Below, piece by piece: positions 1 through 61,985 of a stretch of DNA of 61,985 nucleotides. A program made the position numbers and the translations under genes. Source of the DNA: Prevotella sp. (lineage in GTDB: Bacteria; Bacteroidota; Bacteroidia; Bacteroidales; Bacteroidaceae). The DNA is taken from contig JAFTFG010000013.1 of NCBI GenBank assembly GCA_017449675.1, forward strand, positions 1-61,985. Reading direction: 5' to 3'. The stretch's first letter is position 1. The number at the start of each line of letters is the position of its first letter. The notes beneath the pieces are model-generated. The model saw only the letters and a list, made by a program, of their open reading frames with translations, had not been told where the DNA came from and did no database searches.

Positions 1-300
1 CCGCCGTCGGTCTCGGGTTCCTCATCCTCGCCGCCCTCGTCCGAAGAGCCGCCCTTGCGCAGCACCCACTGCTTGTAGTAGTCGATGTCGGCGTTGATAA
101 TCTGGATGGCCTGCTCGTTCTGCTCGCCGAGCGTCCTCACCTGCCCGACCAGCCCCAGCGCGGTCAGCGCCTGGTCGAGCTGCAGGTCAGCGTCGCAGTC
201 GGCGCAGAACTGCTGAATCTTGATGCCCTCCTCCTCGTACGAGTCGGTCGGCTTCAGTTTGTAGACGTCCATCTGCCGCTTCCCCGAAGTGTCACTCACC
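1..300 (-). pseudogene. GC-rich gene fragment, possibly DUF6261-like C-terminal part
   Basis: The minus strand is open from about 323 to the window edge, with possible starts at GTG 300 or ATG 272. The translation runs MDVYKLKPTDSYEEE and ends in a Gly/Glu/Asp-rich tail, so the gene continues beyond the left edge. Base composition is clearly richer in G and C than the following 5 kb. The middle (pattern Y.L.P.DSY.EE followed by LTALGL) faintly resembles the C-terminal part of Bacteroidales DUF6261 proteins, but this is from memory. An in-frame TAG lies just upstream of position 320, so the 5' part of the gene is missing at the junction near 300. I treat it as a truncated fragment. Confidence 0.4.
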
Positions 301-381
301 CGCAGCCGCCTGCTGAAGAAAATCTATGGCATAAACGGCAAGGCCTCCGACTTCGACAAGCGAATCATGCTGATGTATTAA
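301..381 (+). pseudogene. 3' end fragment of an unidentified gene
   Basis: From the point where the GC-rich segment ends, the plus strand reads 26 codons ending in TAA, with product end GKASDFDKRIMLMY. It has no start codon of its own and is followed after 13 nt by the end of the convergent radical SAM gene. It looks like the tail of a gene whose body was replaced by the foreign-looking sequence on the left. The family is not recognised. Confidence 0.3.
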
Positions 382-394
382 TGGCGCTTTTGTG

Positions 395-1285
395 TTACAG
401 CGATTTAATGCTTTTCCGATACTTTTCCAAATTATCTTCACTCAAAGCGGCTTTGGAGGTTTGGAGGTCGTGAATGAGTAAATCTCTGTCCGTAGGCAGA
501 TAGCCCGTGAAGGTGACGGGATTACTCACGGTATTGCCAATGAGTTGTGTCTTGCAGTCGAGGTTACGAATCAGCGTCACTAACTCGTCTAACCGCTCAT
601 GCTCTGTGGCGGGGGTATATTCGCCGTGTTGCATTTCGGCATACAGGATGCTGTCAGGAAAAAGTGTCAGTGAGACGAAATTGATACTTGCCGGATGTGT
701 CTGGCTAAATATATGGGCGGTGCGAAGTGCGTTCCGCTCACTGAGGCCGTGACCGGCAAGCCCTGTGAGATACGTCAGGTTATAGTGGATGCCAGCATCG
801 TCAAGCCTATGACATTGCTCCACGATGTCAGCAGACTGGTAGCCCTTATCCATACGGGTGAGCACATCGTCGTCACCGCTCTCAGTACCGATACTGATAT
901 AGTCGAAGCCAAGCTGGTGAAGGTTTCGTAGGTCTTCGTCGGTCTTGCGACTGATGTCTGTAATGCGGGCGAAGCATCCGATTGTCGGCTGACCATCACG
1001 CAGGTATTTCCGAATGAGCAGGGCGATGTCGGCCAGACGGCTGAATGTCAATGCCATCGGATTTGCGCCAGTCAGAAACACACGATGTGCGCGGGGTTGA
1101 TATAATTGTATGACCTTTAAATCCGTCTCTATTTCCTCCATTGGCGAAATACGAAACTTCTGTGTTCCGTAAAGCGAACAGAATTTGCAGCGGTGGTGGG
1201 TGCAGCCCGCTGTCACTTGCAGCAGTTGTGATGTAGCCTCGAAAGGTGGCCGCCAGACGGGGCCGTTGAAATGTAGTAACTCCAT
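395..1285 (-). CDS. Radical SAM protein
   Basis: A 296-residue protein with the three-cysteine [4Fe-4S] signature near the N-terminus, CTHHRCKFC at about residues 28-36 (spacing C-x4-C-x2-C rather than the commoner C-x3-C-x2-C). The middle contains FDYISIGTESGDDDVL, a typical radical SAM barrel segment of the Elp3/MiaB/coproporphyrinogen-oxidase-like superfamily. It probably binds SAM and performs radical chemistry in the cytoplasm; the substrate cannot be told. It is monocistronic, divergent from the HxlR regulator, with a TAACTTTG box just upstream of its start. Sure of the superfamily, not of the function. Confidence 0.85.
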   Translation of the reverse strand: MELLHFNGPVWRPPFEATSQLLQVTAGCTHHRCKFCSLYGTQKFRISPMEEIETDLKVIQLYQPRAHRVFLTGANPMALTFSRLADIALLIRKYLRDGQPTIGCFARITDISRKTDEDLRNLHQLGFDYISIGTESGDDDVLTRMDKGYQSADIVEQCHRLDDAGIHYNLTYLTGLAGHGLSERNALRTAHIFSQTHPASINFVSLTLFPDSILYAEMQHGEYTPATEHERLDELVTLIRNLDCKTQLIGNTVSNPVTFTGYLPTDRDLLIHDLQTSKAALSEDNLEKYRKSIKSL

Positions 1286-1307
1286 GATTCTTTGTCGTTT
1301 TTGGGTG

Positions 1308-1315
1308 CAAAGTTA
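1308..1315 (-). promoter_or_regulatory. -7 box upstream of the radical SAM gene
   Basis: TAACTTTG on the minus strand, matching the Bacteroidetes TAnnTTTG element, 23 nt upstream of the ATG. The -33 element is weak. Confidence 0.5.
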
Positions 1316-1400
1316 TGGTGTCCTTGGCATTTCGGAGCAAGTTTCACGTTTTATTCCACTAACCTTTGTGTAAGTATGGCGGTATTTGACACCAATTTTG

Positions 1401-1408
1401 TACCTTTG
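1401..1408 (+). promoter_or_regulatory. -7 box upstream of the HxlR regulator
   Basis: TACCTTTG, an exact TAnnTTTG match 21 nt upstream of the ATG at 1430. It lies back to back with the radical SAM promoter in the divergent intergenic region, so HxlR could act on both genes. Confidence 0.55.
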
Positions 1409-1429
1409 CAAATAGAAAACTAAAAATGT

Positions 1430-1822
1430 ATGGCAAAGAAACTCGACTACAACTATTGCAAGGCCTCCTACATACTGGAGTGGATGGGCAACAAATGGAT
1501 GATGGCAACCTTGTTGCAAATCAGTAAGATGCCTGATGGATGCTGTCGCTTTGGCGACTTGTTTCGTGTCATTCCACAGGTCAGCGAAAAGATGCTGGCA
1601 TCTACACTTCAGCAGTTGGAGTACGACGGACTTGTCTCTCGTACAGCCTACGATGAGCAACCGCCCCGCGTAGAATATTCTCTAACGCTATTGGGTGAGA
1701 GTTTCCTCCGTGAAGTGAGTTATGTAATGGAATGGGGACAGATTCATCACGATGAGGTGATGAGGAATAGAGAAAAATGTTTGGAGCAAGGGGAGGAAAG
1801 AGCAAAATATAATGTAGAATAG
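1430..1822 (+). CDS. HxlR family winged-helix regulator
   Basis: At 130 residues this is the usual length for HxlR regulators. The family landmarks are visible: a Cys near the start followed by ILEWMGNKW (residues 12-24), then RFGDLFRVIPQVSEKMLAS as the recognition helix region, LEYDGLVSRTAY, and the wing PPRVEYSLTLLGES. HxlR proteins are small dimeric DNA-binding proteins that often respond to oxidative or electrophile stress through the N-terminal Cys. It is divergent from the radical SAM gene, the natural candidate target. Confidence 0.88.
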   Translation: MAKKLDYNYCKASYILEWMGNKWMMATLLQISKMPDGCCRFGDLFRVIPQVSEKMLASTLQQLEYDGLVSRTAYDEQPPRVEYSLTLLGESFLREVSYVMEWGQIHHDEVMRNREKCLEQGEERAKYNVE

Positions 1823-2036
1823 GAAGTCAGGACACAGCGACAATAATGTACACAATAGGATTGTCAACCTATAATGAGATTAGGAGTATAAGCCATCAAC
1901 CTAAATCAGTACGCCTCACTATACCGACACATCGTCTCCGGCCCTATCTCTTTGTGGACCTCAATTTTTATGTCCACAGAATTTTGCCTGGGCTTAATAA
2001 TATTGGGAAAATCTTTCGGCATTTCAAATTTTGTTA

Positions 2037-2091
2037 TACCTTTGCACCCGACAGCGAGTCATAGAAAAGGCTGGTGGCTCAAAGTCGGGTG
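2037..2091 (+). promoter_or_regulatory. Orphan promoter followed by a hairpin
   Basis: TACCTTTG at 2037-2044 is followed immediately by CACCCGAC, which pairs with GTCGGGTG at 2084-2091 (8 bp stem). No credible reading frame follows. It may be the surviving 5' end of a deleted gene or a small RNA start. Confidence 0.3.
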
Positions 2092-2206
2092 TTCATTGAA
2101 TGCAATTTGTAGCAGAACGTAGAATTAAGAACGGTCTCTAGTTCGTAACCCTGATTTTTCTCAATCCTCGGAACTGCCTTTATATAAAGAAAGATTGCAA
2201 ATTCTT

Positions 2207-2296
2207 CCAAAGTTACGAAAAAACGAGAGAAAAGCCAAATATATTTGGACTTTTCCGAGTGCTGAGTAAGTTCGGCGAAGCCAAAGTTACGAAAAA
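2207..2296. repeat. Intergenic direct repeat CCAAAGTTACGAAAAA
   Basis: The 16-mer CCAAAGTTACGAAAAA occurs at 2207-2222 and 2281-2296, separated by AT-rich sequence. The 555-nt gap from 1823 to 2377 otherwise holds only the orphan promoter at 2037. This resembles dispersed non-coding repeats of Prevotella intergenic regions (recollection). A 77-codon minus-strand frame over it is likely spurious. Confidence 0.5.
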
Positions 2297-2377
2297 GTCG
2301 AGCGCAAAACAAAAAAACTTATTTCTTTTTTCATTGTTATGTTTATTAGTTTATAAGTTCTTTAGATATTGAGTTTA

Positions 2378-2605
2378 TTATCCATAGCGGAACTGTGCGG
2401 GAGGCATGCCGAAATGCGACTTCACGTACTTGCCGAAGAAGGACGGATTGGGGAATCCAAGTTTATTACAAATCTGCTTGAATCCACTCGTTTGCACCTT
2501 TCCCGGATTTGTCCTTACACACCGTTGACAGGTATTTGGGCGATACGCACAGCCTGTTGGCAAAGTTTTCCACAGTGTGTCCAACATGCGCCGTAATGGC
2601 AGGCG
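2378..2605 (-). pseudogene. AraC family regulator remnant (internal deletion and frameshift)
   Basis: Two frames on the minus strand together make a broken AraC DNA-binding domain. One frame gives HTVENFANRLCVSPKYLSTV followed by CKDKSGKGANEWI, the first helix-turn-helix, and then hits stops. The other frame resumes with FKQICNKLGFPNPSFFGKYV and ends HFGMPPAQFRYG, the second helix-turn-helix. About 15-20 residues normally found between the two are missing, and the sensor half upstream is absent. The intact LuxR regulator's stop codon lies just upstream. Confidence 0.8.
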
Positions 2606-2611
2606 TAAAGA

Positions 2612-3382
2612 CTATAGCAGCATCATCGCCGTCGCCGTTTGCACGGCTTCCATCGAATTGTTGACGCTCAGTTTCTGGAGAATATTCTGGCGGTGGGTGT
2701 TGACGGTATGGATGCTGATGTGAAGGGTGTCGGCAATCTCTTTGCTGATCAGGCCTTTCTTTATGAGTAATAAGATTTCCTTCTCACGACAGGAGAGGAT
2801 GTTGAAGCGTTCCTCGTAGAGTGCCAATTGCAGCACCTCTCCGGTCTCGACGTTGACGATGTGGGGATTGATGCCGAGAATCTCATTCTGATCAGGTGAA
2901 AGGTCATAGAGACAGGTGACCAGCCGCATCAGTCCGTCAGCGTCGTTCTGCTGGATGCGGGTCACGTTGTGGATATAGATATAATCGCCACCGGCCTTCT
3001 GCATCCGTATGCGACAGGTGGCATGGTATTTCAGCCGCTCTTCTGCCGGCAGATCCACTACCTTCTCAAAGTATCGTAGTTCAAGCATCCGTTTGTCCAC
3101 CAAGTCCTCTGGGTGGATGCACCGATAGATGAAGTCCTCGTCGATGTCTATCAACTCCTCTTCGGGCACCTCCCCGTGCAGTCCCAGAATGTCAACCAGA
3201 CGGCTAATCACGAAATAACTGCCGTTGGTGGCCAGGTCGCTCAAAATGGCGCATCCCTGACTGATGGCTGTCGAAGCGCTGATAAACTGTCGGCATGCCT
3301 CGATGTCTGCCTCGCTCAAGGCCGACAAGCGGAACTCATGCCGATGGAAAACCTCCTGTAATTCTCGTCTCAGTACATCCAT
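2612..3382 (-). CDS. LuxR family transcriptional regulator with PAS-like N-terminal region
   Basis: This 256-residue protein has a C-terminal LuxR/GerE helix-turn-helix: FNILSCREKEILLLIKKGLI, then SKEIADTLHISIHTVNTHRQ at about residues 193-235. The first ~185 residues look like a PAS-type sensing region (EDLVDKRMLELRYFEKVVDL, GDYIYIHNVTRI). Bacteroidales have many such orphan PAS-LuxR regulators. It has no receiver domain. A TATCTTTG box at 3460-3467 on the minus strand is its likely promoter; it is back to back with a plus-strand promoter in the repeated segment. Targets are unknown, but a decayed neopullulanase nearby has a copy of the same promoter region. Confidence 0.82.
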   Translation of the reverse strand: MDVLRRELQEVFHRHEFRLSALSEADIEACRQFISASTAISQGCAILSDLATNGSYFVISRLVDILGLHGEVPEEELIDIDEDFIYRCIHPEDLVDKRMLELRYFEKVVDLPAEERLKYHATCRIRMQKAGGDYIYIHNVTRIQQNDADGLMRLVTCLYDLSPDQNEILGINPHIVNVETGEVLQLALYEERFNILSCREKEILLLIKKGLISKEIADTLHISIHTVNTHRQNILQKLSVNNSMEAVQTATAMMLL

Positions 3383-3392
3383 AAACTGTAAT

Positions 3393-3464
3393 AATGGTTA
3401 TAAATCAGTATTGCATGGTTGGTGGAATTGCCGTACCTTTGCACCGCACTTTTTGGGTGCAAAG
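3393..3464. repeat. Promoter repeat, copy 1 (bidirectional promoter)
   Basis: This ~72-bp segment is repeated at 4749-4820 with about six differences. On the plus strand it carries TTG at 3411, 20 nt, then TACCTTTG at 3434-3441. The following GCACC pairs with GGGTGC, and CAAAGATA (3460-3467) is a minus-strand TATCTTTG box, so the element works as a divergent promoter pair. The plus-strand promoter now faces only a gene fragment. Confidence 0.7.
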
Positions 3465-3493
3465 ATAAAAAATAAAACTCAAAATACGGATGA

Positions 3494-3634
3494 TATGAGC
3501 AGGATTTTCCCCTCAATTTCTTCCATCTGGAGGATGCCGGCATGCTGCTGGTCAGGGGCGTGAAAAACATCGGCGACATCCAAGCCACGGATGCCTTGGA
3601 ACAGGCCTGTCGGTTAGGACAGAGCATTATTTAA
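3494..3634 (+). pseudogene. 3' end fragment of an unidentified gene
   Basis: The frame has a stop at 3491-3493, then reads YEQDFPLNFFHLEDAG, continues MLLVRGVKNIGDIQATDALE, and ends QACRLGQSII with TAA. No start codon occurs before an internal Met. The amino acid composition looks like a real protein C-terminus rather than chance. The 5' part was probably lost in the event that placed the duplicated promoter just upstream. Confidence 0.4.
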
Positions 3635-3654
3635 AGAGAATGGCAGAATGGAAT

Positions 3655-4155
3655 TTACTTCAATAATCCATAAATACATACATCATAGACATTGCCATCT
3701 TTAATTACTGCGTTACGCTTGATACCCTCCAACAGAAAACCATTTTTAAGCAAAACACGATGTGATACTGTATTGGGCTGAAAAACATTCGCCGTGATTC
3801 GGTTAACTTGAAGACTCGAAAAAGACAATTTGCAGACTTGGGGTATTACCTCGCTCATTATTCCATGATTCCAATACTCTGTCAGTAGCATATATCCCAG
3901 TTCTCCATCGAGCCTGAAGACATCGGCTTGGCGTTCAACGGAAATACTGCCCACGACATTACCGTTAACGACAATTGCCCTGAACGTTCCATCAATACCA
4001 TCACTCTTGTCAACCATGTTTAGCCACCACTCTGCATTTTCATCTGAATAAGGATGAGGCATTCTGTCGGATAGGAAAGTCCTATCGACATTATTGCAGA
4101 GTCTCTTTAAGGCCTGCTTGTCGTTCAATGTCCACTTACGTAATTCTACTTTCAT
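3655..4155 (-). CDS. GNAT family N-acetyltransferase
   Basis: At 166 residues this matches the RimJ/RimL-type GNAT length. Visible family features are VVNGNVVGSISVERQ (beta strands 2-3), the acceptor/CoA region LDGELGYMLLTEYWNHGIMS at about 80-100, then VNRITANVFQPNTVSHRVLL and GFLLEGIKR near the C-terminus. It likely acetylates a ribosomal protein N-terminus or a small molecule using acetyl-CoA; the substrate cannot be inferred. It stands alone among remnants and appears intact. Confidence 0.82.
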   Translation of the reverse strand: MKVELRKWTLNDKQALKRLCNNVDRTFLSDRMPHPYSDENAEWWLNMVDKSDGIDGTFRAIVVNGNVVGSISVERQADVFRLDGELGYMLLTEYWNHGIMSEVIPQVCKLSFSSLQVNRITANVFQPNTVSHRVLLKNGFLLEGIKRNAVIKDGNVYDVCIYGLLK

Positions 4156-4237
4156 TTAGTTAAAATAATGCAAATGGGCGGACAGTTCTGCGCCATTGTC
4201 GACGATACGCCCATGGGTTGGTTCTCCTTAAATATTA

Positions 4238-4618
4238 TTATTCTTCTGTGAATGGGAGTGCTTCGGTATCATGTCCTTCAATGGGCTTGATGTAGTCAGA
4301 AGCCCGTTCAGGCGAGACAACGGAACGGCCAAGGCGACGCTCCATCGTTTGGCGGGCATCGCGGGCAACGCTGCCACCCTCTTGTGCAATACGTTGACTC
4401 TCGGCCATTATCACAATAGGGGTACAAATTGTACCCCACTTGGAATTGAGTTCCGCATCACGTGCCCGCATCCGCTTGATGTACTGCTTGACATCAGCGC
4501 TGTCGGTCAAAACTTGTACTATATCTGCAATGGAGAAGTAATACTTTTCTTTCTCCGCATCCCACACAATGCGTACTTTCTTGCCCTCAAAGAGTTGTAT
4601 GGCAAAATTTTCGTCCAT
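4238..4618 (-). pseudogene. BRO-N/antirepressor-like protein with an internal deletion
   Basis: The 126-residue frame starts with IQLFEGKKVRIVWDAEKEKY and YFSIADIVQVLTDSADVKQY, the BRO-N domain start of a Bacteroidales family that is usually about 280 residues. After GTICTPIVIMAE it passes directly to SQRIAQEGGSVARDARQTME, which belongs to the extreme C-terminus of the same family. The central ~150 residues are absent but the frame is kept. It could be a stable short protein, but loss of most of BRO-N suggests it is a relic. Full-length relatives are often phage- or toxin-associated. Confidence 0.65.
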
Positions 4619-4748
4619 GTTATTCCAATTTTGCTTGCAAACTTAATAAACATTTATGCCTGCAAAATTACGATTTTATTTCGAATAACGGCTCATGAGC
4701 CCTTGATTTTTTCAATTTATTAGGCATCATATGGGACGAGGGGCGAAG

Positions 4749-4820
4749 AATGGTTATAAATCAGTATTGCAAGGTTGGCGGAATCGCCGTACCTTTGCAC
4801 CGTACTTTTTCGGGTGCAAG
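4749..4820 (+). repeat. Promoter repeat, copy 2, upstream of the neopullulanase remnant
   Basis: Nearly identical to 3393-3464. It has TTG at 4767, a 20-nt spacer and TACCTTTG at 4790-4797, followed by a small hairpin (GCACC with GGGTGC) and then the pseudogene ATG at 4850. The minus-strand box has drifted to TAACCTTG, so only the plus direction looks intact here. Confidence 0.7.
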
Positions 4821-4849
4821 GTTACAAATAACATAATAAACAATAAGGT

Positions 4850-5517
4850 ATGAAAAGAATTGTTCTGAAATCAGGGTTAAACGATTGCCTGCGCATCGTG
4901 GTTTTGTGTTTGATGGCTCATGTGGCAGGTATTGCGCATGCAGCGAAGGTGGACCGCATTGAGCCGACTGACTGGTATGTGGGGATGAAGAATCCGTCGC
5001 TGCAATTGATGATCTACGGGAAAGATGTGCGTGACACAAATGTCACGGTGGACTATCCGGGTGTTACTATTGACTCTCTCGTTCGCCTGGATAGTCCCAA
5101 CTATCTGTTGGTCTATCTGAATGTGGCCGATGCGAAGGCGGGGGAGATGGTGCTGAAAATAGACAGGCAGCGGGTCAAGTATCAGTTGAAGCAGCGCGAG
5201 AAGCGTGGCGAAGAGCGCATCGGTTTTACCTGCGCCGTCTGCTGCATTGGCGGCAGGGCAATGAGGTCATCACGAAGGGCACCATGACGCAGTTCATTCC
5301 TCATCGTGGCATCTATGTTGTCGCCCGCCAATACAGAGGTAAGACCGTTATGACCATCCTCAACGGCACACCATACGTAACCACACTGCCCGTCAGTCGG
5401 TATGCGGAGGTCATCGGTCAGCACCGCCAGGGCAAAAACATATTCTGTGGCTGTGCCATTGACCTTACTAAAGACATTCAACTACAACCTCGTGAATCAC
5501 TCATTATAGAATTCTAA
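4850..5517 (+). pseudogene. SusA-like neopullulanase, catalytic barrel deleted
   Basis: The first frame gives a signal peptide followed by KVDRIEPTDWYVGMKNPSLQ and later VKYQLKQREKRGEERIGF, the N-terminal domain of Bacteroidales GH13 neopullulanase/cyclomaltodextrinase (SusA type). At about 5220 it changes frame and jumps to LLHWRQGNEVITKG, MTQFIPHRGIYVVARQYRGK and a C-terminal IQLQPRESLIIEF, the C-terminal beta domain of the same family. Roughly 400 residues including all catalytic residues are missing. The promoter and both ends are still well conserved, suggesting a fairly recent deletion. Confidence 0.85.
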
Positions 5518-5519
5518 GC

Positions 5520-5654
5520 ATCCAGATAGGTGAAGCCTTCGAACAAGGCCACACCGTCAACAAAGTACAGTTAGGTAATGCCGCCTTCCGTCTGATGTGC
5601 CAGCGTGAACTTGTCGACTTCGCCGTCAGATGGATTGAGAAGTATAGAAAGTAA
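5520..5654 (+). pseudogene. 3' end fragment of an unidentified gene
   Basis: Directly after the neopullulanase stop an open frame without a start reads IQIGEAFEQGHTVNKVQLGN, then AAFRLMCQRELVDFAVRWIE and a TAA. It looks like a genuine protein end. It may be a second victim of the same deletions. Confidence 0.35.
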
Positions 5655-5677
5655 ATTAACTCAATTTCTGTAAAATA

Positions 5678-6295
5678 ATGGGAACACTTAGTAAATTTTG
5701 GAACACGAACGCCCGTCCTGAAGGATGGATGGGCCGACTGGCGTTACGCATGATGAACCTGACGCATACGCCAATGGCATTGTGGAACCTCTCACTTATC
5801 GACTTCCAGCCCGACTGGACGATTCTCGATGTAGGATGCGGAGGCGGCAAGAACATTGCCCGTATGCTGAAGTGCTGTCCTCAAGGGCAGGTCTATGGCA
5901 TCGACTACTCAGAGGAGAGCGTCGCCTACAGCATCAAGAACAACCGCCATCACATCGGCACCCGCTGTTTCATCCAGCAGGGCAACGTGATGGAACTTCC
6001 CTATGAGGATGCGAAGTTCGACCTCGTGACAGCCTACGAGACCGTCTATTTCTGGCCCGACTTGAAGAAGGCTTTTTCAGAAGTCTTCCGTGTGTTGAAG
6101 CCCGGTGGCATGTTCACTTTCTCCTACGGCGACGAAAGCAGTTCCACCATGCGCTACTGGGCTGACGAGATTGATGCCATGCGCATTCTACCTGTTGATG
6201 AAATCAGCCAGTTATTGACCGATGCTGGTTTCAACGACTTGCAGATAGCCCGCAAAGGTGGCTACACTATCAATTTCCGTATGCGAAAATCCTAA
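5678..6295 (+). CDS. Class I SAM-dependent methyltransferase
   Basis: The 205-residue protein carries the SAM-binding motif ILDVGCGGGKNIARML at about residues 49-64, the acidic strand-2 motif VYGIDYSEESV, and motif IV-like FDLVTAYETVYFWPDL followed by FRVLKPGGMF. This is a Methyltransf_11/25-type small-molecule methyltransferase; the acceptor is unknown. It starts 23 nt after a gene fragment and ends before a hairpin terminator shared with the convergent kinase gene. Confidence 0.85.
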   Translation: MGTLSKFWNTNARPEGWMGRLALRMMNLTHTPMALWNLSLIDFQPDWTILDVGCGGGKNIARMLKCCPQGQVYGIDYSEESVAYSIKNNRHHIGTRCFIQQGNVMELPYEDAKFDLVTAYETVYFWPDLKKAFSEVFRVLKPGGMFTFSYGDESSSTMRYWADEIDAMRILPVDEISQLLTDAGFNDLQIARKGGYTINFRMRKS

Positions 6296-6339
6296 TCGCA
6301 CAGTGTGATGTAAGATGTCCGCAAGGACTGCTCTAAACG

Positions 6340-6390
6340 AAGAGCATCCAGCAATGGAACGGGAATCCCCACCAACGCCGGATGCTCTTT
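6340..6390 (+). terminator. Hairpin terminator
   Basis: AAGAGCATCC (6340-6349) pairs with GGATGCTCTT (6380-6389), followed by a T run. It sits between the methyltransferase and the convergent histidine kinase. Confidence 0.65.
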
Positions 6391-6403
6391 TTTGCCGTTA
6401 TGT

Positions 6404-7594
6404 TTAGGCAGCCCCCAGTGGAATATCGAGTATCACTTCGTAGGTGTCTGCCCCGTCGTTAATTGTCAATGAGTAGTTCTCGCCATAGATAAGGTCAAGC
6501 CGTTGCCGTACGTTAACCATGCCTACACCGCCCTGACGGGGCTCTTGACTGGCAGGTTTCGGATGTTTGCTGTTACGGCATGTCCAGAGTAGGCGATCCT
6601 CCTGCTGTTTACCTTTATAACGTTCGCTGTTGATTTCGATGAACGACTCCTTCTGGTAACTGACACCATGCTTGAAGGCGTTCTCGACAAACGAGATAAA
6701 CAGCATGGGTGCAACCATGACATCACGACCGTCGTCGAGGATGTGGGCGGAGAAGGTGAGTTTGTCGGTGTAGCGCATCCGCATCAGTAACACGTAGTTC
6801 TCCATGAACTCTATCTCCTTTGTCATCGGCACCCGTTCGTGGTTGCTCTCATAGAGCACGTAGCGCAGTATCTTCGATAATTGTATAATAGCCGCTTTGG
6901 AACGCTCGGGGTCTATGTCAACCAATGCGTGGATGTTGTTGAGTGTGTTCATTAGGAAATGAGGATTCAACTGGTAACGCAGGTATTCCAGTTGCTGTTC
7001 CAGGTTCTCTTTCTCCAAGGCTGCCATGATCTTCGTGTCACGACGGGACTTGAAATAGAGTTTGATGCCGATGTTCATACCTAGCATTAGGATGAGTACG
7101 ACCAGTGCGATGATGTCATGCTCTCCCATGATGACGGGAGGTTTCTTGTCATCCCTGTGTCTGTTGTGATGCGGCCTGTCAGGTGGTGGCTCATGGTCGA
7201 ACTCAAATGTCATGTCCTCTTCCGTCGGAGGGCGTTGGTGACCGACCATCTGTTCATGCCGCATCTTGTCATGATGGCGGTGAGGTCCCCTTGGCCGTTC
7301 CGTACACTGGTAGGCTATGAAGGCCGCGATGATGACGGCGATGGCACTGAAGTAGATGGCCCGTTTCTGTTTGTATACCAACAGATGGGCTAGAAAGAAA
7401 TTGTGAAACAGGAAGATGACGAGATAGACGGCAAACAGTCTCCATACCATCAGTACCTCCTCCCATCGGAAGGTATAGGCGGCATCGTTGACAGTACGGA
7501 CATAGAGACTGAGTACTGGTGCTATGAAGAGTACGCTCCATAGCACCAGATATGTCAGGTTCTCATGTTTCTGTTGTTCTTGCATCCATTTCAT
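6404..7594 (-). CDS. LytS-type sensor histidine kinase with His-rich extracytoplasmic loop
   Basis: This 396-residue kinase has four predicted membrane helices (about 14-32, 48-70, 79-96, 161-178). It then has the His_kinase dimerisation motif YLRYQLNPHFLMNTLNNIHA with phosphoacceptor His about 222, and an ATPase domain with FVENAFKHG (about 302-310) and GGVGMVNVRQRL. Between helices 3 and 4, residues 100-160 are packed with His, Asp, Arg and Pro (PHRHHDKMRHEQ, RPHHNRHRDD), which could bind a metal ion. The usual LytTR partner regulator is not adjacent. The upstream lipoprotein gene is 31 nt away on the same strand, so the two are likely co-transcribed. Confidence 0.88.
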   Translation of the reverse strand: MKWMQEQQKHENLTYLVLWSVLFIAPVLSLYVRTVNDAAYTFRWEEVLMVWRLFAVYLVIFLFHNFFLAHLLVYKQKRAIYFSAIAVIIAAFIAYQCTERPRGPHRHHDKMRHEQMVGHQRPPTEEDMTFEFDHEPPPDRPHHNRHRDDKKPPVIMGEHDIIALVVLILMLGMNIGIKLYFKSRRDTKIMAALEKENLEQQLEYLRYQLNPHFLMNTLNNIHALVDIDPERSKAAIIQLSKILRYVLYESNHERVPMTKEIEFMENYVLLMRMRYTDKLTFSAHILDDGRDVMVAPMLFISFVENAFKHGVSYQKESFIEINSERYKGKQQEDRLLWTCRNSKHPKPASQEPRQGGVGMVNVRQRLDLIYGENYSLTINDGADTYEVILDIPLGAA

Positions 7595-7625
7595 ATAACG
7601 CAGCGGATTGGGTGATTATTGTGTA

Positions 7626-9473
7626 TTACCAGCCACCAGGACCTCCTGGGACACCTCCGGGCTGTCCACCTCCAGGCATACCGCCTCCTCCCATCCCGCT
7701 GTTGATGGTGTTGGATGCTGTGACGGTCGTTGAACTATTACCTGATTTGAGGGTATAACTACTACCACTTTTCAGGATGGGTGTACTGATGAGCATCGTT
7801 CCACTGTTGTAGGATACTGGCGGCATGTTAAAGGTGTAAGAGTTACTGCTGTCGCTGACACTGACCGTGCCGTTGGCGGTGATAGAGCCTGTCGTGGTGA
7901 TAATACCCTGTGAGGTACTACCCAGATTACCGTCGATACGTCCACCGATGCCGAAGATGTTTCCTCCTGTGATATAGAGTTTTTTCTGTTCGTTGATATC
8001 GATACCGGCCTCAGCACCGCTGGCACCGCAGGCAATCAGCGTACCGCCTTTGAGGTACATGTCTCCATTGGAGTCAATACCATCGTTGTTTGTTCCAACA
8101 GCCACTACAGTGCCTCCAGAGATCGTCAGGTCACCTGTGGAGTTGATGGCATCATCATGCGCATAGACCAATACGGTACCACCGGAAATCTCAAGTGTTC
8201 CCTTACTCTCTATACCCTCAGCGTTATTACCACTGGTGCGTACCATGATATCACCGCCGGAGATTTTCAGAATACCATAGGTGGTCGTCGTGCCGTCGGT
8301 CTCCTCTTTATAGCCGATCTTCATACCTTTGGGCGAGGAGGTGACATTACTGCTGAGGTTATCCGTGTTACCAGTATAGTTGAGACTCTCTGTCGTTCCG
8401 TTATTGTAGTAGAGCCCACCCTCTGTGATGATACGGATCTTACCCCCTGTGATATAGGCTTCCAGATCAGCCTTGATACCCTTGCCGCCACTACCGGTGG
8501 CCTTGGCATAGACCTCACCGTCGTTCATATAGAAGATAGCGTCACTGGCAATACCAGCAGCCGCCTTGGTGTCCTGGTCATCCTCGTCCCACTCACCATT
8601 ACCGGTGGCAATGACTGTCGTACGTCCGCCATTGATCGTCACGTTATAGTCACCATTGATGGCCTTGGCTCCTGCTGCGGAAACCTCTACGTTGATAATA
8701 CCACCATTGATGAACATGTCTGCTCCTGCCTTGATGCCGTGATTGGCAGTCGATTTGACATACAGGTTGACCCCCTTGTCAATCACTACGTTACTCTTGC
8801 CGTGAATACCGTTATTATAGGTGCCATAGACATCCAGTGCACCCGAGCCGCTGACGAGTAGTGCGCCTTTGGCAAAGATGGCACCCTTGTGGCTATCATC
8901 GGCGGTCGTACCGTCGGTGACCTTGTTGCTACCAGTCAGTACGAGATAGGCGTTCATCTTGCTCTCGATATCAATGGCTGTACTGGCAGGATTGGTGATA
9001 TCCGCATTGTTGAGGTTCAGTGCAAAGTCAGTCTTGCCGTCAATCGTCAGTGAACCGTCTGTTGTCGTACCAGTGACCACATAACGGATTCCTTCTGTAT
9101 TTCCATGACTGGCCGATACGTGGTTGCCGTCAATGGTAATTGTAACACCGTCTACGGCAGGGTCTACGGGGTTAGCCATGTCAATATTGACCGTCGTACC
9201 GAAGTTATCGGCATTATAGGCAGAGACACCGTCAGGATATGCTGCGGTAGCCGAGGAACTGGGCTCTGCTGTTGTCTTGTCAATGTTCACTGTGAAGGTC
9301 GTCATCGCTGCATAGGAGGAGGTGGTAGACCCACTGTCGTCATTATCGTCATTGTCGCTCCATCCGTCATTATCTCCGTTATAACTTAACGGATCATCAG
9401 AAGAGCATGCTGTTGTCATTGTTACCATCGTCATGGCTGCCATGAGGAGGATGGTCATCATCTTTTTAGTCAT
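7626..9473 (-). CDS. Lipoprotein with Cthe_2159-type (DUF4353) carbohydrate-binding beta-helix
   Basis: The 615-residue protein starts with a lipoprotein signal ending MTTACSSDD. It then has a low-complexity acidic linker and a long series of short beta-helix turns with patterns such as LTISGGTVVAVGTNNDGIDS and LEISGGTVLVYAHDDAINS. This is the Cthe_2159/DUF4353 family, whose founding member binds polygalacturonate and cellulose. The C-terminus is Gly/Pro-rich (GMGGGGMPGGGQPGG). It is probably exposed outside the outer membrane. It precedes the His-rich sensor kinase in an apparent operon, which suggests an envelope-linked sensing pair. Family fairly sure, ligand unknown. Confidence 0.8.
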   Translation of the reverse strand: MTKKMMTILLMAAMTMVTMTTACSSDDPLSYNGDNDGWSDNDDNDDSGSTTSSYAAMTTFTVNIDKTTAEPSSSATAAYPDGVSAYNADNFGTTVNIDMANPVDPAVDGVTITIDGNHVSASHGNTEGIRYVVTGTTTDGSLTIDGKTDFALNLNNADITNPASTAIDIESKMNAYLVLTGSNKVTDGTTADDSHKGAIFAKGALLVSGSGALDVYGTYNNGIHGKSNVVIDKGVNLYVKSTANHGIKAGADMFINGGIINVEVSAAGAKAINGDYNVTINGGRTTVIATGNGEWDEDDQDTKAAAGIASDAIFYMNDGEVYAKATGSGGKGIKADLEAYITGGKIRIITEGGLYYNNGTTESLNYTGNTDNLSSNVTSSPKGMKIGYKEETDGTTTTYGILKISGGDIMVRTSGNNAEGIESKGTLEISGGTVLVYAHDDAINSTGDLTISGGTVVAVGTNNDGIDSNGDMYLKGGTLIACGASGAEAGIDINEQKKLYITGGNIFGIGGRIDGNLGSTSQGIITTTGSITANGTVSVSDSSNSYTFNMPPVSYNSGTMLISTPILKSGSSYTLKSGNSSTTVTASNTINSGMGGGGMPGGGQPGGVPGGPGGW

Positions 9474-9511
9474 ATTAATTACGTTTTAGTGAATGATTCT
9501 ATAAGATGGTG

Positions 9512-9519
9512 CAAATATA
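9512..9519 (-). promoter_or_regulatory. -7 box for the lipoprotein-kinase operon
   Basis: TATATTTG on the minus strand, 39 nt upstream of the lipoprotein start. Confidence 0.5.
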
Positions 9520-9524
9520 CAGAG

Positions 9525-9566
9525 AAAGAGCCGGTTCGTGAAAAATATTCAGCGAACCGGCTCTTT
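9525..9566 (-). terminator. Strong hairpin terminator
   Basis: AAAGAGCCGGTTCG (9525-9538) pairs perfectly with CGAACCGGCTCTTT (9553-9566). It lies just after the Ala-rich lipoprotein gene on the minus strand and overlaps the upstream region of the next operon. Confidence 0.8.
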
Positions 9567-9588
9567 TATTCAGTGAATTGGAATAATC

Positions 9589-10158
9589 TTACAGACCTAA
9601 GCCTTTCTTAACGTTAGCGGCAGCATTGTCTACAGCGTCATTGGCTTTCTGCTTGGCGGCGTCTTTTACCTCGTTGGCTTTGTTCTCAGCAGCAGCCTTG
9701 GCCTCGTCAACCTTCTCGTTGACAGCGTCAACGGCAGCATCCTTGGCATCAGTAGCAGATTCTGTGATAGAGTTCAGAATCGAAGCGGGCTCAATCTCTG
9801 TAACACTGGATACCAGTGCGGCAGCAGCGGCATTGTCACCAATGACAGCCTTTACCTTGTCTGCATTCTCTTTCAAGAAACTCTGTACACGCTCCACATA
9901 CTGCTTGGCAGCCTCGGGGTTGGCTTTGATCAACTCAGCAACCTTGTCCTTCACAGAGGTAAGAACCTCTTGGAACTTATTGGCATCATTAGCCTCCAGA
10001 TTGGCTGTCAGGGCAGCGATAGCGGCATCAGCCTCCTCGTCGGCGATATTCACCTCAGCAACAGCACTGTCTGTAGCCTCTCCCTGTTGTGTCTTGTTAC
10101 CACATGATGTGAAACTGATGGCAGCCACAGCCATCACTGCTAAAAGAATCTTCTTCAT
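9589..10158 (-). CDS. Ala-rich coiled-coil lipoprotein of unknown function
   Basis: The 189-residue protein has a lipoprotein signal (MKKILLAVMAVAAISFTSC, Cys19). The middle is helical, and the last ~60 residues contain repeated Ala/Lys/Asp/Glu heptads (DAAVDAVNEKVDEAKAAAEN), reminiscent of LEA/apolipoprotein-like amphipathic helices. No enzymatic motif is present. It is monocistronic, with its own TATCTTTG promoter and a strong terminator, suggesting good expression. A structural or envelope-stress role is a guess. Confidence 0.75.
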   Translation of the reverse strand: MKKILLAVMAVAAISFTSCGNKTQQGEATDSAVAEVNIADEEADAAIAALTANLEANDANKFQEVLTSVKDKVAELIKANPEAAKQYVERVQSFLKENADKVKAVIGDNAAAAALVSSVTEIEPASILNSITESATDAKDAAVDAVNEKVDEAKAAAENKANEVKDAAKQKANDAVDNAAANVKKGLGL

Positions 10159-10204
10159 AACTTTCTCTTTTTAGTAAAACATGTTTAGCGGTTAAAAACC
10201 GAGG

Positions 10205-10212
10205 CAAAGATA
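10205..10212 (-). promoter_or_regulatory. -7 box for the Ala-rich lipoprotein
   Basis: TATCTTTG on the minus strand, about 47 nt upstream of the start codon. Confidence 0.5.
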
Positions 10213-10269
10213 CAGGATTTATAAATAGGGTGTACTTTTATTTCCTCAATTTTTTGTTTTTTTAATCTT

Positions 10270-11022
10270 TTAAATCGCTAATACCAGTTCTACAGGGCAA
10301 TGGTCGGAACCATAGATCTCTGTGTGAATCTTCGCGTCATCGATACGGTCTCTTAGTCGTTCACTGGTGACGAAATAGTCGATACGCCATCCGGCATTTT
10401 TCTGTCGAGCCTGAAAACGATATGACCACCAAGAGTAGGTTACCTGTTCCGGATACAGGGTGCGGAAAGTATCAATAAATCCGCAGGCCAGTAGATCGCT
10501 GAACTTCTCTCGTTCCTCATCCGTGAATCCTGCATTCATACGGTTGGTCTTGGGATTCTTCAAATCGATCTCCTCATGAGCCACATTCAGGTCACCGCAT
10601 AGGATGACAGGTTTCTTCTTGTCAAGCCGTTTGAGGTATGCGCGAAAGGCATCTTCCCATGACATACGGTATTCCAGACGTTTCAGTCCGTCTTGTGAGT
10701 TGGGGGTATAGCAGGTGACGAGATAGAAATGGTCCATCTCAAGGGTGATCACACGCCCCTCATGGTCATGTAGGTCGATACCGATGCCGTATTCTACATT
10801 CAGGGGCTGATGCTTGGTGAAGATAGCAGTACCGGAGTATCCTTTCTTCTCTGCATAGTTCCAGTAGGAGGTATAGCCCTCAAACTGTAAGTCAAGTTGA
10901 CCTGCCTGCATCTTGGTCTCTTGTAAGCAGAAGAAATCTGCGTCCAGTTCTTTGAAGATATTGCTGAAGCCCTTGCCCTCGCAAGCCCTCAGCCCGTTGA
11001 CATTCCAACTGATGAATTTCAT
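10270..11022 (-). CDS. xth: Exodeoxyribonuclease III
   Basis: The 250-residue length and motifs are those of ExoIII/AP endonucleases: KFISWNVNGLRA at the N-terminus, CLQETKMQAGQL with the metal-binding Glu, GDLNVAHEEIDL with catalytic Asp/Asn, WRIDYFVTS, and the C-terminal IYGSDHCPVELVL with the catalytic Asp-His. It cleaves DNA 5' of abasic sites and degrades 3' ends in base excision repair, in the cytoplasm. It is followed 14 nt upstream by the M15 peptidase gene in the same direction. Confidence 0.96.
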   Translation of the reverse strand: MKFISWNVNGLRACEGKGFSNIFKELDADFFCLQETKMQAGQLDLQFEGYTSYWNYAEKKGYSGTAIFTKHQPLNVEYGIGIDLHDHEGRVITLEMDHFYLVTCYTPNSQDGLKRLEYRMSWEDAFRAYLKRLDKKKPVILCGDLNVAHEEIDLKNPKTNRMNAGFTDEEREKFSDLLACGFIDTFRTLYPEQVTYSWWSYRFQARQKNAGWRIDYFVTSERLRDRIDDAKIHTEIYGSDHCPVELVLAI

Positions 11023-11036
11023 ACCTTTATTATATA

Positions 11037-11819
11037 TTAGGGGTTAGCAGCAAGTATTTCCGGGCGGAACTCGAAGTGCATGGTGTCGTAATGATACCAA
11101 CGGCCTCCCCAGATAAAACCGTGTTTCTCGAAGATGAGGATCAGGGCCTTGGGGAATCTGTTGGCATAGACGATACGGTCGGTCTCTCCTTTGCCGGGGT
11201 TCTTCCAGAGCCAGTAGTCGCTCTTGGACACTCCGATATCGATGGTCATGCCATATGAGTGGGCACTCTGTCGCTTGGCACCTCTTACCTTGCGCCAGTA
11301 GAAGGAACCGGAAGACTTGAGGTAGGACCGTAACTCCGGGTGTTTGGCGAGTTCGGCGGCAACGGCACGAAGACTGTCTGCCGCTCCGTTGACAGTGGTG
11401 AACAATACCTTCTCTCCAAACCAAGGGACGCTGATGAGGTGTTTACGTACTTCTCCCTCTGACGCACCGTACATTTTCTTGAAGAGTTGTTCGCAACGGC
11501 TGCGTCCTGCATCTTGCAGGTATTCCGGTTTCCATGAGGTCCTGTCATACTTAAAGGCAAACATGTCCTCAGGATCACCGTCATCCAATTTCTGGACGAA
11601 CGTCTTCTCCTTGCCGTCATCATAGATTAACCTGGTCCCGTCAGCCAATACCAGATAGCCGTTATCGTATTTCTTGATGAAGTCAGGATATACTTTCATC
11701 AAGATCGTTGCCCCCTTAGGGATCTGCTGTTGGGCGGAAAGGGGAGTCGTCGAGAATAAAAAAGCAGCCACACAGACGATTTTAGTCAGTGTGGCTGCCA
11801 TCTGTATTTGTTTTTCCAT
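11037..11819 (-). CDS. M15 family (VanY/DdcY-like) peptidase, secreted
   Basis: The 260-residue protein has a signal peptide ending near STTPLSAQ. The C-terminal half carries the M15 zinc signature SAHSYGMTIDIG (S-x-H-x-x-G-x-x-x-D) and WYHYDTMHFEFRPE, which supplies the second His and the catalytic region. The fold is that of D-Ala-D-Ala carboxypeptidase or endolysin-type peptidases, so it probably trims cell-wall stem peptides in the periplasm. The first 130 residues are not a known domain to me. It lies 11 nt downstream of the YARHG gene, likely in one transcript with it. Confidence 0.8.
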   Translation of the reverse strand: MEKQIQMAATLTKIVCVAAFLFSTTPLSAQQQIPKGATILMKVYPDFIKKYDNGYLVLADGTRLIYDDGKEKTFVQKLDDGDPEDMFAFKYDRTSWKPEYLQDAGRSRCEQLFKKMYGASEGEVRKHLISVPWFGEKVLFTTVNGAADSLRAVAAELAKHPELRSYLKSSGSFYWRKVRGAKRQSAHSYGMTIDIGVSKSDYWLWKNPGKGETDRIVYANRFPKALILIFEKHGFIWGGRWYHYDTMHFEFRPEILAANP

Positions 11820-11830
11820 CAGAAAGGAGA

Positions 11831-12241
11831 TTACTCGTATTTCAACAGGAAAGCGATATTCGCATTCTCATATTTGTTAAACTCCTTGGCAGGAATCTCC
11901 TTGCGTGTTCCGCGATACCAACTCTGTTGATTGAAGTACTCACGCAGGGCGGCATCCTTAAAGATACGTCCGTGACGGGCATAGATAGAGTTCTTCAAGA
12001 CACGAATCTGTCCACGGTCAAAATCTTTGATGTCATTGTAACTGATGTAACGGGTAGAGAGGTAGTCATATTCTGTACCCCAAACCACATTCACATTCTT
12101 GTTTGACTTCTTCACTGTCTTGGTCGTCTGAGCACGAGGGATGGAGGGTACATCCTGAGCCCCGGCTTCTACGGCCGTTCCCAAAAGCATGGTAGCCATA
12201 AGTACCATCACTTTCATCATTTTCCTTGAAATCAGTTTCAT
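11831..12241 (-). CDS. YARHG domain protein, exported
   Basis: A 136-residue protein with a signal peptide (cleavage near AVEAGAQ) and a C-terminal YARHG domain: SIYARHGRIFKDAALREYF followed by NQQSWYRGTRKEI. YARHG is an extracellular domain of unknown function found in many phyla. The M15 peptidase follows in the same direction, pointing to an envelope role. Confidence 0.85.
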   Translation of the reverse strand: MKLISRKMMKVMVLMATMLLGTAVEAGAQDVPSIPRAQTTKTVKKSNKNVNVVWGTEYDYLSTRYISYNDIKDFDRGQIRVLKNSIYARHGRIFKDAALREYFNQQSWYRGTRKEIPAKEFNKYENANIAFLLKYE

Positions 12242-12265
12242 ACTTGTAGGTTTTTAGTGTGATTG

Positions 12266-12736
12266 TTAAAACTTAGCCATCTTAATCGCCACTACCGCAC
12301 ACTCGTCTCCCTTGTTGCCGAGACGCCCTCCAGCACGGTCTTTGGCCTGTTGCAAGTCGTTAGTGGTCAGCAGACCATAAACGACGGGGATGTTGTTGGT
12401 GGCATTAAGACGGGCAATACCTTGGGTAACGCCTTGGCAGATATAGTCAAAGTGAGGAGTCTCACCACGGATGACACTGCCAAGGATAATAACAGCGTCA
12501 TAACCGTCGTTGAGTGTCATCTGACGGGCTCCGTAAATCAGTTCAAAAGAACCGGGTACCGTCTTGACATGAATGTTCTCTGGCAGTGCACCATGTTTCT
12601 CCAGAGTGCTGACGCATCCCTCTAATAAGGCTCCCGTTATCTCTGGATTCCATTCTGCCACCACGATGCCGAAAATCATATTCGAGGCATCGGGTACTTT
12701 CTCCGTATTATATTCAGACAGGTTTTTGGTCGCCAT
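12266..12736 (-). CDS. ribH: 6,7-dimethyl-8-ribityllumazine synthase
   Basis: The 156-residue protein matches RibH in length and motifs: [20 protein letters not shown] at the N-terminus, [16 protein letters not shown] around the substrate-binding site, [16 protein letters not shown] and the conserved [20 protein letters not shown]. It condenses 5-amino-6-ribitylaminouracil with dihydroxybutanone phosphate in riboflavin synthesis and usually assembles as a 60-mer or pentamer. Its ATG overlaps the TPR gene's stop by one base, so translation is coupled. Confidence 0.96.
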
Positions 12737-13392
12737 TACTTAGCAGATGCACGTTCGATGTACTCGTCAATAACCTGATACTGCATAGAGTTGAAGTACT
12801 TCTCCTTGATTTCTTGATACAGTTTCAGGGCCTCGTCTTTCTTACCCTGACTCTCCAGGATCTCACCGGCTTGGATGAGGAAGGTGGGAGAGAGTGAGTT
12901 GTTGTCAGCCATCTTGGCCGCTTTCTTCAGATGCTCTACAGCCTTGTCAAGTTGTTTGAGGTTGGCATAGGCATTGCCTAAGGCACCCTCTGCTGCGGGA
13001 GAGATCATCGCATCGTCTTTCCCACTGAAATTCTCCAAGGCATTAACTGCTTCCTGCCACTTGCCAAGGTTAGCCTGGCAGAGACCAATGTATAACTGTG
13101 CCAGATTACCTGCATCGGTAGAACTGTAGTCGTTAGCCACTTTCTGGAAACCGGCAAGGGCCTTGTCATACTGCTCTTCTCCAAACAGTTCCTGACTCTT
13201 GGCGAGTTCTGTGCTGGCCTCATTCTCACGAGGAACGAGGTAATAGTTGTTGAAAAGAATGATGCCTACAACAATGATAATTACTGCGATGACACCGATT
13301 AAAATAGCCTTCTTGTACTTCTCGAAGAATGCTTCTGCTTTGTTTGCCTGCTCCTGGAGTTCAGGGGCGGCCTGTTGGTTTTTGTTTGCCAT
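12736..13392 (-). CDS. Membrane-anchored tetratricopeptide repeat protein
   Basis: At 218 residues, it has an N-terminal cytoplasmic stretch, one membrane helix (about 30-50, [18 protein letters not shown]), then TPR repeats ([52 protein letters not shown]). The layout resembles YfgM/BamD-like tetratricopeptide proteins of the Bacteroidales. It probably scaffolds an envelope complex. It overlaps ribH and has a TAACTTTG promoter (13432-13439) divergent from recF. Confidence 0.85.
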
Positions 13393-13431
13393 TATTCTAG
13401 ATTCTTTTAATGTTCATGAGTCAATCGGGTG

Positions 13432-13439
13432 CAAAGTTA
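13432..13439 (-). promoter_or_regulatory. -7 box for TPR-ribH
   Basis: TAACTTTG on the minus strand, 39 nt upstream of the TPR start. Confidence 0.55.
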
Positions 13440-13483
13440 CAAAATAAATATGAATTACGAATTATGATTTACGTTTTTTTTCG

Positions 13484-13491
13484 TACCTTTG
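13484..13491 (+). promoter_or_regulatory. -7 box for recF, giving an almost leaderless mRNA
   Basis: TACCTTTG ends only 7 nt before the recF ATG at 13499. With transcription normally starting about 4-8 nt after this box, the transcript would have little or no leader. Confidence 0.55.
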
Positions 13492-13498
13492 CAAGCAA

Positions 13499-14614
13499 AT
13501 GGTACTCGAAAAGCTTTCTATACTCAATTATAAGAATATTCGTGAGGCAACCCTTTTGATGTCGCCTAAGATAAATTGTCTGATAGGGCAAAATGGGGTA
13601 GGCAAGACCAATGTATTGGATGCGATCTATTTCCTGTCTTTCTGTCGCTCGGCTTCTAATCCTGTCGACTCTCAGGTCATTTGTCACGAGGAACCGTTCT
13701 GTATGATTGAGGGCTCTTATTCTGAATGGTCGGGTGACTCAGAGAAACTGGTTGTCTCCTGCGGTATGAAGCGTGGGACCAAGAAGCATTTCAAGCGCAA
13801 TAAGAAGGAATACAAGCGTCTGTCAGAGCATATCGGACTGATACCGTTGGTCGTTGTGTCTCCCTCAGATACCTTATTAATAGAAGGGGGTAGTGAGGAA
13901 CGCCGCAGACTGATGGACATGGTGATCTCGCAGTATGATCGCTCGTATATTGATGCCTTGGCTCGTTATAATAATGCCCATCAGCAACGGAATATCCTTT
14001 TGAAGCAGGAAGAGTCGGCTCCTGACCCGATGCTGTTGCAGATATGGGAAGAGCAGATGGCTGAGGCCGGAGAGGAGATTTTTCATAAGCGTGATACTTT
14101 CGTGCAAGAGTTGGTGCCTGTGTTCCAGTCTTATTATGAACAGATCTCTTTGGGCCGTGAACAGGTGGGACTGGTCTATACCTCCCATTGTCAGCGCGGA
14201 CCGTTGTTGGAGGTTATCCAACGAGACCGTGCGAAAGACCTCGCCGTAGGATACTCACTACATGGTATCCATCGTGATGATCTGGAGTTTACGTTGGATG
14301 GTCATTTGATGAAGCGGGAAGGGTCACAAGGTCAGAACAAGACCTTTGTAATCGCTCTCAAGTTGGCGCAGTTTGATTTCCTGAAACGGACGGCCTCTAA
14401 GACGACACCGTTGTTGCTGTTGGATGATATCTTTGATAAACTGGATGCGGAAAGGGTTGAGCAGATTGTACGACTGGTATCCGGGGATGCTTTTGGACAG
14501 ATATTCATCACAGACACCAATCGGGACCATCTGGATCGGATATTGCAGAGCAGTGTCTTGGACTATAAGATCTTTTTTGTGGATAACGGTGTTATAACGG
14601 AAAAGGATGTTTAA
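13499..14614 (+). CDS. recF: DNA replication and repair protein RecF
   Basis: The 371-residue protein starts MVLEKLSILNYKNI, as RecF proteins do. It has the Walker A motif GQNGVGKTNVLDAI (about 30-43), the signature SLHGIHRDDLEF and GSQGQNKTFVIALKLAQF, and Walker B LLLLDDIFDKLD near 315. RecF is an SMC-like ATPase that loads RecA at gaps with RecO and RecR. The next gene, a DciA-like protein, overlaps its end by 8 nt, the usual recF-DUF721 pairing. The start codon lies almost on the predicted transcription start. Confidence 0.96.
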   Translation: MVLEKLSILNYKNIREATLLMSPKINCLIGQNGVGKTNVLDAIYFLSFCRSASNPVDSQVICHEEPFCMIEGSYSEWSGDSEKLVVSCGMKRGTKKHFKRNKKEYKRLSEHIGLIPLVVVSPSDTLLIEGGSEERRRLMDMVISQYDRSYIDALARYNNAHQQRNILLKQEESAPDPMLLQIWEEQMAEAGEEIFHKRDTFVQELVPVFQSYYEQISLGREQVGLVYTSHCQRGPLLEVIQRDRAKDLAVGYSLHGIHRDDLEFTLDGHLMKREGSQGQNKTFVIALKLAQFDFLKRTASKTTPLLLLDDIFDKLDAERVEQIVRLVSGDAFGQIFITDTNRDHLDRILQSSVLDYKIFFVDNGVITEKDV

Positions 14615-14894
14615 GCGGAATACGGAATCACTCAAAGAAGTCCTGTTGCGTAACCTCAGGGAACAGGGACTGGAGACACCATTATACCAGAAACGGCTGG
14701 TGGAGGCATGGCCGGATGTGGTAGGGCCGGTGATTGCTCGTTATACCTTGAATACTTATATCTATAACCAGACATTGTATGTCCGTCTGTCGAATCCGGC
14801 TTTACGCTCCGATCTCTCGATGATGAGACAGGAACTGGTTAAGAAGTTGAATACGGCGGTGGGCGAGCAAGTGATTACGGATATTCGTTTCTAG
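14607..14894 (+). CDS. DUF721/DciA family protein
   Basis: A 95-residue basic protein with the DUF721 features LYQKRLVEAWPDVVGPVIAR and LYVRLSNPALRSDLSMMRQE followed by LVKKLN. DciA-type proteins load the replicative helicase in bacteria lacking DnaC/DnaI. It overlaps recF by 8 nt. Its stop overlaps that of the convergent cycloligase gene in the shared tetranucleotide CTAG. Confidence 0.85.
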   Translation: MFKRNTESLKEVLLRNLREQGLETPLYQKRLVEAWPDVVGPVIARYTLNTYIYNQTLYVRLSNPALRSDLSMMRQELVKKLNTAVGEQVITDIRF

Positions 14895-15415
14895 CAAATA
14901 ACCTCATCCACGCTGATGTCATGTTCTGCCGTAGGAATCTGCTCTAACAGACGTTCTGGGAAGCAAATCCCTATCTTATAGGTGTTGAGAATCCTGGATA
15001 GGAATCGGTCGTAATAGCCCTTCCCTCTTCCTAGGCGATGTCCCTCACGGTCAAAGGCTATTCCGGGGATGATGGCCAGGTCTATCCTGTCATAGTCTGT
15101 AAATAATGCTCCCGTTGGTTCCATGATACCGAAAGCACCGACCTGTAGGTCTTCCGGCCCTGTATAATGCCGTATCTCCATTTCCTCGTCATTGACCACC
15201 CGGGGGAGTAATACCGTCTTTCCCTCACTGATGAGTTCTTGCAGTAGTTCTTGTGTGGGAACCTCATCGGCCATCGCATGATATAATAATAAGGTACGCG
15301 CATGTGCGAGAACTGGGTGCGCCTTCAATCGGGAGATAATAGAAAATGCCTCGGCAACAGTATGTCTCACTTGCTGTTGTCGAAGCATTTTACGTATTTC
15401 CTGTTTGTCTGTCAT
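14891..15415 (-). CDS. 5-formyltetrahydrofolate cyclo-ligase
   Basis: The 174-residue protein matches the YgfA/FAU1 family: KQEIRKMLRQQQ at the start, VLLPRVVNDEEMEIRHY (substrate region), LAIIPGIAFDREGHRLGRGK followed by GYYDRFLSR (the family hallmark, phosphate/ATP binding). It converts 5-formyl-THF to 5,10-methenyl-THF using ATP. Its start overlaps the S41 protease stop (ATGA), so it is last in the operon M3 peptidase - dCMP deaminase - S41 protease - cycloligase. Confidence 0.93.
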   Translation of the reverse strand: MTDKQEIRKMLRQQQVRHTVAEAFSIISRLKAHPVLAHARTLLLYHAMADEVPTQELLQELISEGKTVLLPRVVNDEEMEIRHYTGPEDLQVGAFGIMEPTGALFTDYDRIDLAIIPGIAFDREGHRLGRGKGYYDRFLSRILNTYKIGICFPERLLEQIPTAEHDISVDEVIC

Positions 15416-17061
15416 GCCACTTTCTTGGATTCCTTCTTCTGGGGGGCTTGCGGGAACGCCTTGTTGTTGTGGAAGACTTTCAGTGTCTCCAGAATAGCCG
15501 GGTCGTCTTCATTGAGATACTCCAGCCATGCCTGCTCACTCATCATGTTGTAGATGATGCGGCTGTTGATATAGCGCTCCAAGAGTTTATGTGACCGTTG
15601 GATCATGAGATTGCGACGTTTGAGTCCGTTCTTCTCAGCATAGTTGGCAAATTTCTCTACGGTATTCTGCTTAAGCAGGTATTTCTCCATCTCCTTGACG
15701 GTCTTGAACTCACTCAGCAGTTGACGGTTCTGGTCTGTATAGTCGAAGGCGAACTGTAGGATCTGTCCGCTCATCGAAGCCTGTTTGTAGTAAGAAGTGA
15801 CATCCGTGGTGTCCTCTGCAACAAAGATATCAGGGGTGATTCCACCGCCACCGAATACCTCCCGGCCGATACGGGTCTTATAGGCCGGACCGGTATGCTT
15901 GATACTGTCTTGTGAGAAGAACTCACCATGTTGATAACGGGTCAGGAGGTCTTCCTCATAGTCTTTGTTATCCCCTGAGACATATGGTTTCTGAATACAA
16001 CGTCCTGAGGGGGAGTAGTAGCGGGCAATGGTCAGACGGATCATCGAGCCGTCGTTGAAAGCCATGGGCTTCTGTACGAGGCCCTTACCGAAGGACCGAC
16101 GACCGATAATGGTACCACGGTCGTTATCCTGAATGGCACCAGCCAGGATCTCGCTGGCTGATGCGGAGCCCTCGTCAATCAAGATCACCAAAGGAATCTG
16201 TTGATAGGATCCTCTTCCGTCACTGCGATACTCTTGTCGGGCAGATTTCCGTCCCTGGGTGTATACAATCAGTTCTCCTTTGGGCAGGAACTCATTGGCA
16301 ATCTGTACGGCAGACTCCAGATAGCCTCCTGTATTGCCTCTCAGGTCGATGGTCAGGTTCTCAAAATCCTGTTGTGACAACTTAGCCAGTGCGATGAGCA
16401 GTTCTGGATAGGTATTCTCGCCGAAGTTCTTCAGACGGATATACCCCGTCTTGTCATCCAGCATATAGGTAGCCGTCACGCTCTTGGTAGGGATGTCACC
16501 ACGTGTGACGACGATGTCTCGGATTTTCTTCTCACCATAACGAAGAATACCCAACTTGACCTTGGTATCTTTCGGTCCTTTCAAACGATGCATGGCCTCT
16601 TCATTGGTGAGGGTCTTCCCTGTAAAGGGCTGGTCGTCCACCTTGATGATCTTGTCACCGGCAATGACTCCTGCTCTTTCCGCAGGACCGTTACTGATCA
16701 CCTGTTGTACATGGAGCGTGTCCTGCCGGATGGTGAATTCAATACCGATACCAGAGAAAGAACCTTTCAGGTCATCATTGGCAATCTGCATGTCTTTGGC
16801 GGCGATATAAACGGAGTGGGGGTCCAGTTCGGCCAGGATCTGCGGCATGGCCTTCTCTACAAGGTCATTCACATTGACCGTGTCTACATACTGATCGTCC
16901 ACCAGTCGTAATAAGTTATTCAACTTGTTACTGCTGGAGTTGATGATACTCAGTCGGTTACCCGAATAATGGTTGGCGTAGAAGGTACCGATGAGGATAC
17001 CGACGACGACGCTGATGGCCATCAACAAGGGTGTAAAGCGGTTATTTCTTTTCTCTTTCAT
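15412..17061 (-). CDS. S41 family C-terminal processing protease
   Basis: The 549-residue protein has an N-terminal membrane anchor (about 13-29), a PDZ domain (ISNGPAERAGVIAGDKIIKV), and the S41 core with the Ser nucleophile in IDEGSASASEILAGAIQDND and the Lys in GRRSFGKGLVQKP. The long C-terminal extension is rich in charged residues and ends with a Lys-rich tail. It is a CtpA/Prc-like periplasmic protease that trims exported proteins. Its stop and start form ATGA overlaps with both neighbouring genes, so translation is coupled throughout. Confidence 0.94.
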   Translation of the reverse strand: MKEKRNNRFTPLLMAISVVVGILIGTFYANHYSGNRLSIINSSSNKLNNLLRLVDDQYVDTVNVNDLVEKAMPQILAELDPHSVYIAAKDMQIANDDLKGSFSGIGIEFTIRQDTLHVQQVISNGPAERAGVIAGDKIIKVDDQPFTGKTLTNEEAMHRLKGPKDTKVKLGILRYGEKKIRDIVVTRGDIPTKSVTATYMLDDKTGYIRLKNFGENTYPELLIALAKLSQQDFENLTIDLRGNTGGYLESAVQIANEFLPKGELIVYTQGRKSARQEYRSDGRGSYQQIPLVILIDEGSASASEILAGAIQDNDRGTIIGRRSFGKGLVQKPMAFNDGSMIRLTIARYYSPSGRCIQKPYVSGDNKDYEEDLLTRYQHGEFFSQDSIKHTGPAYKTRIGREVFGGGGITPDIFVAEDTTDVTSYYKQASMSGQILQFAFDYTDQNRQLLSEFKTVKEMEKYLLKQNTVEKFANYAEKNGLKRRNLMIQRSHKLLERYINSRIIYNMMSEQAWLEYLNEDDPAILETLKVFHNNKAFPQAPQKKESKKVA

Positions 17062-17489
17062 GCTTCTTCAGTGTTTAGGTAGATGGTTTCTATTCCCGCA
17101 CGTTTCAGCAGGTCGATGCCGTCTGTCAAACGGTATTGCTCACCATAGACCACCCGTTTGATACCGGCCTGTATGATCAGTTTGGCACATTCAATACAGG
17201 GTGATGCTGTGATGTAGATGGTCGATCCGTCACTGTTGTTACTGGAACGGGCGAGTTTTGTGATGGCATTGGCCTCGGCATGCAGCACGTAAGGCTTGGT
17301 CACGTTATTCTCATCCTCACAGATATTCTCGAATCCGCTAGGTGTACCATTATAGCCATCACTGATAATCATACCGTCCTTGACAACCAGTGCTCCTACT
17401 TGTCGTCGCTGGCAATAGGAGTTCTGGGCCCATATCTTGGCCATCTTCAGATAGCGCAGGTCGAAGTTCTTTTGTTTTTCTGTATTCAT
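17058..17489 (-). CDS. dCMP deaminase family protein
   Basis: From the ATG at 17489 the protein is 143 residues; a longer frame to 17549 would run into the end of the M3 peptidase gene and adds a non-family N-terminus (MPCSSETVSNPTKPIRP), so I chose the shorter start. The zinc-binding motifs are VLHAEANAI (HAE) and ASPCIECAKLIIQ (PCxxC). It deaminates dCMP to dUMP for thymidylate synthesis, like ComEB-type enzymes. It overlaps the S41 gene by 4 nt. Confidence 0.93.
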   Translation of the reverse strand: MNTEKQKNFDLRYLKMAKIWAQNSYCQRRQVGALVVKDGMIISDGYNGTPSGFENICEDENNVTKPYVLHAEANAITKLARSSNNSDGSTIYITASPCIECAKLIIQAGIKRVVYGEQYRLTDGIDLLKRAGIETIYLNTEEA

Positions 17490-17502
17490 GAGTAGAATGG
17501 GT

Positions 17503-19614
17503 CTAATGGGTTTTGTTGGGTTTGATACCGTTTCGCTTGAGCAGGGCATCTATGGTGGGCTCTCCGCCACGGAAGCGTTTGTAGAGCGTCATGGGGTGTT
17601 CCGTGCCTCCTCGTGAGAGGATATTGTCTCTGAAACTTTGTGCGGTCTTTGGGTCGAAGATACCATGCCGCTTAAAGACACTGAAGGCATCGGCATCCAG
17701 TACTTCCGCCCATTTATAACTGTAGTAACCTGCCGCATAGCCACCGGCCATGATATGGGAGAACTGTACCGTCATACAGGTGTCGGGCAACTGTTCTCCG
17801 AGGATGGCTTTCTTCCAGGCCTCCTTCTCGAAGGGGATGATGTTGTCGGTGAACTCGTCTTTCTTCGTGTAGTATGCCATGTCCAGCAGTCCCAGACTTA
17901 CCTGTCGCAGACAGGCTGTCGCTGCCATGAAGTTACGGCTCTTGACGATGCGTTGTATCAGTTCATCGGGTAAAGGCTCACCAGTCTGATAGTGGAAGGC
18001 GAAGGTACGCAGGAAATCTTTCTCGACAGCGAAGTTCTCCATAAACTGCGACGGCAACTCTACGAAGTCCCACCATACGTTGGTTCCGCTGAGGCTCTCA
18101 AAACGGGTGTTGGCAAACATCCCGTGCAGGGAATGGCCAAACTCATGCAGGAAGGTCTCCACTTCTCCCAGTGTCAGCAGGGCAGGCTTCTCATCTGTCG
18201 GTTTGGTGAGGTTCATCACCACACTGACATGCGGACGGATATTCTCACCTTTCTTCGTCATCCATTGTCCTTGGTATCCTGTCATCCAGGCACCACCCTG
18301 TTTACCCTTACGCGGGTGGAAATCAGCATAGAAGACGGCGAGATAGGAGCCGTCCTTGTCATAGACCTCGTAAGCCTTCACATCGGGATGGTATACGGGG
18401 ATGTCCTTATTCTCTTTGAAGGTAATGCCGTACAGGCGGTTGGCGAGGCCGAAGACTCCGTCAATCACTTTCGACAGTTCGAAATAGGGACGTAGCATCT
18501 CTGCATCAAGATTGTATTTCTTCATCTGCAACTGATGACTATAGAAGGCGGCATCCCAAGGCATCATCTTGGTTTTTGCCTTTTGGCTTTTGGCTTTCGA
18601 CTTTTCCTTCATCTCAAAGAGTTTCCACAACTCGTCACGCTCCTTGATGGCAGTCGGCTTATAAGCGTCAATCAGGTCGTCAAGCAGTCGGTATACATTG
18701 CGTACATTCGATGCCATACGATGTTTCAACACGTAGTCGGCATAGGTCTTATAGCCCAACAGTTGAGCAATCTCCCTGCGCAGGTTGACAAGGCGCTTGC
18801 AGATCTCTATATTATTCTCATTATTGTCATGGGTACATACCGTATTACGAGCCATATACAACTGTTTACGCAGTTCTCTTTGGGTGGAGTAGGTCATAAA
18901 CGGGGAATAACTGGGAATATCAAGGGTAAACAGCCAACCTTTCTGGCTGTTAGCATTTGGCTTTTGGCTGTTCGCTTCTTTCCATGCCAATGCGGCAGCC
19001 TCCCGAGCGGTATCGGGCAGTCCGTCCAACTGTTTCTCATCAGTGATTTCGAGCGTGAAGGCCTTATTCTCCTTCAACAGGTTCTGCGAGAATTGCAATG
19101 AGAGCATGGAAGCCTCTTCCGTCAGTTGACGCAGGCGTTCCTTTCCTGCCTCATCAAGTAGAGCACCGCTACGGACAAATCCCTCATAACAGTTATCCAG
19201 AAGCATCTTCTCTTCCGGAGTCAGCCTACGGTGGTGCAGGTGTACTTGTCTGATGCGCTCAAACAGTTTGGGGTTGAGGCGCATGTCATTGGCATGCTGG
19301 GTCAGGATGGGTTGCATCTTCTGAGCCAGGGCGTCCATCTCGTCATTGGTCTCTGCACTGAGCAGGTTGAAAAAGACGGTCGACACTTTCTCCAGCAGGT
19401 CGTAATAACCGTTATCATCGTCAAAGGGATTCAGAATGGTATTGTCGAAAGTCGGCTTCTCGGGGTTGTTGATTGTCTTTTCGAGATATTCGTTATCCCG
19501 TCGGATACCCTCCATGAAAGCCTCCTCGAAGTCCTCCAGTCGGATACGGTCAAACGGAACCACGTCATGTGGCGTTCCGTATGGTTTTAGAAAAGGGTTG
19601 TTATGCTCACTCAT
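17503..19614 (-). CDS. M3 family metallopeptidase (dipeptidyl carboxypeptidase type)
   Basis: The 703-residue protein starts NPFLKPYGTPHDVVPFDRI and carries the zinc motif FLHEFGHSLHGMF with the downstream Glu typical of M3 (thimet oligopeptidase/Dcp). It has no signal peptide, so it probably degrades peptides in the cytoplasm or periplasm. Two short low-complexity insertions are present: ANSQKPNANSQKGW (about 220) and KEKSKAKSQKAKTK (about 345), both encoded by AGCCAAAAGCCAAA-like microrepeats. It heads the operon with the dCMP deaminase, 13 nt apart. Confidence 0.93.
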   Translation of the reverse strand: MSEHNNPFLKPYGTPHDVVPFDRIRLEDFEEAFMEGIRRDNEYLEKTINNPEKPTFDNTILNPFDDDNGYYDLLEKVSTVFFNLLSAETNDEMDALAQKMQPILTQHANDMRLNPKLFERIRQVHLHHRRLTPEEKMLLDNCYEGFVRSGALLDEAGKERLRQLTEEASMLSLQFSQNLLKENKAFTLEITDEKQLDGLPDTAREAAALAWKEANSQKPNANSQKGWLFTLDIPSYSPFMTYSTQRELRKQLYMARNTVCTHDNNENNIEICKRLVNLRREIAQLLGYKTYADYVLKHRMASNVRNVYRLLDDLIDAYKPTAIKERDELWKLFEMKEKSKAKSQKAKTKMMPWDAAFYSHQLQMKKYNLDAEMLRPYFELSKVIDGVFGLANRLYGITFKENKDIPVYHPDVKAYEVYDKDGSYLAVFYADFHPRKGKQGGAWMTGYQGQWMTKKGENIRPHVSVVMNLTKPTDEKPALLTLGEVETFLHEFGHSLHGMFANTRFESLSGTNVWWDFVELPSQFMENFAVEKDFLRTFAFHYQTGEPLPDELIQRIVKSRNFMAATACLRQVSLGLLDMAYYTKKDEFTDNIIPFEKEAWKKAILGEQLPDTCMTVQFSHIMAGGYAAGYYSYKWAEVLDADAFSVFKRHGIFDPKTAQSFRDNILSRGGTEHPMTLYKRFRGGEPTIDALLKRNGIKPNKTH

Positions 19615-19638
19615 ACTAACGTTCTCACTTTAATCGTG

Positions 19639-19646
19639 CAAAATTA
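19639..19646 (-). promoter_or_regulatory. -7 box for the M3 peptidase operon
   Basis: TAATTTTG on the minus strand, 24 nt upstream of the start. Confidence 0.5.
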
Positions 19647-19701
19647 CTGTTTTTCACTGAAAATGCAGCAGGATTAAAAAGAATTAACGCTTAAGAGAAG
19701 A

Positions 19702-19737
19702 CAAAAAGAGGACCGGCATCTTAGATGTCAGTCCTCA
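19702..19737 (-). terminator. Terminator of the fructokinase operon
   Basis: On the minus strand GAGGAC pairs with GTCCTC around an inner imperfect stem, followed by TTTTTG. It lies 20 nt after the fructokinase stop. Confidence 0.75.
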
Positions 19738-19757
19738 TAGGTGCTCAATGCTGTTAC

Positions 19758-20642
19758 TTATTTTACTTTCGCAACGAGTTCTGCGGGATATTTCGGCATC
19801 GCTCCGTTCTGGGTGCAGACATAGGCGCTGACCTCAACGGCAATGCGGTGGGCTTCCTCAACGGGTTTGCCATTCAGGATAGCGGCACAGAAGGAGCCTG
19901 TGAAAGAGTCACCGGCACCTACAGTATCGGCAACCTCCACCTTGGGAGTGGGTTGGAAGGAGTGCTGACCATCTGCCGTGAACACATGGCTGCCGTTGGT
20001 GCCACAGGTCAGGACGAGCATCTGCAGACTATAGTCTTTCACCATCTGCTCGCAGACCTTGGCATCATCCAAGTCCTGATAGCCGAACATACGTGCCACG
20101 ACCACCAGTTCCTCGTCGTTGATCTTCAAGATGTTACAACGCTTGAACGACTCCTCCAGTATCTCCTTGGAGAAGAACTGCTGACGCAGGTTGATATCAC
20201 AGATCTTGATGCAGTCTTTGGGAGTCGTGTCGAGGAACTGCTGGATGGTCTGGCGACTGACGATGTTACGCTGGGCAAGAGAACCGAAGCAGACGGCACG
20301 GCAGTTACGGGCGGCTTCCTCTATCTCCTTGGAGAAGGGGATGTTGTCCCACGCTACATTCTCCTTGATCTCGTAGGTGGGGATGCCCTCACCCGTCAGG
20401 GTCACCTGTACGGTACCCGTAGCGTACGGTACTCGTGGCATCAGGTATTTCAAACCGTTCTGTTCCAGTGCCTCAATGGTCTCTTCGGCAAGTTTGTCCT
20501 CACCCAACGCACTGACGGCGAGTGTGTCCAGTCCGAACTGTCCTGCATGGTAAGCGAAGTTGGCAGGAGCACCGCCCAGTTTCTTTCCTTCGGGCAGCAT
20601 GTCCCATAATGCCTCGCCCAGTCCTATAATCAGATTCTTCAT
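19758..20642 (-). CDS. Fructokinase (PfkB family)
   Basis: The 294-residue protein has the PfkB signatures: KLGGAPANFAYHAGQFGLD at about 21-39 and DTVGAGDSFTGSFCAAIL, whose Asp245 is the catalytic base. Position 1-20 (IIGLGEALWDMLPEG) is that of bacterial fructokinases. It phosphorylates fructose released from fructan inside the cell, feeding glycolysis. It is last in the operon GH32 - MFS transporter - fructokinase, 15 nt after the transporter. Regulated with the fructan locus through the shared promoter upstream of GH32. Confidence 0.93.
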   Translation of the reverse strand: MKNLIIGLGEALWDMLPEGKKLGGAPANFAYHAGQFGLDTLAVSALGEDKLAEETIEALEQNGLKYLMPRVPYATGTVQVTLTGEGIPTYEIKENVAWDNIPFSKEIEEAARNCRAVCFGSLAQRNIVSRQTIQQFLDTTPKDCIKICDINLRQQFFSKEILEESFKRCNILKINDEELVVVARMFGYQDLDDAKVCEQMVKDYSLQMLVLTCGTNGSHVFTADGQHSFQPTPKVEVADTVGAGDSFTGSFCAAILNGKPVEEAHRIAVEVSAYVCTQNGAMPKYPAELVAKVK

Positions 20643-20657
20643 AATATATCCTATTCT

Positions 20658-21821
20658 TTAGTGTTTAACCTTATTGATGAATGTAAAGAGGTAGATGACA
20701 CCTACCGCCATGACGGCAACGGCACCAGCCTGTCCTACAGCGTCACTGCAGAAGCCCATAATGAGGGGGAATACAGTACCGCCGAAGAGTCCCATGATCA
20801 TCAGTCCGGAAACCTCGTTCTGCTTGTCGGGGACAGAGAGCAGTGCCTCTGAGAAGGCCATTGAGAAGATGTTGGAGTTGCCATAGCCTACCAGTGCGAT
20901 AGCGGTATAGAGTACCATCTTCGACTGACCGCCGAACATCAGTGCCATCGAGATAGCCATCAGTACGACACTGATGATAAAGAACCAGCGGGTCTTCATC
21001 ACACGGAGGAAGAACGAACCCGTCAGGGCACCGATGGTACGGAAGATAAAGTAGAGGGAGGTGGCGAAGGCTGCCTCGTTGAGCGTCATACCCACACGCT
21101 CCATCAACAGTTTGGGAGCAGTGGTGTTGGTGCCCACGTCGATTCCCACATGGCACATGATGGCAAGGAACGACAGGAGCACGATGGGTTTACCCAACAG
21201 GCGCAGACAGTCCATGAAAGACGACGACTTGCCCTCGGTGAGTTCCTCATGGATGGGTGTCACCCATAGCAAGGCAGAGGTCAGTACGCCTACGACGAAA
21301 TAGATCAGGAACAATACCCGCCAGTCGTAACCGAAGGAGGGGATGACCTGTGTGGCTCCCCACATGGCCAGATAAGGAGCGAGGAAAGAGGCGATAGCCT
21401 TCACAAACTGTCCGAAGGTCAGGGTGGAGGCGAGGTTCTTGTCACCGATAATCAGCATGGCGAGTGGGTTGATACTGGTCTGCATCAGCGCATTACCGAT
21501 GCCAAGCAGAGAGAAGGCAACGAGCATCACGCCGAAGGAATAGCCCAATAGGGGAATGAACAGTGACACTACCGTCACGATCAGTGAGAGTAACACGGTC
21601 TTCTTACGTCCGATCTTGTTCATCAGCATGCCCGTCGGCACGGAGAAGATCAGGAACCAGAAGAATACCAGTGAGGGGAAGATGTTCGCTACGGAGTCGC
21701 TGAGTGCGAGGTCTTCTTTCACATAGTTCGATGCGATGCCCACCAGGTCAACGAAGCCCATGCAGAAGAAGCAGAGCATCACAGGAATCAGATAAATCGA
21801 TTTGTTGGTATTGTTTGCCAT
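20658..21821 (-). CDS. MFS sugar transporter, probably fructose importer
   Basis: The 387-residue protein has about twelve membrane helices and the MFS loop motif GMLMNKIGRKKTVLLSL (about 65-80). It belongs to the FucP/GlcP-like sugar:proton symporter group. Its place between GH32 and fructokinase, only 4 nt after GH32, indicates that it brings fructose, or possibly sucrose or short fructans, across the inner membrane. No binding residues can be assigned from sequence alone. Confidence 0.9.
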   Translation of the reverse strand: MANNTNKSIYLIPVMLCFFCMGFVDLVGIASNYVKEDLALSDSVANIFPSLVFFWFLIFSVPTGMLMNKIGRKKTVLLSLIVTVVSLFIPLLGYSFGVMLVAFSLLGIGNALMQTSINPLAMLIIGDKNLASTLTFGQFVKAIASFLAPYLAMWGATQVIPSFGYDWRVLFLIYFVVGVLTSALLWVTPIHEELTEGKSSSFMDCLRLLGKPIVLLSFLAIMCHVGIDVGTNTTAPKLLMERVGMTLNEAAFATSLYFIFRTIGALTGSFFLRVMKTRWFFIISVVLMAISMALMFGGQSKMVLYTAIALVGYGNSNIFSMAFSEALLSVPDKQNEVSGLMIMGLFGGTVFPLIMGFCSDAVGQAGAVAVMAVGVIYLFTFINKVKH

Positions 21822-21825
21822 ATTC

Positions 21826-23517
21826 TTAGAAAGGATAAATAGTTACTTTTGCTTGATTGGTCACCTTGAGCGTGTTATAGGGCTCTGTGGGGAACACGAG
21901 GTTGGTCATCGCCATACGTCCCTCTGCGTCGAAGGCCTCGATAGAGCAGTGGTCGATGAAGATGCGCAGTTGTTTCACGGCACCGTAGGTGGGGGCTGTC
22001 GTCACACAGGGGAATGCCTCACTGAAACTGGCGTAACTGCGGGTGCGGTCCATCGAGAAGGTGTTTTTAATCGCATCATACTTCATGACCACCTGCTCGC
22101 CCAGGGAGTTGGAGAAGGTGATCTCTGTCGAGCCTTTCAGGTCGATGACGAGTTCTCCCGTCTGGGGCAGTCTCTTGTCGGTCTTCCCACGGAGGGCAAG
22201 CATCTCCTTGGAGGGTGTCACTCCACAGTATATCTGTCCGTTGTACTCGAAGAGGTCGAGGTCACGGGGAATACTGTTGGCACTGCGGAACTGTTTGGTG
22301 GGTACTTGGTTGGCATACTGCCAGTTCGACATCCAGGCAAGGGCGATCTTCCTGCCCTCTGGCGCATTGTCGAAGGTAACGGTGGCATAGTGGTCCTTGC
22401 CATAGTCCATCCAACGGGTGTCCTTGTGCTCGCAGGTGAACTTCTTACCGTCGAAGTCACCGATGAAATACTGGGTGGCACTACCTCCGAAGGGACCACC
22501 GGGGTTGATATTGCATATCAGCATCCATTTCTGTTTGCCAGTACCACGAACAGGTAGTTTCATGAGGTCAGGACACTCCCATACACCGTCATGACAACCG
22601 TACTCCTTGCCGAACGAACTCTCATAGGTCCAGTCCTTCAGATTGTCAGAGGAGTAGATGCGCATCTCCTGTCCGACGGCAAGCACCAGGTTCCACTTCT
22701 TGATATCGGCATTCCAGAATGCCTTCGGGTCACGGAAGTCCTCCTCATTGCTCACCAAGATGGGATTACCAGCGTATTTCTCAAAGGTCTTACCGTTATC
22801 CTTGGATATCGCCATCGACTGCACCTGACTCTTACCTGCCGAGGTGTAGAAGGCGACCACCTGGTTGTTCTCCTTATCTACTACGCAGGAACCACTGAAG
22901 ATGTCACCCAAGGCATCAGGCTCGATGGCGGTAGGCTGTGCCTCCCAGTGGATGAGGTCTTTTGACGTGGAGTGTCCCCAGGTCATATTCTCCCACATCG
23001 AACCGTAGGGGTTCCACTGGTAATATAAATGATACACCCCGTCCTTGTAGAACATTCCATTGGGATCATTCATCCAGCCATAGACGGGGGTATGATGGTA
23101 CTGTGGGCGGAACTTCTCACGATTGGCGGTGTCGAAGGTGTCACTCTGCTTCATCTCCTGCCAGCAGAGGAAGTCCTTCATGGCACCCGTGAAACGGCGG
23201 TCACCATAGAAAGTGATGTCGAGTAGGAGTTGAGAGCCATTCCTCATTCCTAGTTTCTCATTAATAATTTCTAAAGGTACGTAATAGTCTACCTTGTCTA
23301 CTGCCAGGCGCACGTTCAGCGACTTCACCTGCTGTCCTTTCACCAAGATACGGATATTGGCATTCTCTTCCCGCTCCTGAACGGGCAGCAGCAGATAGCG
23401 GCTCTTCACCTCCACCCGTTGCATGGCATGACTCTTGCCCAGTACTTGTGGCTTTTGTGCCGACGCTCCTGTGAGGGTCAGCAGTGAAACCAGCATCGTC
23501 ATTAACACTTTCTTCAT
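21826..23517 (-). CDS. GH32 exo-fructanase, periplasmic
   Basis: The 563-residue enzyme has a signal peptide (MKKVLMTMLVSLLTLTGASA), an N-terminal DUF4980-type domain (about 22-135), the five-bladed propeller and a C-terminal beta-sandwich. The three catalytic motifs are present: GWMNDPNG with nucleophile Asp151, FRDPKAF with Asp263, and VWECPD with acid/base Glu314. It hydrolyses levan, inulin or sucrose-type beta-fructosides to fructose. Absence of a lipobox suggests a periplasmic location. First gene of the GH32-MFS-fructokinase operon, with a fructan operator upstream. Confidence 0.94.
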   Translation of the reverse strand: MKKVLMTMLVSLLTLTGASAQKPQVLGKSHAMQRVEVKSRYLLLPVQEREENANIRILVKGQQVKSLNVRLAVDKVDYYVPLEIINEKLGMRNGSQLLLDITFYGDRRFTGAMKDFLCWQEMKQSDTFDTANREKFRPQYHHTPVYGWMNDPNGMFYKDGVYHLYYQWNPYGSMWENMTWGHSTSKDLIHWEAQPTAIEPDALGDIFSGSCVVDKENNQVVAFYTSAGKSQVQSMAISKDNGKTFEKYAGNPILVSNEEDFRDPKAFWNADIKKWNLVLAVGQEMRIYSSDNLKDWTYESSFGKEYGCHDGVWECPDLMKLPVRGTGKQKWMLICNINPGGPFGGSATQYFIGDFDGKKFTCEHKDTRWMDYGKDHYATVTFDNAPEGRKIALAWMSNWQYANQVPTKQFRSANSIPRDLDLFEYNGQIYCGVTPSKEMLALRGKTDKRLPQTGELVIDLKGSTEITFSNSLGEQVVMKYDAIKNTFSMDRTRSYASFSEAFPCVTTAPTYGAVKQLRIFIDHCSIEAFDAEGRMAMTNLVFPTEPYNTLKVTNQAKVTIYPF

Positions 23518-23552
23518 GTCTTTTCGTTTTTAGTTATTCAATCAATCTGCTG

Positions 23553-23628
23553 CAAAATTACACGTTTTCCCCATTTCATCGTGTAAATAATGATTCAAAA
23601 ACTAACAAAAAACGTTCATGAAACAAAA
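23553..23628 (-). promoter_or_regulatory. Fructan operon promoter and bipartite operator (GH32-MFS-fructokinase)
   Basis: The minus strand has TAATTTTG (23553-23560) as -7 box. On the plus strand, exactly 29 nt beyond it, is ATGATTCAAAAACTAA (23590-23605), and at 52 nt CGTTCATGAAACAAA (23613-23627). The same two sequences at the same distances occur at three other promoters of the locus (31915, 35369, 42077). They are likely binding sites for the AraC domains of the membrane regulators. Confidence 0.8.
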
Positions 23629-23639
23629 TTGCTAGATAA

Positions 23640-23910
23640 ATACTACCTTTCTTAACTTGATTTCTTGATATAGTATAGGACGTTGGAATAAGGATGTTAT
23701 GAAAATAATTGACAGGACTTCCCTGCAGCCCTCCGAAAATGAATCCGGACGGAGCGGAAGGGCAATCGGAACGGAGCGGATTGGTGTTTTGCTGCCTTAC
23801 GATCGACCTTCTGCTCCGTTTGGATTTAACGATATGTGCAACTTGTTGAAACATAGGTAGTTGCGCATTTTATTATCCTCTTTTGAATTGTCTTGACATT
23901 TGAAGTGTGA
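23640..23910. other. Non-coding stretch with nothing recognised
   Basis: Between the fructan promoter and the upstream operon's terminator there are only short frames without family features. Two nearly repeated phrases (GGACGGAGCGGAAGGG, GGAACGGAGCGGATTGG) occur near 23748 and 23770. No RNA gene is seen. Confidence 0.3.
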
Positions 23911-23914
23911 TACA

Positions 23915-23968
23915 ATTCCGCCCAGACTCCATTCCGCCCAGACTCCATTTCGAGAGTCTGGGCGGAGT
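23915..23968 (-). terminator. Terminator after the surface GH32 operon, with a 16-bp tandem duplication
   Basis: CGCCCAGACTC pairs with GAGTCTGGGCG across a short loop (about 23936-23965). The segment ATTCCGCCCAGACTCC is present twice in tandem (23915-23930, 23931-23946), so either copy could form the stem's arm. It ends the SusC1-SusD1-DUF4960-GH32 transcript. Confidence 0.7.
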
Positions 23969-23972
23969 AAAA

Positions 23973-24030
23973 AGATTCCTGAAAACAATCTTTTAAATGA
24001 ATAACCAACTATTAACTACTAATCTCTAAT
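23973..24030. repeat. 58-bp perfect repeat, copy A
   Basis: Identical over 58 bp to 35530-35587. It covers the stop codon of the surface GH32 gene and the short 3' untranslated region before the terminator. The matching copy sits in the same place after the second DUF4960 gene. Confidence 0.95.
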
Positions 24031-25615
24031 ATTGTGTAACCTTTACGTCACTGATGGTGATGGAGCCACCGTAGTTATTGATACTCCAACAGTTCTTCTG
24101 GATACCATAGATACGGTTGGTATAGGCACATACATCATTGATATACATGACCATCACGGAGTTGTCTGTATAGATGTCGATATGGTAGGTGTTATCAGCA
24201 GGACGCTGGAAGTTATAGCCATCGATACCCTCAATGAAGCCCTTTCCTTCCTCGCCTTCCTGTTCGAAGTTCACCTTGCGTCCGTCTTCCCACTCAGGAT
24301 TCACCACCATGGTATAATATTGCTTGGAGTCGGTGCCACGTACCAGTGAGATACCGAACTTATCCCAGTTATTGCCGGTCTTGATGGTCATTGACAGGTG
24401 GTTATGGGTTCCCAAGCGGTTGTAGAGCACATAAGCGTCATCGCCGGAGAGCGTACCGCCATGATAGCCGTTGCTTGCCATCACAGAAACCGTCTGCTCC
24501 TTATTATACTTAGCGGCAAAGGCAGGGACCTCACCTAGGGTCAGTGTCCCATCGGCGTGTTGGATGACTTTGTGGCATACCAATGCGCCAGACCAGTTGG
24601 GCTCATTGCCTTTACCGCCGCCCACATTGATATTCTTCTCATGAATGGTAGAGCCAGTACGGAAGGGACACCAGCCCCAGATATAACGGTCTGCTCCGTT
24701 GGAGGCAGTCTTACCAGCATAGAAGCCACGACTGTCGAGGACACCATCATGGCTGTCGGGCCAATTGGCATCAGGTTTGTCGAAACAAGCCTTTAGCCCA
24801 TCCCAAGAGGAGGCTTTCATGTATTTCACCTTACGGCTAAAGTTATCCTTATATCCCTCGCTATAAATCATATACCAATAATCGCCCATCTTGAAGATGT
24901 CAGGACATTCGCACATACGATCCCATACCATATTGAATGACCCTGCGTGGCTCCATGTCTTCAGGTCGCTGGAGGTGAACTCTGCGAACTTCAGGTTGCT
25001 GGAGATGACCATATGCCACAGACCATCATTGGTCTGGAATACCTGTGGGTCACGGAAGTCTGTAGGTGAGTAGCCGTAGTCCGTACCTTTTAAGGTCCAC
25101 TCATTGTCCTTTGTCCATGTCTTGAAGTCCGTGGAGGTAGCGCGCATCACCACCTCGCGGTTAGGCAACAGCACGTTATAGCCTGTATAATAGATGTAAT
25201 AGAGTCCGTCCTTCTCGTTGTAGACAGCACATCCAGTACCCAACGAGGCATCTTGTAGGGCTGTTGAGGCACCCACGGGCAGGATCTCGCCCAGAGGCTC
25301 ATAGGTGGCACCGTCCTTGGTGGCAACGCCCCAGTAGGGATGATAGCATGGTCCGTTGTTGTCATACTCTTGCAGGTAAAGCACCTTGAAGTCGCCTGCT
25401 TTCTGATCGTAGAAAGGCATGGGGTCGCCACAGCGTCCGATGGCAGGAGTATAATAGGTGAGGAATCCCTTCTCGTCCGCAGAGTTGAAGAAAGTTGCGG
25501 TACCTGTCCAGTCCTTTTCGGGGTCGGGACCAAAATTGTCGTCGCTGCATGCCGTCAGCGAGAGTGCTGACAGCATGAGGGCGATCGTGGAATATATCAG
25601 GTTCTTCATAATCAT
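24026..25615 (-). CDS. Surface GH32-like lipoprotein (putative endo-fructanase)
   Basis: The 529-residue protein has a lipoprotein signal (ALSLTACSDD, Cys23). Its propeller shows RCGDPMPFYD (Asp64), TDFRDPQVF (Asp189) and MCECPDIFK (Glu236), the three positions of a GH32 active site, although the usual WMNDPNG is replaced by RCGDPMP. The last ~170 residues form a lectin-like beta-sandwich. By position it corresponds to the surface endo-levanase of the Bacteroides thetaiotaomicron fructan locus (BT1760). It overlaps the DUF4960 gene by one base. Function as a surface fructan-cleaving enzyme is inferred. Confidence 0.8.
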   Translation of the reverse strand: MIMKNLIYSTIALMLSALSLTACSDDNFGPDPEKDWTGTATFFNSADEKGFLTYYTPAIGRCGDPMPFYDQKAGDFKVLYLQEYDNNGPCYHPYWGVATKDGATYEPLGEILPVGASTALQDASLGTGCAVYNEKDGLYYIYYTGYNVLLPNREVVMRATSTDFKTWTKDNEWTLKGTDYGYSPTDFRDPQVFQTNDGLWHMVISSNLKFAEFTSSDLKTWSHAGSFNMVWDRMCECPDIFKMGDYWYMIYSEGYKDNFSRKVKYMKASSWDGLKACFDKPDANWPDSHDGVLDSRGFYAGKTASNGADRYIWGWCPFRTGSTIHEKNINVGGGKGNEPNWSGALVCHKVIQHADGTLTLGEVPAFAAKYNKEQTVSVMASNGYHGGTLSGDDAYVLYNRLGTHNHLSMTIKTGNNWDKFGISLVRGTDSKQYYTMVVNPEWEDGRKVNFEQEGEEGKGFIEGIDGYNFQRPADNTYHIDIYTDNSVMVMYINDVCAYTNRIYGIQKNCWSINNYGGSITISDVKVTQY

Positions 25616-27012
25616 TATTTCGTTAAGTAATTGAATGCGTTCTGAGTCATTATCTCAATGTTCTTGTGGAACTTCTCGGTATAGCCGGCCTCGAAGGTGT
25701 AGGAGTACCAGTCGTAGCAGCCTGAGCCGATACAGATGATGCCACCCTTACCGTCGTGGGCAGGATACTCCCAGGCGACAACGGCACCGTCGCCGCCGAC
25801 ACCGAGAATCTTTCCACCTGTGCGGGTTTCCCATGCGGCATGGTCGTTATAGCCGCCCCAGTCGGTACCAATATGGTATTGTGCCGTAGAGTTGGTGATA
25901 TGATAGCCGGCATCCGTGCAGTAAACCTCCTGTGGATTGTCACCCTGTACCAGTCCCTGATAGAAAGGATGGTCGTTCATGCCGTCGAAAATGCGGAAAC
26001 TCCAAGGACCGCCGCACAGTTCTGCCTTGTCCTCATCCTGTCCCCAGCAGTTATTGGGAGTCGTCCATTCATCATCACCTGTCACTCCGATGAATGAAGG
26101 CAGGTTGGTGGCATAGCGTGTCAGGAACAGTGCACCGCCGTTTTCATAGAACTGGCGCAACTCATTCTTTGTATCCAGTGCGTCTGTCGCTTTGGCGGCG
26201 AACACATCATGTCCATCGACACCGCCGTCCACATGCCAGTGCCACCAGATGACCTTACACTCTGAGAGGTCGAGGGTTCCGGCACGTAAGTCGGCGAAGG
26301 AAGCATAGAGCGATCCCTCCATATTGCCCAGCATCCACTGGCAAGCCTCTTTCGCCTCTGCGTCGAGGTCGTTCATGGTGGCTGCGGAGCCGATGAAGAG
26401 TGCCTTAGGCTTATTGATAGAGACAACCGTCACCGTATAAGTACTCTCTGCCGTATTGTTGGTCACGGTATAAGTGACAGGATTCGTGAAGTCCTGGGCG
26501 ACACCAGAGGCAGGGCTGACCGTTGCGTTGGCACTATAGGTAATCGTAGGCACCAGGTTGGTGATATCGACAGTGGCAGGTACATAGACGGTGATGATCT
26601 TTGCCTCCAGATCGATGCTGCCCGTATAGATGTCATTGATGACAAACTGGGTGATGCGTGCCTCGTCACGGAGTACGCTCAGGGTCCAGTCAAGATAGGT
26701 GTCACCATTGGTTACATGCAGCACCTTGGCGGCATCCATGTTCAAGGTCTCTCCCAGCCGGATGTTACAGTCGGTGCCATTGGAGACACTGAGAGCCGTC
26801 ACCTTCATCGCTGATGTCTCATAGACCTCAGGGAGTCGTACGATGATACTACGTGAGGTAAGGTCTATCGTTCCCTCGTAATTATCCAGTGCGATAGACT
26901 CAATCATACAGTCGCCATCCAGTCGCAGGTCGCTGGTATGATCGTCGGAGCAAGCCATAAGGCTGAGGACGAGGGCTATGGCACCTATGATACTAAATAT
27001 TTTCGTTTTCAT
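25615..27012 (-). CDS. DUF4960 surface lipoprotein (SusE-position fructan-binding protein)
   Basis: The 465-residue protein has a lipoprotein signal (VLSLMACSDD, Cys21). Two Ig-like DUF5018-type repeats follow (ITQFVINDIYTGSIDLEAKI and VTYTVTNNTAESTYTVTVVS). The DUF4960 domain starts around 205 with KPKALFIGSAATMNDLD and includes VIWWHWHVDGG, GGALFLTRYA and GDGAVVAWEYPAHDGKGG, resembling a glutamine-amidotransferase-like fold without an obvious catalytic triad. DUF4960 proteins sit in fructan loci (BT1761-like) and are thought to bind the polymer. A paralog is at 35587-37131. Confidence 0.85.
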   Translation of the reverse strand: MKTKIFSIIGAIALVLSLMACSDDHTSDLRLDGDCMIESIALDNYEGTIDLTSRSIIVRLPEVYETSAMKVTALSVSNGTDCNIRLGETLNMDAAKVLHVTNGDTYLDWTLSVLRDEARITQFVINDIYTGSIDLEAKIITVYVPATVDITNLVPTITYSANATVSPASGVAQDFTNPVTYTVTNNTAESTYTVTVVSINKPKALFIGSAATMNDLDAEAKEACQWMLGNMEGSLYASFADLRAGTLDLSECKVIWWHWHVDGGVDGHDVFAAKATDALDTKNELRQFYENGGALFLTRYATNLPSFIGVTGDDEWTTPNNCWGQDEDKAELCGGPWSFRIFDGMNDHPFYQGLVQGDNPQEVYCTDAGYHITNSTAQYHIGTDWGGYNDHAAWETRTGGKILGVGGDGAVVAWEYPAHDGKGGIICIGSGCYDWYSYTFEAGYTEKFHKNIEIMTQNAFNYLTK

Positions 27013-27032
27013 GACTTTCTTGTATTTATTGT

Positions 27033-28754
27033 TTACCAGTTACCGATATTCTGTGTGTAGTGACCGTTAGAGGCAGAGATCTGGCTGAATGGAATAGGCA
27101 GATACTCATCCTTGTTAGCGGTGAAGTGGGCATCGCTGTAGATAGCGCAGTTGTCAATCTCCTCCGCATAGTATTTGTTCAGCACGCTAGCAGCGTCACC
27201 CCAGCGGACGAGGTCGAAGAAGCGCTCACACTCCATACCCAGTTCCAGTCGGCGTTCCATCTTCACGATCTTCAGGGTCTCCTCCTTGGAGTAGTTGCCT
27301 TTGTAGTTGGTGATATAGAACTTCACACCAAAAGCGGAAGGATAACTTGAGATCATCTGGGTACTGGATGCCGCACGGGAACGGATCTGGTTCACCAGAC
27401 TGATTGCCTGATCGGTTTGCCCCAACTGGGCATATGCCTCGGCACGCATCAGCAACACATCGGCATAGCGGAATACGATACGGTTCATGGAACTGGCCCA
27501 GTAGGAGCCCTTGATCAGATACTGGTCGATGAGGGCAGGGTCTACATTCTGCTTCAGCGACACGTTATAGCCGTACAAGCCATTGGAACGGCTCCAGATA
27601 CTGGTCTTCTCCATCATGAAGTTCTTGTTGAACATATAGGGAAGACCTGGAATGCCGACAGTCAGGAACAGACGTGGGTCCGCATTGTCACTGGCGATAT
27701 CATAGTCCTTGCTGTTGAATGTGTCGAGGAAAGGTAAACCGTCATCACCAGTACGATAAGCATTTACCAGATTCTGTGAAGGCTTGTAGAAGTCACAACC
27801 ACCATCCGTGGCTCCTGGGATATTGGGGGGAATCAGTCCGTAACTCCAGTTCAGGTTACCATAGGTGGAGCCGTCGTTACGTGAATACTGGATAGCCCAC
27901 AGGCTCTCCTTGCCATTCTCATACTGCTCCTCTGGACGGAAGTTGTTGTGAATGTCGTTCTCCAGTCCATAGTTCGTATATAGTCTCGGATCAGTAAACT
28001 CAATCACTTTCTCCAACTCTGCTTGATTGACAGAGGTCACCTGATTACTCTTCGCATCGTCCTGACGATATGCCTTATAGAGATATACCTTGGCGAGGAA
28101 AGCGGCAGCGGAAGCCTTGGTGGGACGTCCTTTGTCCTCCTGTGTCACGGGCAAGGTGTTGTATGCCTCTATCAGGTCATCGATAATCAGTTGCCATCCC
28201 TCGTCATTCGTATATTCCGTATTCGAGAGTTCGTTGTACTCGTCGTAGGTCATGCTCTCATTGATGACAAAAGGAATGTTCTTGAACAGGCGCTTGAGCA
28301 GGAAGTGTCCGTAGGCACGGAGGAACTTCATCTCGGCAAGACGCTGTTGCTTCATGTTGTACTCACTCTCGTTAAGCAGGGCTATCGCACTGTTGACACG
28401 TGAGAGACTGTTATACAGACGTGCCCAGATGTCGTTAAGATTCCAGTTGGTGGTCAATACACCTTGTTGAATCTCTAACTGATGGAACACATCACCGTCG
28501 CTGGTGCCATTACCGCCTTTATAGGCATCGTCAGAGCGTACGTCAAAATTCCACATAGAGAAAGAGGAGTTGATGTCCTCGGCAGTGGTGAAGATAGCAT
28601 AGGCAGACACCACCATTGCCTCGGCATTCTCTGGAGTCTTTACCTGCTCGTCGCTGAGGGTAGCCTGTGGGGTGTGCTCATCCAGGAAACTATCGCAGGC
28701 AGTGAAGCCGCAAGCGACACTGATAGCACAGATTATATTGAATATCTTTTTCAT
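27033..28754 (-). CDS. SusD family glycan-binding lipoprotein 1
   Basis: The 573-residue protein starts with a lipoprotein signal (GFTACDSF, Cys20) and the SusD N-terminal pattern LDEHTPQATLSDEQV. Later come the TPR region (RLAEMKFLRAYGHFLLKRLF), RYADVLLMRAEAYAQLG and the C-terminal ERRLELGMECERFFDLVRWG, all typical of RagB/SusD. It caps the SusC transporter on the cell surface and binds the fructan. It starts 12 nt after susC1. The paralog is at 37168-38883. Confidence 0.95.
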   Translation of the reverse strand: MKKIFNIICAISVACGFTACDSFLDEHTPQATLSDEQVKTPENAEAMVVSAYAIFTTAEDINSSFSMWNFDVRSDDAYKGGNGTSDGDVFHQLEIQQGVLTTNWNLNDIWARLYNSLSRVNSAIALLNESEYNMKQQRLAEMKFLRAYGHFLLKRLFKNIPFVINESMTYDEYNELSNTEYTNDEGWQLIIDDLIEAYNTLPVTQEDKGRPTKASAAAFLAKVYLYKAYRQDDAKSNQVTSVNQAELEKVIEFTDPRLYTNYGLENDIHNNFRPEEQYENGKESLWAIQYSRNDGSTYGNLNWSYGLIPPNIPGATDGGCDFYKPSQNLVNAYRTGDDGLPFLDTFNSKDYDIASDNADPRLFLTVGIPGLPYMFNKNFMMEKTSIWSRSNGLYGYNVSLKQNVDPALIDQYLIKGSYWASSMNRIVFRYADVLLMRAEAYAQLGQTDQAISLVNQIRSRAASSTQMISSYPSAFGVKFYITNYKGNYSKEETLKIVKMERRLELGMECERFFDLVRWGDAASVLNKYYAEEIDNCAIYSDAHFTANKDEYLPIPFSQISASNGHYTQNIGNW

Positions 28755-28766
28755 GATTGCTATGAT

Positions 28767-31700
28767 TTAGAATGAAACATTGAGACCAAATGTCATGTTG
28801 AGAGGTATGGGATAGCCGAAGTTGGCATTCTCAGGGTCTACGCCTGTGAAGTTCTTGCTCTTGATCGTCAACAGGTTCTGAGCGGAGAGATACATGCGGA
28901 CTTTTGAGAGATGGATTTTCTCACAAAGGCTCTTGGGGAGGTTGTACCCCAACTGGATGGTACGCAACTTGGCATAGGAGCCGTTCTCTACGAAATAGGT
29001 GGAGACACGTTTCTCGTTGTTGTTGTCCATGGTGCTGACAGCAGGAATATTAGACCCTTGATTAGCGGGACTCCAAGCATTGAGCAGACGACGACCTTTG
29101 TTCAGGTTGGTGATGTTCAGACCACTCCAGAGGTCAGTCTCTTTCTTCAGGTCGCTGATGACATCAACACCCTGTACACCCTGCCAGAACATGGTGAAAT
29201 CAAAGTCCTTGTATTGCAGGTAGATGTTCAGACCCCATGTAAAGTCGGGCACTGGTGAGTAAATCCAATCCTGGTCTTTCTCATTGATAATGCCGTCGTT
29301 GTTCAAGTCCTTCCAACGGATACGTCCCAGTCCGGCACCATTCTGGGTGGCATGGTTGTCAATCTCTGCCTGGCTCTTGAAGATGCCATCATAGACATAG
29401 CCGACCTGTGCGCCCATCGGATGACCTATCACGCTCTTCACGCCGTTGCCTCCAAAGGTACCGTTTGCCGCGATGGTCTCAGGAATCTTTGTAATCTCGT
29501 TACGATAGGTACCGATATTACCTGTGATATCATAAGAGACCTTACCGATCTCACCACGATAGCCAATATTGAATTCAACACCCTTGTTCAGCATCTCACC
29601 GGCATTGATCCACTGGCTGGAGCCCTCGCCCATCACACCAATACCCGGCATGTAGACCAGGATATCCTTGGTCTTCTTATAATACCACTCAAAGGAGCCG
29701 TAGAGGGCATTGCGGAAGAGACCGAAGTCCAGACCGAGGTTGGTCTGAGTCGTTGTCTCCCATTTCAGGTCATCATTACCTAACTGGTCGCGTTTGAAGC
29801 CACTGGCAAGTTGCTGTCCGCCATTTGTGCCAGCGATGTCATAACTCGTACCATAACTCTGTCCACCGAAGCCTGCCTCGCCATAGTTGCTCACATAAAG
29901 TGTATAACGGGCGATATTGGAGATCTCCTGGTTACCCGTCTGTCCCCATGAGGCACGCAGTTTCAGGTTGTCAATCCAGGAGATGTTCTTCATGAAGTTC
30001 TCTTGGTTGATACGCCAACCAGCGGAAATAGAGGGGAAGGTACCATAGCGGCTGTTCTTTCCGAAACGGCTGGATCCGTCACGACGAAGGGTCAGACTTG
30101 CCATATACTTGTCGTCATAGGTGTAGTTCAACTTTCCGAAGAAAGACACCAGGGTATAGCCCTCACCGGCACCGTATGCCTCAGCCTCGCCAACAGCGGC
30201 GTTAGGCCACATATAGTCAGTATTCAGTACGGCGAAGTCATATGCCTTGCCGCTGAACCACTTGTCGTCCTCACGGTTAATCTCCATACCAATCATGGCA
30301 TCACCACGGTGCTTGCCTTTCTCCAGATTGTAGGTGGCGATAGCGTTCCACATCCACTTAGTCCAGTGTTCCTGTTTAGCCTCTACGCCATTGATAGGAT
30401 TGGCAACGGTACCCTCGGTGATAGGATACTGGAAAATACGCTGCTCTTTCTGGCTATAGTCAATACCAAAGGTGGTCTTGATGTTGAAGTCCTTGAAAGG
30501 ATTGACATTCACATAAGCATCACCGAACATACGCCAATAGGTATAGCGGTTGTCGCTGTTACGGTCGAGACGAGCCACAGGATTCTCACGGTCAGGATAG
30601 CCGCCTACGGGACCAGCATAGTCACCATAAATAGTACGGATAGGCAGGGAGGGATTGAACTGTAGCACATTCTCCAGGAAGCCACCGGGAGCCTGTACCT
30701 CACTGGTGCGGTTGACGGTGAGGTGCTCTCCAACGGTTATCACGTTGTGATCCTTGATCTTCAGGAGTTTGAACTCCGTATTGATACGAGCGGATAGACG
30801 GTTGAAGTCAGACTGCTTGATAATACCCTTATTGTTATAGTAACCCAGAGAGAAGAAAGAGGAACTCTTTTCGGAACCGCTGCTTAGCGATACGTTATAC
30901 TGCTGTACCAGTCCTGTGCGGGTCGTCTCCTTGAACCAGTCGGTATCGGCGGCAGGTGTTGTCCCTGCGGCATCCAGATACTTGCTCATGGTGATGGCGT
31001 TGAGAACGGGAGTCCCCTGTGCGTTGTAACTCCAGTCATAGTTGTATCCCAGTCCATTCATATTGGGATCCAGTCCGTCGTTCACATAGCCTTGCCACAT
31101 CACCTGCCCGAACTCCTTGGCATTCAGCACCTCCATCTTATGGGCATAGGTCTGTACCGACAGACTGGCATCGAAGTCAATCTTAATCTTGCCATCCTTA
31201 CCCTTCTTCGTGGTGATGATAATAACACCATTGGCAGCACGGCTACCGTAGATGGAGGCAGAAGCGGCATCCTTCAATACCTGAATCGACTCGATGTCGT
31301 TGCCATTCAACTCATGCATACCAGCCTTGGTGGGTACACCGTCAATGATGTAGAGCGGGTCATTGTTGTTGAGTGTGCCGATACCACGGATTCGGACGGT
31401 AGCGGAACCCGAGGGAGAGCCATCGGCTGAGATATTCATACCTGGGACACGACCCTGCATTGCCTTAATCGGGTTGTTCTCGTTCTGCTTGGCAAGTTCG
31501 CTGACGCTGACTACAGACACAGCACCTGTCAAGTCTGCCTTACGTTGGGTGGTGTAGCCTGTCACCACCACCTCGTTCAGTGCCAGTGCGTCATCTTGCA
31601 AAGTCACTTTCATACCATTAGCGGCAGGCATCTCTACGGTCTGGTAGCCGATAAAGGAGAATACCAGTGTCTTACCAGTACTCACTTTCAACGTGAAATT

Positions 31701-31871
31701 ACCGTCGAAATCGGTTACAGTACCATTTGATGTCCCTTTTTCCATCACTGTGGCACCGATGACGGGCTCGCCCGTCTGGTCGGTGACATTTCCTGTGATT
31801 GTCTCTTGCGCGTACATTATTGTACTAAGCAGCAAGGTGAGGAAACTTAAAATGAATCTTTTTGCTTTCAT
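28767..31871 (-). CDS. SusC family TonB-dependent transporter 1
   Basis: The 1034-residue protein has a signal peptide, a CarboxypepD_reg-like domain (ITGNVTDQTGEPVIGATVME, about 24-105), the plug with GTLNNNDPLYIIDGVPTK and IQVLKDAASASIYGSRAANG, and a 22-strand barrel ending GLNVSF. It imports oligofructans across the outer membrane using TonB. It heads the operon SusC1-SusD1-DUF4960-GH32 and is preceded by a conserved bipartite operator. Paralog at 38933-42037 is the same length with a near-identical plug DNA segment. Confidence 0.96.
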   Translation of the reverse strand: MKAKRFILSFLTLLLSTIMYAQETITGNVTDQTGEPVIGATVMEKGTSNGTVTDFDGNFTLKVSTGKTLVFSFIGYQTVEMPAANGMKVTLQDDALALNEVVVTGYTTQRKADLTGAVSVVSVSELAKQNENNPIKAMQGRVPGMNISADGSPSGSATVRIRGIGTLNNNDPLYIIDGVPTKAGMHELNGNDIESIQVLKDAASASIYGSRAANGVIIITTKKGKDGKIKIDFDASLSVQTYAHKMEVLNAKEFGQVMWQGYVNDGLDPNMNGLGYNYDWSYNAQGTPVLNAITMSKYLDAAGTTPAADTDWFKETTRTGLVQQYNVSLSSGSEKSSSFFSLGYYNNKGIIKQSDFNRLSARINTEFKLLKIKDHNVITVGEHLTVNRTSEVQAPGGFLENVLQFNPSLPIRTIYGDYAGPVGGYPDRENPVARLDRNSDNRYTYWRMFGDAYVNVNPFKDFNIKTTFGIDYSQKEQRIFQYPITEGTVANPINGVEAKQEHWTKWMWNAIATYNLEKGKHRGDAMIGMEINREDDKWFSGKAYDFAVLNTDYMWPNAAVGEAEAYGAGEGYTLVSFFGKLNYTYDDKYMASLTLRRDGSSRFGKNSRYGTFPSISAGWRINQENFMKNISWIDNLKLRASWGQTGNQEISNIARYTLYVSNYGEAGFGGQSYGTSYDIAGTNGGQQLASGFKRDQLGNDDLKWETTTQTNLGLDFGLFRNALYGSFEWYYKKTKDILVYMPGIGVMGEGSSQWINAGEMLNKGVEFNIGYRGEIGKVSYDITGNIGTYRNEITKIPETIAANGTFGGNGVKSVIGHPMGAQVGYVYDGIFKSQAEIDNHATQNGAGLGRIRWKDLNNDGIINEKDQDWIYSPVPDFTWGLNIYLQYKDFDFTMFWQGVQGVDVISDLKKETDLWSGLNITNLNKGRRLLNAWSPANQGSNIPAVSTMDNNNEKRVSTYFVENGSYAKLRTIQLGYNLPKSLCEKIHLSKVRMYLSAQNLLTIKSKNFTGVDPENANFGYPIPLNMTFGLNVSF

Positions 31872-31914
31872 TTCTTGTTGTTTGTTTGGTTAGTACTCTT
31901 GTTAATTACTGACG

Positions 31915-31992
31915 CAAAAGTACTATTAAAGTGGCCGAACGACTAAAAAGAATCGTTCAGCCACTAATAATTATGTTTCATGGAACAAATGT
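31915..31992 (-). promoter_or_regulatory. Promoter and bipartite operator of the SusC1 operon
   Basis: TACTTTTG (31915-31922, minus strand) is the -7 box. At exactly 29 nt lies ATCGTTCAGCCACTAA (31952-31967) and at 52 nt GTTTCATGGAACAAATGTTG (31975-31994). The proximal site is embedded in an imperfect palindrome (GTGGCCGAACGA with TCGTTCAGCCAC, 31931-31964). The distal site begins 5 nt from the end of the regulator gene. Confidence 0.8.
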
Positions 31993-31998
31993 TGACTA

Positions 31999-33603
31999 TT
32001 ATGTCAGATTTGTTTGCTCCCGTAATTCTGTGGGATATTTGCCATACTGCTCCCGGAAACATTTCGAGAAATAGGCTGGTGTGTTAAATCCTACCTCGAA
32101 GGCAATCTCCTGAACGGTCTTCGTGGTGGTGGAAAGTAGTATGTAACCTTGCTGAAGTCGTATCTTTCGGAGTAATTCCACAGGTGATAGTCCTGTGATA
32201 GCCTTTACTTTGCGGTATAGTTGCACACGACTCAAACCCATCGTCTCGCCTAAGTCTTCCATTTTCAGGTTGGGGTTTGCCATGTTTTGACGGATAGCCT
32301 CATTCAGGGTCTCTGCGAAAATGGTGTCTTGCGAGCGAACAGGTGGCAGTTGTTCCTGAGGCATCTCAAATACTTGGCGCAGGGTGCGGTTGTCTGCGTT
32401 GGTGTAGAACAGGGTCTCTTCCTCATTTAATGCCTGTCGTTGCTTAATCGTCTTACGTGTCTGGATATAAGCACGCCAGATCATGATAACAGCCACGATG
32501 AGCAGGACTATACACAGGAAACTGCCCATCAGAACTTTATGTTGTGTGTTGTAAAGACCGAAATAGGCTTCCAGTTTGTCATGTATTGTCACCATATGAT
32601 CGTTCTGCCTCATCAACTCTACCGATTCTGTAGTTACTAAATCAACATTGTCGGGTGTGACCACAAAGCCAAGCATCGGGTTTTCACGTTCATAGGGCTT
32701 GCCGCTCAGGATATCAATAGCAAGCCTGATGATCTTTTCACCGTGGGTGGGATAATAATAGGTTCCCACTTGATGACCTAACTGCACATACTCCAATCCC
32801 TCATTAGGCATACCGTCAATGCCCAGAATCTTAATATGCCCCTCGACATCCTGTTCGACGACTGCTTTATAGACACCAGTAGCCATGCCGTCGTTGTGGC
32901 AGAAGACAAAGGTGTAGTCCAGCCGTTCGGTATCCGTCTGGCGGAGCGAGTCGATCAGTTCGGAGACAATGTGGCAAGAACTGTCGCTTGACCAGTCACT
33001 TTGCCGGCAGACATACTCTACCTCGGGAAGTTCTTTCATTGCCTTCTTGAAACCTTGATGACGCTCTAAGGCAGGAGTACTTTTCATGTCACCGGTAATC
33101 TCCATCACCAACGGTTTCTTGCGCATAGGCTCCTGTTTCTTGTCTCTGACTATCGAGGCGATATATTGTCCTACTATATAACCTGCTTCGACATTGTTGC
33201 CACCGATGAATGCTGTATAGTCAGCACTGGTCTTGCGATCGAAACTGACAACAGGAATACCTTCTTTAAGTACCCGTGCGATGGCCTCGTTGATGACTTG
33301 CGTGTCCTCGTAGGGGGCTACAACCATTAAGTCGATGCCTGTCTGTGCCAGACTATCTATCTGATGCGCCTGCAGATTGGGGTCGTCAAACGAATTGGCA
33401 ATGCTTACCTTGACATCGTGCTCGTACAGATGCTGGGCAGCAAGCATCTCCTGATTCACTTTCTCACGCCAGGGTCCTTTAGAACATTGCGCTACACCGA
33501 TTTTGTAGGTCTGCTTACTCTCTGTACAGGAGAATAGAGTCACCAGACCTATTACTAATAGAACGAATATTTTAATTTTCTTCATGGTTGTTATTAGTTT
33601 CAT
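31999..33603 (-). CDS. Kinase-less membrane regulator 1: sugar-binding domain, TM helix, AraC domain
   Basis: The 534-residue protein (start MKLITTMKKI; the second Met at 7 is also possible) has an N-terminal hydrophobic segment with a lipobox-like LFSC26. A LacI/RbsB-type periplasmic binding domain follows (about 33-330: YKIGVAQCSKGPWREKVN, VMEITGDMKSTPALERHQGF, ILGIDGMPNEG). A single membrane helix (about 357-377) leads to a cytoplasmic AraC domain (425-525: GLSRVQLYRKVKAITGLSP, VQEIAFEVGFNTPAYFSKCF). Hybrid two-component regulators such as BT1754 have the same ends but kinase and receiver domains between; here these are absent, so fructose binding must be signalled directly. Confidence 0.9.
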   Translation of the reverse strand: MKLITTMKKIKIFVLLVIGLVTLFSCTESKQTYKIGVAQCSKGPWREKVNQEMLAAQHLYEHDVKVSIANSFDDPNLQAHQIDSLAQTGIDLMVVAPYEDTQVINEAIARVLKEGIPVVSFDRKTSADYTAFIGGNNVEAGYIVGQYIASIVRDKKQEPMRKKPLVMEITGDMKSTPALERHQGFKKAMKELPEVEYVCRQSDWSSDSSCHIVSELIDSLRQTDTERLDYTFVFCHNDGMATGVYKAVVEQDVEGHIKILGIDGMPNEGLEYVQLGHQVGTYYYPTHGEKIIRLAIDILSGKPYERENPMLGFVVTPDNVDLVTTESVELMRQNDHMVTIHDKLEAYFGLYNTQHKVLMGSFLCIVLLIVAVIMIWRAYIQTRKTIKQRQALNEEETLFYTNADNRTLRQVFEMPQEQLPPVRSQDTIFAETLNEAIRQNMANPNLKMEDLGETMGLSRVQLYRKVKAITGLSPVELLRKIRLQQGYILLSTTTKTVQEIAFEVGFNTPAYFSKCFREQYGKYPTELREQTNLT

Positions 33604-33615
33604 ATCTTTTCATTG

Positions 33616-33623
33616 CAAAGATA
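33616..33623 (-). promoter_or_regulatory. -7 box for regulator 1
   Basis: TATCTTTG on the minus strand, 12 nt upstream of the first ATG. It lacks the fructan operator, so the regulator is probably constitutive. Confidence 0.5.
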
Positions 33624-33724
33624 GGGATAAATGTTGAATTCCCCAAATAAAAGGTCAAAAACCCTGTCCATGAACCTATACGGGACATGGGCAGAGTTCA
33701 TAAGGATGTGATTTGATACCTTCT

Positions 33725-33880
33725 TTATAAAGGGAGAAGATCGTCATTTTCGAACTCACGGGAGTTGAAACCGCCAGGGAACTCACCTCCAACAATTTCT
33801 ACGTTTGCTGATGCAGCCAAAAAATATTGTGTCTCAAAGGAGAATAATTCAGTCTTTGGCTTTTGATATTGTTTCTTCAT
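33725..33880 (-). CDS. 51-residue peptide, translationally coupled to the secreted protein
   Basis: The ATG at 33880 overlaps the TGA of the secreted protein (ATGA). The product starts MKKQYQKPKTELFSFETQYF, continues LAASANVEIVGGEFPGGFNS and ends REFENDDLLPL. The opening (MKKxYxxPxxE, then LAAS) is a pattern I recall in many small unannotated Bacteroidales proteins, with a Gly/acidic C-terminus. No membrane helix or enzyme motif. It may be a secreted or regulatory peptide of the fructan regulon. The frame is too short for many gene finders. Confidence 0.7.
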   Translation of the reverse strand: MKKQYQKPKTELFSFETQYFLAASANVEIVGGEFPGGFNSREFENDDLLPL

Positions 33881-35316
33881 TTTACGATTACTTTTTTACC
33901 ATTGATAATGTAGATGCCCTTATTACTCAACTTATTGACACGGACACCGTTCAGGTTGTAGATCGTCTGAGTGGGATTCTTAATAGAAAGATTGCTAATA
34001 CCGGTACCATTGTTAAAGGTAACTTCTCTTGCTCCGGCAGGTATCGTCGTCAGTAAGGCATGGAAACTATTGATAGTGGCAGAGGAGCCGCCTTCTTGGA
34101 ACTTACCGTCATCATTGATACCATACTTTCCTGTGGCACTCTGTGGGGTGTAGATTCCCGCGAATGGGGCTCCTAAAGACTCCGGCGTGTTGACAATGCC
34201 CTTGTCGGTGAAATTCAATTCTGTAACGGCAGCGTCTACGGCAGTGGCGAGGAATGGTATGTTGGCATCGGCATGGTCGGTATAGGTGAAGTTTACAGCA
34301 CTTGCGGTTGATGAGGTATAGGTTGCTATCTTGCAGTTCGTACTGATCTCTGCCTGACCGACATAGAATGGCAGACAGAGCGTGTTGATACCAGTTTGAA
34401 GATTGCGTGTTACTTTGACGGCATCAGCATGGAAGTCAATAGGGGTATAGAAGGGGTAAGCCTCATCAAGAACCAGTTTTGGTGTCGTGTTCTTCTCCCC
34501 ATCCCATCTGATGACATGATCCGTATCAAAGAAATCAACAGGTGAGAGAATCATCAGGTTGGGGTTCTTGGTACGCAGTTGCGGTCCGTCACCGTCAGCG
34601 ACAGCGGCACCAATCAGGTTGAGGAAGCAGACATCACGAGAGAGTTTGCTCAGCAACAGAGAATAGTCATCGTATGCCTCAGTGTGCCAGTCGCCATCCC
34701 ATGTGTTCTGATAGTTTCCTTTTTTCAGAGAGCCTGTTACAATGACCTGCTTGCCTGTTAATGAACCGTCTGCTAATGTCCTGACTGCGACACCATCTAC
34801 CATAGGTCCTTCCAAAAGGATGTCATCAATGTAGACATTCTTTCCATTGTTATCTGCATTATAATTCTCGTAAGGCCAGATTTCCAGCACGGTGTTCTCT
34901 GTATCGACCACTTTGTCGTTGTCGGGACCTACGCTATAATCGAAGACTAAAGTTTGCCATGTGTTAGCCTCGCCATACCAGAACAGGCGATTCAGTGTAT
35001 AGGATCCATCCTTTCCCAGTTTTACAAGAACGTTGTGGGCATCAGGCATTTTGATTCTGATAGAGATACGACGTAGTCCCTTGAGATCAATGGAACCAAG
35101 AGGTAATCCTACATTGTGACGCTCCCAGTCATTAGCAGCGTCTGCTAAAGTTATTCGCAGGCATTTGTTGCCGTCTTCTTCTACAACGGTTGGGGTAGAA
35201 CGGTTCCAAAAGCCACCGTCAGTCCCTGCTTCTTTGTCTTCTCCATTCCAGAGAACGGTCTGTGCAAAACTTGTTGTTGCCATGAGCAACAGGATGAGTA
35301 AGAATCCTTTCTTCAT
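33877..35316 (-). CDS. Secreted protein with galactose-binding-like N-terminal domain
   Basis: The 479-residue protein has a signal peptide (MKKGFLLILLLMATTSFAQ). Residues 20-170 resemble a carbohydrate-binding beta-sandwich (FWNRSTPTVVEEDGNKCLRI, TWQTLVFDYSVG, VYIDDILLEGP). The end, TIYNLNGVRVNKLSNKG and IYIINGKKVIVK, is a common C-terminal beta tail of Prevotella secreted proteins. No catalytic motif was found. Its promoter has the fructan operator, so it probably binds or processes fructan on the surface. It is followed by the coupled small peptide. Confidence 0.7.
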   Translation of the reverse strand: MKKGFLLILLLMATTSFAQTVLWNGEDKEAGTDGGFWNRSTPTVVEEDGNKCLRITLADAANDWERHNVGLPLGSIDLKGLRRISIRIKMPDAHNVLVKLGKDGSYTLNRLFWYGEANTWQTLVFDYSVGPDNDKVVDTENTVLEIWPYENYNADNNGKNVYIDDILLEGPMVDGVAVRTLADGSLTGKQVIVTGSLKKGNYQNTWDGDWHTEAYDDYSLLLSKLSRDVCFLNLIGAAVADGDGPQLRTKNPNLMILSPVDFFDTDHVIRWDGEKNTTPKLVLDEAYPFYTPIDFHADAVKVTRNLQTGINTLCLPFYVGQAEISTNCKIATYTSSTASAVNFTYTDHADANIPFLATAVDAAVTELNFTDKGIVNTPESLGAPFAGIYTPQSATGKYGINDDGKFQEGGSSATINSFHALLTTIPAGAREVTFNNGTGISNLSIKNPTQTIYNLNGVRVNKLSNKGIYIINGKKVIVK

Positions 35317-35368
35317 AATACTTGTAGTTTTAATTAATAAAATGAGATTGTTTGTCTGTTTCTGTTTA

Positions 35369-35446
35369 CAAAATTATGAAGCAGAAAGGATAATAACTAT
35401 CAAAAATGTTTCAGTAAATAAGAAAAATGTTCCTTGAAACAAAGGT
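35369..35446 (-). promoter_or_regulatory. Promoter and bipartite operator of the secreted-protein operon
   Basis: TAATTTTG (35369-35376, minus strand), then at 29 nt ATGTTTCAGTAAATAA (35406-35421) and at 52 nt GTTCCTTGAAACAAAGGTTG (35429-35448). Spacing is identical to the GH32 and SusC1 promoters. Confidence 0.8.
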
Positions 35447-35491
35447 TGACTACAAAGTCAAAATTCTTGAGTTGGTGAAGGTAAAAGTAAT

Positions 35492-35524
35492 CCGCCCAAG
35501 TACTATGACGATACCTGGGCGGAT
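35492..35524 (-). terminator. Terminator after the second DUF4960 gene
   Basis: CCGCCCAAGTA pairs with TACCTGGGCGG with one mismatch. Its stem begins like the terminator at 23936 (CCGCCCA/TGGGCGG), and both follow the same 58-bp repeat. Confidence 0.65.
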
Positions 35525-35529
35525 TTGTA

Positions 35530-35587
35530 AGATTCCTGAAAACAATCTTTTAAATGAATAACCAACTATTAACTACTAATCTCTAAT
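35530..35587. repeat. 58-bp perfect repeat, copy B
   Basis: Identical to 23973-24030. It abuts the stop codon of the second DUF4960 gene. Its perfect identity contrasts with the divergence of the flanking paralogous genes. Confidence 0.95.
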
Positions 35588-37131
35588 TATATGGACATCA
35601 GGTACTCGATACTGTTCTTCGCCAGTTTGAGGATGTTGCCCTGATAAGCGTTGTTTTTGGGAGTTGCACTGATGTCGTTAGTGCCGTCCTCGTTCTTCAT
35701 AGAGAACTCGCAACCACCGTTACCGATGCAGAGTACGGTACCGCAACCTTTCTGGAATCCCTCGGGTGCCTTCTCGGCACCCTTTGCCTCCCAGATGTTG
35801 AGTTGGTTGACCCATTTTACCTCACCATCCCAAGTACCTAATGGATAGATGCCATATTCAGTGGTAAGCGCATTGTAGCATTCTTCTGTGTCGTTATCGA
35901 ATTCCGTTAAAGTCTTTGGTATGTCGAAGAACAGACAGTTGTGGTTTTCTGTCCATCCAGCACCCTTCATGGCAATGGCGGCAAACGTCACGTCGTTCAT
36001 TTTCTCAACATTCATACCGGCATAGATAGCATGGGTGCTGAGGTCCTTGGAGAACTTACCGGTATTAAGGCATACGCCCATCTTCCAGACATCGTTGTTG
36101 ATGTTACCACGACCTGTGTCGATACCAGGTGCTGTGCGAAGGAGTGAGGTGGGGACACGGTTGATGGTGCCGATATATGGTACGGCATATGACCATAAGA
36201 GCAGGTTACCGCCGTTCTTCACATACTGTTCGATGATGGGAGCGGCATTCTTTGCCAAGTCGGAGAAATTCCATACATCGTCAGCACTGCCCTCGTCAAA
36301 GTCACGCAACCAGAAAAGCATGCGGTAGTCCTCGATGTCCTCCACCTTGTTGATATTACCGAAGTATACATACTCGCCCTTTGGATAGTTCTCCTGGAAC
36401 CACAGCCATGCGGAGGCCTCATCGTCGTCGCCGTTGGCAACGAGTTCCTCTGGAGTAGCATATTCAGAGAGGAAGGCTGGAATCTTACCGCCAATCTTAG
36501 CAGAGGCCTCGATGGGCAGTGCCTTACCCTCGCTGTTCTGGGCTATCAGGGTAGCCTCCCAGCGTTCTTTCATCTGTACACCCTTCAGCAGATAAGAAGT
36601 GCCGTTGACCGTCTCGTTGATTTTCTTAGAACCATCTCCATTCACCAGGGTCAGGATATAGGATGTGGCATCCTCGGCGGCAGTCCATGTCACCTCCAGG
36701 TTATGCTCATCCTCAGAGATGTCAATCTGTGTCATCTTCAGATTTGTGGGAGCAGTAGCACCAGGGCGTGTGTAGGAGGTCATCACACCATTAGAGATAG
36801 CATCCTCGGTGGCATATTTGAAGAGGAACTCATAGAGTTGGTTGGTCTCCAGGTTCTTCAGCGTGAATGAACCATTGGGACATGGGGTGAGTGCCTGTAT
36901 CTGTGAGCCGTTCTTGAATACAGCCACCTGCATGACAGCACCATTGTTACTGACAGGCCATGTCAGTGTATAGTCATAGTTGTTGTCACCGCTTGGTGTA
37001 CCCGTGATATCGGTTACGGCAGGACTATTTAACTGCATCTTGGCAGAGCCGGGGAGGTCGCGGTCTTGGCAGGAGGCAAAGAGCAGTATGCCAAGCAGTG
37101 CGACACCTATTTTATTATATATAGTCTTCAT
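35587..37131 (-). CDS. DUF4960 surface lipoprotein 2
   Basis: The 514-residue protein has a lipoprotein signal (LLFASCQDR, Cys21), two Ig/fibronectin-like repeats (NLKMTQIDISEDEHNLEVTW; ATSYILTLVNGDGSKK), and a C-terminal DUF4960-like domain (EYVYFGNINKVEDIEDYRML, NGGNLLLWSYAVPYIG, GCGTVLCIGNGGCEF). It is in the position of SusE in the second SusC/SusD operon. Sequence similarity to the first DUF4960 protein is low but the layout is the same, so it may bind a different fructan. Confidence 0.78.
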   Translation of the reverse strand: MKTIYNKIGVALLGILLFASCQDRDLPGSAKMQLNSPAVTDITGTPSGDNNYDYTLTWPVSNNGAVMQVAVFKNGSQIQALTPCPNGSFTLKNLETNQLYEFLFKYATEDAISNGVMTSYTRPGATAPTNLKMTQIDISEDEHNLEVTWTAAEDATSYILTLVNGDGSKKINETVNGTSYLLKGVQMKERWEATLIAQNSEGKALPIEASAKIGGKIPAFLSEYATPEELVANGDDDEASAWLWFQENYPKGEYVYFGNINKVEDIEDYRMLFWLRDFDEGSADDVWNFSDLAKNAAPIIEQYVKNGGNLLLWSYAVPYIGTINRVPTSLLRTAPGIDTGRGNINNDVWKMGVCLNTGKFSKDLSTHAIYAGMNVEKMNDVTFAAIAMKGAGWTENHNCLFFDIPKTLTEFDNDTEECYNALTTEYGIYPLGTWDGEVKWVNQLNIWEAKGAEKAPEGFQKGCGTVLCIGNGGCEFSMKNEDGTNDISATPKNNAYQGNILKLAKNSIEYLMSI

Positions 37132-37167
37132 AATGTTCTATGTTTAATGTTCAAAGTTCAATGAATA

Positions 37168-38883
37168 TTAATAGCCTTTGTTCTGATGATAGAGTCCCTG
37201 TACGTAGTTCATCTGGTTAGATGCGATAGGGAAGTACTCGTTCTTGCCTGCTGTGAAGAAGGCATCCTTGTAGTAGAGGGCATAGGTCTGTCCGTCATAC
37301 TCGTCTGTCACCTCTGTCTCGAAATACTTGTTCAGTGTGGTGGACAGCAAGCCCCAACGACGAAGGTCGAAGAAGCGATGACCCTCCATGGCGAGTTCCA
37401 AACGACGCTCCCAACGCAAAGCCTTACGGGCATCGTCCTTGGAGGCGAAACTACCATAGAGGCTAATGTCGCACTGGTTCTTGGCATACTTGATGAGAGA
37501 GGTGTTGCTGATATCTTTCTTGGCACGGTCGCGGATGGTGTTGATGATCTCCAGAGCCTCACCGTTGTAGTCGCCACTCTCAATGAGAGCCTCGGCACGC
37601 ATCAGCATCACATCGGTATAGCGGAGCACATAGTCGTTCTGAGCGAAGGCTTGCCAGGGGTAGTCGTATGTCTCACCCTTAGAACGCTGTGGAACCTCTT
37701 TCATAGAGCAGTAGTAGCCATAGGTGTTAGGAGTACGGCTGTTCGCCTTGGTCAATGTGTATGCCTCCTCATACTTATAAGGATAAGTCGGCATACCAAC
37801 GGTATGGAACAGACGTGGGTCGTATTTGAACTTCGCATCAGCACCGTTGACGACGATGGCATTGTGGTCCTCGTCGAAGTCGTCCATAGGCAGTCCATTC
37901 TTGGTCTTGAAGGCATTGACAAGGTTCTGTGAGGGCTTGTGGAAGTCCCATCCGCATGACCAGATGCCCCATACGCCATTCAACATGTTCGACCAGTTGG
38001 CACGTCCGAACTGTGTGCCGTCGTCTGCCTTGCCTGAGTGCTGTACGGCGAAGATGCTCTCGCAAGAGTTAGCATAGTCCTGCAGGAAAATGTGTCCGTA
38101 GGTGTCCAGATAGTCGTACTTGGAGTTCTTGACCACTTCTGTATATTCCAGCACCTTCTTGATCTTAGTCTGGTCAACATGGCTGTAGCCCGTTGTTGCC
38201 TCATAACCGTCACCGTATGCCCAGTTGAGGTAGCATTTTGCCAGGTAAGCAGCGGCAGCCACCTTGTGGGCACGACCAGTCTTGCCTGGTTCAGCCTCAG
38301 CCAGATTCTCATAGGCATACTGGAAGTCGTCGATGATGAGTTGCATGATCTCATCGTGAGAACTCTGTGGAGTAGCCTCGATAGCGGTATTATCCATACC
38401 TTCCTTGATGAAAGGCACCTCATACCACATCTGTTGGAGTTTGTAATAGAAATGACCACGCAGGAAACGTGTCTCGGCTTTCAATTGTTTGATGGCAGCA
38501 GTCTCTTCGACATTCTCCATCGACTCCAGGGCGCGGTTGACACGTGAGATGGCACTGTAGAGTTGATACCATAGTTCGTCGAACTCACCACGGTCGGGCT
38601 GCAGGGTAGCGAAGATCTCCATGGGGTGATAACCCGTGTCATTCTCACCAGAACCACCTTTTAGGCAGTCGTCGGCACTCATATCGCCGTATGGCCACAG
38701 GTTAAACGGATAAGAATACCAGTCATCGCCCAGTTTGGCATAGGCTGCGGTGACAAGTTTCTCAGGGCTTGAGAACGCAGTCTCTTCATCGAGCGTACCC
38801 TGTGGCTTCATATCGTCGACGCTACATGATACTGCAAAAACGGAAAGCAGTAAGGATGCGATATATATATTAATCTTTTTCAT
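37168..38883 (-). CDS. SusD family glycan-binding lipoprotein 2
   Basis: The 571-residue protein has a lipoprotein signal (VFAVSCSVDD, Cys20), then MKPQGTLDEETAFSSPEKLV, ETRFLRGHFYYKLQQMWYE, RYTDVMLMRAEALIESG and the C-terminal WERRLELAMEGHRFFDLRRW. It pairs with susC2, 49 nt away. Close to SusD1 in length and motif order, so the two pairs probably arose by duplication. Confidence 0.95.
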   Translation of the reverse strand: MKKINIYIASLLLSVFAVSCSVDDMKPQGTLDEETAFSSPEKLVTAAYAKLGDDWYSYPFNLWPYGDMSADDCLKGGSGENDTGYHPMEIFATLQPDRGEFDELWYQLYSAISRVNRALESMENVEETAAIKQLKAETRFLRGHFYYKLQQMWYEVPFIKEGMDNTAIEATPQSSHDEIMQLIIDDFQYAYENLAEAEPGKTGRAHKVAAAAYLAKCYLNWAYGDGYEATTGYSHVDQTKIKKVLEYTEVVKNSKYDYLDTYGHIFLQDYANSCESIFAVQHSGKADDGTQFGRANWSNMLNGVWGIWSCGWDFHKPSQNLVNAFKTKNGLPMDDFDEDHNAIVVNGADAKFKYDPRLFHTVGMPTYPYKYEEAYTLTKANSRTPNTYGYYCSMKEVPQRSKGETYDYPWQAFAQNDYVLRYTDVMLMRAEALIESGDYNGEALEIINTIRDRAKKDISNTSLIKYAKNQCDISLYGSFASKDDARKALRWERRLELAMEGHRFFDLRRWGLLSTTLNKYFETEVTDEYDGQTYALYYKDAFFTAGKNEYFPIASNQMNYVQGLYHQNKGY

Positions 38884-38932
38884 TGCTTTATTTTCTTAAT
38901 TCTTAATTCTTGACTCTTAATTCCAAACTAAG

Positions 38933-41900
38933 TTAGAATCCCAGTTGTATTCCAAATGTGAAGGAAGCAGTGTGAGGATAGTTCCAAGCAGTGTTCTCTG
39001 GGTCGGAGCAGGTCAAAGAACTTGACTTGATAGTCCAGAGGTTGTCGCCAGAGAGGTATACACGGGCACTTGACAGCAACAGTTTCTTCACGATATTGGC
39101 AGGCACGGTGTAACCCAGTTGCAGGGTGCGCAGTTTGGCATAAGAGCCATTTTCTACGAAGTAAGACGACATACGTCCCTCGTCGGCACCATTCGAGGTG
39201 GTCAGAGCGGGAATACTGGAGTTCGCATTGGCAGGAGTCCATGCGTCAGTCACACGAGCACCCTTGTTAGAACCGGCATCGGTGATGCTCCAGAAATCAG
39301 TCTGATATTTCTGATTATTGATAACGTCGACACCTGACACGCCCTGCCAGAACATGGTGAAGTCGAAGTTGCGATAAGAGAGGTTGATATTCAGACCCCA
39401 AGAGAAGTTGGGCACGGGATTGAACACCCATGTGCGGTCTGCCTCGTTGATCTTACCGTCACCGTTGAGGTCGGCATACTTCAGACCACCGACACGGGCA
39501 CCGGCCTGTCCATGAGCAAGAACCTCCTCACGGGTCTGATAGAGTCCCTCTACCACATAGCCAATCAATGAGCCGTATGCCTTCTCGTCTTTTGCAAGGT
39601 TGTGATAATCATTGTGCTCGTAAGAGTTCTTCGACTTCTCAGGCAGATAGGTCACCTTTGAACGGTAGAAGTCAACATTACCAGTGATGTCGTAAGCAAG
39701 TCCGTAGGCTGTCTTGTGGCGATAGCCCAGATTCAGTTCCATACCCCAGTTCTTCAGTGTGGGACCGTTGATCCAGGTCTGACCACCGAAACCGATCGCA
39801 CCGAGGAAGGCAGGCTGTACGAGCATATCCTTCGTCTCTTTGAAGAAGAGGTCGTAAGAGCCGTAGAGGTCACCTCCGAAGAGTGAGAAATCAGTACCGA
39901 AGTTCCACTGTGACGAGGACTCCCACTTCAAGTCCTCATTAGCGGACTGTGACTTATAGTAACCAGAGGGCAGTGTGCCAGAGCCTTGCAGGTTGAGGTC
40001 GTAAGCAGTGGAGTTCTCACGTGTTGAGCCGTAGTCAGCGATATAGAGTCCATAGTGGGCGATATTTGAGTTCATGCCCTGGTTACCGGTCACACCGTAA
40101 CTGGCGCGGATCTTCCAATCGCGGAGCCACTCAGCCTTGATGTGCTTAGAGAGTCGATAACCGAGAGATACTGACGGGAAGGTACCATACTGGTGGTTCT
40201 TACCGAAACGGCTGGAACCGTCATGACGCAGGGTGAAAGAGGCAAGCAACTGGTCGTTCCAGTTATAGTCAATCTTACCGAAGTAGGACATCAGTTTATA
40301 GCCGTCACCAGCACCACGAACGGTCTGGATGCCAGTACCAGCACTTGGCCACATATAGTCGATAGTCTCCAGGGGATAGTCGTTACGACGACCCGCAAAG
40401 TCGATACCATTGTCCTGGTGAGCCTCGAGACCGAGCAGGATGTTGAGGTTGTGGTTCTCCACGATATCGAAGTTATACTGGACGGTATTTGACCATGTCC
40501 ACTTGGTGCTGTGGGTCTGAGCCAGTTCACTGGCATTGGTGTCGTTGTTGACCACGTCAGAGTGCCATGTGTGAGTCAGCGCACGGATAAAACTATTGGT
40601 ATAGTCGATACCGAAGTTAGAGCGGAAGAGCAGTCCTTCGATAGGCGTGATATCCACGTAGGTATTGGCGAAGATGCGCCATTTCTTCAAGCGGTTGTCC
40701 TTGTTGTGATAGAGTTCACGCATGGGGTTCTGACGGTCGCTCATACCACCGACAGGACCGGAGAAGGTCTCGCCGTCGATCTCGTAGACAGGAAGTGTTG
40801 GAGCCATCTTGAGCGCATTCTCCAATGGAGCGCAGTCCACATTATTAGAATAAGAGAAGGTGGCATTCTCACCAACGGAGATAATCTTGTTGATTTTGTA
40901 AGAACTGTTGAAGCGAGCCGAGAAATTCTCGAAGTCAGTGTGTTTCAAGACACCAAGTGCCTTCTTATATCCGGCAGAGAAAAGGGTTGTTGCCTTCTCG
41001 TTGGCCTTAGAGAGTGATATGTCGTAGTTCTGGGTAATACCTGTGCGTCCGATCTCATCCACCCAGTCGGTATTACTGTATGGCATCGTCTGCTTGGCAT
41101 TCATGAAGCCATCGTAGAAACCACCTACCGTATAGGAGTCCATCGTGCCAGTAGCAGGGTTATAGACAGAGATAGGAGTACCTCCGTCAACATGGAGTGA
41201 CAAGCCGTAGTTCTGGGCATAGTCGTCAGGGTTCTTGCCGTCGTTGAGGGCTGCCTGCACCAAAGCGGTAGCATACTGCTGACTATTGAGGAGTTTCATC
41301 TTCTGAGTCATCCATGAAACAGATACAGAGGCGTTGAAGTTGATGTTAATCTTATCGCCTTTCTTTCCTTTCTTAGTAGTGATGACAATGACACCATTGG
41401 CAGCACGGCTACCATAGATGGAGGCAGAAGCGGCATCCTTCAATACCTGCATGGACTCGATGTCGGCTGCATTTAGACTGTTGAGTGATCCGCTATAGGG
41501 CATGCCGTCCACGATGTACAGAGGTGTCGTGCTAGAACCGCCCATTGAACCGATACCACGAATGTGGACATCAGCCTCACCGGATGGGGAACCGTTGGAA
41601 GTGATGGTCATACCAGGCACCTTACCCTGCAGGGAAGCCATGGGGTCGGTGTTGCTCGTTTTGAAGTCTTTAGTCTCAACAACACCTACAGAACCGGTCA
41701 GGTCTGCTTTCCGTTGCACTTGATAACCTGTAACTACGACCTCATTCAATAACTGAGCATCGTCTTTCAGGGTTACTGTCATGCCATTAGCGGCAGGCAA
41801 CTCAACGGTCTGGTAACCGATATAACTGAAGACGAGGGTCTTTCCTGCCTCTACCTTCAACTTAAAGTTACCGTCGAAATCAGTTACGGTACCGTTTGTC

Positions 41901-42037
41901 GTACCTTTCTCCATGACGGTGGCACCGATGACTGGCCCCATGGCGTCATTCACTGTTCCCGTAATCTCTTGCGCGTACATTATTGTACATAGCATCAGCA
42001 TCAGGAAACTTGAAATGATTCTTTTAGTTTGTTTCAT
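38933..42037 (-). CDS. SusC family TonB-dependent transporter 2
   Basis: The 1034-residue protein has a signal peptide, a carboxypeptidase-like domain (EITGTVNDAMGPVIGATVME), the plug (PLYIVDGMPYSGSLNSLNAA; QVLKDAASASIYGSRAANGV) and a barrel ending in FTFGIQLGF. It has the same length as SusC1. The DNA over the plug's Ala-Ser-rich stretch is almost identical between the two genes while the barrel has diverged. It likely imports a related fructan of different linkage or size. Its promoter carries the same bipartite operator. Confidence 0.96.
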   Translation of the reverse strand: MKQTKRIISSFLMLMLCTIMYAQEITGTVNDAMGPVIGATVMEKGTTNGTVTDFDGNFKLKVEAGKTLVFSYIGYQTVELPAANGMTVTLKDDAQLLNEVVVTGYQVQRKADLTGSVGVVETKDFKTSNTDPMASLQGKVPGMTITSNGSPSGEADVHIRGIGSMGGSSTTPLYIVDGMPYSGSLNSLNAADIESMQVLKDAASASIYGSRAANGVIVITTKKGKKGDKININFNASVSVSWMTQKMKLLNSQQYATALVQAALNDGKNPDDYAQNYGLSLHVDGGTPISVYNPATGTMDSYTVGGFYDGFMNAKQTMPYSNTDWVDEIGRTGITQNYDISLSKANEKATTLFSAGYKKALGVLKHTDFENFSARFNSSYKINKIISVGENATFSYSNNVDCAPLENALKMAPTLPVYEIDGETFSGPVGGMSDRQNPMRELYHNKDNRLKKWRIFANTYVDITPIEGLLFRSNFGIDYTNSFIRALTHTWHSDVVNNDTNASELAQTHSTKWTWSNTVQYNFDIVENHNLNILLGLEAHQDNGIDFAGRRNDYPLETIDYMWPSAGTGIQTVRGAGDGYKLMSYFGKIDYNWNDQLLASFTLRHDGSSRFGKNHQYGTFPSVSLGYRLSKHIKAEWLRDWKIRASYGVTGNQGMNSNIAHYGLYIADYGSTRENSTAYDLNLQGSGTLPSGYYKSQSANEDLKWESSSQWNFGTDFSLFGGDLYGSYDLFFKETKDMLVQPAFLGAIGFGGQTWINGPTLKNWGMELNLGYRHKTAYGLAYDITGNVDFYRSKVTYLPEKSKNSYEHNDYHNLAKDEKAYGSLIGYVVEGLYQTREEVLAHGQAGARVGGLKYADLNGDGKINEADRTWVFNPVPNFSWGLNINLSYRNFDFTMFWQGVSGVDVINNQKYQTDFWSITDAGSNKGARVTDAWTPANANSSIPALTTSNGADEGRMSSYFVENGSYAKLRTLQLGYTVPANIVKKLLLSSARVYLSGDNLWTIKSSSLTCSDPENTAWNYPHTASFTFGIQLGF

Positions 42038-42076
42038 TTGCTTTTAATATTGGTTAGTACATAAAATTAACTGATG

Positions 42077-42155
42077 CAAAAATACACTTCTTATAAGAAG
42101 TCAGATGCAAAAGATGTTTCAAAGAACTAAAAAAATCGTTCGTTGTAACAAAAGT
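42077..42155 (-). promoter_or_regulatory. Promoter and bipartite operator of the SusC2 operon
   Basis: TATTTTTG (42077-42084, minus strand), at 29 nt ATGTTTCAAAGAACTAA (42114-42130) and at 53 nt GTTCGTTGTAACAAAAGTGG (42138-42157). There is one extra base in the proximal site compared with the other three promoters. The rest of the 389-nt gap holds the candidate RNA at 42202. Confidence 0.78.
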
Positions 42156-42201
42156 GGTAGGGTTTGAACGATTTTTATTAGCATTCCCGTCATGATCCTC
42201 T

Positions 42202-42322
42202 TACCTTTGCAGGTGGATTCATACATAAGGATAAGAAAGGTGTGGAACACGATATTTCTTCGTTCGAACCAGGTCTGCGACAACCTCAGAATAGACGGAA
42301 ATATCAGTCCACACCTCTTTTT
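42202..42322 (+). ncRNA. Candidate small RNA divergent to susC2
   Basis: TACCTTTG at 42202-42209 would start a plus-strand transcript near 42215. It folds as a nested hairpin: AGGTGTGGA (42238-42246) with TCCACACCT (42308-42316), and GATATTTC (42251-42258) with GAAATATC (42298-42305), followed by CTTTTTG, a terminator-like tail. The inner part contains a further possible GAACC/CTGCGAC structure that has a partner at 42360. No reading frame covers it. It could also be the 3' hairpin of the regulator 2 mRNA read the other way. Confidence 0.5.
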
Positions 42323-42426
42323 GTGTGTTGATGTCTCTTTCTACTCTGTTTCTACCAAGGGTCGCAGTTCGGTTCGACAAGAGTGGTTGCAAAGATACTA
42401 ATTTTATATCAAAAACAGTTGTCAGA

Positions 42427-43977
42427 TCATGTTTTTTTTACGTCTCCAGGTAACATGCCGTATTCTTCCTTGAAACATTTGGTGAAATAACTGGGGGCAG
42501 TGAACCCTACCTGATAGGCTACCTCACTGACGGAGAAATCGGTGGTCTGTAGCAGCACCTTGCTACGGTTGAGGCGGCTCAGGCGGATGATGTCTACAGG
42601 GGTACGACCGGTCTGTGCCTTGACCTTGCGATAGAGTTGCACCCGACTCACACCCATCTGTGCTGCCAGTTCCTCCACACTGAAGTCGCTGTTGCTCATC
42701 TGCTCCTGCACATACTGGCGCAACCGCTCCAGGAAGCGGGCATCGGCATCCGCCTCTATCTGCTCCTGCTCCTCTTGGGTCACATCCGTGATGGCTGGTT
42801 GTTGGAGAGTGGGGGAGTCGCTCGCTGGTGTCTCACTCTGCGGCACGTTGACGACCATCGAGAAGGCCTGACGCTCCAAACGGTGGCGACGACGCATGTT
42901 CTCGATGAAGATAACGGCGGAGATGATCACCAGCACGAGGATGACAATGACCAAGAGCGTTATTGCTTTCTGCGTGTCGAGTTCCTGCAAGTAGGTGTCC
43001 GTCTTCTCATGCAGTTGGTCGAGATAGGCGGTCTGTCGTAATGTCTCTTCACTCTGCATCAGTACGACATTGGCATTGGTACGGGTGACCAGTGCTGATT
43101 TCAGTAGGTTTTCTTTCTCATAAGGCTTGCCGTCTAGGATATCGATAGCGAGTTGAATGAGTTGGTCGCCATGGGTGGGATAGATATAGGTGGCATCCAG
43201 CAGTGAGTCGCACACCATCTGAATACCTCCGTTCTCACCTGGAAGACCGTCAATTCCGCAAAAGCGGGTAGTGGGTGACAGGTGATGGGTGTCGGCTAAT
43301 GCCTTACGGGCTCCCATCGCCATACGGTCGTTCTGTCCGAAGACATATTCTAGGGCCGTTGGCTGTTGACTCAACCACTGCTTCGTGGTCTTATAGGCGC
43401 TTTCCTCTGTCCAGTCACCTTGCAGGGTGTCAACGAGTTGTATTTGCGGGTAATGGCTCAGGGCCTCCATGAAACCGTTATGCCGCTCGATGGCGGGGGA
43501 GGAATCCTTGAGTCCTTTGATTTCCAGGATGCGCCCCTGTCCTTTCGTCTGCTGGGCAATATATTCTCCCATCAGTCGTCCCATCTCATAGTTGTCTGCA
43601 CCGATGAAGGCTGTGTATTTCTTTGAGTTGGTCTTACGCTCGAAGACGATGACGGGAATCCCTTTGTCGTAAGCATGGTCGATGGCAGGAGCAATGGTGG
43701 CTATCTGGTTGGGGGCCACAATGAGCAGGTCGATACCTGTATTAACAAGACTGTCGATCTGTTGTATCTGTCTTTTGTCACTATCGTAGGCGGAGGCGAA
43801 GCGTAACTCAATACCGTCATGGAAATAGGTTCCCATACGCAGTTCTGCATTCTGTTTTTCACGCCAGATATCCTCAGAACACTGGGAGACACCAATGACA
43901 TAGTGTCGCTCTTGTTCTCTACACCCCATACAGAGTAATAATACTATTATGGTTGTACTAATTAGTATTTTTCGCAT
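42427..43977 (-). CDS. Kinase-less membrane regulator 2: sugar-binding domain, TM helix, AraC domain
   Basis: The 516-residue paralog of the protein at 31999. N-terminal hydrophobic segment ends LLLCMGCRE (lipobox-like Cys19). The periplasmic sugar-binding domain (about 26-310) shows YVIGVSQCSEDIWREKQNAE, ILEIKGLKDSSPAIERHNGF and FCGIDGLPGENG. One membrane helix (about 338-360) is followed by a linker rich in Gln, Pro and Glu, and an AraC domain (411-512: GVSRVQLYRKVKAQTGRTP, VSEVAYQVGFTAPSYFTKCF). No kinase or receiver domain. Its closeness to the SusC2 operon and DNA-binding similarity to regulator 1 suggest overlapping targets. Confidence 0.9.
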   Translation of the reverse strand: MRKILISTTIIVLLLCMGCREQERHYVIGVSQCSEDIWREKQNAELRMGTYFHDGIELRFASAYDSDKRQIQQIDSLVNTGIDLLIVAPNQIATIAPAIDHAYDKGIPVIVFERKTNSKKYTAFIGADNYEMGRLMGEYIAQQTKGQGRILEIKGLKDSSPAIERHNGFMEALSHYPQIQLVDTLQGDWTEESAYKTTKQWLSQQPTALEYVFGQNDRMAMGARKALADTHHLSPTTRFCGIDGLPGENGGIQMVCDSLLDATYIYPTHGDQLIQLAIDILDGKPYEKENLLKSALVTRTNANVVLMQSEETLRQTAYLDQLHEKTDTYLQELDTQKAITLLVIVILVLVIISAVIFIENMRRRHRLERQAFSMVVNVPQSETPASDSPTLQQPAITDVTQEEQEQIEADADARFLERLRQYVQEQMSNSDFSVEELAAQMGVSRVQLYRKVKAQTGRTPVDIIRLSRLNRSKVLLQTTDFSVSEVAYQVGFTAPSYFTKCFKEEYGMLPGDVKKT

Positions 43978-44007
43978 TTTTGGTTCGAAACGTTAAAGTT
44001 CGCACTG

Positions 44008-44015
44008 CAAAGTTA
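44008..44015 (-). promoter_or_regulatory. -7 box for regulator 2
   Basis: TAACTTTG on the minus strand, 30 nt upstream of the start. No fructan operator is present here. Confidence 0.5.
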
Positions 44016-44108
44016 AGAAAAAGCATGGGAAGAACAAAACAAACTTGTTTATTTTTTCTTCCATGACGGAGTATTTGAACGATTCTGAGTGAATAAGTGG
44101 GGGCGTTT

Positions 44109-44135
44109 GCAACTTTTTCGCTGTCTCTTTCGTCT
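44109..44135 (+). promoter_or_regulatory. Possible ECF sigma factor promoter
   Basis: GCAACTTTTT (44109-44118) and CGTCTAAC (44131-44138), with 17 nt between GCAAC and CGTC. This fits the general ECF pattern GGAACTT-N15/17-CGTCTAA rather than the TAnnTTTG type used by neighbours. It lies 33 nt upstream of the GIN-domain gene. Confidence 0.45.
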
Positions 44136-44167
44136 AACAGACAGCAATCAATTAAAAACGAAGATAG

Positions 44168-44920
44168 ATGATGAAAAAGTTTTGTTTATTCCTAGCGGCA
44201 TTTTTTGCCATTGTATGCAGTACAAAGTTATATGCTTTCGCCTCCAAGGATGAGGTAGTGGAGACCCGTTCCCTGAAAGGGTTTGAGCGGATCCGTTTAC
44301 AGGGTTCTCCTGACATCAAGTACACACAGGGTAAGACATGGTCTGTCCGGGTGAAGGCTCCTAAGAGTGTTAGCAAGAATGTGGTGACTCGGGTGGAGAA
44401 AGATTGCCTGGTGGTTAGTGTCAAGAGTGGCAGTATGTTTAATTTCAATAGTCTGAAGGGACAGGATGTGACAGTCTATGTCACCTCTCCCGACTTAATT
44501 GGCGTGGAAGTACAGGGCTCCGGCGACTTTGAGTGTAAGAGTAAACTGGATACTGATAACCTTGACTTGAGTTTACGAGGTTCCGGAGATATAGAGTTTA
44601 CGGATATTATCTGCGATCGCATCAGGTCCTCTGTCGTTGGCTCTGGTGATCTGGAAATCAAATATGTGGAGGCGAAGCAGTCTGATATCGAACTGGTAGG
44701 CTCTGGCGATATCAAGATCAAACAGAGTAAGGTGGACCGGACGCAGATAGAACTGAAAGGCTCAGGCGATGTCAAAGTGCATTGTGACCAGTGTAAGGTG
44801 GTCAACTGCCGTTTAGTAGGTTCCGGGGATATTACACTGACAGGTGCGGTCCAACAACTCAATAAGACTACCCGGGGGTCAGGAGACATCGAGACGGGTG
44901 GACTTCAGATTCGGAAATAA
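44168..44920 (+). CDS. DUF2807 (head GIN domain) exported protein
   Basis: The 250-residue protein has a signal peptide (MMKKFCLFLAAFFAIVCSTKLYA). It then has a right-handed beta-helix of short repeats, each centred on GSGD (LRGSGDIEFTDIICDRIRSS, VGSGDIKIKQSKVDRTQIEL, RGSGDIETGGLQ), the putative auto-transporter adhesin/DUF2807 family. Function unknown; such proteins are abundant and often under envelope-stress control. The upstream ECF-like promoter fits this. Confidence 0.88.
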   Translation: MMKKFCLFLAAFFAIVCSTKLYAFASKDEVVETRSLKGFERIRLQGSPDIKYTQGKTWSVRVKAPKSVSKNVVTRVEKDCLVVSVKSGSMFNFNSLKGQDVTVYVTSPDLIGVEVQGSGDFECKSKLDTDNLDLSLRGSGDIEFTDIICDRIRSSVVGSGDLEIKYVEAKQSDIELVGSGDIKIKQSKVDRTQIELKGSGDVKVHCDQCKVVNCRLVGSGDITLTGAVQQLNKTTRGSGDIETGGLQIRK

Positions 44921-44925
44921 TGATA

Positions 44926-44960
44926 AAGGATGGCTTCTCTTAGCGGGGCCATCCTTTTTA
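44926..44960. terminator. Bidirectional terminator
   Basis: AAGGATGGC (44926-44934) pairs with GCCATCCTT (44948-44956), followed by TTTT. It separates the GIN-domain gene from the convergent Crp/Fnr gene. Confidence 0.8.
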
Positions 44961-45629
44961 CATCAATAGTCGTTCAAGCATCGGAATCTCTATCCGTCCC
45001 CGATGGAGTGACAGGAGTCCGTCAGCCTGTAGTTCGTTGAGTGCCCTTGAGATATCCAGTCGACTATCGTTCAGATTATCGGCCAGTTGTTGCATAAGGA
45101 TATGGAATGTCTTATGACCGGCTGGATAACGACAGTGGGCGAAGAAAAACAGGATGACACGTTCCCGCAATGACTTAGGACTGGTGCGCCAGGGGTAGTG
45201 CAGCAGGCGCTGTGTCTCTGTAGCCACAAGGTTGAGCATGTTCAGTCGGAACACCAGTTGGGTCTCCAGTAGCAAGAGAATCTCCTGTTTGTCGATGGTA
45301 ATCATATTGATGTCCGACAGGGTGGTATAGGTGTAACTATATCGTTGGTGGATACCAAACATCCGTTCGGGTTCGAGAAGATAAGGGGCGGCCAGCCTTT
45401 CCGTCACCCGGTAGGTGTGGTTGTCAGCGATACCCTCGGCCTGAAGGGTGCCGTTAATGAGGAATATCATACTGTCGCAAGGGGCACCGGCATTGACGAT
45501 ACGCTTGCCGGCAGGGTATTTATGGAAACCGATCTTGGTATGTGTCACCACCTCCATCAAATCAGCATGGCTCATTCCTTGGAAAAGAGTGAACTGCAAC
45601 AGTTTGGCATAAAGGTGGAGTGCTGACAT
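44958..45629 (-). CDS. Crp/Fnr family transcriptional regulator
   Basis: The 223-residue protein has an N-terminal cyclic-nucleotide-binding-type beta barrel (HKYPAGKRIVNAGAPCDSMI, FLINGTLQAEG) and a C-terminal winged helix (LMQQLADNLNDSRLDISRAL, LSLHRGRIEIPMLERLL). No Cys cluster for an FNR iron-sulphur centre is visible, so effector unknown. It is coupled to apbE by a one-base overlap (TAATG) at the end of a six-gene operon. Confidence 0.9.
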   Translation of the reverse strand: MSALHLYAKLLQFTLFQGMSHADLMEVVTHTKIGFHKYPAGKRIVNAGAPCDSMIFLINGTLQAEGIADNHTYRVTERLAAPYLLEPERMFGIHQRYSYTYTTLSDINMITIDKQEILLLLETQLVFRLNMLNLVATETQRLLHYPWRTSPKSLRERVILFFFAHCRYPAGHKTFHILMQQLADNLNDSRLDISRALNELQADGLLSLHRGRIEIPMLERLLM

Positions 45630-46654
45630 TATTCTTCTATTTTATCTTTGAGCGAGGGCGAGAACCAGACGGCCAGTTTGTTATCCTGATCGGTATAGAT
45701 CAGGTAGGCCATCAGTTCGGTGTGCTTGTCGAGGATGACTTTCGCCTTGTCGAGCCCCATCACCATGAAGGAGGTGGCATAAGCATCGGCTGTGGCACAG
45801 TCGTCAGCCAATACTGTAGCCGACAGGATACTATGCTGTACGGGATAGCCTGTCTTGGGATCAATGGTATGGGCATAGCGCTTACCACCTTTATAATAGA
45901 AGCGGCGGTAGTTGCCGCTGGTGGCCATCGCCTTGTCTGTCACATTCAGGATCGTCAGGTACTCATTACCTACAGCGAGGGAGTCTTCCGTGGGTTTCAC
46001 CACACCGATCTTCCAAGGCAGCCGCTTAGGACTGATGCCGCAGGTGACAATCTCTCCTCCGATCTCCACCATGAAATTGGTGATCCCTTTGGATTTCAGA
46101 AGACGGGCGACGACATCCACACCATAGCCCTTGGCTATCGCCGAACAGTCGAGCATCACCCGACGGTCGCTTTTCTTGATGGTCATCCCCTTGGCTGTTA
46201 CCTTCTCCCAACCCACGAAGTGCCGGATGGAGTCTATCTGATGGCGTGTAGGCATCTCACCGCCTTTGAAGCCAAAGCCCCAGGCGTTGACCAGTGGTGC
46301 TACGGTGATGTCGAAGGCACCGTTGGTCTCTTGGGAGACCTTCATGGCCAGATTAAACACGTCCATGAACATCTCATTGGCCTCACCACCTTGTTCTCGG
46401 TTGATCTGTGAGATGACCGACTGCTCATTGAACATCGAGAGGGCGGTATCTACTTTCTGCAGTTCAGCCGTAATCTCTTGATGGTAGTCTTGCGCCGACT
46501 GGTAGGTGATGGTATAGAAAGTACCGAAGATAGAACCTTTATCAGACTGATAGGGTAGTGAGCGCTGTTGTCGGATAATCAGTACCGTACCGACAATCAG
46601 CAGCGTCAGGAAGGGTACCTGCCAGATGAGTTGTTTCTTGCGTTTGTCGTCCAT
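45629..46654 (-). CDS. apbE: FAD:protein FMN transferase
   Basis: The 341-residue protein has an N-terminal membrane anchor (VPFLTLLIVGTVLII). ApbE motifs are GYGVDVVARLLKSKG, IGGEIVTCGISP, AHTIDPKTGYPVQ, and the metal-binding ADDCATADAYATSFMVMG. It attaches FMN covalently to threonine in exported proteins such as NqrB/NqrC and RnfG, in the periplasm, with Mg2+ and FAD. Located between DUF6048 and the Crp/Fnr gene on the same strand. Confidence 0.94.
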   Translation of the reverse strand: MDDKRKKQLIWQVPFLTLLIVGTVLIIRQQRSLPYQSDKGSIFGTFYTITYQSAQDYHQEITAELQKVDTALSMFNEQSVISQINREQGGEANEMFMDVFNLAMKVSQETNGAFDITVAPLVNAWGFGFKGGEMPTRHQIDSIRHFVGWEKVTAKGMTIKKSDRRVMLDCSAIAKGYGVDVVARLLKSKGITNFMVEIGGEIVTCGISPKRLPWKIGVVKPTEDSLAVGNEYLTILNVTDKAMATSGNYRRFYYKGGKRYAHTIDPKTGYPVQHSILSATVLADDCATADAYATSFMVMGLDKAKVILDKHTELMAYLIYTDQDNKLAVWFSPSLKDKIEE

Positions 46655-46705
46655 AGGTCTTTAGTTTTCTTTTTCTATCGATATCTCGATATCTCGAATC
46701 TTGCC

Positions 46706-47407
46706 CTATATATCAATAATCACGTTGAAGTTGGCTGCGATATTATCTTGGTCGTTGGAACCGAAGCCGGGGACGTACCAGGTTTGGCCGATGTCTCCTT
46801 CGTTATGACTGATGCGCCGCTTGTAGCGTACACTCCATCCGAGATGCAACGGTCCGAAGATTTTGGCATCAATACCGAAGACCACTTCCAACCAGTGCAT
46901 CGAACATTTCAGACCGTCAACGCCGAAGCCGGAGGTGTATTGCCATACGGGGTCCGGAAGGTCCTCACGAATGATATCTACCTTATAAGAGGTGAAGGCA
47001 TAGCGGATACCGCCAAACAAGCGGTTGGACTGGTGCTTGTTCTTCAATAGGTTCAAGTCGATACCCACTCGGAAATAGGGGGCTGTTGTCTTATAGGTGA
47101 TTCCTGTTACCTCGTCTTTCTCATGGTTGGCCTTGCCGACACCGATCTCTACGATGGGGAACCACTGGTCGTGCAGGTTGACACGGAGGGCTCCTTCAAT
47201 CTCACCATGGTCACTGAGCATCAGTTTGGCGGGACCTACCAGGTCGAAGGCGACGGAAAAGCCCCGGAAGAGGGGGATAGAGTCTTTTTCCAAGCGGAAC
47301 ATTTTCAGTTGCGCATGGGCTGACGAGGCTACCACGAGCAGTGCAAGACTAATAGCGAGCCTTGAAATATAGGTGGAAATGTTCGTTCGTTGCATCATAA
47401 TTGACAT
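46706..47407 (-). CDS. DUF6048 family outer membrane beta-barrel-like protein
   Basis: The 233-residue protein has a signal peptide (cleavage near VASSAHAQ) and alternating hydrophobic strands typical of an outer membrane protein (YTSGFGVDGLKCSMHWLEV, LHLGWSVRYKRRISH). DUF6452 and DUF6048 genes commonly occur together in Bacteroidales. Its start overlaps the previous gene by 59 nt; a nearer Met (residue 4) shortens the overlap only slightly. Function unknown. Confidence 0.8.
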   Translation of the reverse strand: MSIMMQRTNISTYISRLAISLALLVVASSAHAQLKMFRLEKDSIPLFRGFSVAFDLVGPAKLMLSDHGEIEGALRVNLHDQWFPIVEIGVGKANHEKDEVTGITYKTTAPYFRVGIDLNLLKNKHQSNRLFGGIRYAFTSYKVDIIREDLPDPVWQYTSGFGVDGLKCSMHWLEVVFGIDAKIFGPLHLGWSVRYKRRISHNEGDIGQTWYVPGFGSNDQDNIAANFNVIIDI

Positions 47408-47837
47408 TGGGATTATTGATCATGATGGAGTCAATGATATGGTGGGTTGTCCGTATACCGGTCAGTTGATGGAAGAAAGCAGCCTGACAGTCGACTGACT
47501 CAAAGTGGGGATAGTTCTCCTTCTTGACATAGATCGTGTCGCGATAGGTATGGCCCAGTGTGTCGAGCAGGGTGACATAAAGGGTATCCTCCGGGAGGGT
47601 GTAACTGATATCAAGTTCAAAGGTGGTAATCCCTGTGGCACGGTTTAGCAGGGTGGTGTCCGACTTATCGGCACGTTTGGTCTTGATTGTCAGTGTGTCG
47701 ACCTTCAACGTGTCTGTCGTACCATCAGCCTTCAGGAGGTTATAGACCGTATATATCCTGTTTTGTACGGGACAGTCGATAGACGTACATGCTCCGATGG
47801 CTATCAGTACCATGATATACAGGACTATTTTCCGCAT
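47349..47837 (-). CDS. DUF6452 family lipoprotein
   Basis: The 162-residue protein has a lipoprotein signal (LIAIGACTSID, Cys17). A beta-rich body follows (TVYNLLKADGTTDTLKVDTL, TFELDISYTLPEDTLYVTLL) with a conserved Cys pair at Cys22 and Cys118 that could form a disulphide. Typical partner of DUF6048. It overlaps the glycosyltransferase by 13 nt and DUF6048 by 59 nt. Confidence 0.82.
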   Translation of the reverse strand: MRKIVLYIMVLIAIGACTSIDCPVQNRIYTVYNLLKADGTTDTLKVDTLTIKTKRADKSDTTLLNRATGITTFELDISYTLPEDTLYVTLLDTLGHTYRDTIYVKKENYPHFESVDCQAAFFHQLTGIRTTHHIIDSIMINNPNVNYDATNEHFHLYFKARY

Positions 47838-48796
47838 CTGATCTCCTCCTCTATCTGATAGTCGTTACGTCCGGCACTGTTACGGCTGATTAAGTCGCCC
47901 AGGAAGCCCGCAAGGAACAACTGCGTACCAATCATCATCATCGTCAAGGCAATATAGAAGAACGGTGAGTCTGTCACCAGTCGCATCGGGATATGGTTGT
48001 AGAGTGCCCAGGCCTTGTCAGCCCCCAGGTAGAAAGCAGCAAAGAAGCCGATGATAAACACGATGGTTCCCAGAAAACCGAAGACATGCATGGGCTTCTT
48101 ACCGAAGGTACCCAGGAACCAGAGGGTCATCAGGTCGAGGTAGCCGTTCACAAAACGGTTCCATCCCATGAACTTCGACTTGCCATACTGACGTTTCTGG
48201 TGGTGTACGGGTTTCTCGCCAATCTTATCAAAACCAGCGTTCTTGGCGAGGTAGGGGATGAAACGATGCATCTCTCCGAATACCTCAATATTCTTCACGA
48301 CTTCACGACGGTATGCCTTCAGTCCGCAGTTGAAGTCATGCAGGTTCTTGATACCGCTGACTTTTCGGGTAGTGGCATTGAAGAGTTTGGTGGGCAACGT
48401 CTTTGACAGCGGGTCACCCTGCCTACGGTTCTGCTTATAACCGCTTACCAAGTCGTACTTCTCCTCTATAATCATCCGATAGAGTTCGGGGATCTCGTCG
48501 GGAGAATCCTGCAAGTCGGCATCCATCGTGATGACGACATCACCCTGCGCCTCCTTGAAACCGCAATAGAGGGCAGGGCTTTTGCCATAGTTACGACGGA
48601 ACTTGATGCCCTTCACGTGTTCTGAACGGGCAGCCAACTCAGTGATGACATCCCAGGAGTGGTCGGTCGATCCGTCGTTGACGAAGATCACTTCAAAGGA
48701 AAAACTGTTTGCCGCCATCACCCGCTCTATCCAATCATAGAGTTCGGGCAGTGACTCGTCTTCGTTGTATAAAGGTATTACTACTGATATATCCAT
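47825..48796 (-). CDS. Family 2 glycosyltransferase, polyprenyl-phosphate type
   Basis: The 323-residue protein starts MDISVVIPLYNEDESLPELY with nucleotide-sugar motifs VNDGSTDHSWDVI and ITMDADLQDSPDEIPELY (DxD type). Two C-terminal membrane helices follow (about 232-255 and 270-300). This GtrB/DPM1-like layout transfers a sugar from UDP or GDP to a polyprenyl phosphate at the inner membrane, for cell-surface glycan modification. It begins 16 nt after the DUF4199 gene. Confidence 0.92.
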   Translation of the reverse strand: MDISVVIPLYNEDESLPELYDWIERVMAANSFSFEVIFVNDGSTDHSWDVITELAARSEHVKGIKFRRNYGKSPALYCGFKEAQGDVVITMDADLQDSPDEIPELYRMIIEEKYDLVSGYKQNRRQGDPLSKTLPTKLFNATTRKVSGIKNLHDFNCGLKAYRREVVKNIEVFGEMHRFIPYLAKNAGFDKIGEKPVHHQKRQYGKSKFMGWNRFVNGYLDLMTLWFLGTFGKKPMHVFGFLGTIVFIIGFFAAFYLGADKAWALYNHIPMRLVTDSPFFYIALTMMMIGTQLFLAGFLGDLISRNSAGRNDYQIEEEIRCGK

Positions 48797-48812
48797 TTCG
48801 TTTCTTCAGTTT

Positions 48813-49358
48813 TTAATTCTTCAATCCTTCAATTCTCTGTCGTTGGATGATGGCCGCAATAGGGAGTCCGAGGACAAAGCCTGTGATGATATTGATGGTT
48901 AGCATATTCAGTGAATAGTCTATGGGACGATAACTGGACAACTCCTTGAAACTCTCGTCCATCTGCCCCTGTAATCCGTAGACCGCTATCATCTTCTTCC
49001 CTTCTTCTGTTTGTAGCGTCTCCATGATCTTACCCAAAAAGAAACCGTTGTCCAAGAAGGCAAAATAGAGGTAGATGGCTATGGCCAGTAGGATACCGGC
49101 ATAGAAGAATATCAGGATGATATAGGCGTAACTACGGGCAAAGGAAATGTCTCCCTCTCGGGCATAGTCACGGAAATGACGCAGCCGACCGGCAGCAAAA
49201 AAGGGGGAGGAACATACCAGTATCATGGCTAGCAGTCCCAATAGCGGATTCGTCAACCCGTGAATATAGCAGACGAAGCCACCAATCCACAACAAAGCAA
49301 GCATTGCTCCGTCTTGGCGGGCAAATGCCTTCAGTTGTACATATTCCTGTGGTGTCAT
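48813..49358 (-). CDS. DUF4199 family membrane protein
   Basis: I start at the ATG at 49358 (181 residues, MTPQEYVQLKAFARQDG); the longer frame to 49397 would begin upstream of the predicted promoter. Four membrane helices (ALLWIGGFVCYIHGL, LLAMILVCSSPFFA, SYAYIILIFFYAGILLAIAI, IITGFVLGLPIAAII). DUF4199 proteins are of unknown function and often sit beside this kind of GT2. First gene of the operon down to the Crp/Fnr gene. Confidence 0.85.
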   Translation of the reverse strand: MTPQEYVQLKAFARQDGAMLALLWIGGFVCYIHGLTNPLLGLLAMILVCSSPFFAAGRLRHFRDYAREGDISFARSYAYIILIFFYAGILLAIAIYLYFAFLDNGFFLGKIMETLQTEEGKKMIAVYGLQGQMDESFKELSSYRPIDYSLNMLTINIITGFVLGLPIAAIIQRQRIEGLKN

Positions 49359-49366
49359 ATTGGGTG

Positions 49367-49374
49367 CAAAATTA
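49367..49374 (-). promoter_or_regulatory. -7 box for the DUF4199-to-Crp operon
   Basis: TAATTTTG on the minus strand, only 8 nt upstream of the chosen ATG, again giving a very short leader. Confidence 0.55.
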
Positions 49375-49403
49375 CAAATAAGTAATAAGAAAACCAAATT
49401 TTA

Positions 49404-49435
49404 TTTGTTTATTCTGAAAAAACTTATTACCTTTG
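49404..49435 (+). promoter_or_regulatory. Full promoter of the SRP RNA-tRNA unit
   Basis: TTTG (49404-49407), 20 nt, TACCTTTG (49428-49435): an exact match to the Bacteroidetes TTTG-N20-TAnnTTTG promoter. Confidence 0.8.
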
Positions 49436-49446
49436 CAGCCGCAAAA

Positions 49447-49541
49447 CGGGCAGTTCTGTACGGCCAGCTCCCTCGGAATCCCCCAGGATGGGAACATAGC
49501 AAGGGTACTTGGTTGTAGCGGCGCGATACAGTTCGCTGCCC
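49447..49541 (+). ncRNA. ffs: Small signal recognition particle RNA (4.5S type)
   Basis: About 95 nt starting GGGCAG and ending CTGCCC, which pair. The apical domain reads CCCCCAGG, ATG, GGAA tetraloop, CAT, then AGCAAGGG, the conserved SRP domain IV where Ffh binds. It follows a perfect promoter and is 5 nt upstream of a tRNA-Thr, so both may be co-transcribed. Confidence 0.85.
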
Positions 49542-49545
49542 ACCC

Positions 49546-49619
49546 GCCTCTTTAGCTCAGTTGGCCAGAGCACGTGATTTGTAATCTCGGGGTCGTTGGT
49601 TCGAATCCGACAAGAGGCT
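49546..49619 (+). tRNA. tRNA-Thr (anticodon TGT)
   Basis: GCCTCTT pairs with AAGAGGC in the acceptor stem, D arm GCTC/GAGC, anticodon loop TTTGTAA with TGT, T arm GTTGG/CCGAC with loop TTCGAAT. CCA is not encoded. A T-T mismatch is visible in the anticodon stem. tRNA genes are common insertion sites, and an accessory island follows. Confidence 0.95.
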
Positions 49620-49621
49620 CA

Positions 49622-49684
49622 AAGAATGAATCCTTTTTGGCAACGAAAGTTTACTTTCAGGTTCCAAAAAGGATTCTTTCTTTG
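49622..49684 (+). terminator. Terminator after tRNA-Thr
   Basis: AATCCTTTTTGG (49629-49640) pairs perfectly with CCAAAAAGGATT (49664-49675), followed by TTTC and further T-rich sequence. Confidence 0.8.
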
Positions 49685-49805
49685 TTTACCTGCCCTGATG
49701 GTCATAGCATATATTTTTGCGCCAAAGATAGTGTTTTTCGGACTGAGCCAGAAATCCCCCGCACCGATGTCAGTGCGAGGGATGAAATTGTGGTGGGATG
49801 AAGAG

Positions 49806-50075
49806 TCATTTCGTGTAGTGATACCTCAGCGAGATGACATAGACGTAAATCATGCCACTGGCAATGGCATACACCAGTCTATGTTCATCAGTAATGCGGC
49901 GACTCCACAACCCGTGTTGTTCGCCTTTCAGTGGCTCTGGCTTGCCAATGCCTGTGAATGGATGTTTCTTAATATCTTCCAACAGGTCAGTGATGCGCTT
50001 CATGATACGCTTGTTACCCGTCCGTTTCCAGTATTCTCGGTCTTCCTGAGCACGGGGAGTGAAGATTACTTCCAT
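49806..50075 (-). CDS. YoeB family mRNA interferase toxin
   Basis: The 89-residue protein carries the YoeB/Txe pattern: VIFTPRAQEDREYWKRTGNK, KHPFTGIGKPEPLKGEQHGL, WSRRITDEHRLVYAI, and C-terminal VISLRYHYTK with the catalytic Arg, His and Tyr positions. It cleaves mRNA at the ribosome when freed from its antitoxin. Overlaps the antitoxin gene by 10 nt. Confidence 0.94.
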   Translation of the reverse strand: MEVIFTPRAQEDREYWKRTGNKRIMKRITDLLEDIKKHPFTGIGKPEPLKGEQHGLWSRRITDEHRLVYAIASGMIYVYVISLRYHYTK

Positions 50076-50305
50076 AATTCTTCCACTTTAACCACCTCGC
50101 CCCGTCCGTTCTTGATGTCCTCCTGTCCCTGTCGGATAATCTCAGCCATAGCAGGTGATGACATCAGATACTCCGTCTCGTCCATAGCCTGTTTCTTCGC
50201 CGTCAACTTCTTGGCGTACTTCAGCATCTTCGTCATCAGCGTCTCGTCCTCGGCGATGATACTCAACTGGCGGAACAACTCTGCATTCAATTCTAATGTC
50301 GTCAT
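50066..50305 (-). CDS. Antitoxin partner of YoeB
   Basis: I start at the ATG at 50305 (79 residues, MTTLELNAELFRQLSIIAED), because a TATTTTTG promoter at 50331-50338 lies between this and the upstream Met of the longer frame. The N-terminal half is a helix-rich dimerisation segment; the C-terminal half (SPAMAEIIRQGQEDIKNGRG) is the acidic toxin-wrapping segment. Upstream order antitoxin-toxin is classical. The family resembles RelB/YefM-like short antitoxins but without the standard Phd fold. Confidence 0.85.
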   Translation of the reverse strand: MTTLELNAELFRQLSIIAEDETLMTKMLKYAKKLTAKKQAMDETEYLMSSPAMAEIIRQGQEDIKNGRGEVVKVEELWK

Positions 50306-50330
50306 ATACGTAACATATTTTATTCGCATG

Positions 50331-50338
50331 CAAAAATA
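50331..50338 (-). promoter_or_regulatory. -7 box of the toxin-antitoxin operon
   Basis: TATTTTTG on the minus strand, 25 nt upstream of the antitoxin ATG. Confidence 0.55.
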
Positions 50339-50428
50339 AGAATATTTTCCGAAACAACAAAATATAAACAAATAAAGTTAATAGGTTAATAGTTTTTGCG
50401 AAATCCTTTTTTATGCGCCATTTTTGAA

Positions 50429-50545
50429 GGTGCCGCCTCCGTGCCACGAAGCCCGTACCTCCGAGGGCAGGATGTGCCACCTCCGAGGGTCGAAGGTACG
50501 GCCTCCGCAGGGAGGATGTAGGGGCTCCTTCCGTGAGGAGGCTCC
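50429..50545. repeat. GC-rich repeated patch in an AT-rich gap
   Basis: About 115 nt with several imperfect copies of CCTCCGAGGG and GGATGT units (e.g. GTACCTCCGAGGGCAGGATG, GTGCCACCTCCGAGGG, CCTCCGCAGGGAGGATGT). The rest of the gap 50372-50732 shows nothing else. A 135-codon minus-strand frame across it has no protein-like features and is probably spurious. Confidence 0.5.
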
Positions 50546-50732
50546 TCAACGGGAAATAGCAGCCTTATGACAACCTATTTCTTGGAAATTTATAGTAAGG
50601 ATTTATTCTTATTCGTTCGGCCTATGCCGTCTGTTCATTTTCTAAAGTGGAGATGCGGAAACCTTTCCAGAATTTTTCAGTTAGTATCATTATCGCTGCT
50701 ATAGTAAGATCTTTTTTCTTCATGCAACATTG

Positions 50733-50876
50733 CTATAGTTTATCTATCCATTCAGGCTTCAACCACCAAACCAATGCAAATATTACAATATCTGCTGCAA
50801 TAATTGCAAATATCCAAGGACCAACCCAAAGGATAACCAACAATACTATCCAAACCCACTTTGCTAACTCATTCAT
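50733..50876 (-). CDS. Small membrane protein, 47 residues
   Basis: The product is MNELAKWVWIVLLVILWVGP, then WIFAIIAADIVIFALVWWLK and PEWIDKL. Nearly all of residues 7-39 is hydrophobic, enough for one long or two short membrane helices, with Trp/Lys at the ends. It has a TACCTTTG box (50916-50923) at 39 nt upstream. It lies downstream of the defence-like cassette but seems to be transcribed on its own. Function unknown. Confidence 0.6.
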   Translation of the reverse strand: MNELAKWVWIVLLVILWVGPWIFAIIAADIVIFALVWWLKPEWIDKL

Positions 50877-50915
50877 AAGCAATAAATAAAAAGTTAAACA
50901 TCATCCTATCGCTTG

Positions 50916-50923
50916 CAAAGGTA
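50916..50923 (-). promoter_or_regulatory. -7 box for the small membrane protein
   Basis: TACCTTTG on the minus strand. The left 17-bp direct repeat lies 12 nt upstream, in the position of the -33 element. Confidence 0.5.
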
Positions 50924-50934
50924 ATAGCTAACTG

Positions 50935-50951
50935 TGCAGGTTTTCTTCATA
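50935..50951. repeat. 17-bp direct repeat, left copy
   Basis: TGCAGGTTTTCTTCATA, identical to 54720-54736. The two copies enclose the receiver gene, the methylase-kinase gene and their promoter. Confidence 0.9.
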
Positions 50952-50959
50952 GTTGGAAG

Positions 50960-51886
50960 TTATCTAGCACTTCGAATTCTTTTTTCTCTTTTATCTTTAG
51001 TCTCCTGCTGATATTGCAGAACTTTTTTCTTTAACTCCTCTACTTCATACATCTGTAATGAAGGACACCAGTGTAAGATGTTGAGTAGATTTAGTATCAG
51101 ACTTTTATTTAGGTATGGGGCATCACCACTAACAATGTTTGCAGCAATTTCATCGGCATGAGAGCCATTGTTACAGACCTCTACGCAGAAGTGCATCGAA
51201 CGAGCTACATGAATCGGAACAAGTTGAGGTATTTCACCTAATGACGAACTACATTTTGCAATATTTGTTCCCGTAAATGCTATAGGGAGTAATCCTCGTC
51301 CATCAAAGTAACGCATCACCCATTCTATGATCTGGCGAACTCTATTTGGTATAGAAGGGTCTGTGTCGAATTCTTCTTGTTCTTGTCTGAGAAGAAGTTC
51401 TACTAAGTCTGAGTTCTTATAAAAGTTACACACAGATATGTATTCTTGACGGATTCTATATGAGTCATTATCTTGAACTGCTTTTTTGATATTTTCAAAT
51501 AACTCATATCGTTGTCTTGGCTTCTCATAATAAAGCCTATCATCGTACGAGCGTTCTTTTATCATATATTCTAAATGTTCAACGCCCTCGTAATCTCCCC
51601 CAGTATAAACAAACCAAGGAATATTTGTACGTAATTGTAGTAACTCTCCAATTGCATTTTGCAATGCTTTGAGAGATGGTTGTTCCTGCTGATCATCTGT
51701 TATCTTACAATTGGCGTCAAGAATAATGGCATCCCATGCCTTAGACTTGTCTTTTAGAGAACCCATGCCACTATTCACACATTTTACAGGAGTTATTTCT
51801 AGACCATTTTCATAAGCCTCATTCATGAAGTCCTCTTTGGGTTGGTCATCTACCCACAACACATTCAGTCTCACAATATCTTCCAT
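50960..51886 (-). CDS. Receiver-domain protein with unknown helical output domain
   Basis: The 308-residue protein begins with a REC domain (about 5-135): NVLWVDDQP (acidic Asp13/Asp14), IILDAN with phosphoacceptor Asp57, FVYTGG (Thr) and YYEKPRQR (Lys). All key residues are present. Residues 150-300 are helical and match no DNA-binding family known to me; the stretch ARSMHFCVEVCNNGSHADE loosely recalls the GN.xAH motif of HEPN-type domains. Its start overlaps the end of the methylase-kinase gene by one base, so this is the natural phosphotransfer partner. The output function is unknown. Confidence 0.82.
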   Translation of the reverse strand: MEDIVRLNVLWVDDQPKEDFMNEAYENGLEITPVKCVNSGMGSLKDKSKAWDAIILDANCKITDDQQEQPSLKALQNAIGELLQLRTNIPWFVYTGGDYEGVEHLEYMIKERSYDDRLYYEKPRQRYELFENIKKAVQDNDSYRIRQEYISVCNFYKNSDLVELLLRQEQEEFDTDPSIPNRVRQIIEWVMRYFDGRGLLPIAFTGTNIAKCSSSLGEIPQLVPIHVARSMHFCVEVCNNGSHADEIAANIVSGDAPYLNKSLILNLLNILHWCPSLQMYEVEELKKKVLQYQQETKDKREKRIRSAR

Positions 51887-54657
51887 TAGTCATTATCAAT
51901 TAAAGGTAAGACAATCTCATATTCAGTACAGAATCCTACAGGGTCTTTAAGATATTCATTCAACTTTATAGTTCCTCCATAATGTTCTACTATATCTTTC
52001 AGTTGCCAAGTGCCAATACCTGTACCAGAGCCATAACCCCAATCAAAGAATCGTTTTCTATCAACACTTGGGTGGATAGGAGTGCCATTATTAGAAATAT
52101 TAATTATTACAGCCTGATGGTTGTCAACATATCCATCTGACACCTCAATACGAATCACATAATCGCGCCTGACATTTTCTGTAAATCCCCATTTTGCAGC
52201 ATTAGCGATAATGTTGTCAAAAACAGTAGCCAAATCATTTTTGTTCACTTTAACAAAACGATCATTATTCAGATCGACCTCTCCTTCTTCGTAAATTTCT
52301 ATGTCTCTGTTGATATATACTTGAAACTGATATTTATCTGACACATGCTGCTTGGGAATCTCATTTACGTAATCATCAATGGAAATTTGTTCTGTTTGTT
52401 CCCAGTGGTCTTTTTCCACAAGATTAGTAATTAGATCCTCCACCTTTTCTTCAATAACACGTAATTTATTGAAATAACTATCAACGGTCTCACCTGTTCT
52501 TGATGCCACAACATCACTATCATGCAATACCCCCCCATTCTCCACTCTTCTTCTGTCTAACAAAGCAAGGGCTGGCCCAAATTCATTCATAACCTGCTGG
52601 ATACGGTGCTTGCGCTGACGGAGCATCTTAATATATTCATCATGGCGTTTGTCTCTCAATTCTGCAAGATCTACACCCATCTTTTCCAGATATGTAGTCT
52701 TCTGGTTTTCAGCAATACCTTTCTCTTTCTGAAGGAAATCTTTTCCATCAGGCACAAGAATTTGAAGAGAGAGGATGTCATACTGCTTAATTCTGTGTAG
52801 CGTAGAGCCCATTGCTTTGATACGCAGTTGCTCCTTGATATAGTCTTTTGAGAGTTCTCCAATAAGGTACTCTGCATTTACCTTCTTATCATTCAAATAA
52901 AAAGCCAACACGTTTGGGGAGATATAAGCGTCTTTGCCTTCTTTTGGAACAAACAAAGACGGTCTGAGTTCATTGATTGCAGATACGAGCAATGATTTCT
53001 TCTCCAAACGCTTATAATTTGAGTTCACGGTCTTGCTTCCCAATGAAGCATAGTCAATATACGGCAATTGATAATCTTTCACAAGGTCACTACTGGCAAT
53101 ATATTTTCCTTCTATCTCAAAACCAATGTTCATAGGTTCCCTTAGAGATATTAATTTATCCAGTCTTTCCAATTTGTATCCTTCAGGAATGGTGATATAA
53201 CTGGAGAAATAATTAGAAGGCGAAAGGTCATAATCATTTTCGCCGATATTACCATAAGTCTCAAAACATATACATGTATTGAATATAGTAGGAGTTAACT
53301 CACTGCATTCACCCAACTCTCCGAACGTGAATTCGTTATCTCCTTTTGGGTAATCATTGTGTTCTATAAGATTGGATATTGCAGCGACATTGAGCAAACT
53401 CCTCCCTATAACCATTTTAGTTGCATCAACAAACTTAACACGATTATTCTTTGAACCTTTTTCAACAAAGATAATAGCAGTACTAATTCGTGTAGTAGGG
53501 AAGATGTTTTCTGGTAGATAGACAATGTGCGATATCAAATGTTTGCAAACCAAATCCTTTCTTAAATCAAATGTATCCCTTCTTTTAAAGAACGACGTGG
53601 GTACAACTACTGCCATCATTCCATCGTCTGCTAACATCTTTACACCTCTACGCAATACGAAATGATCTGTATATTCTTTCTCCCCCTTTTCGTTGACAAT
53701 TTGAAGGTTGAAAGAAGGCGTACATAAAATATTGTTAACTGAACCATCAAACTCTTTGGTTGAATCACCAAGGATATAGTTGGGGCTATCCATGTGGTAA
53801 AACATGAGCCTTAATTTGCCAATAGCCCACGTGAGTTCATCTATCTCCTCCCCATAATAATATTCACCAAGTGAGTTCTCTGCATTAAAATAACTGTCAT
53901 TGTTGTAAAAATCGCACCATTCTTCCCCAACATCTTTTCTGAGACCATGGGCCATTTCAACATGATACGATGCTATACCAGCAAAAGGATTATATACAGA
54001 ACCGCCTTCATATTGACTTAGAATTATCCTTGTCAATTCTGTAGGCTGCATATAAAAGTTATTTGAAAACCTTTGTTGTCTATCAATAAAAGAATCAAAT
54101 AGTCTCGTATAATGGAATCCTGTTCTATAATCATTTTCACTTATAGCAGGGAATGCATTCAGCAACATTTCACATAACAGCCAAAATGCAGCAGGCTCAT
54201 CTGGCTGTGAACTATTAGCGTAAAGGATTTCTTTTACCTTATCAAAATCTTTGTTATTGACACACTCAAATACCATGGCATAAGGTAAAGATGGATTGTC
54301 AATGGTCCTTTTAACCATTTGAGCACAAGGCAACCAACAATCGCTATCGTATTTTTCAAGCCATGCTTTATTTGAAAAATCTATGCCCAAAATTGGTGCG
54401 ATTAAATCTATGATGGTTTTAGACTCTTTTACGGCTTGAACTGTAATCCCGAAAAAATCAACAATCTCTTCTGCTGTAATTCGAAACAAAACACGTGAAT
54501 CATTCTCGTCCACATCACTCTCGACCTTGAGCAATCCCTCCCTTGACAGATACATGATTAGCAAGGGCAAATATGTATTAGGGAATAATTTCATGAATGA
54601 ATCCAAAGAATTCTCAAAATTCTTCATGTCAATTCTCAGGTCAGCAAACTTCAACAT
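51886..54657 (-). CDS. Fusion of degenerate type I methylase, recognition-like domain and histidine kinase
   Basis: From ATG 54657 (a TTG at 54663 is also possible) the protein has 923 residues. About 180-460 follows HsdM-type N6-adenine methylases, but motif I reads YNPFAGIASYH (Asn223) and the catalytic NPPF motif reads CTPSF (312-316), so it is probably inactive. About 470-650 resembles an HsdS recognition domain (YISPNVLAFYLNDKK, IKAMGSTLHRIKQYDILSLQ). A helix with RQRKHRIQQVMNEFGPAL (His684) looks like a kinase dimerisation helix, and 740-923 is a HATPase domain (FDNIIANAAKWGF, Asn819; GSGTGIGTWQLKDIVEHYGG). AT-rich compared with flanks. Likely a sensor that uses a methylase scaffold to recognise DNA or SAM. 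Confidence 0.85.
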   Translation of the reverse strand: MLKFADLRIDMKNFENSLDSFMKLFPNTYLPLLIMYLSREGLLKVESDVDENDSRVLFRITAEEIVDFFGITVQAVKESKTIIDLIAPILGIDFSNKAWLEKYDSDCWLPCAQMVKRTIDNPSLPYAMVFECVNNKDFDKVKEILYANSSQPDEPAAFWLLCEMLLNAFPAISENDYRTGFHYTRLFDSFIDRQQRFSNNFYMQPTELTRIILSQYEGGSVYNPFAGIASYHVEMAHGLRKDVGEEWCDFYNNDSYFNAENSLGEYYYGEEIDELTWAIGKLRLMFYHMDSPNYILGDSTKEFDGSVNNILCTPSFNLQIVNEKGEKEYTDHFVLRRGVKMLADDGMMAVVVPTSFFKRRDTFDLRKDLVCKHLISHIVYLPENIFPTTRISTAIIFVEKGSKNNRVKFVDATKMVIGRSLLNVAAISNLIEHNDYPKGDNEFTFGELGECSELTPTIFNTCICFETYGNIGENDYDLSPSNYFSSYITIPEGYKLERLDKLISLREPMNIGFEIEGKYIASSDLVKDYQLPYIDYASLGSKTVNSNYKRLEKKSLLVSAINELRPSLFVPKEGKDAYISPNVLAFYLNDKKVNAEYLIGELSKDYIKEQLRIKAMGSTLHRIKQYDILSLQILVPDGKDFLQKEKGIAENQKTTYLEKMGVDLAELRDKRHDEYIKMLRQRKHRIQQVMNEFGPALALLDRRRVENGGVLHDSDVVASRTGETVDSYFNKLRVIEEKVEDLITNLVEKDHWEQTEQISIDDYVNEIPKQHVSDKYQFQVYINRDIEIYEEGEVDLNNDRFVKVNKNDLATVFDNIIANAAKWGFTENVRRDYVIRIEVSDGYVDNHQAVIINISNNGTPIHPSVDRKRFFDWGYGSGTGIGTWQLKDIVEHYGGTIKLNEYLKDPVGFCTEYEIVLPLIDND

Positions 54658-54700
54658 GCGCAAAACAAATTAAAAATCCAACATCAATTTCTTCTGGCTG

Positions 54701-54708
54701 CAAAATTA
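54701..54708 (-). promoter_or_regulatory. -7 box for the methylase-kinase and receiver genes
   Basis: TAATTTTG on the minus strand, 43 nt upstream of the ATG. It lies inside the repeat-flanked segment, so the module carries its own promoter. Confidence 0.55.
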
Positions 54709-54719
54709 CGTTCTAATTA

Positions 54720-54736
54720 TGCAGGTTTTCTTCATA
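54720..54736. repeat. 17-bp direct repeat, right copy
   Basis: TGCAGGTTTTCTTCATA, overlapping the stop codon of the nuclease gene. Same orientation as the left copy at 50935-50951. Confidence 0.9.
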
Positions 54737-55982
54737 ACTCAGGAATAATGTCATTATCTCCTTCTGGCGTACCTTTTTCCATGAGTCGTTTGGTCTCACG
54801 AAGTTCTTGCTGCAGTAGGCGCATGCGTTCCCGTAGTTGTTCCTGAGTAGGCAGAGCGTCCTTAATGCGAAGATTGTCATAGGTTGCAACGCCCATAGGA
54901 GTTTCAATACCACGAAATGACCATTGTACTTCCGTTTTGTTGAGGTCTGAACATATCAGCAGACCAATGGTAGGATTGTCATCGGGTGCTTTCACCAATT
55001 CGTCAACGGCATTAACGTAGAAGTTCAGTTTACCTGCGTACTCTGGTTCAAAGGGCTTGGCTTTCAGTTCGCATACAAGGTAGCAGCGCAGACGAATGTG
55101 ATAGAACAGAAGATCAATCTTGCGAGTACGCCCACCAACAATGATCTGCCGCTGCCTGCCCATAAAACCGAAACCTGTTCCCATCTCCAAGAGCATGGCA
55201 GTAATGTTCTTTGCCAAGGCTTCTTCCAATTCGTCTTCATCGTAGATATCATGACCGACTGTAGCAAAGCCAAAGTCGTAGTTCTCTTTCAGGACTTCCT
55301 GCACAAGTTTACTCTGAAGGGCAGGTAGATGGTCGGAGAAGTTGTTAACGATCTTTCCTTGGTGATCATAGAGGTTGGCTTTGATGCAGTTAGTAAGCGC
55401 ACTGCGGCTCAATCCTTGTTCTATTGTCTTCCCTATGTAGAATAATGCTTCGTCAATTGTTTCGCATTTGGATATGATTGCAATGTGATGCCCCCATGGA
55501 ATCAGTGCAAAGGGGAGAGGAAATTCAGCACCAACTTGTTGCAGTTTTGCGTTCTCCATTTCTCCAACAACCTGTTGGAGTTTTGTATGCATCTGATTAT
55601 CAAGAGAATATAATTCTCTAACAGATTGTTGGAGTTTTTGCTGAGAGCATGAATCGGTATAGAAGAGATACCACTTTTTCATAAACCAAAGATTACTGGT
55701 GGAAAAGCCTTTTTCATTTGGGAACTCCTTTTGCAGGTCAAGGCTCACTTGCTCCACCACACCAGCACCCCAACGCTCTTCTGCTTTTTTCTTCACAAGG
55801 TCACGTCCCAGTTGCCAGTTGAATAGCAACTTTTCCGCATTTACTTTGACAGCAGCCTTTACCTGAGCAGAGCGATAACGGTGTTTAATATCCGCTATCC
55901 ATTTGGCATAGTCATCATCCAAATGAATATCATGCGAGGTTACCATACGTGGCTTTCCTATATCGTATCCCTCTTTTTTCAT
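54732..55982 (-). CDS. DUF1016 (YhcG) PD-(D/E)XK nuclease family protein
   Basis: The 416-residue protein has the DUF1016 N-terminal domain (YAKWIADIKHRYRSAQVKAA, NWQLGRDLVKKKAEERWGAG) and the C-terminal nuclease domain with Asp290 (RKIDLLFYH) and Glu305-x-Lys307 (VCELKAKPFEP). Between them, residues 120-160 contain three Gln-Gln-Val/Ser repeats (KLQQSVREL, KLQQVVGEM, KLQQVGAEF). DUF1016 proteins are often near restriction-modification and defence genes. Start overlaps the WYL gene stop (ATGA), so they are coupled. Confidence 0.9.
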   Translation of the reverse strand: MKKEGYDIGKPRMVTSHDIHLDDDYAKWIADIKHRYRSAQVKAAVKVNAEKLLFNWQLGRDLVKKKAEERWGAGVVEQVSLDLQKEFPNEKGFSTSNLWFMKKWYLFYTDSCSQQKLQQSVRELYSLDNQMHTKLQQVVGEMENAKLQQVGAEFPLPFALIPWGHHIAIISKCETIDEALFYIGKTIEQGLSRSALTNCIKANLYDHQGKIVNNFSDHLPALQSKLVQEVLKENYDFGFATVGHDIYDEDELEEALAKNITAMLLEMGTGFGFMGRQRQIIVGGRTRKIDLLFYHIRLRCYLVCELKAKPFEPEYAGKLNFYVNAVDELVKAPDDNPTIGLLICSDLNKTEVQWSFRGIETPMGVATYDNLRIKDALPTQEQLRERMRLLQQELRETKRLMEKGTPEGDNDIIPEL

Positions 55983-56974
55983 ATCCTGTTGTATTGCTGA
56001 TTCATTGATAGAATTTCTTCCGCTATTCTCATTCTGAAGCCTTCGGGAGAGAGCACTTCCATATCATTACCAAAAGAAAGCACAAGGGCTTCAAGTTCTT
56101 TGTTGATCTTCACGTTGATAGAGATTACCGAAAAGTAATCGTTCTCTTCCATGATATGCTGAGAAAGGTGTAGCGGTTTAGTACGGATATACTCAAACCG
56201 GGGCTTACTGATGCGAAGAACGATGTCTTCCGAATTACTTTCTGGTACTGTCACGCCAACCACATCATCAAAATATTCTGAGAAATCAACGCCTGACTCT
56301 CTATAGGGAATTGCGACTTCTTCGAAATTGTCAATCCTGTCAAGTGCATAGTGGGCATAGTTCTGGTACCCTTTTCTCTGTGCAATAAGATACCAGCGAT
56401 CATTGTATTGTTTCAGGTGATAGGGAAAGATAGTGACAGCCTGAGTATCTTTGCCATAAGGGGTGTAGTGAAGTTTTAGAACTCGCTTGGTGATGATAGC
56501 ACGAAGCAGGTCGGAGAAGTGTGACAATCCCTTCAAATCGGGATTGAACTGGAATGAGACGACGGGTGAGGGGTCTTCATCGAGATATCCTCCTTCAATC
56601 TGCATGAGTAAGGAGCGTGCCCAGTCATAAAGGGGTTCACCTTCAAACTCCTTCAATACATAGATGGCATCTTCTATCTTATCGCGCTCTTCATCATTCA
56701 TGCGAAACAAGGGAATACTATAGTCTATGTCGCAGTAGCGATACAGACGTTGGCGTCCTCGTTTCATGGTCTTATCCAGTCGAATGCCGTATTCTGTCTC
56801 TAAGTTCGTAATGTCGTTCTGAATAGTTCGTTTGGATACAGGGGTACTGTCAGCCTTCACCAATGCCACATTGCACACATTGACGAGATCGTCGATAGTG
56901 AATTCCTTATATCTGTTCCTGAAACATTTGTTCAGAACTTGATATCTGAGCAGTACTTGTCTATCTACAGGCAT
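55979..56974 (-). CDS. WYL domain transcriptional regulator
   Basis: The 331-residue protein has an N-terminal winged helix (about 1-70; VSKRTIQNDITNLETEYGIR), a WYL domain with RWYLIAQRKGYQNYAHYALD near 195, and a C-terminal WCX-type segment. WYL regulators such as BrxR and CapW control phage defence loci and respond to nucleotide ligands. It is first in the operon with the DUF1016 nuclease and has a TATCTTTG box at 57003-57010, 28 nt upstream. Confidence 0.92.
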   Translation of the reverse strand: MPVDRQVLLRYQVLNKCFRNRYKEFTIDDLVNVCNVALVKADSTPVSKRTIQNDITNLETEYGIRLDKTMKRGRQRLYRYCDIDYSIPLFRMNDEERDKIEDAIYVLKEFEGEPLYDWARSLLMQIEGGYLDEDPSPVVSFQFNPDLKGLSHFSDLLRAIITKRVLKLHYTPYGKDTQAVTIFPYHLKQYNDRWYLIAQRKGYQNYAHYALDRIDNFEEVAIPYRESGVDFSEYFDDVVGVTVPESNSEDIVLRISKPRFEYIRTKPLHLSQHIMEENDYFSVISINVKINKELEALVLSFGNDMEVLSPEGFRMRIAEEILSMNQQYNRI

Positions 56975-57002
56975 TAATCTTTCCCATTTTAGTTAGTAAC
57001 CG

Positions 57003-57010
57003 CAAAGATA
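57003..57010 (-). promoter_or_regulatory. -7 box of the WYL-nuclease operon
   Basis: TATCTTTG on the minus strand. The remaining gap up to 57216 contains only an unassigned plus-strand TAACTTTG box at 57166. Confidence 0.5.
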
Positions 57011-57216
57011 GGAATAAATTCTGGATCGACAAAGAAAAAGGGGAAAAAATAATTTATCGTAAACGAGTTCGATGAAACTCAAAGGTTTACCCTAAATCGG
57101 CTCAAAATAGGTGATATTCATGTGTAATTTTAACTCATAATGAGTCGATAATTGGAAAAAATCACTAACTTTGGACCGATTTAGAGTCTTTAGAGATGGA
57201 TATGTCAAGAGAGATT

Positions 57217-59118
57217 TTATTTCACAATCGCACTCCAGCCACCGCCTGGGGCGAGGTGGATCTGCAGTGTATCCCCTTTCTTGACTGTTTGCGTGGTCTT
57301 GGTGTAGTCGTTGGCATCACGGTCGGCATTCACGCCATCGGCGAATATCTCGGCACGATGGTTGCCGTCGCTAAGCATGCCGAGTGATATCGTCAGGTCG
57401 CGAGCCGTCCAGTTGGTCATGGCGGCGACATACCATGTCGTGTCTTTACGCTTGGCGATGACGGCATATTCGCCTAACTGTCCGTCCACGGCAACAACCT
57501 CGTCGAATGTGGTGGGAATCTGGGCAATATGGTCGGTGGTTGCCTGCTCGCGCTCATATTTGGTAGGAGCGTCGGCAAGCATCTGCAAAGGAGCCTCGAA
57601 GATGGTGTACATCGCTACCTGATGGGCACGGGTGCCCTGACTCATGGGGTGGTCGTTGTTGCCGAAGAACTCGGTACGGGTGGCGTTGGTCATACTGCCC
57701 GGGGTATAGTCGAGCGGTCCGACGAGTTGGCGCAGATAGGGGATGCTGACATCATAGCGGGGTTGGTCGTGCAGGGGTCCGTCACCCACACGAGGTTCCC
57801 ATTTCGAGTTCTCCAGTCCCTTCACACCCTCAAAGTTCACGATATTGGGATAGGCGACCTGAATACCTGTGGGGCGATAGCCGTGATAGTCGAGCAACAG
57901 ATGGTTGAGTGCGGCACAGTCGGCAATCTGCCATGCGGAGCGCATCACTGCCTGGTCGTCACGGTCGAAGAAGTCGACCTTAAAGCCCTTCACACCTAAT
58001 GAGGCGTAGTATTTGAAATCGTCCTCCGTATTGTTGATGCAGTTGCGCCATGAGGTCCACAGGATGATACCCACGCCTTTCTTCTCCGCATAAGGCAGCA
58101 GACTGAGCAGGTCGATGTCGGGGTTCAACTCCGAGCGCAGGCTCTCGTCCGTGCTCCATCCCTCGTCGATGATGATATACTCCAGATGGTTCTTTGCCGC
58201 AAAGTCGATGTAATAGCGATAGGTGTCGGTATTCATCCCTGCACGGAAGGGGACACCCGTCAGCATCGTGGCGTTCCACCAGTCCCAAGCGACCTTGCCG
58301 GGGCGAATCCATGACGTGTCAGTTATCTGGCACTGCGGTCCGAACCGCTGGGGCAGGTTTGCCGTCAGCAACTGCCTGTCCTGTTCTGTTACCAAGACGA
58401 TGCGCCAAGGTAAGGCACCCTTCACCTCTTTGGCGATATAGTCGGCACGTTTGGTGGGAACGAGGTTCAGGCGGGCATGTCCGCCAATGACCTCCTGAGT
58501 GGGATAGGGGGCAAAGGCAGCCTTCATGCCATGACTGCCGTTCCTCAACAAGAACATGCCAGGATAGTCGACTGCTCCCATGTCGGCGATGACGGCAAGT
58601 TTCCCCTCTGGCAAACGCACGGCAAGAGGATTGATGGCAAGAGAGTCGGTGAACATCCTCGACAAGGGCTGCTCATCGTAATACGACTCAAAACTGTAGC
58701 AGTAACGCTCCCCGCCACGATTGTCGTTGACATAGGGGATAAAGGCATTGTAGTCGCCAGCGAAATTGAACTCCGCCGTCTCTTGACTCACAGTGATGGG
58801 CTTCTTGCCCAGTATGTGGATGCGATAGGCGGCAGCGTCGTTGTCGGCACGGAACTCCACTTGGTATTGCTTGTTGCTGAAGACGGCGGTGTTCTTTGTC
58901 ATCTTGCCGCTCATCTTCTGGAAGGCACCGTTCAGCCCAATCTCCGAGGGTGTCAAGACATAGGTCTTCCCGTGCTGCACCTCCCATGTCAGTCGGGAGA
59001 GGTCGGCATGAATGGTTATCACGAGTTTACCGTCAGGCGAGATAAGGGTATAGTCTTTGGCTGTCGCCCCCATGGTGAGTGCAAGAAAAAGGGTCAGTAG
59101 TAATGCTTTGACTTTCAT
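57217..59118 (-). CDS. GH97 family glycoside hydrolase
   Basis: The 633-residue protein has a signal peptide (MKVKALLLTLFLALTMGATA) and the GH97 N-terminal beta-sandwich (LISPDGKLVITIHADLSRLT), a barrel with IIDEGWS and VKGFKVDFFDRDDQAVMRS (Asp382) and YPNIVNFEGVKGLENSKWEP (Glu430), and the C-terminal domain. GH97 enzymes hydrolyse alpha-glucosides (SusB) or alpha-galactosides; the Asp in KVDF suits the retaining subgroup, but I cannot decide. Monocistronic; distant from the fructan locus. Located in the periplasm. Confidence 0.9.
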   Translation of the reverse strand: MKVKALLLTLFLALTMGATAKDYTLISPDGKLVITIHADLSRLTWEVQHGKTYVLTPSEIGLNGAFQKMSGKMTKNTAVFSNKQYQVEFRADNDAAAYRIHILGKKPITVSQETAEFNFAGDYNAFIPYVNDNRGGERYCYSFESYYDEQPLSRMFTDSLAINPLAVRLPEGKLAVIADMGAVDYPGMFLLRNGSHGMKAAFAPYPTQEVIGGHARLNLVPTKRADYIAKEVKGALPWRIVLVTEQDRQLLTANLPQRFGPQCQITDTSWIRPGKVAWDWWNATMLTGVPFRAGMNTDTYRYYIDFAAKNHLEYIIIDEGWSTDESLRSELNPDIDLLSLLPYAEKKGVGIILWTSWRNCINNTEDDFKYYASLGVKGFKVDFFDRDDQAVMRSAWQIADCAALNHLLLDYHGYRPTGIQVAYPNIVNFEGVKGLENSKWEPRVGDGPLHDQPRYDVSIPYLRQLVGPLDYTPGSMTNATRTEFFGNNDHPMSQGTRAHQVAMYTIFEAPLQMLADAPTKYEREQATTDHIAQIPTTFDEVVAVDGQLGEYAVIAKRKDTTWYVAAMTNWTARDLTISLGMLSDGNHRAEIFADGVNADRDANDYTKTTQTVKKGDTLQIHLAPGGGWSAIVK

Positions 59119-59154
59119 ATTTAATGTTTAATCTTTAATGTTTCTGTTTCATCT

Positions 59155-61746
59155 TCAATCAAGGTCTACAACGGTGATACCCGCCCCGCCAAACTGCACG
59201 TGCTCGTCCTTTGCCTTCTTGACATTAGGCACGGTGTTCAAATACTGGCGGATGAGTTGGCGCAGGATGCCAGAGCCAGTGCCATGCAGGATGCGCACCC
59301 GACTCATACCCACCAGGATAGCATCGTCGATGAAGTGCATGACGGTATCGATAGCCTCGTCGCCCCGCATACCACGTACGTCGAGGTCCTGGTGGAAATT
59401 ATGCTTACGGTCCTCAATAGTAGCACTGGTGACACGGGTTGTCTGGATGGCAAGTCCTGAGTGGTCGTTCTTTTTCGACTCCTCCTTGGGCTTCTCCGCA
59501 TGCTCCAGTTGCTCTACCTTCATCTTGGTCTTCATATCACCAAAAATCACGACGGCATTTTGGCCGGAGATACTCTCCACCTTACCAATAGTACCGAGGC
59601 CCTTCATACGGACGGTATCACCGATATTGATGGCGGTATCGGCAGCAGCGGTCTTCTGGGTGATGGCGGCATTCAGGCGTGCCGCCGCAGCCTTCTCGTT
59701 TTTTTCCTTCTCACTCTTTCGTTTCTCCTTACGGGCCTTGCGCTCTTGCATCTGCCGTAACTTACGGGCAAAGTCCTCCTCGCTCATCAGACCTTGTTGG
59801 TCATTGGAGGTCACCTGCTCTCGGAACTGTTGCAATTCCTCTCGGATCTCCCGAGTGCGCTCCTTCTCGGCCTGTGCTTCCTTGATCTCGCGGATGGTAT
59901 TCTCTATCTTCTGGTTTGCTTGTCGCAACAGTTCCTCAGCCTGTTCCTGTGCCCGTCGCAGTATTGCTTTGCGCTCTCGCTCTATTTCCTCCAGATTGCT
60001 CTCATAGCGTTGGATATGTCCCTCCAGTGATTTCTCATGTTGATGGATGGTCTGGCGTTTGCCCTCCCAGTAGCGCTTGTCACGGACGATGTCTTGCAGA
60101 TACTTGTCGCTCTGGATATAGTCGCTACCCACAATATCTGAGGCATCTTTGATCACTTCCTCAGGGATTCCCGTCTTACGGGCTATCTCAATGGCGAAGG
60201 AGGAACCGGGTTGTCCGATAGCGAGTTGGAAGAGTGCCTGCATCTGATGACGGTCGTAGAGCATGGCCCCATTTACCACACCTTCATGGTCTTCGGCGAA
60301 ATGCTTGAGGTTCTGATAGTGGGTGGTGATGACACCAAATGCCTGCTTCTGCCAGAACTGTTTCAGAACTGCCTCTGCGATAGCACCACCGATGGTAGGC
60401 TCGGTACCACCTCCGAACTCATCTATTAATAATAAGGTACGCGCGTTCGATTGGCGCATCATGTTTTTCATGTTCAGCAGATGGCTGGAGTAAGTCGAGA
60501 GGTCATCGGCTATTGACTGCTCGTCACCAATATCTATCATGATGTTTTGGAAAGTGCCAACCGTAGAACGGTCGCCGATGGGGATACTGAGACCGCATTG
60601 CAGCATGTATTGGAGGAGTCCGACCGTTTTCAGACATACCGACTTGCCACCTGCGTTCGGACCGGAGATGATGAGCAGTCTGCCGACATTCTTCTCGTCA
60701 GATGCCGTTTTCAGCCGGATATCCAACGGCACCACCTGCTTGTTCTGCTTCGCCAGCGACCGCTGCAGTAGGGGGTGAATGGCGTGAATCCAGTCCATCA
60801 TGGGAATGCCCATCACCTGGGGTTCGTAGGCCTGCATCTGCTCGGCCATCTGCGCCTTTGCCTGAATGAGGTCGATAGCAGCCAGAAACTGATAGGAGTC
60901 TAGAATCTCCTGCACATGAGGGCGTACCTCATCAGAGAAAACCGTCAGGATACGGATAATCTCCCTTCGTTCGGCAGCCTCCAACTCACGAACTCTATTA
61001 TTGGCTTCCACCACTTCGGTGGGCTCGATGAATACCGTCTTACCAGTTGCTGACTCGTCATGGACAATACCATTGATGCGTCGCTTCAGTCCAGGGGCTA
61101 CAGGAATAACCAGTCGACCGTCACGCATCGTGGGAGCCACGTCTTTATCAACTAATCCGTCTTTTTGGGCTGCATGCAGGATAGTATATAAGGTACGGGA
61201 AATGCTACCTTCCGTCTGTGCAATATCATGTCGAATACCGGCTAGCGTCATGGTAGCAGAGTCTTTGATCTTTCCAAACTTGTCAAGGATGGAGTCAATG
61301 CGACGTATCATGGCTGGGAAAGACTGAATACCTTCCGTCAGTCGTTGCAGGGCAGGGTATTTGTATTCCACCAACGCCATGTGGACTATCGGGTCGGTAA
61401 TATCCTCTTCGGCATCATTCAGAAATTTGACGATGTTAGCAATCGTCTCCAGTGAGCGCCTAAGATCCCACACCTCATCTTCTTCCAAATGGGTGTTCTC
61501 CAGTCGAATACGTGCGATTGACTGGCGAACATCGAAGAAGTAGTTCAAAGGAAACGATTCTGCCTCTTGTCTTATCCGACGAAACTCACGTACTTGTTGG
61601 AGCCATTCGTTGAGCATCTCCACATTGTCAGAGAAAGCAATCTCATCCACTTTCTCCTTGCCCAATGTACTCAGACATTGTGCCTTCAATAGCGTCCGTA
61701 TCTCGTCGAAGCCAATCTTCGATTCAAAGTTCTTGGGGTAAATCAT
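59155..61746 (-). CDS. mutS2: Endonuclease MutS2
   Basis: The 863-residue protein has the MutS-type core: IDRLV-like clamp helices, the ATPase with Walker A LIISGPNAGGKSVCLKTVGL (about 375) and Walker B LLLIDEFGGGTEPTIGG, a long coiled coil, and a C-terminal Smr domain (DVRGMRGDEAIDTVMHFIDD, RILHGTGSGILRQLI). MutS2 suppresses recombination and cuts branched DNA or rescues collided ribosomes. A TAAATTTG box at 61751-61758 lies 5 nt upstream of the ATG, so the mRNA is probably leaderless. Confidence 0.95.
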   Translation of the reverse strand: MIYPKNFESKIGFDEIRTLLKAQCLSTLGKEKVDEIAFSDNVEMLNEWLQQVREFRRIRQEAESFPLNYFFDVRQSIARIRLENTHLEEDEVWDLRRSLETIANIVKFLNDAEEDITDPIVHMALVEYKYPALQRLTEGIQSFPAMIRRIDSILDKFGKIKDSATMTLAGIRHDIAQTEGSISRTLYTILHAAQKDGLVDKDVAPTMRDGRLVIPVAPGLKRRINGIVHDESATGKTVFIEPTEVVEANNRVRELEAAERREIIRILTVFSDEVRPHVQEILDSYQFLAAIDLIQAKAQMAEQMQAYEPQVMGIPMMDWIHAIHPLLQRSLAKQNKQVVPLDIRLKTASDEKNVGRLLIISGPNAGGKSVCLKTVGLLQYMLQCGLSIPIGDRSTVGTFQNIMIDIGDEQSIADDLSTYSSHLLNMKNMMRQSNARTLLLIDEFGGGTEPTIGGAIAEAVLKQFWQKQAFGVITTHYQNLKHFAEDHEGVVNGAMLYDRHQMQALFQLAIGQPGSSFAIEIARKTGIPEEVIKDASDIVGSDYIQSDKYLQDIVRDKRYWEGKRQTIHQHEKSLEGHIQRYESNLEEIERERKAILRRAQEQAEELLRQANQKIENTIREIKEAQAEKERTREIREELQQFREQVTSNDQQGLMSEEDFARKLRQMQERKARKEKRKSEKEKNEKAAAARLNAAITQKTAAADTAINIGDTVRMKGLGTIGKVESISGQNAVVIFGDMKTKMKVEQLEHAEKPKEESKKNDHSGLAIQTTRVTSATIEDRKHNFHQDLDVRGMRGDEAIDTVMHFIDDAILVGMSRVRILHGTGSGILRQLIRQYLNTVPNVKKAKDEHVQFGGAGITVVDLD

Positions 61747-61796
61747 GTTGCAAATTTACGATTTTTCATTTGGATATGCAAAAAGTCTGTTTAAAA

Positions 61797-61828
61797 TTTG
61801 GTTAATTCAGAAAAACAGTGTAATTTTG
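61797..61828 (+). promoter_or_regulatory. Promoter of tRNA-Ser
   Basis: TTTG (61797-61800), 20 nt, TAATTTTG (61821-61828). Matches the full Bacteroidetes promoter. Confidence 0.75.
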
Positions 61829-61856
61829 CATCCGCTTTTGAGACGTCGACAGCACT

Positions 61857-61944
61857 GGAGAGATGGTAGAGTGGTCGATTACAGTAGTCTTGAAAACTAC
61901 CGTACCGAGAGGTACCGGGGGTTCGAATCCCTCTCTCTCCGCCA
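61857..61944 (+). tRNA. tRNA-Ser (anticodon TGA)
   Basis: Acceptor GGAGAGA/TCTCTCC, anticodon TGA in loop TTGAAAA, long variable arm (CCGTACCGAGAGGTACCGG, typical of serine tRNA), T loop TTCGAAT, and an encoded CCA. Confidence 0.95.
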
Positions 61945-61952
61945 AATAGCAC

Positions 61953-61981
61953 AAATGGGAACCTTACGGGTTCCCATTTTT
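61953..61981 (+). terminator. Terminator after tRNA-Ser
   Basis: AAATGGGAACC (61953-61963) pairs with GGTTCCCATTT (61969-61979), followed by a T run at the window edge. Confidence 0.8.
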
Positions 61982-61985
61982 CGTA

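Follow-up and report, generated by a model that had tools for sequence, protein, structure and literature searches.

The systems in print closest to the gene pair described here are the HEF_HK (PF19191)/Response_reg_2 (PF19192) pairs (PMC8011034) and CapKS (PMC13373217). HEF_HK and Response_reg_2 are soluble kinase-like and receiver-like proteins encoded by adjacent genes over-represented near restriction-modification genes, with their function left open, the HEF_HK N-terminal domain mostly a GHKL HATPase_c_3, and the accompanying systems mainly type II with C5 methylases (PMC8011034). In CapK/CapS, expression of immune operons is controlled by a GHKL kinase encoded next to them, an HTH-STAS-GHKL protein that targets a STAS-wHTH repressor at a conserved serine (PMC13373217). 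BrxR/CapW is a WYL regulator at a defence locus, with inverted repeats of 11-bp arms and a 5-bp spacer (PMC9122601).

The present pair lies on Prevotella sp. contig JAFTFG010000013.1, the whole 61,985-nt stretch analysed being referred to as the window. It resembles these systems in its adjacent soluble kinase and receiver genes and in its WYL regulator, but differs in that the input is an HsdM/HsdS pseudo-enzyme, the company kept by its family is mainly type I, and a histidine kinase is paired with an Asp receiver. Neither PF19191 nor PF19192 matched the two window proteins at E ≤ 1 (Pfam). The kinase protein shares with type I HsdM/HsdS (3lkd, 3okg) the fold and the order of M then half S in one chain, whereas its changed motif I, relaxed motif IV, fused kinase and lack of an adjoining hsdR set it apart. 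Two-component logic also operates in the defence system Detocs (DtcA/DtcB/DtcC), the sensor and effectors of which differ from the window pair; the receiver protein had no match in a PADLOC version whose Detocs models are unconfirmed. MADS is a set of MAD1-MAD8, with PADLOC giving only methylase- and S-type matches here (mad2 4.1e-10, mad5 1.3e-7) and the window methylase-kinase scoring 15.9 bits against NCBIfam MADS5, where 400 are needed. As the original prediction held, the architecture corresponds to no named system among the Pfam, PADLOC and NCBIfam families listed (for the kinase, 25 of 41 PADLOC families) or in the papers listed. Since the same pair in other Bacteroidota mostly adjoins virus-defence genes, it is probably a switch controlling defence. 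The features of the locus are as follows.

55979..56974, minus strand: WYL-WCX regulator (331 aa), overlapping the YhcG gene by 4 bases
54732..55982, minus strand: YhcG/DUF1016 nuclease-family protein (416 aa; Pfam, PADLOC PDC-S02)
54701..54734, minus strand: predicted operator-promoter element, copy 1, 44 nt upstream of the methylase-kinase start
51886..54657, minus strand: methylase-kinase (923 aa, ATG at 54657; ORF list, Pfam, PADLOC, family alignment)
53401-54093, minus strand: N6_Mtase domain, aa 189-419 (Pfam E=1.3e-17, above curated cut-off)
52738-53193, minus strand: HsdS-like domain, aa 489-640 (PADLOC Specificity_I at aa 489-638, E=6.2e-9)
52606-52608, minus strand: H684 codon, phosphoryl-site histidine by alignment
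51946-52242, minus strand: HATPase_c domain, aa 806-904 (Pfam E=1.8e-7, above curated cut-off)
50960..51886, minus strand: receiver protein (308 aa; ORF list, family alignment)
51716-51718, minus strand: D57 codon, within the receiver domain (about aa 1-130; family alignment, profile)
Within the receiver protein, minus strand: helical output domain (R184 and H243 kept in 64/64)
50916..50949, minus strand: predicted operator-promoter element, copy 2, past the receiver gene
50733..50876, minus strand: possible 47-aa membrane peptide (putative coding), behind copy 2

Both frames are present as originally predicted, with the receiver gene next after the methylase-kinase gene and one base shared; a longer methylase-kinase frame (51886-54663) is possible from a TTG start. 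Profile searches find an HsdM N-domain, a methylase fold and an S-like domain in the sensor half, with a profile from 61 family members matching HsdS structures at E=1.6e-16 and 1.8e-16, bearing out the predicted HsdM-like and HsdS-like segments; only half an HsdS follows the one HsdM. Motif I of the window protein reads YNPFAGIASY and motif IV CTPSF, and the type I HsdM signature (D-P-x-x-G-x-G plus NPP[FYW]) is absent. The claimed degeneracy of motif IV suits the window protein better than the whole family, as NPP[FYW] is intact in 31/67 members; in the HsdM proteins of these loci, NPP[FY] is intact in 54/54. Because 50 of the 67 rows were found by a motif I pattern, their motif I counts carry a bias, with the other 17 showing N-P-x-x-G (11), D-P-x-x-G-x-G (2) or another form (4) at motif I, and NPP[FYW] (2, in 97% identical proteins), [DS]PP[FYW] (1) or another form (14) at motif IV.

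The kinase half carries a DHp H box and the N, G1 and G2 boxes of an ATP domain, G1 being NNG rather than DxG. With 29 C-terminal parts used as a profile, solved histidine kinases are matched (4i5s at 1.2e-12, 2c2a at 6.9e-12), the family histidine falling on the HELRTPL histidine in two of the three alignments shown (4i5s, 4jas) and the third beginning past it. This histidine is kept in 67/67 members. The predicted histidine-containing helix and HATPase domain are thus real, and a GHKL ATPase of another type, which the original prediction had named as evidence against itself, is rejected (MORC and MutL were considered), because both DHp and ATP domain match histidine kinases. The C-terminal half is, by homology, a histidine-kinase core with autophosphorylation predicted at H684.

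The receiver domain matches a solved receiver (3jte, 3.9e-5; profile of 62 receivers) with the phospho-Asp aligned; H684 and D57 both line up with phosphoryl sites of solved proteins. All the phosphorylation residues that had been reported (D13/D14, D57, T95 and K122) are in place, with D14, D57, T/S95 and K122 kept in 64/64 receivers; position 13 is D in 61 of them and E in the other 3. The suggested HMM check of each segment succeeded for N6_Mtase and HATPase_c but not for Response_reg, for which Pfam gives no match in the window receiver and matches at E ≤ 0.1 in only 2/62 receiver family members. No convincing Pfam or PDB name emerged for the output domain among the best 25 of 36 families. 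Most relatives of the window receiver protein are longer, and weak matches make their additional C-terminal part OB/cold-shock-like.

A survey of homologous pairs, as the original prediction had proposed, gave a family of 67 members including the window, with loci mostly beside defence genes. The receiver is the next gene in 64/67, the three misses being two contig ends and one split frame; a family kinase gene also lies directly upstream of 10/10 receivers in nine regions of the genus (two of these kinases being without the methylase half) and of 4/4 receivers in newly found loci of the phylum. Architecture, kept residues and gene pairing are in this way established by comparison of sequences. 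The usual order is WYL, methylase-kinase, receiver, hsdM, hsdS, hsdR, with hsdM downstream in 51/67 members, hsdR no more than 8 genes downstream in 35/67, and WYL absent from the four upstream genes in 10/67. Restriction subunits beside homologs that all had intact NPPF had been named as a counter-finding to the prediction; the subunits do accompany many relatives, yet NPPF is not intact throughout.

The window order is instead WYL, YhcG nuclease, methylase-kinase, receiver. There are no hsd genes beside the pair and no HsdR is labelled within the window; with the genome 54.4% complete, hsd genes may lie elsewhere in it. One HsdM-like frame was observed on another contig of the same genome. 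The WYL regulator matches Pfam WYL (5.7e-15) and WCX (6e-10) above cut-off and HTH_11 weakly, below it (0.0037), and the YhcG protein keeps a PD-(D/E)xK-like ID...ELK. The layout recurs in L133 of the same genus, which has the same gene order despite a YhcG only 28% identical. Effectors differ between loci (hsd genes, YhcG, RloB, a receiver fused to SLFN_AlbA_2).

Copy 1 of the operator-promoter element consists of TGAAG-N5-CTGCA, 11 nt and TAATTTTG, the general palindrome at locus promoters being TGCAG-N5-CTGCA. Its arms of 5 bp, directly before a TAnnTTTG promoter box and in several copies per locus, differ from those of BrxR/CapW, although the 5-bp spacer is alike. In this genus the element recurs ahead of several units in such loci, with 23 matches in 28 loci against none when 27 of the loci were shuffled 20 times, and from its position the WYL regulator may bind it. 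An insertion of the pair by a 17-bp direct repeat was considered and dropped, because the repeat belongs to this recurring promoter element. A 43-aa look-alike of the putative membrane peptide, ending in KPEW, lies at the equivalent place in L107.

Variation in the DHp goes with that in the receiver domain (partial r 0.53-0.64; 0 of 200-300 permutations), linkage accounting for part of this because the two are neighbours; the corresponding values for DHp and output domain are 0.04 to -0.13. Among locus pairs with alike sensors (S-like at least 60%), 33/134 have exchanged kinase halves, though few proteins underlie these (L059 and L064 in 13 each), with DHp identity 22% against 83%, receiver domains also exchanged (33% against 89%) and WYL less affected (55% against 62%). 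WYL and output domain are weakly associated after full control (0.16, 1 of 200; 0.13, 9 of 200 in the non-redundant set). A tracking of HsdM by the sensor N-terminus was found only weakly (partial r 0.14, 5 of 300). The ninth genus region (L132) has no receiver, and its 498-aa protein joins a sensor half (profile 247-517, 4.5e-40) to an output domain (134-303, 9.1e-17) with neither kinase nor receiver, as expected if the relay joins the one to the other; this fusion, like the co-variation and the recurring element, is established by sequence comparison.

We therefore consider it reasonably likely, judging from sequence, that the pair is a cytoplasmic two-component switch that takes its input through a pseudo-methylase and is tied into a defence locus headed by WYL. 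One HsdM and half an HsdS would form a pseudo-enzyme fused directly to the histidine-kinase core. When a signal reaches the methylase/specificity half, it would alter the kinase, which would self-phosphorylate at H684 and pass the phosphoryl group to D57, after which the output domain would act on the locus, most likely via the WYL regulator at TGCAG-N5-CTGCA promoters or, alternatively, directly on the effector (YhcG in the window, but mostly type I restriction among the relatives). Phosphotransfer within the pair is predicted, and the WYL link and the direction of control are similarly putative.

The methylase half might instead read methylation of the neighbouring restriction system's target and restrain restriction until the host is protected. 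The complete set of HsdM- and HsdS-like domains, the frequent downstream hsdM, the intact motif IV of many members and one locus pair in which sensor and HsdS are both alike (L010/L104; S-like 94%, HsdS 82%) are consistent with this, but over all loci the S-like domain shows almost no correlation with the adjacent HsdS (Spearman 0.03; partial -0.02 to -0.04). Sensors whose S-like parts match to 96% and 92% lie beside HsdS proteins only 41% and 47% identical (L048/L049 and L083/L089), and those matching to 85% beside unrelated hsd sets (L068/L077). As the sensor also lacks the constancy of NPP[FY] seen in same-locus HsdM, and the window pair has no adjoining hsd genes, this reading is quite improbable; of the sensor and phosphotransfer originally proposed, the defence-tied pair with a methylase/specificity-like input is supported by comparison, and the reading of an own restriction target is not supported. 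SAM or some other feature of DNA may be the signal.

Phages carry anti-restriction factors such as Ocr, ArdA and SAM-destroying enzymes, and the pseudo methylase-specificity half could be an integrated decoy that baits them, the kinase signalling blocked restriction. That this half is shaped like type I enzymes, is relaxed in its catalysis and does not depend on target specificity all fits, as does the company of type I systems and other effectors, but several loci, the window's included, have no adjoining restriction system to guard, and we regard this as unlikely. A fuller version, in which an HsdM/half-HsdS decoy dimerised via the kinase bundle detects phage interference with type I restriction (DNA-mimic protein, SAM loss) and by phosphorelay fires a second defence made up of YhcG, RloB, a Schlafen-type protein or small membrane effectors, is conceivable but doubtful. 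Very unlikely is a functionless remnant left by loss of an hsd operon: the closest relative of the pair, L107 (receiver 78%), has hsd genes, the window WYL and pair are of different lineages, and only a 47-aa frame lies close behind the second element, yet both frames are open with every signalling residue kept, and L133 repeats the order with a divergent YhcG. The L132 fusion likewise tells against a remnant and in favour of the two-component switch.

Across Bacteroidota, the input domain, itself a restriction-enzyme look-alike, belongs to a single module together with a WYL regulator and effectors that can be exchanged. Should the switch operate in the proposed way, these bacteria would keep restriction and other defence under phospho-control. 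The sensor would be directly assayable, since the kinase is soluble, its histidine and the Asp of the receiver are both named, and an operator is predicted.

Counts leave out four duplicate genomes (L062, L094, L096, L105) and any frame shorter than 640 aa (L056). Methylase-profile matches were mostly plain HsdM, and L155, labelled methylase-kinase by profile, is also a plain HsdM. With the two best candidates scored per genome, 9 further places with kinase reach were taken from 100 of the 395 class genomes at E ≤ 1e-30. The 45 pattern matches in viral contigs included no relative by tblastn, and of 179 matching plasmid records only three Myroides rows, among the 20 listed, reach the kinase part. 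Four phage records matched; the first, L011, is an unannotated scaffold from human faeces that carries WYL, kinase, receiver and hsd genes and is perhaps bacterial or prophage DNA.

The two-frame positions originally predicted proved correct on an ORF check of the window, and the proposed domains were each recovered in the window protein, with Pfam matching the methylase segment to N6_Mtase (E = 1.3e-17) and the ATPase segment to HATPase_c (E = 1.8e-7), and type I specificity models of PADLOC matching the HsdS-like (S-like) segment at ~489–640. A profile from an alignment of 61 methylase-kinases matches, consecutively along its length, the solved HsdM 3lkd (1.2e-55, profile 10–413), the solved HsdS 3okg (1.8e-16, best stretch 484–560), and the histidine kinases 4i5s (3.5e-13, profile 566–817) and 2c2a (3.9e-12, profile 557–799), with the kinase part directly abutting the HsdS-like part. 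The catalytic histidine of the predicted His-containing helix aligns residue by residue with 4i5s and 4jas, and the profile of the receiver partner matches a solved receiver (3.9e-5) with the phospho-Asp aligned. The methylase-kinase of locus L055 (7372–9963) has an N-terminal HARE-HTH match (Pfam 1.6e-5, 25.6 bits vs 25.9), and those of L052 and L053, judged by eye, begin likewise. Among the open-licence papers listed, which include no preprints, none describes the methylase-kinase fusion; the comparison drew on PMC8011034 and on passages of PMC13373217, PMC12839542, PMC7824862, PMC7641849, PMC9122601, and PMC12707154, and does not prove that a description is absent elsewhere.

As a query against 296 phylum genomes, the window protein recovered itself and six relatives; a Myroides plasmid bears one more, and a receiver gene comes next after all seven relatives. 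A scan of genome contigs yielded 54 methylase-kinase loci, with Bacteroidota in most titles (read from names). Exceptions are L101, titled Fibrobacter, and L089, which bears the name of the gammaproteobacterial genus Algicola; because the L089 methylase-kinase is 91% identical to a Winogradskyella protein, the bins of oddly titled loci may be misnamed. The 67 methylase-kinases compared comprise the 50 scan loci left after removal of four duplicates, 14 from 15 fetched regions (L056 being too short), L010, L011, and the window's own. H684 is conserved in 67/67. In 64 of them the next gene, on the same strand and separated by -20 to 22 bases, encodes the receiver; of the other three, L082 and L084 stop before the receiver position, and the L074 frame is split. 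A WYL gene lies at most four genes upstream in 57/67 (directly adjacent in 50), with hsdM, hsdS, and hsdR labelled within eight genes downstream in 51, 50, and 35 of the 67 respectively, and hsd genes upstream in L073 and L080. These counts give a usual locus of WYL, methylase-kinase, receiver, hsdM, hsdS, and hsdR. Judged from sequence, the pair is a conserved, putative two-component module with a restriction-enzyme-like input, tied to WYL-headed defence loci.

A receiver search within the genus found 11/100 genomes, the window's counted. Nine further genus regions were fetched (G664 being the genome of L107/L158), with a family kinase gene directly upstream of 10/10 receivers called in them. 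The kinase of L127 lacks the methylase half, as does one kinase of the two L133 pairs; this second L133 kinase (435 aa) lies with its own receiver at 5702–8167, directly behind the methylase-kinase pair. The ninth region, in which no receiver was found, carries a fusion from which kinase and receiver are absent:

L132, 8222–9718, directly behind WYL: 498-aa fusion of the sensor half (profile 247–517) and the output domain of the receiver protein (134–303)

This natural one-component form links the sensor half to the output domain independently. Across the phylum, the receiver search found 13/395 genomes, with the kinase-receiver pair present in 4/4 newly seen regions. In L168 (2438–3382) a family receiver is fused to SLFN_AlbA_2 (Schlafen AlbA_2, E = 6.4e-15) instead of the usual output domain, and the output can therefore be an effector-type domain. 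Neighbours include YhcG (L050, L060, L068, L133), RloB (L130), and DUF4268 (L125).

Among 134 locus pairs with S-like identity of at least 60%, the kinase half is exchanged (mean 29%) in 33, which are not independent, L059 and L064 occurring in 13 each. Receivers are also exchanged in the 33 (31% vs 75% in the 101 others), with WYL less so (55% vs 62%) and HsdM at 31% vs 44%. At the domain level, variation in DHp tracks that in the receiver domain (partial r 0.53–0.64, reached by 0 of 200–300 permutations), which linkage could favour, and does not track that in the output domain (0.04 to -0.13). For WYL the correlated partner is the output domain (0.25, 0/300) rather than the receiver domain, a preference that linkage cannot favour but shared descent could, and which is weak after full control (0.16, 1/200; non-redundant set 0.13, 9/200).

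Restriction genes stand beside many homologues, but motif IV, altered in the window protein, is an intact NPP[FYW] in 31/67, with [DS]PP[FYW] in 4 and other residues in 32, compared with NPP[FY] in 54/54 HsdM proteins from the same loci. Catalysis is therefore not kept across the family, with some members perhaps still able to methylate. That the sensor reads what the neighbouring HsdS recognises is not supported overall. S-like and HsdS identities are uncorrelated over all loci (Spearman 0.03; partial -0.02 to -0.04), with S-like identities of 96% vs HsdS 41% in L048/L049, 92% vs 47% in L083/L089, and 85% vs 27% (HsdM 31%) in L068/L077; L010/L104 is a counter-example (94%, 82%). The window and L107 differ most in the sensor (S-like 30%, N-terminus 37%) and least in the parts used for signalling (HATPase 67%, receiver 78%); in other close pairs the N-terminus is most variable and the S-like part conserved.

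The window WYL is closest to that of L125 (68%), and its kinase and receiver to those of L107 (47%, 78%), whose WYL is 35% identical; these differing relatives indicate a mosaic locus. The WYL-YhcG-kinase-receiver order recurs in L133, with a distant YhcG (28%). Just past the locus, at 49806–50371, a YoeB-type toxin (Pfam 1.9e-30) is preceded by an antitoxin-like frame, and three tandem 22-nt GC-rich repeats (50457–50522) separate the locus from this toxin pair.

The window pair is flanked by a 17-bp exact direct repeat, with only two copies at up to 2 mismatches in the window's own genome (54% complete). In related loci it belongs to a larger element, TG[AC]AG-N5-[CT]TGCA, 10–13 nt, and TAnnTTTG, the last of which is the Bacteroidota promoter box. 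Copies include:

Window, 50916–50949: element
Window, 54701–54734: element
L125, 12412–12445: element
L126, 12062–12095: element
L129, 5291–5324: element
Other loci: further copies

The search covered 28 loci totalling 382,757 bases, L106 and 27 from the genus, chosen by WYL or receiver similarity, so that counts are no genome-wide census. Built on 8 copies from 6 of them, the pattern matches 23 times in the 28, compared with 0 in 20 dinucleotide shuffles of 27 (L155, with one ambiguous base, left out), and 9/23 matches fall in loci outside the pattern-building set. Sixteen of the 23 end 18–44 nt before a called frame of at least 60 aa, and these frames include kinase genes, hsdM, and genes that come after WYL. 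In L125, DUF4268, the kinase, and hsdM each have one copy in front; the remaining 7 of the 23 lie at a greater distance, are unplaced, or sit opposite another copy on the other strand. BrxR sites are likewise inverted repeats with a 5-bp spacer (PMC9122601).

In WYL-associated loci of the genus, the palindrome TGCAG-N5-CTGCA lies at a nearly fixed distance from TAnnTTTG, and single element matches also occur in L101, L082, L086, and L088. Behind the second window element lies a hydrophobic frame for a possible 47-aa membrane peptide (50733–50876); L107 has a 43-aa counterpart, placed between its receiver and hsdM genes. In L154 (8592–10157) and L157 (6019–7785), AAA_15 ATPase genes come first after WYL and the same element, and hsd genes lie farther on.
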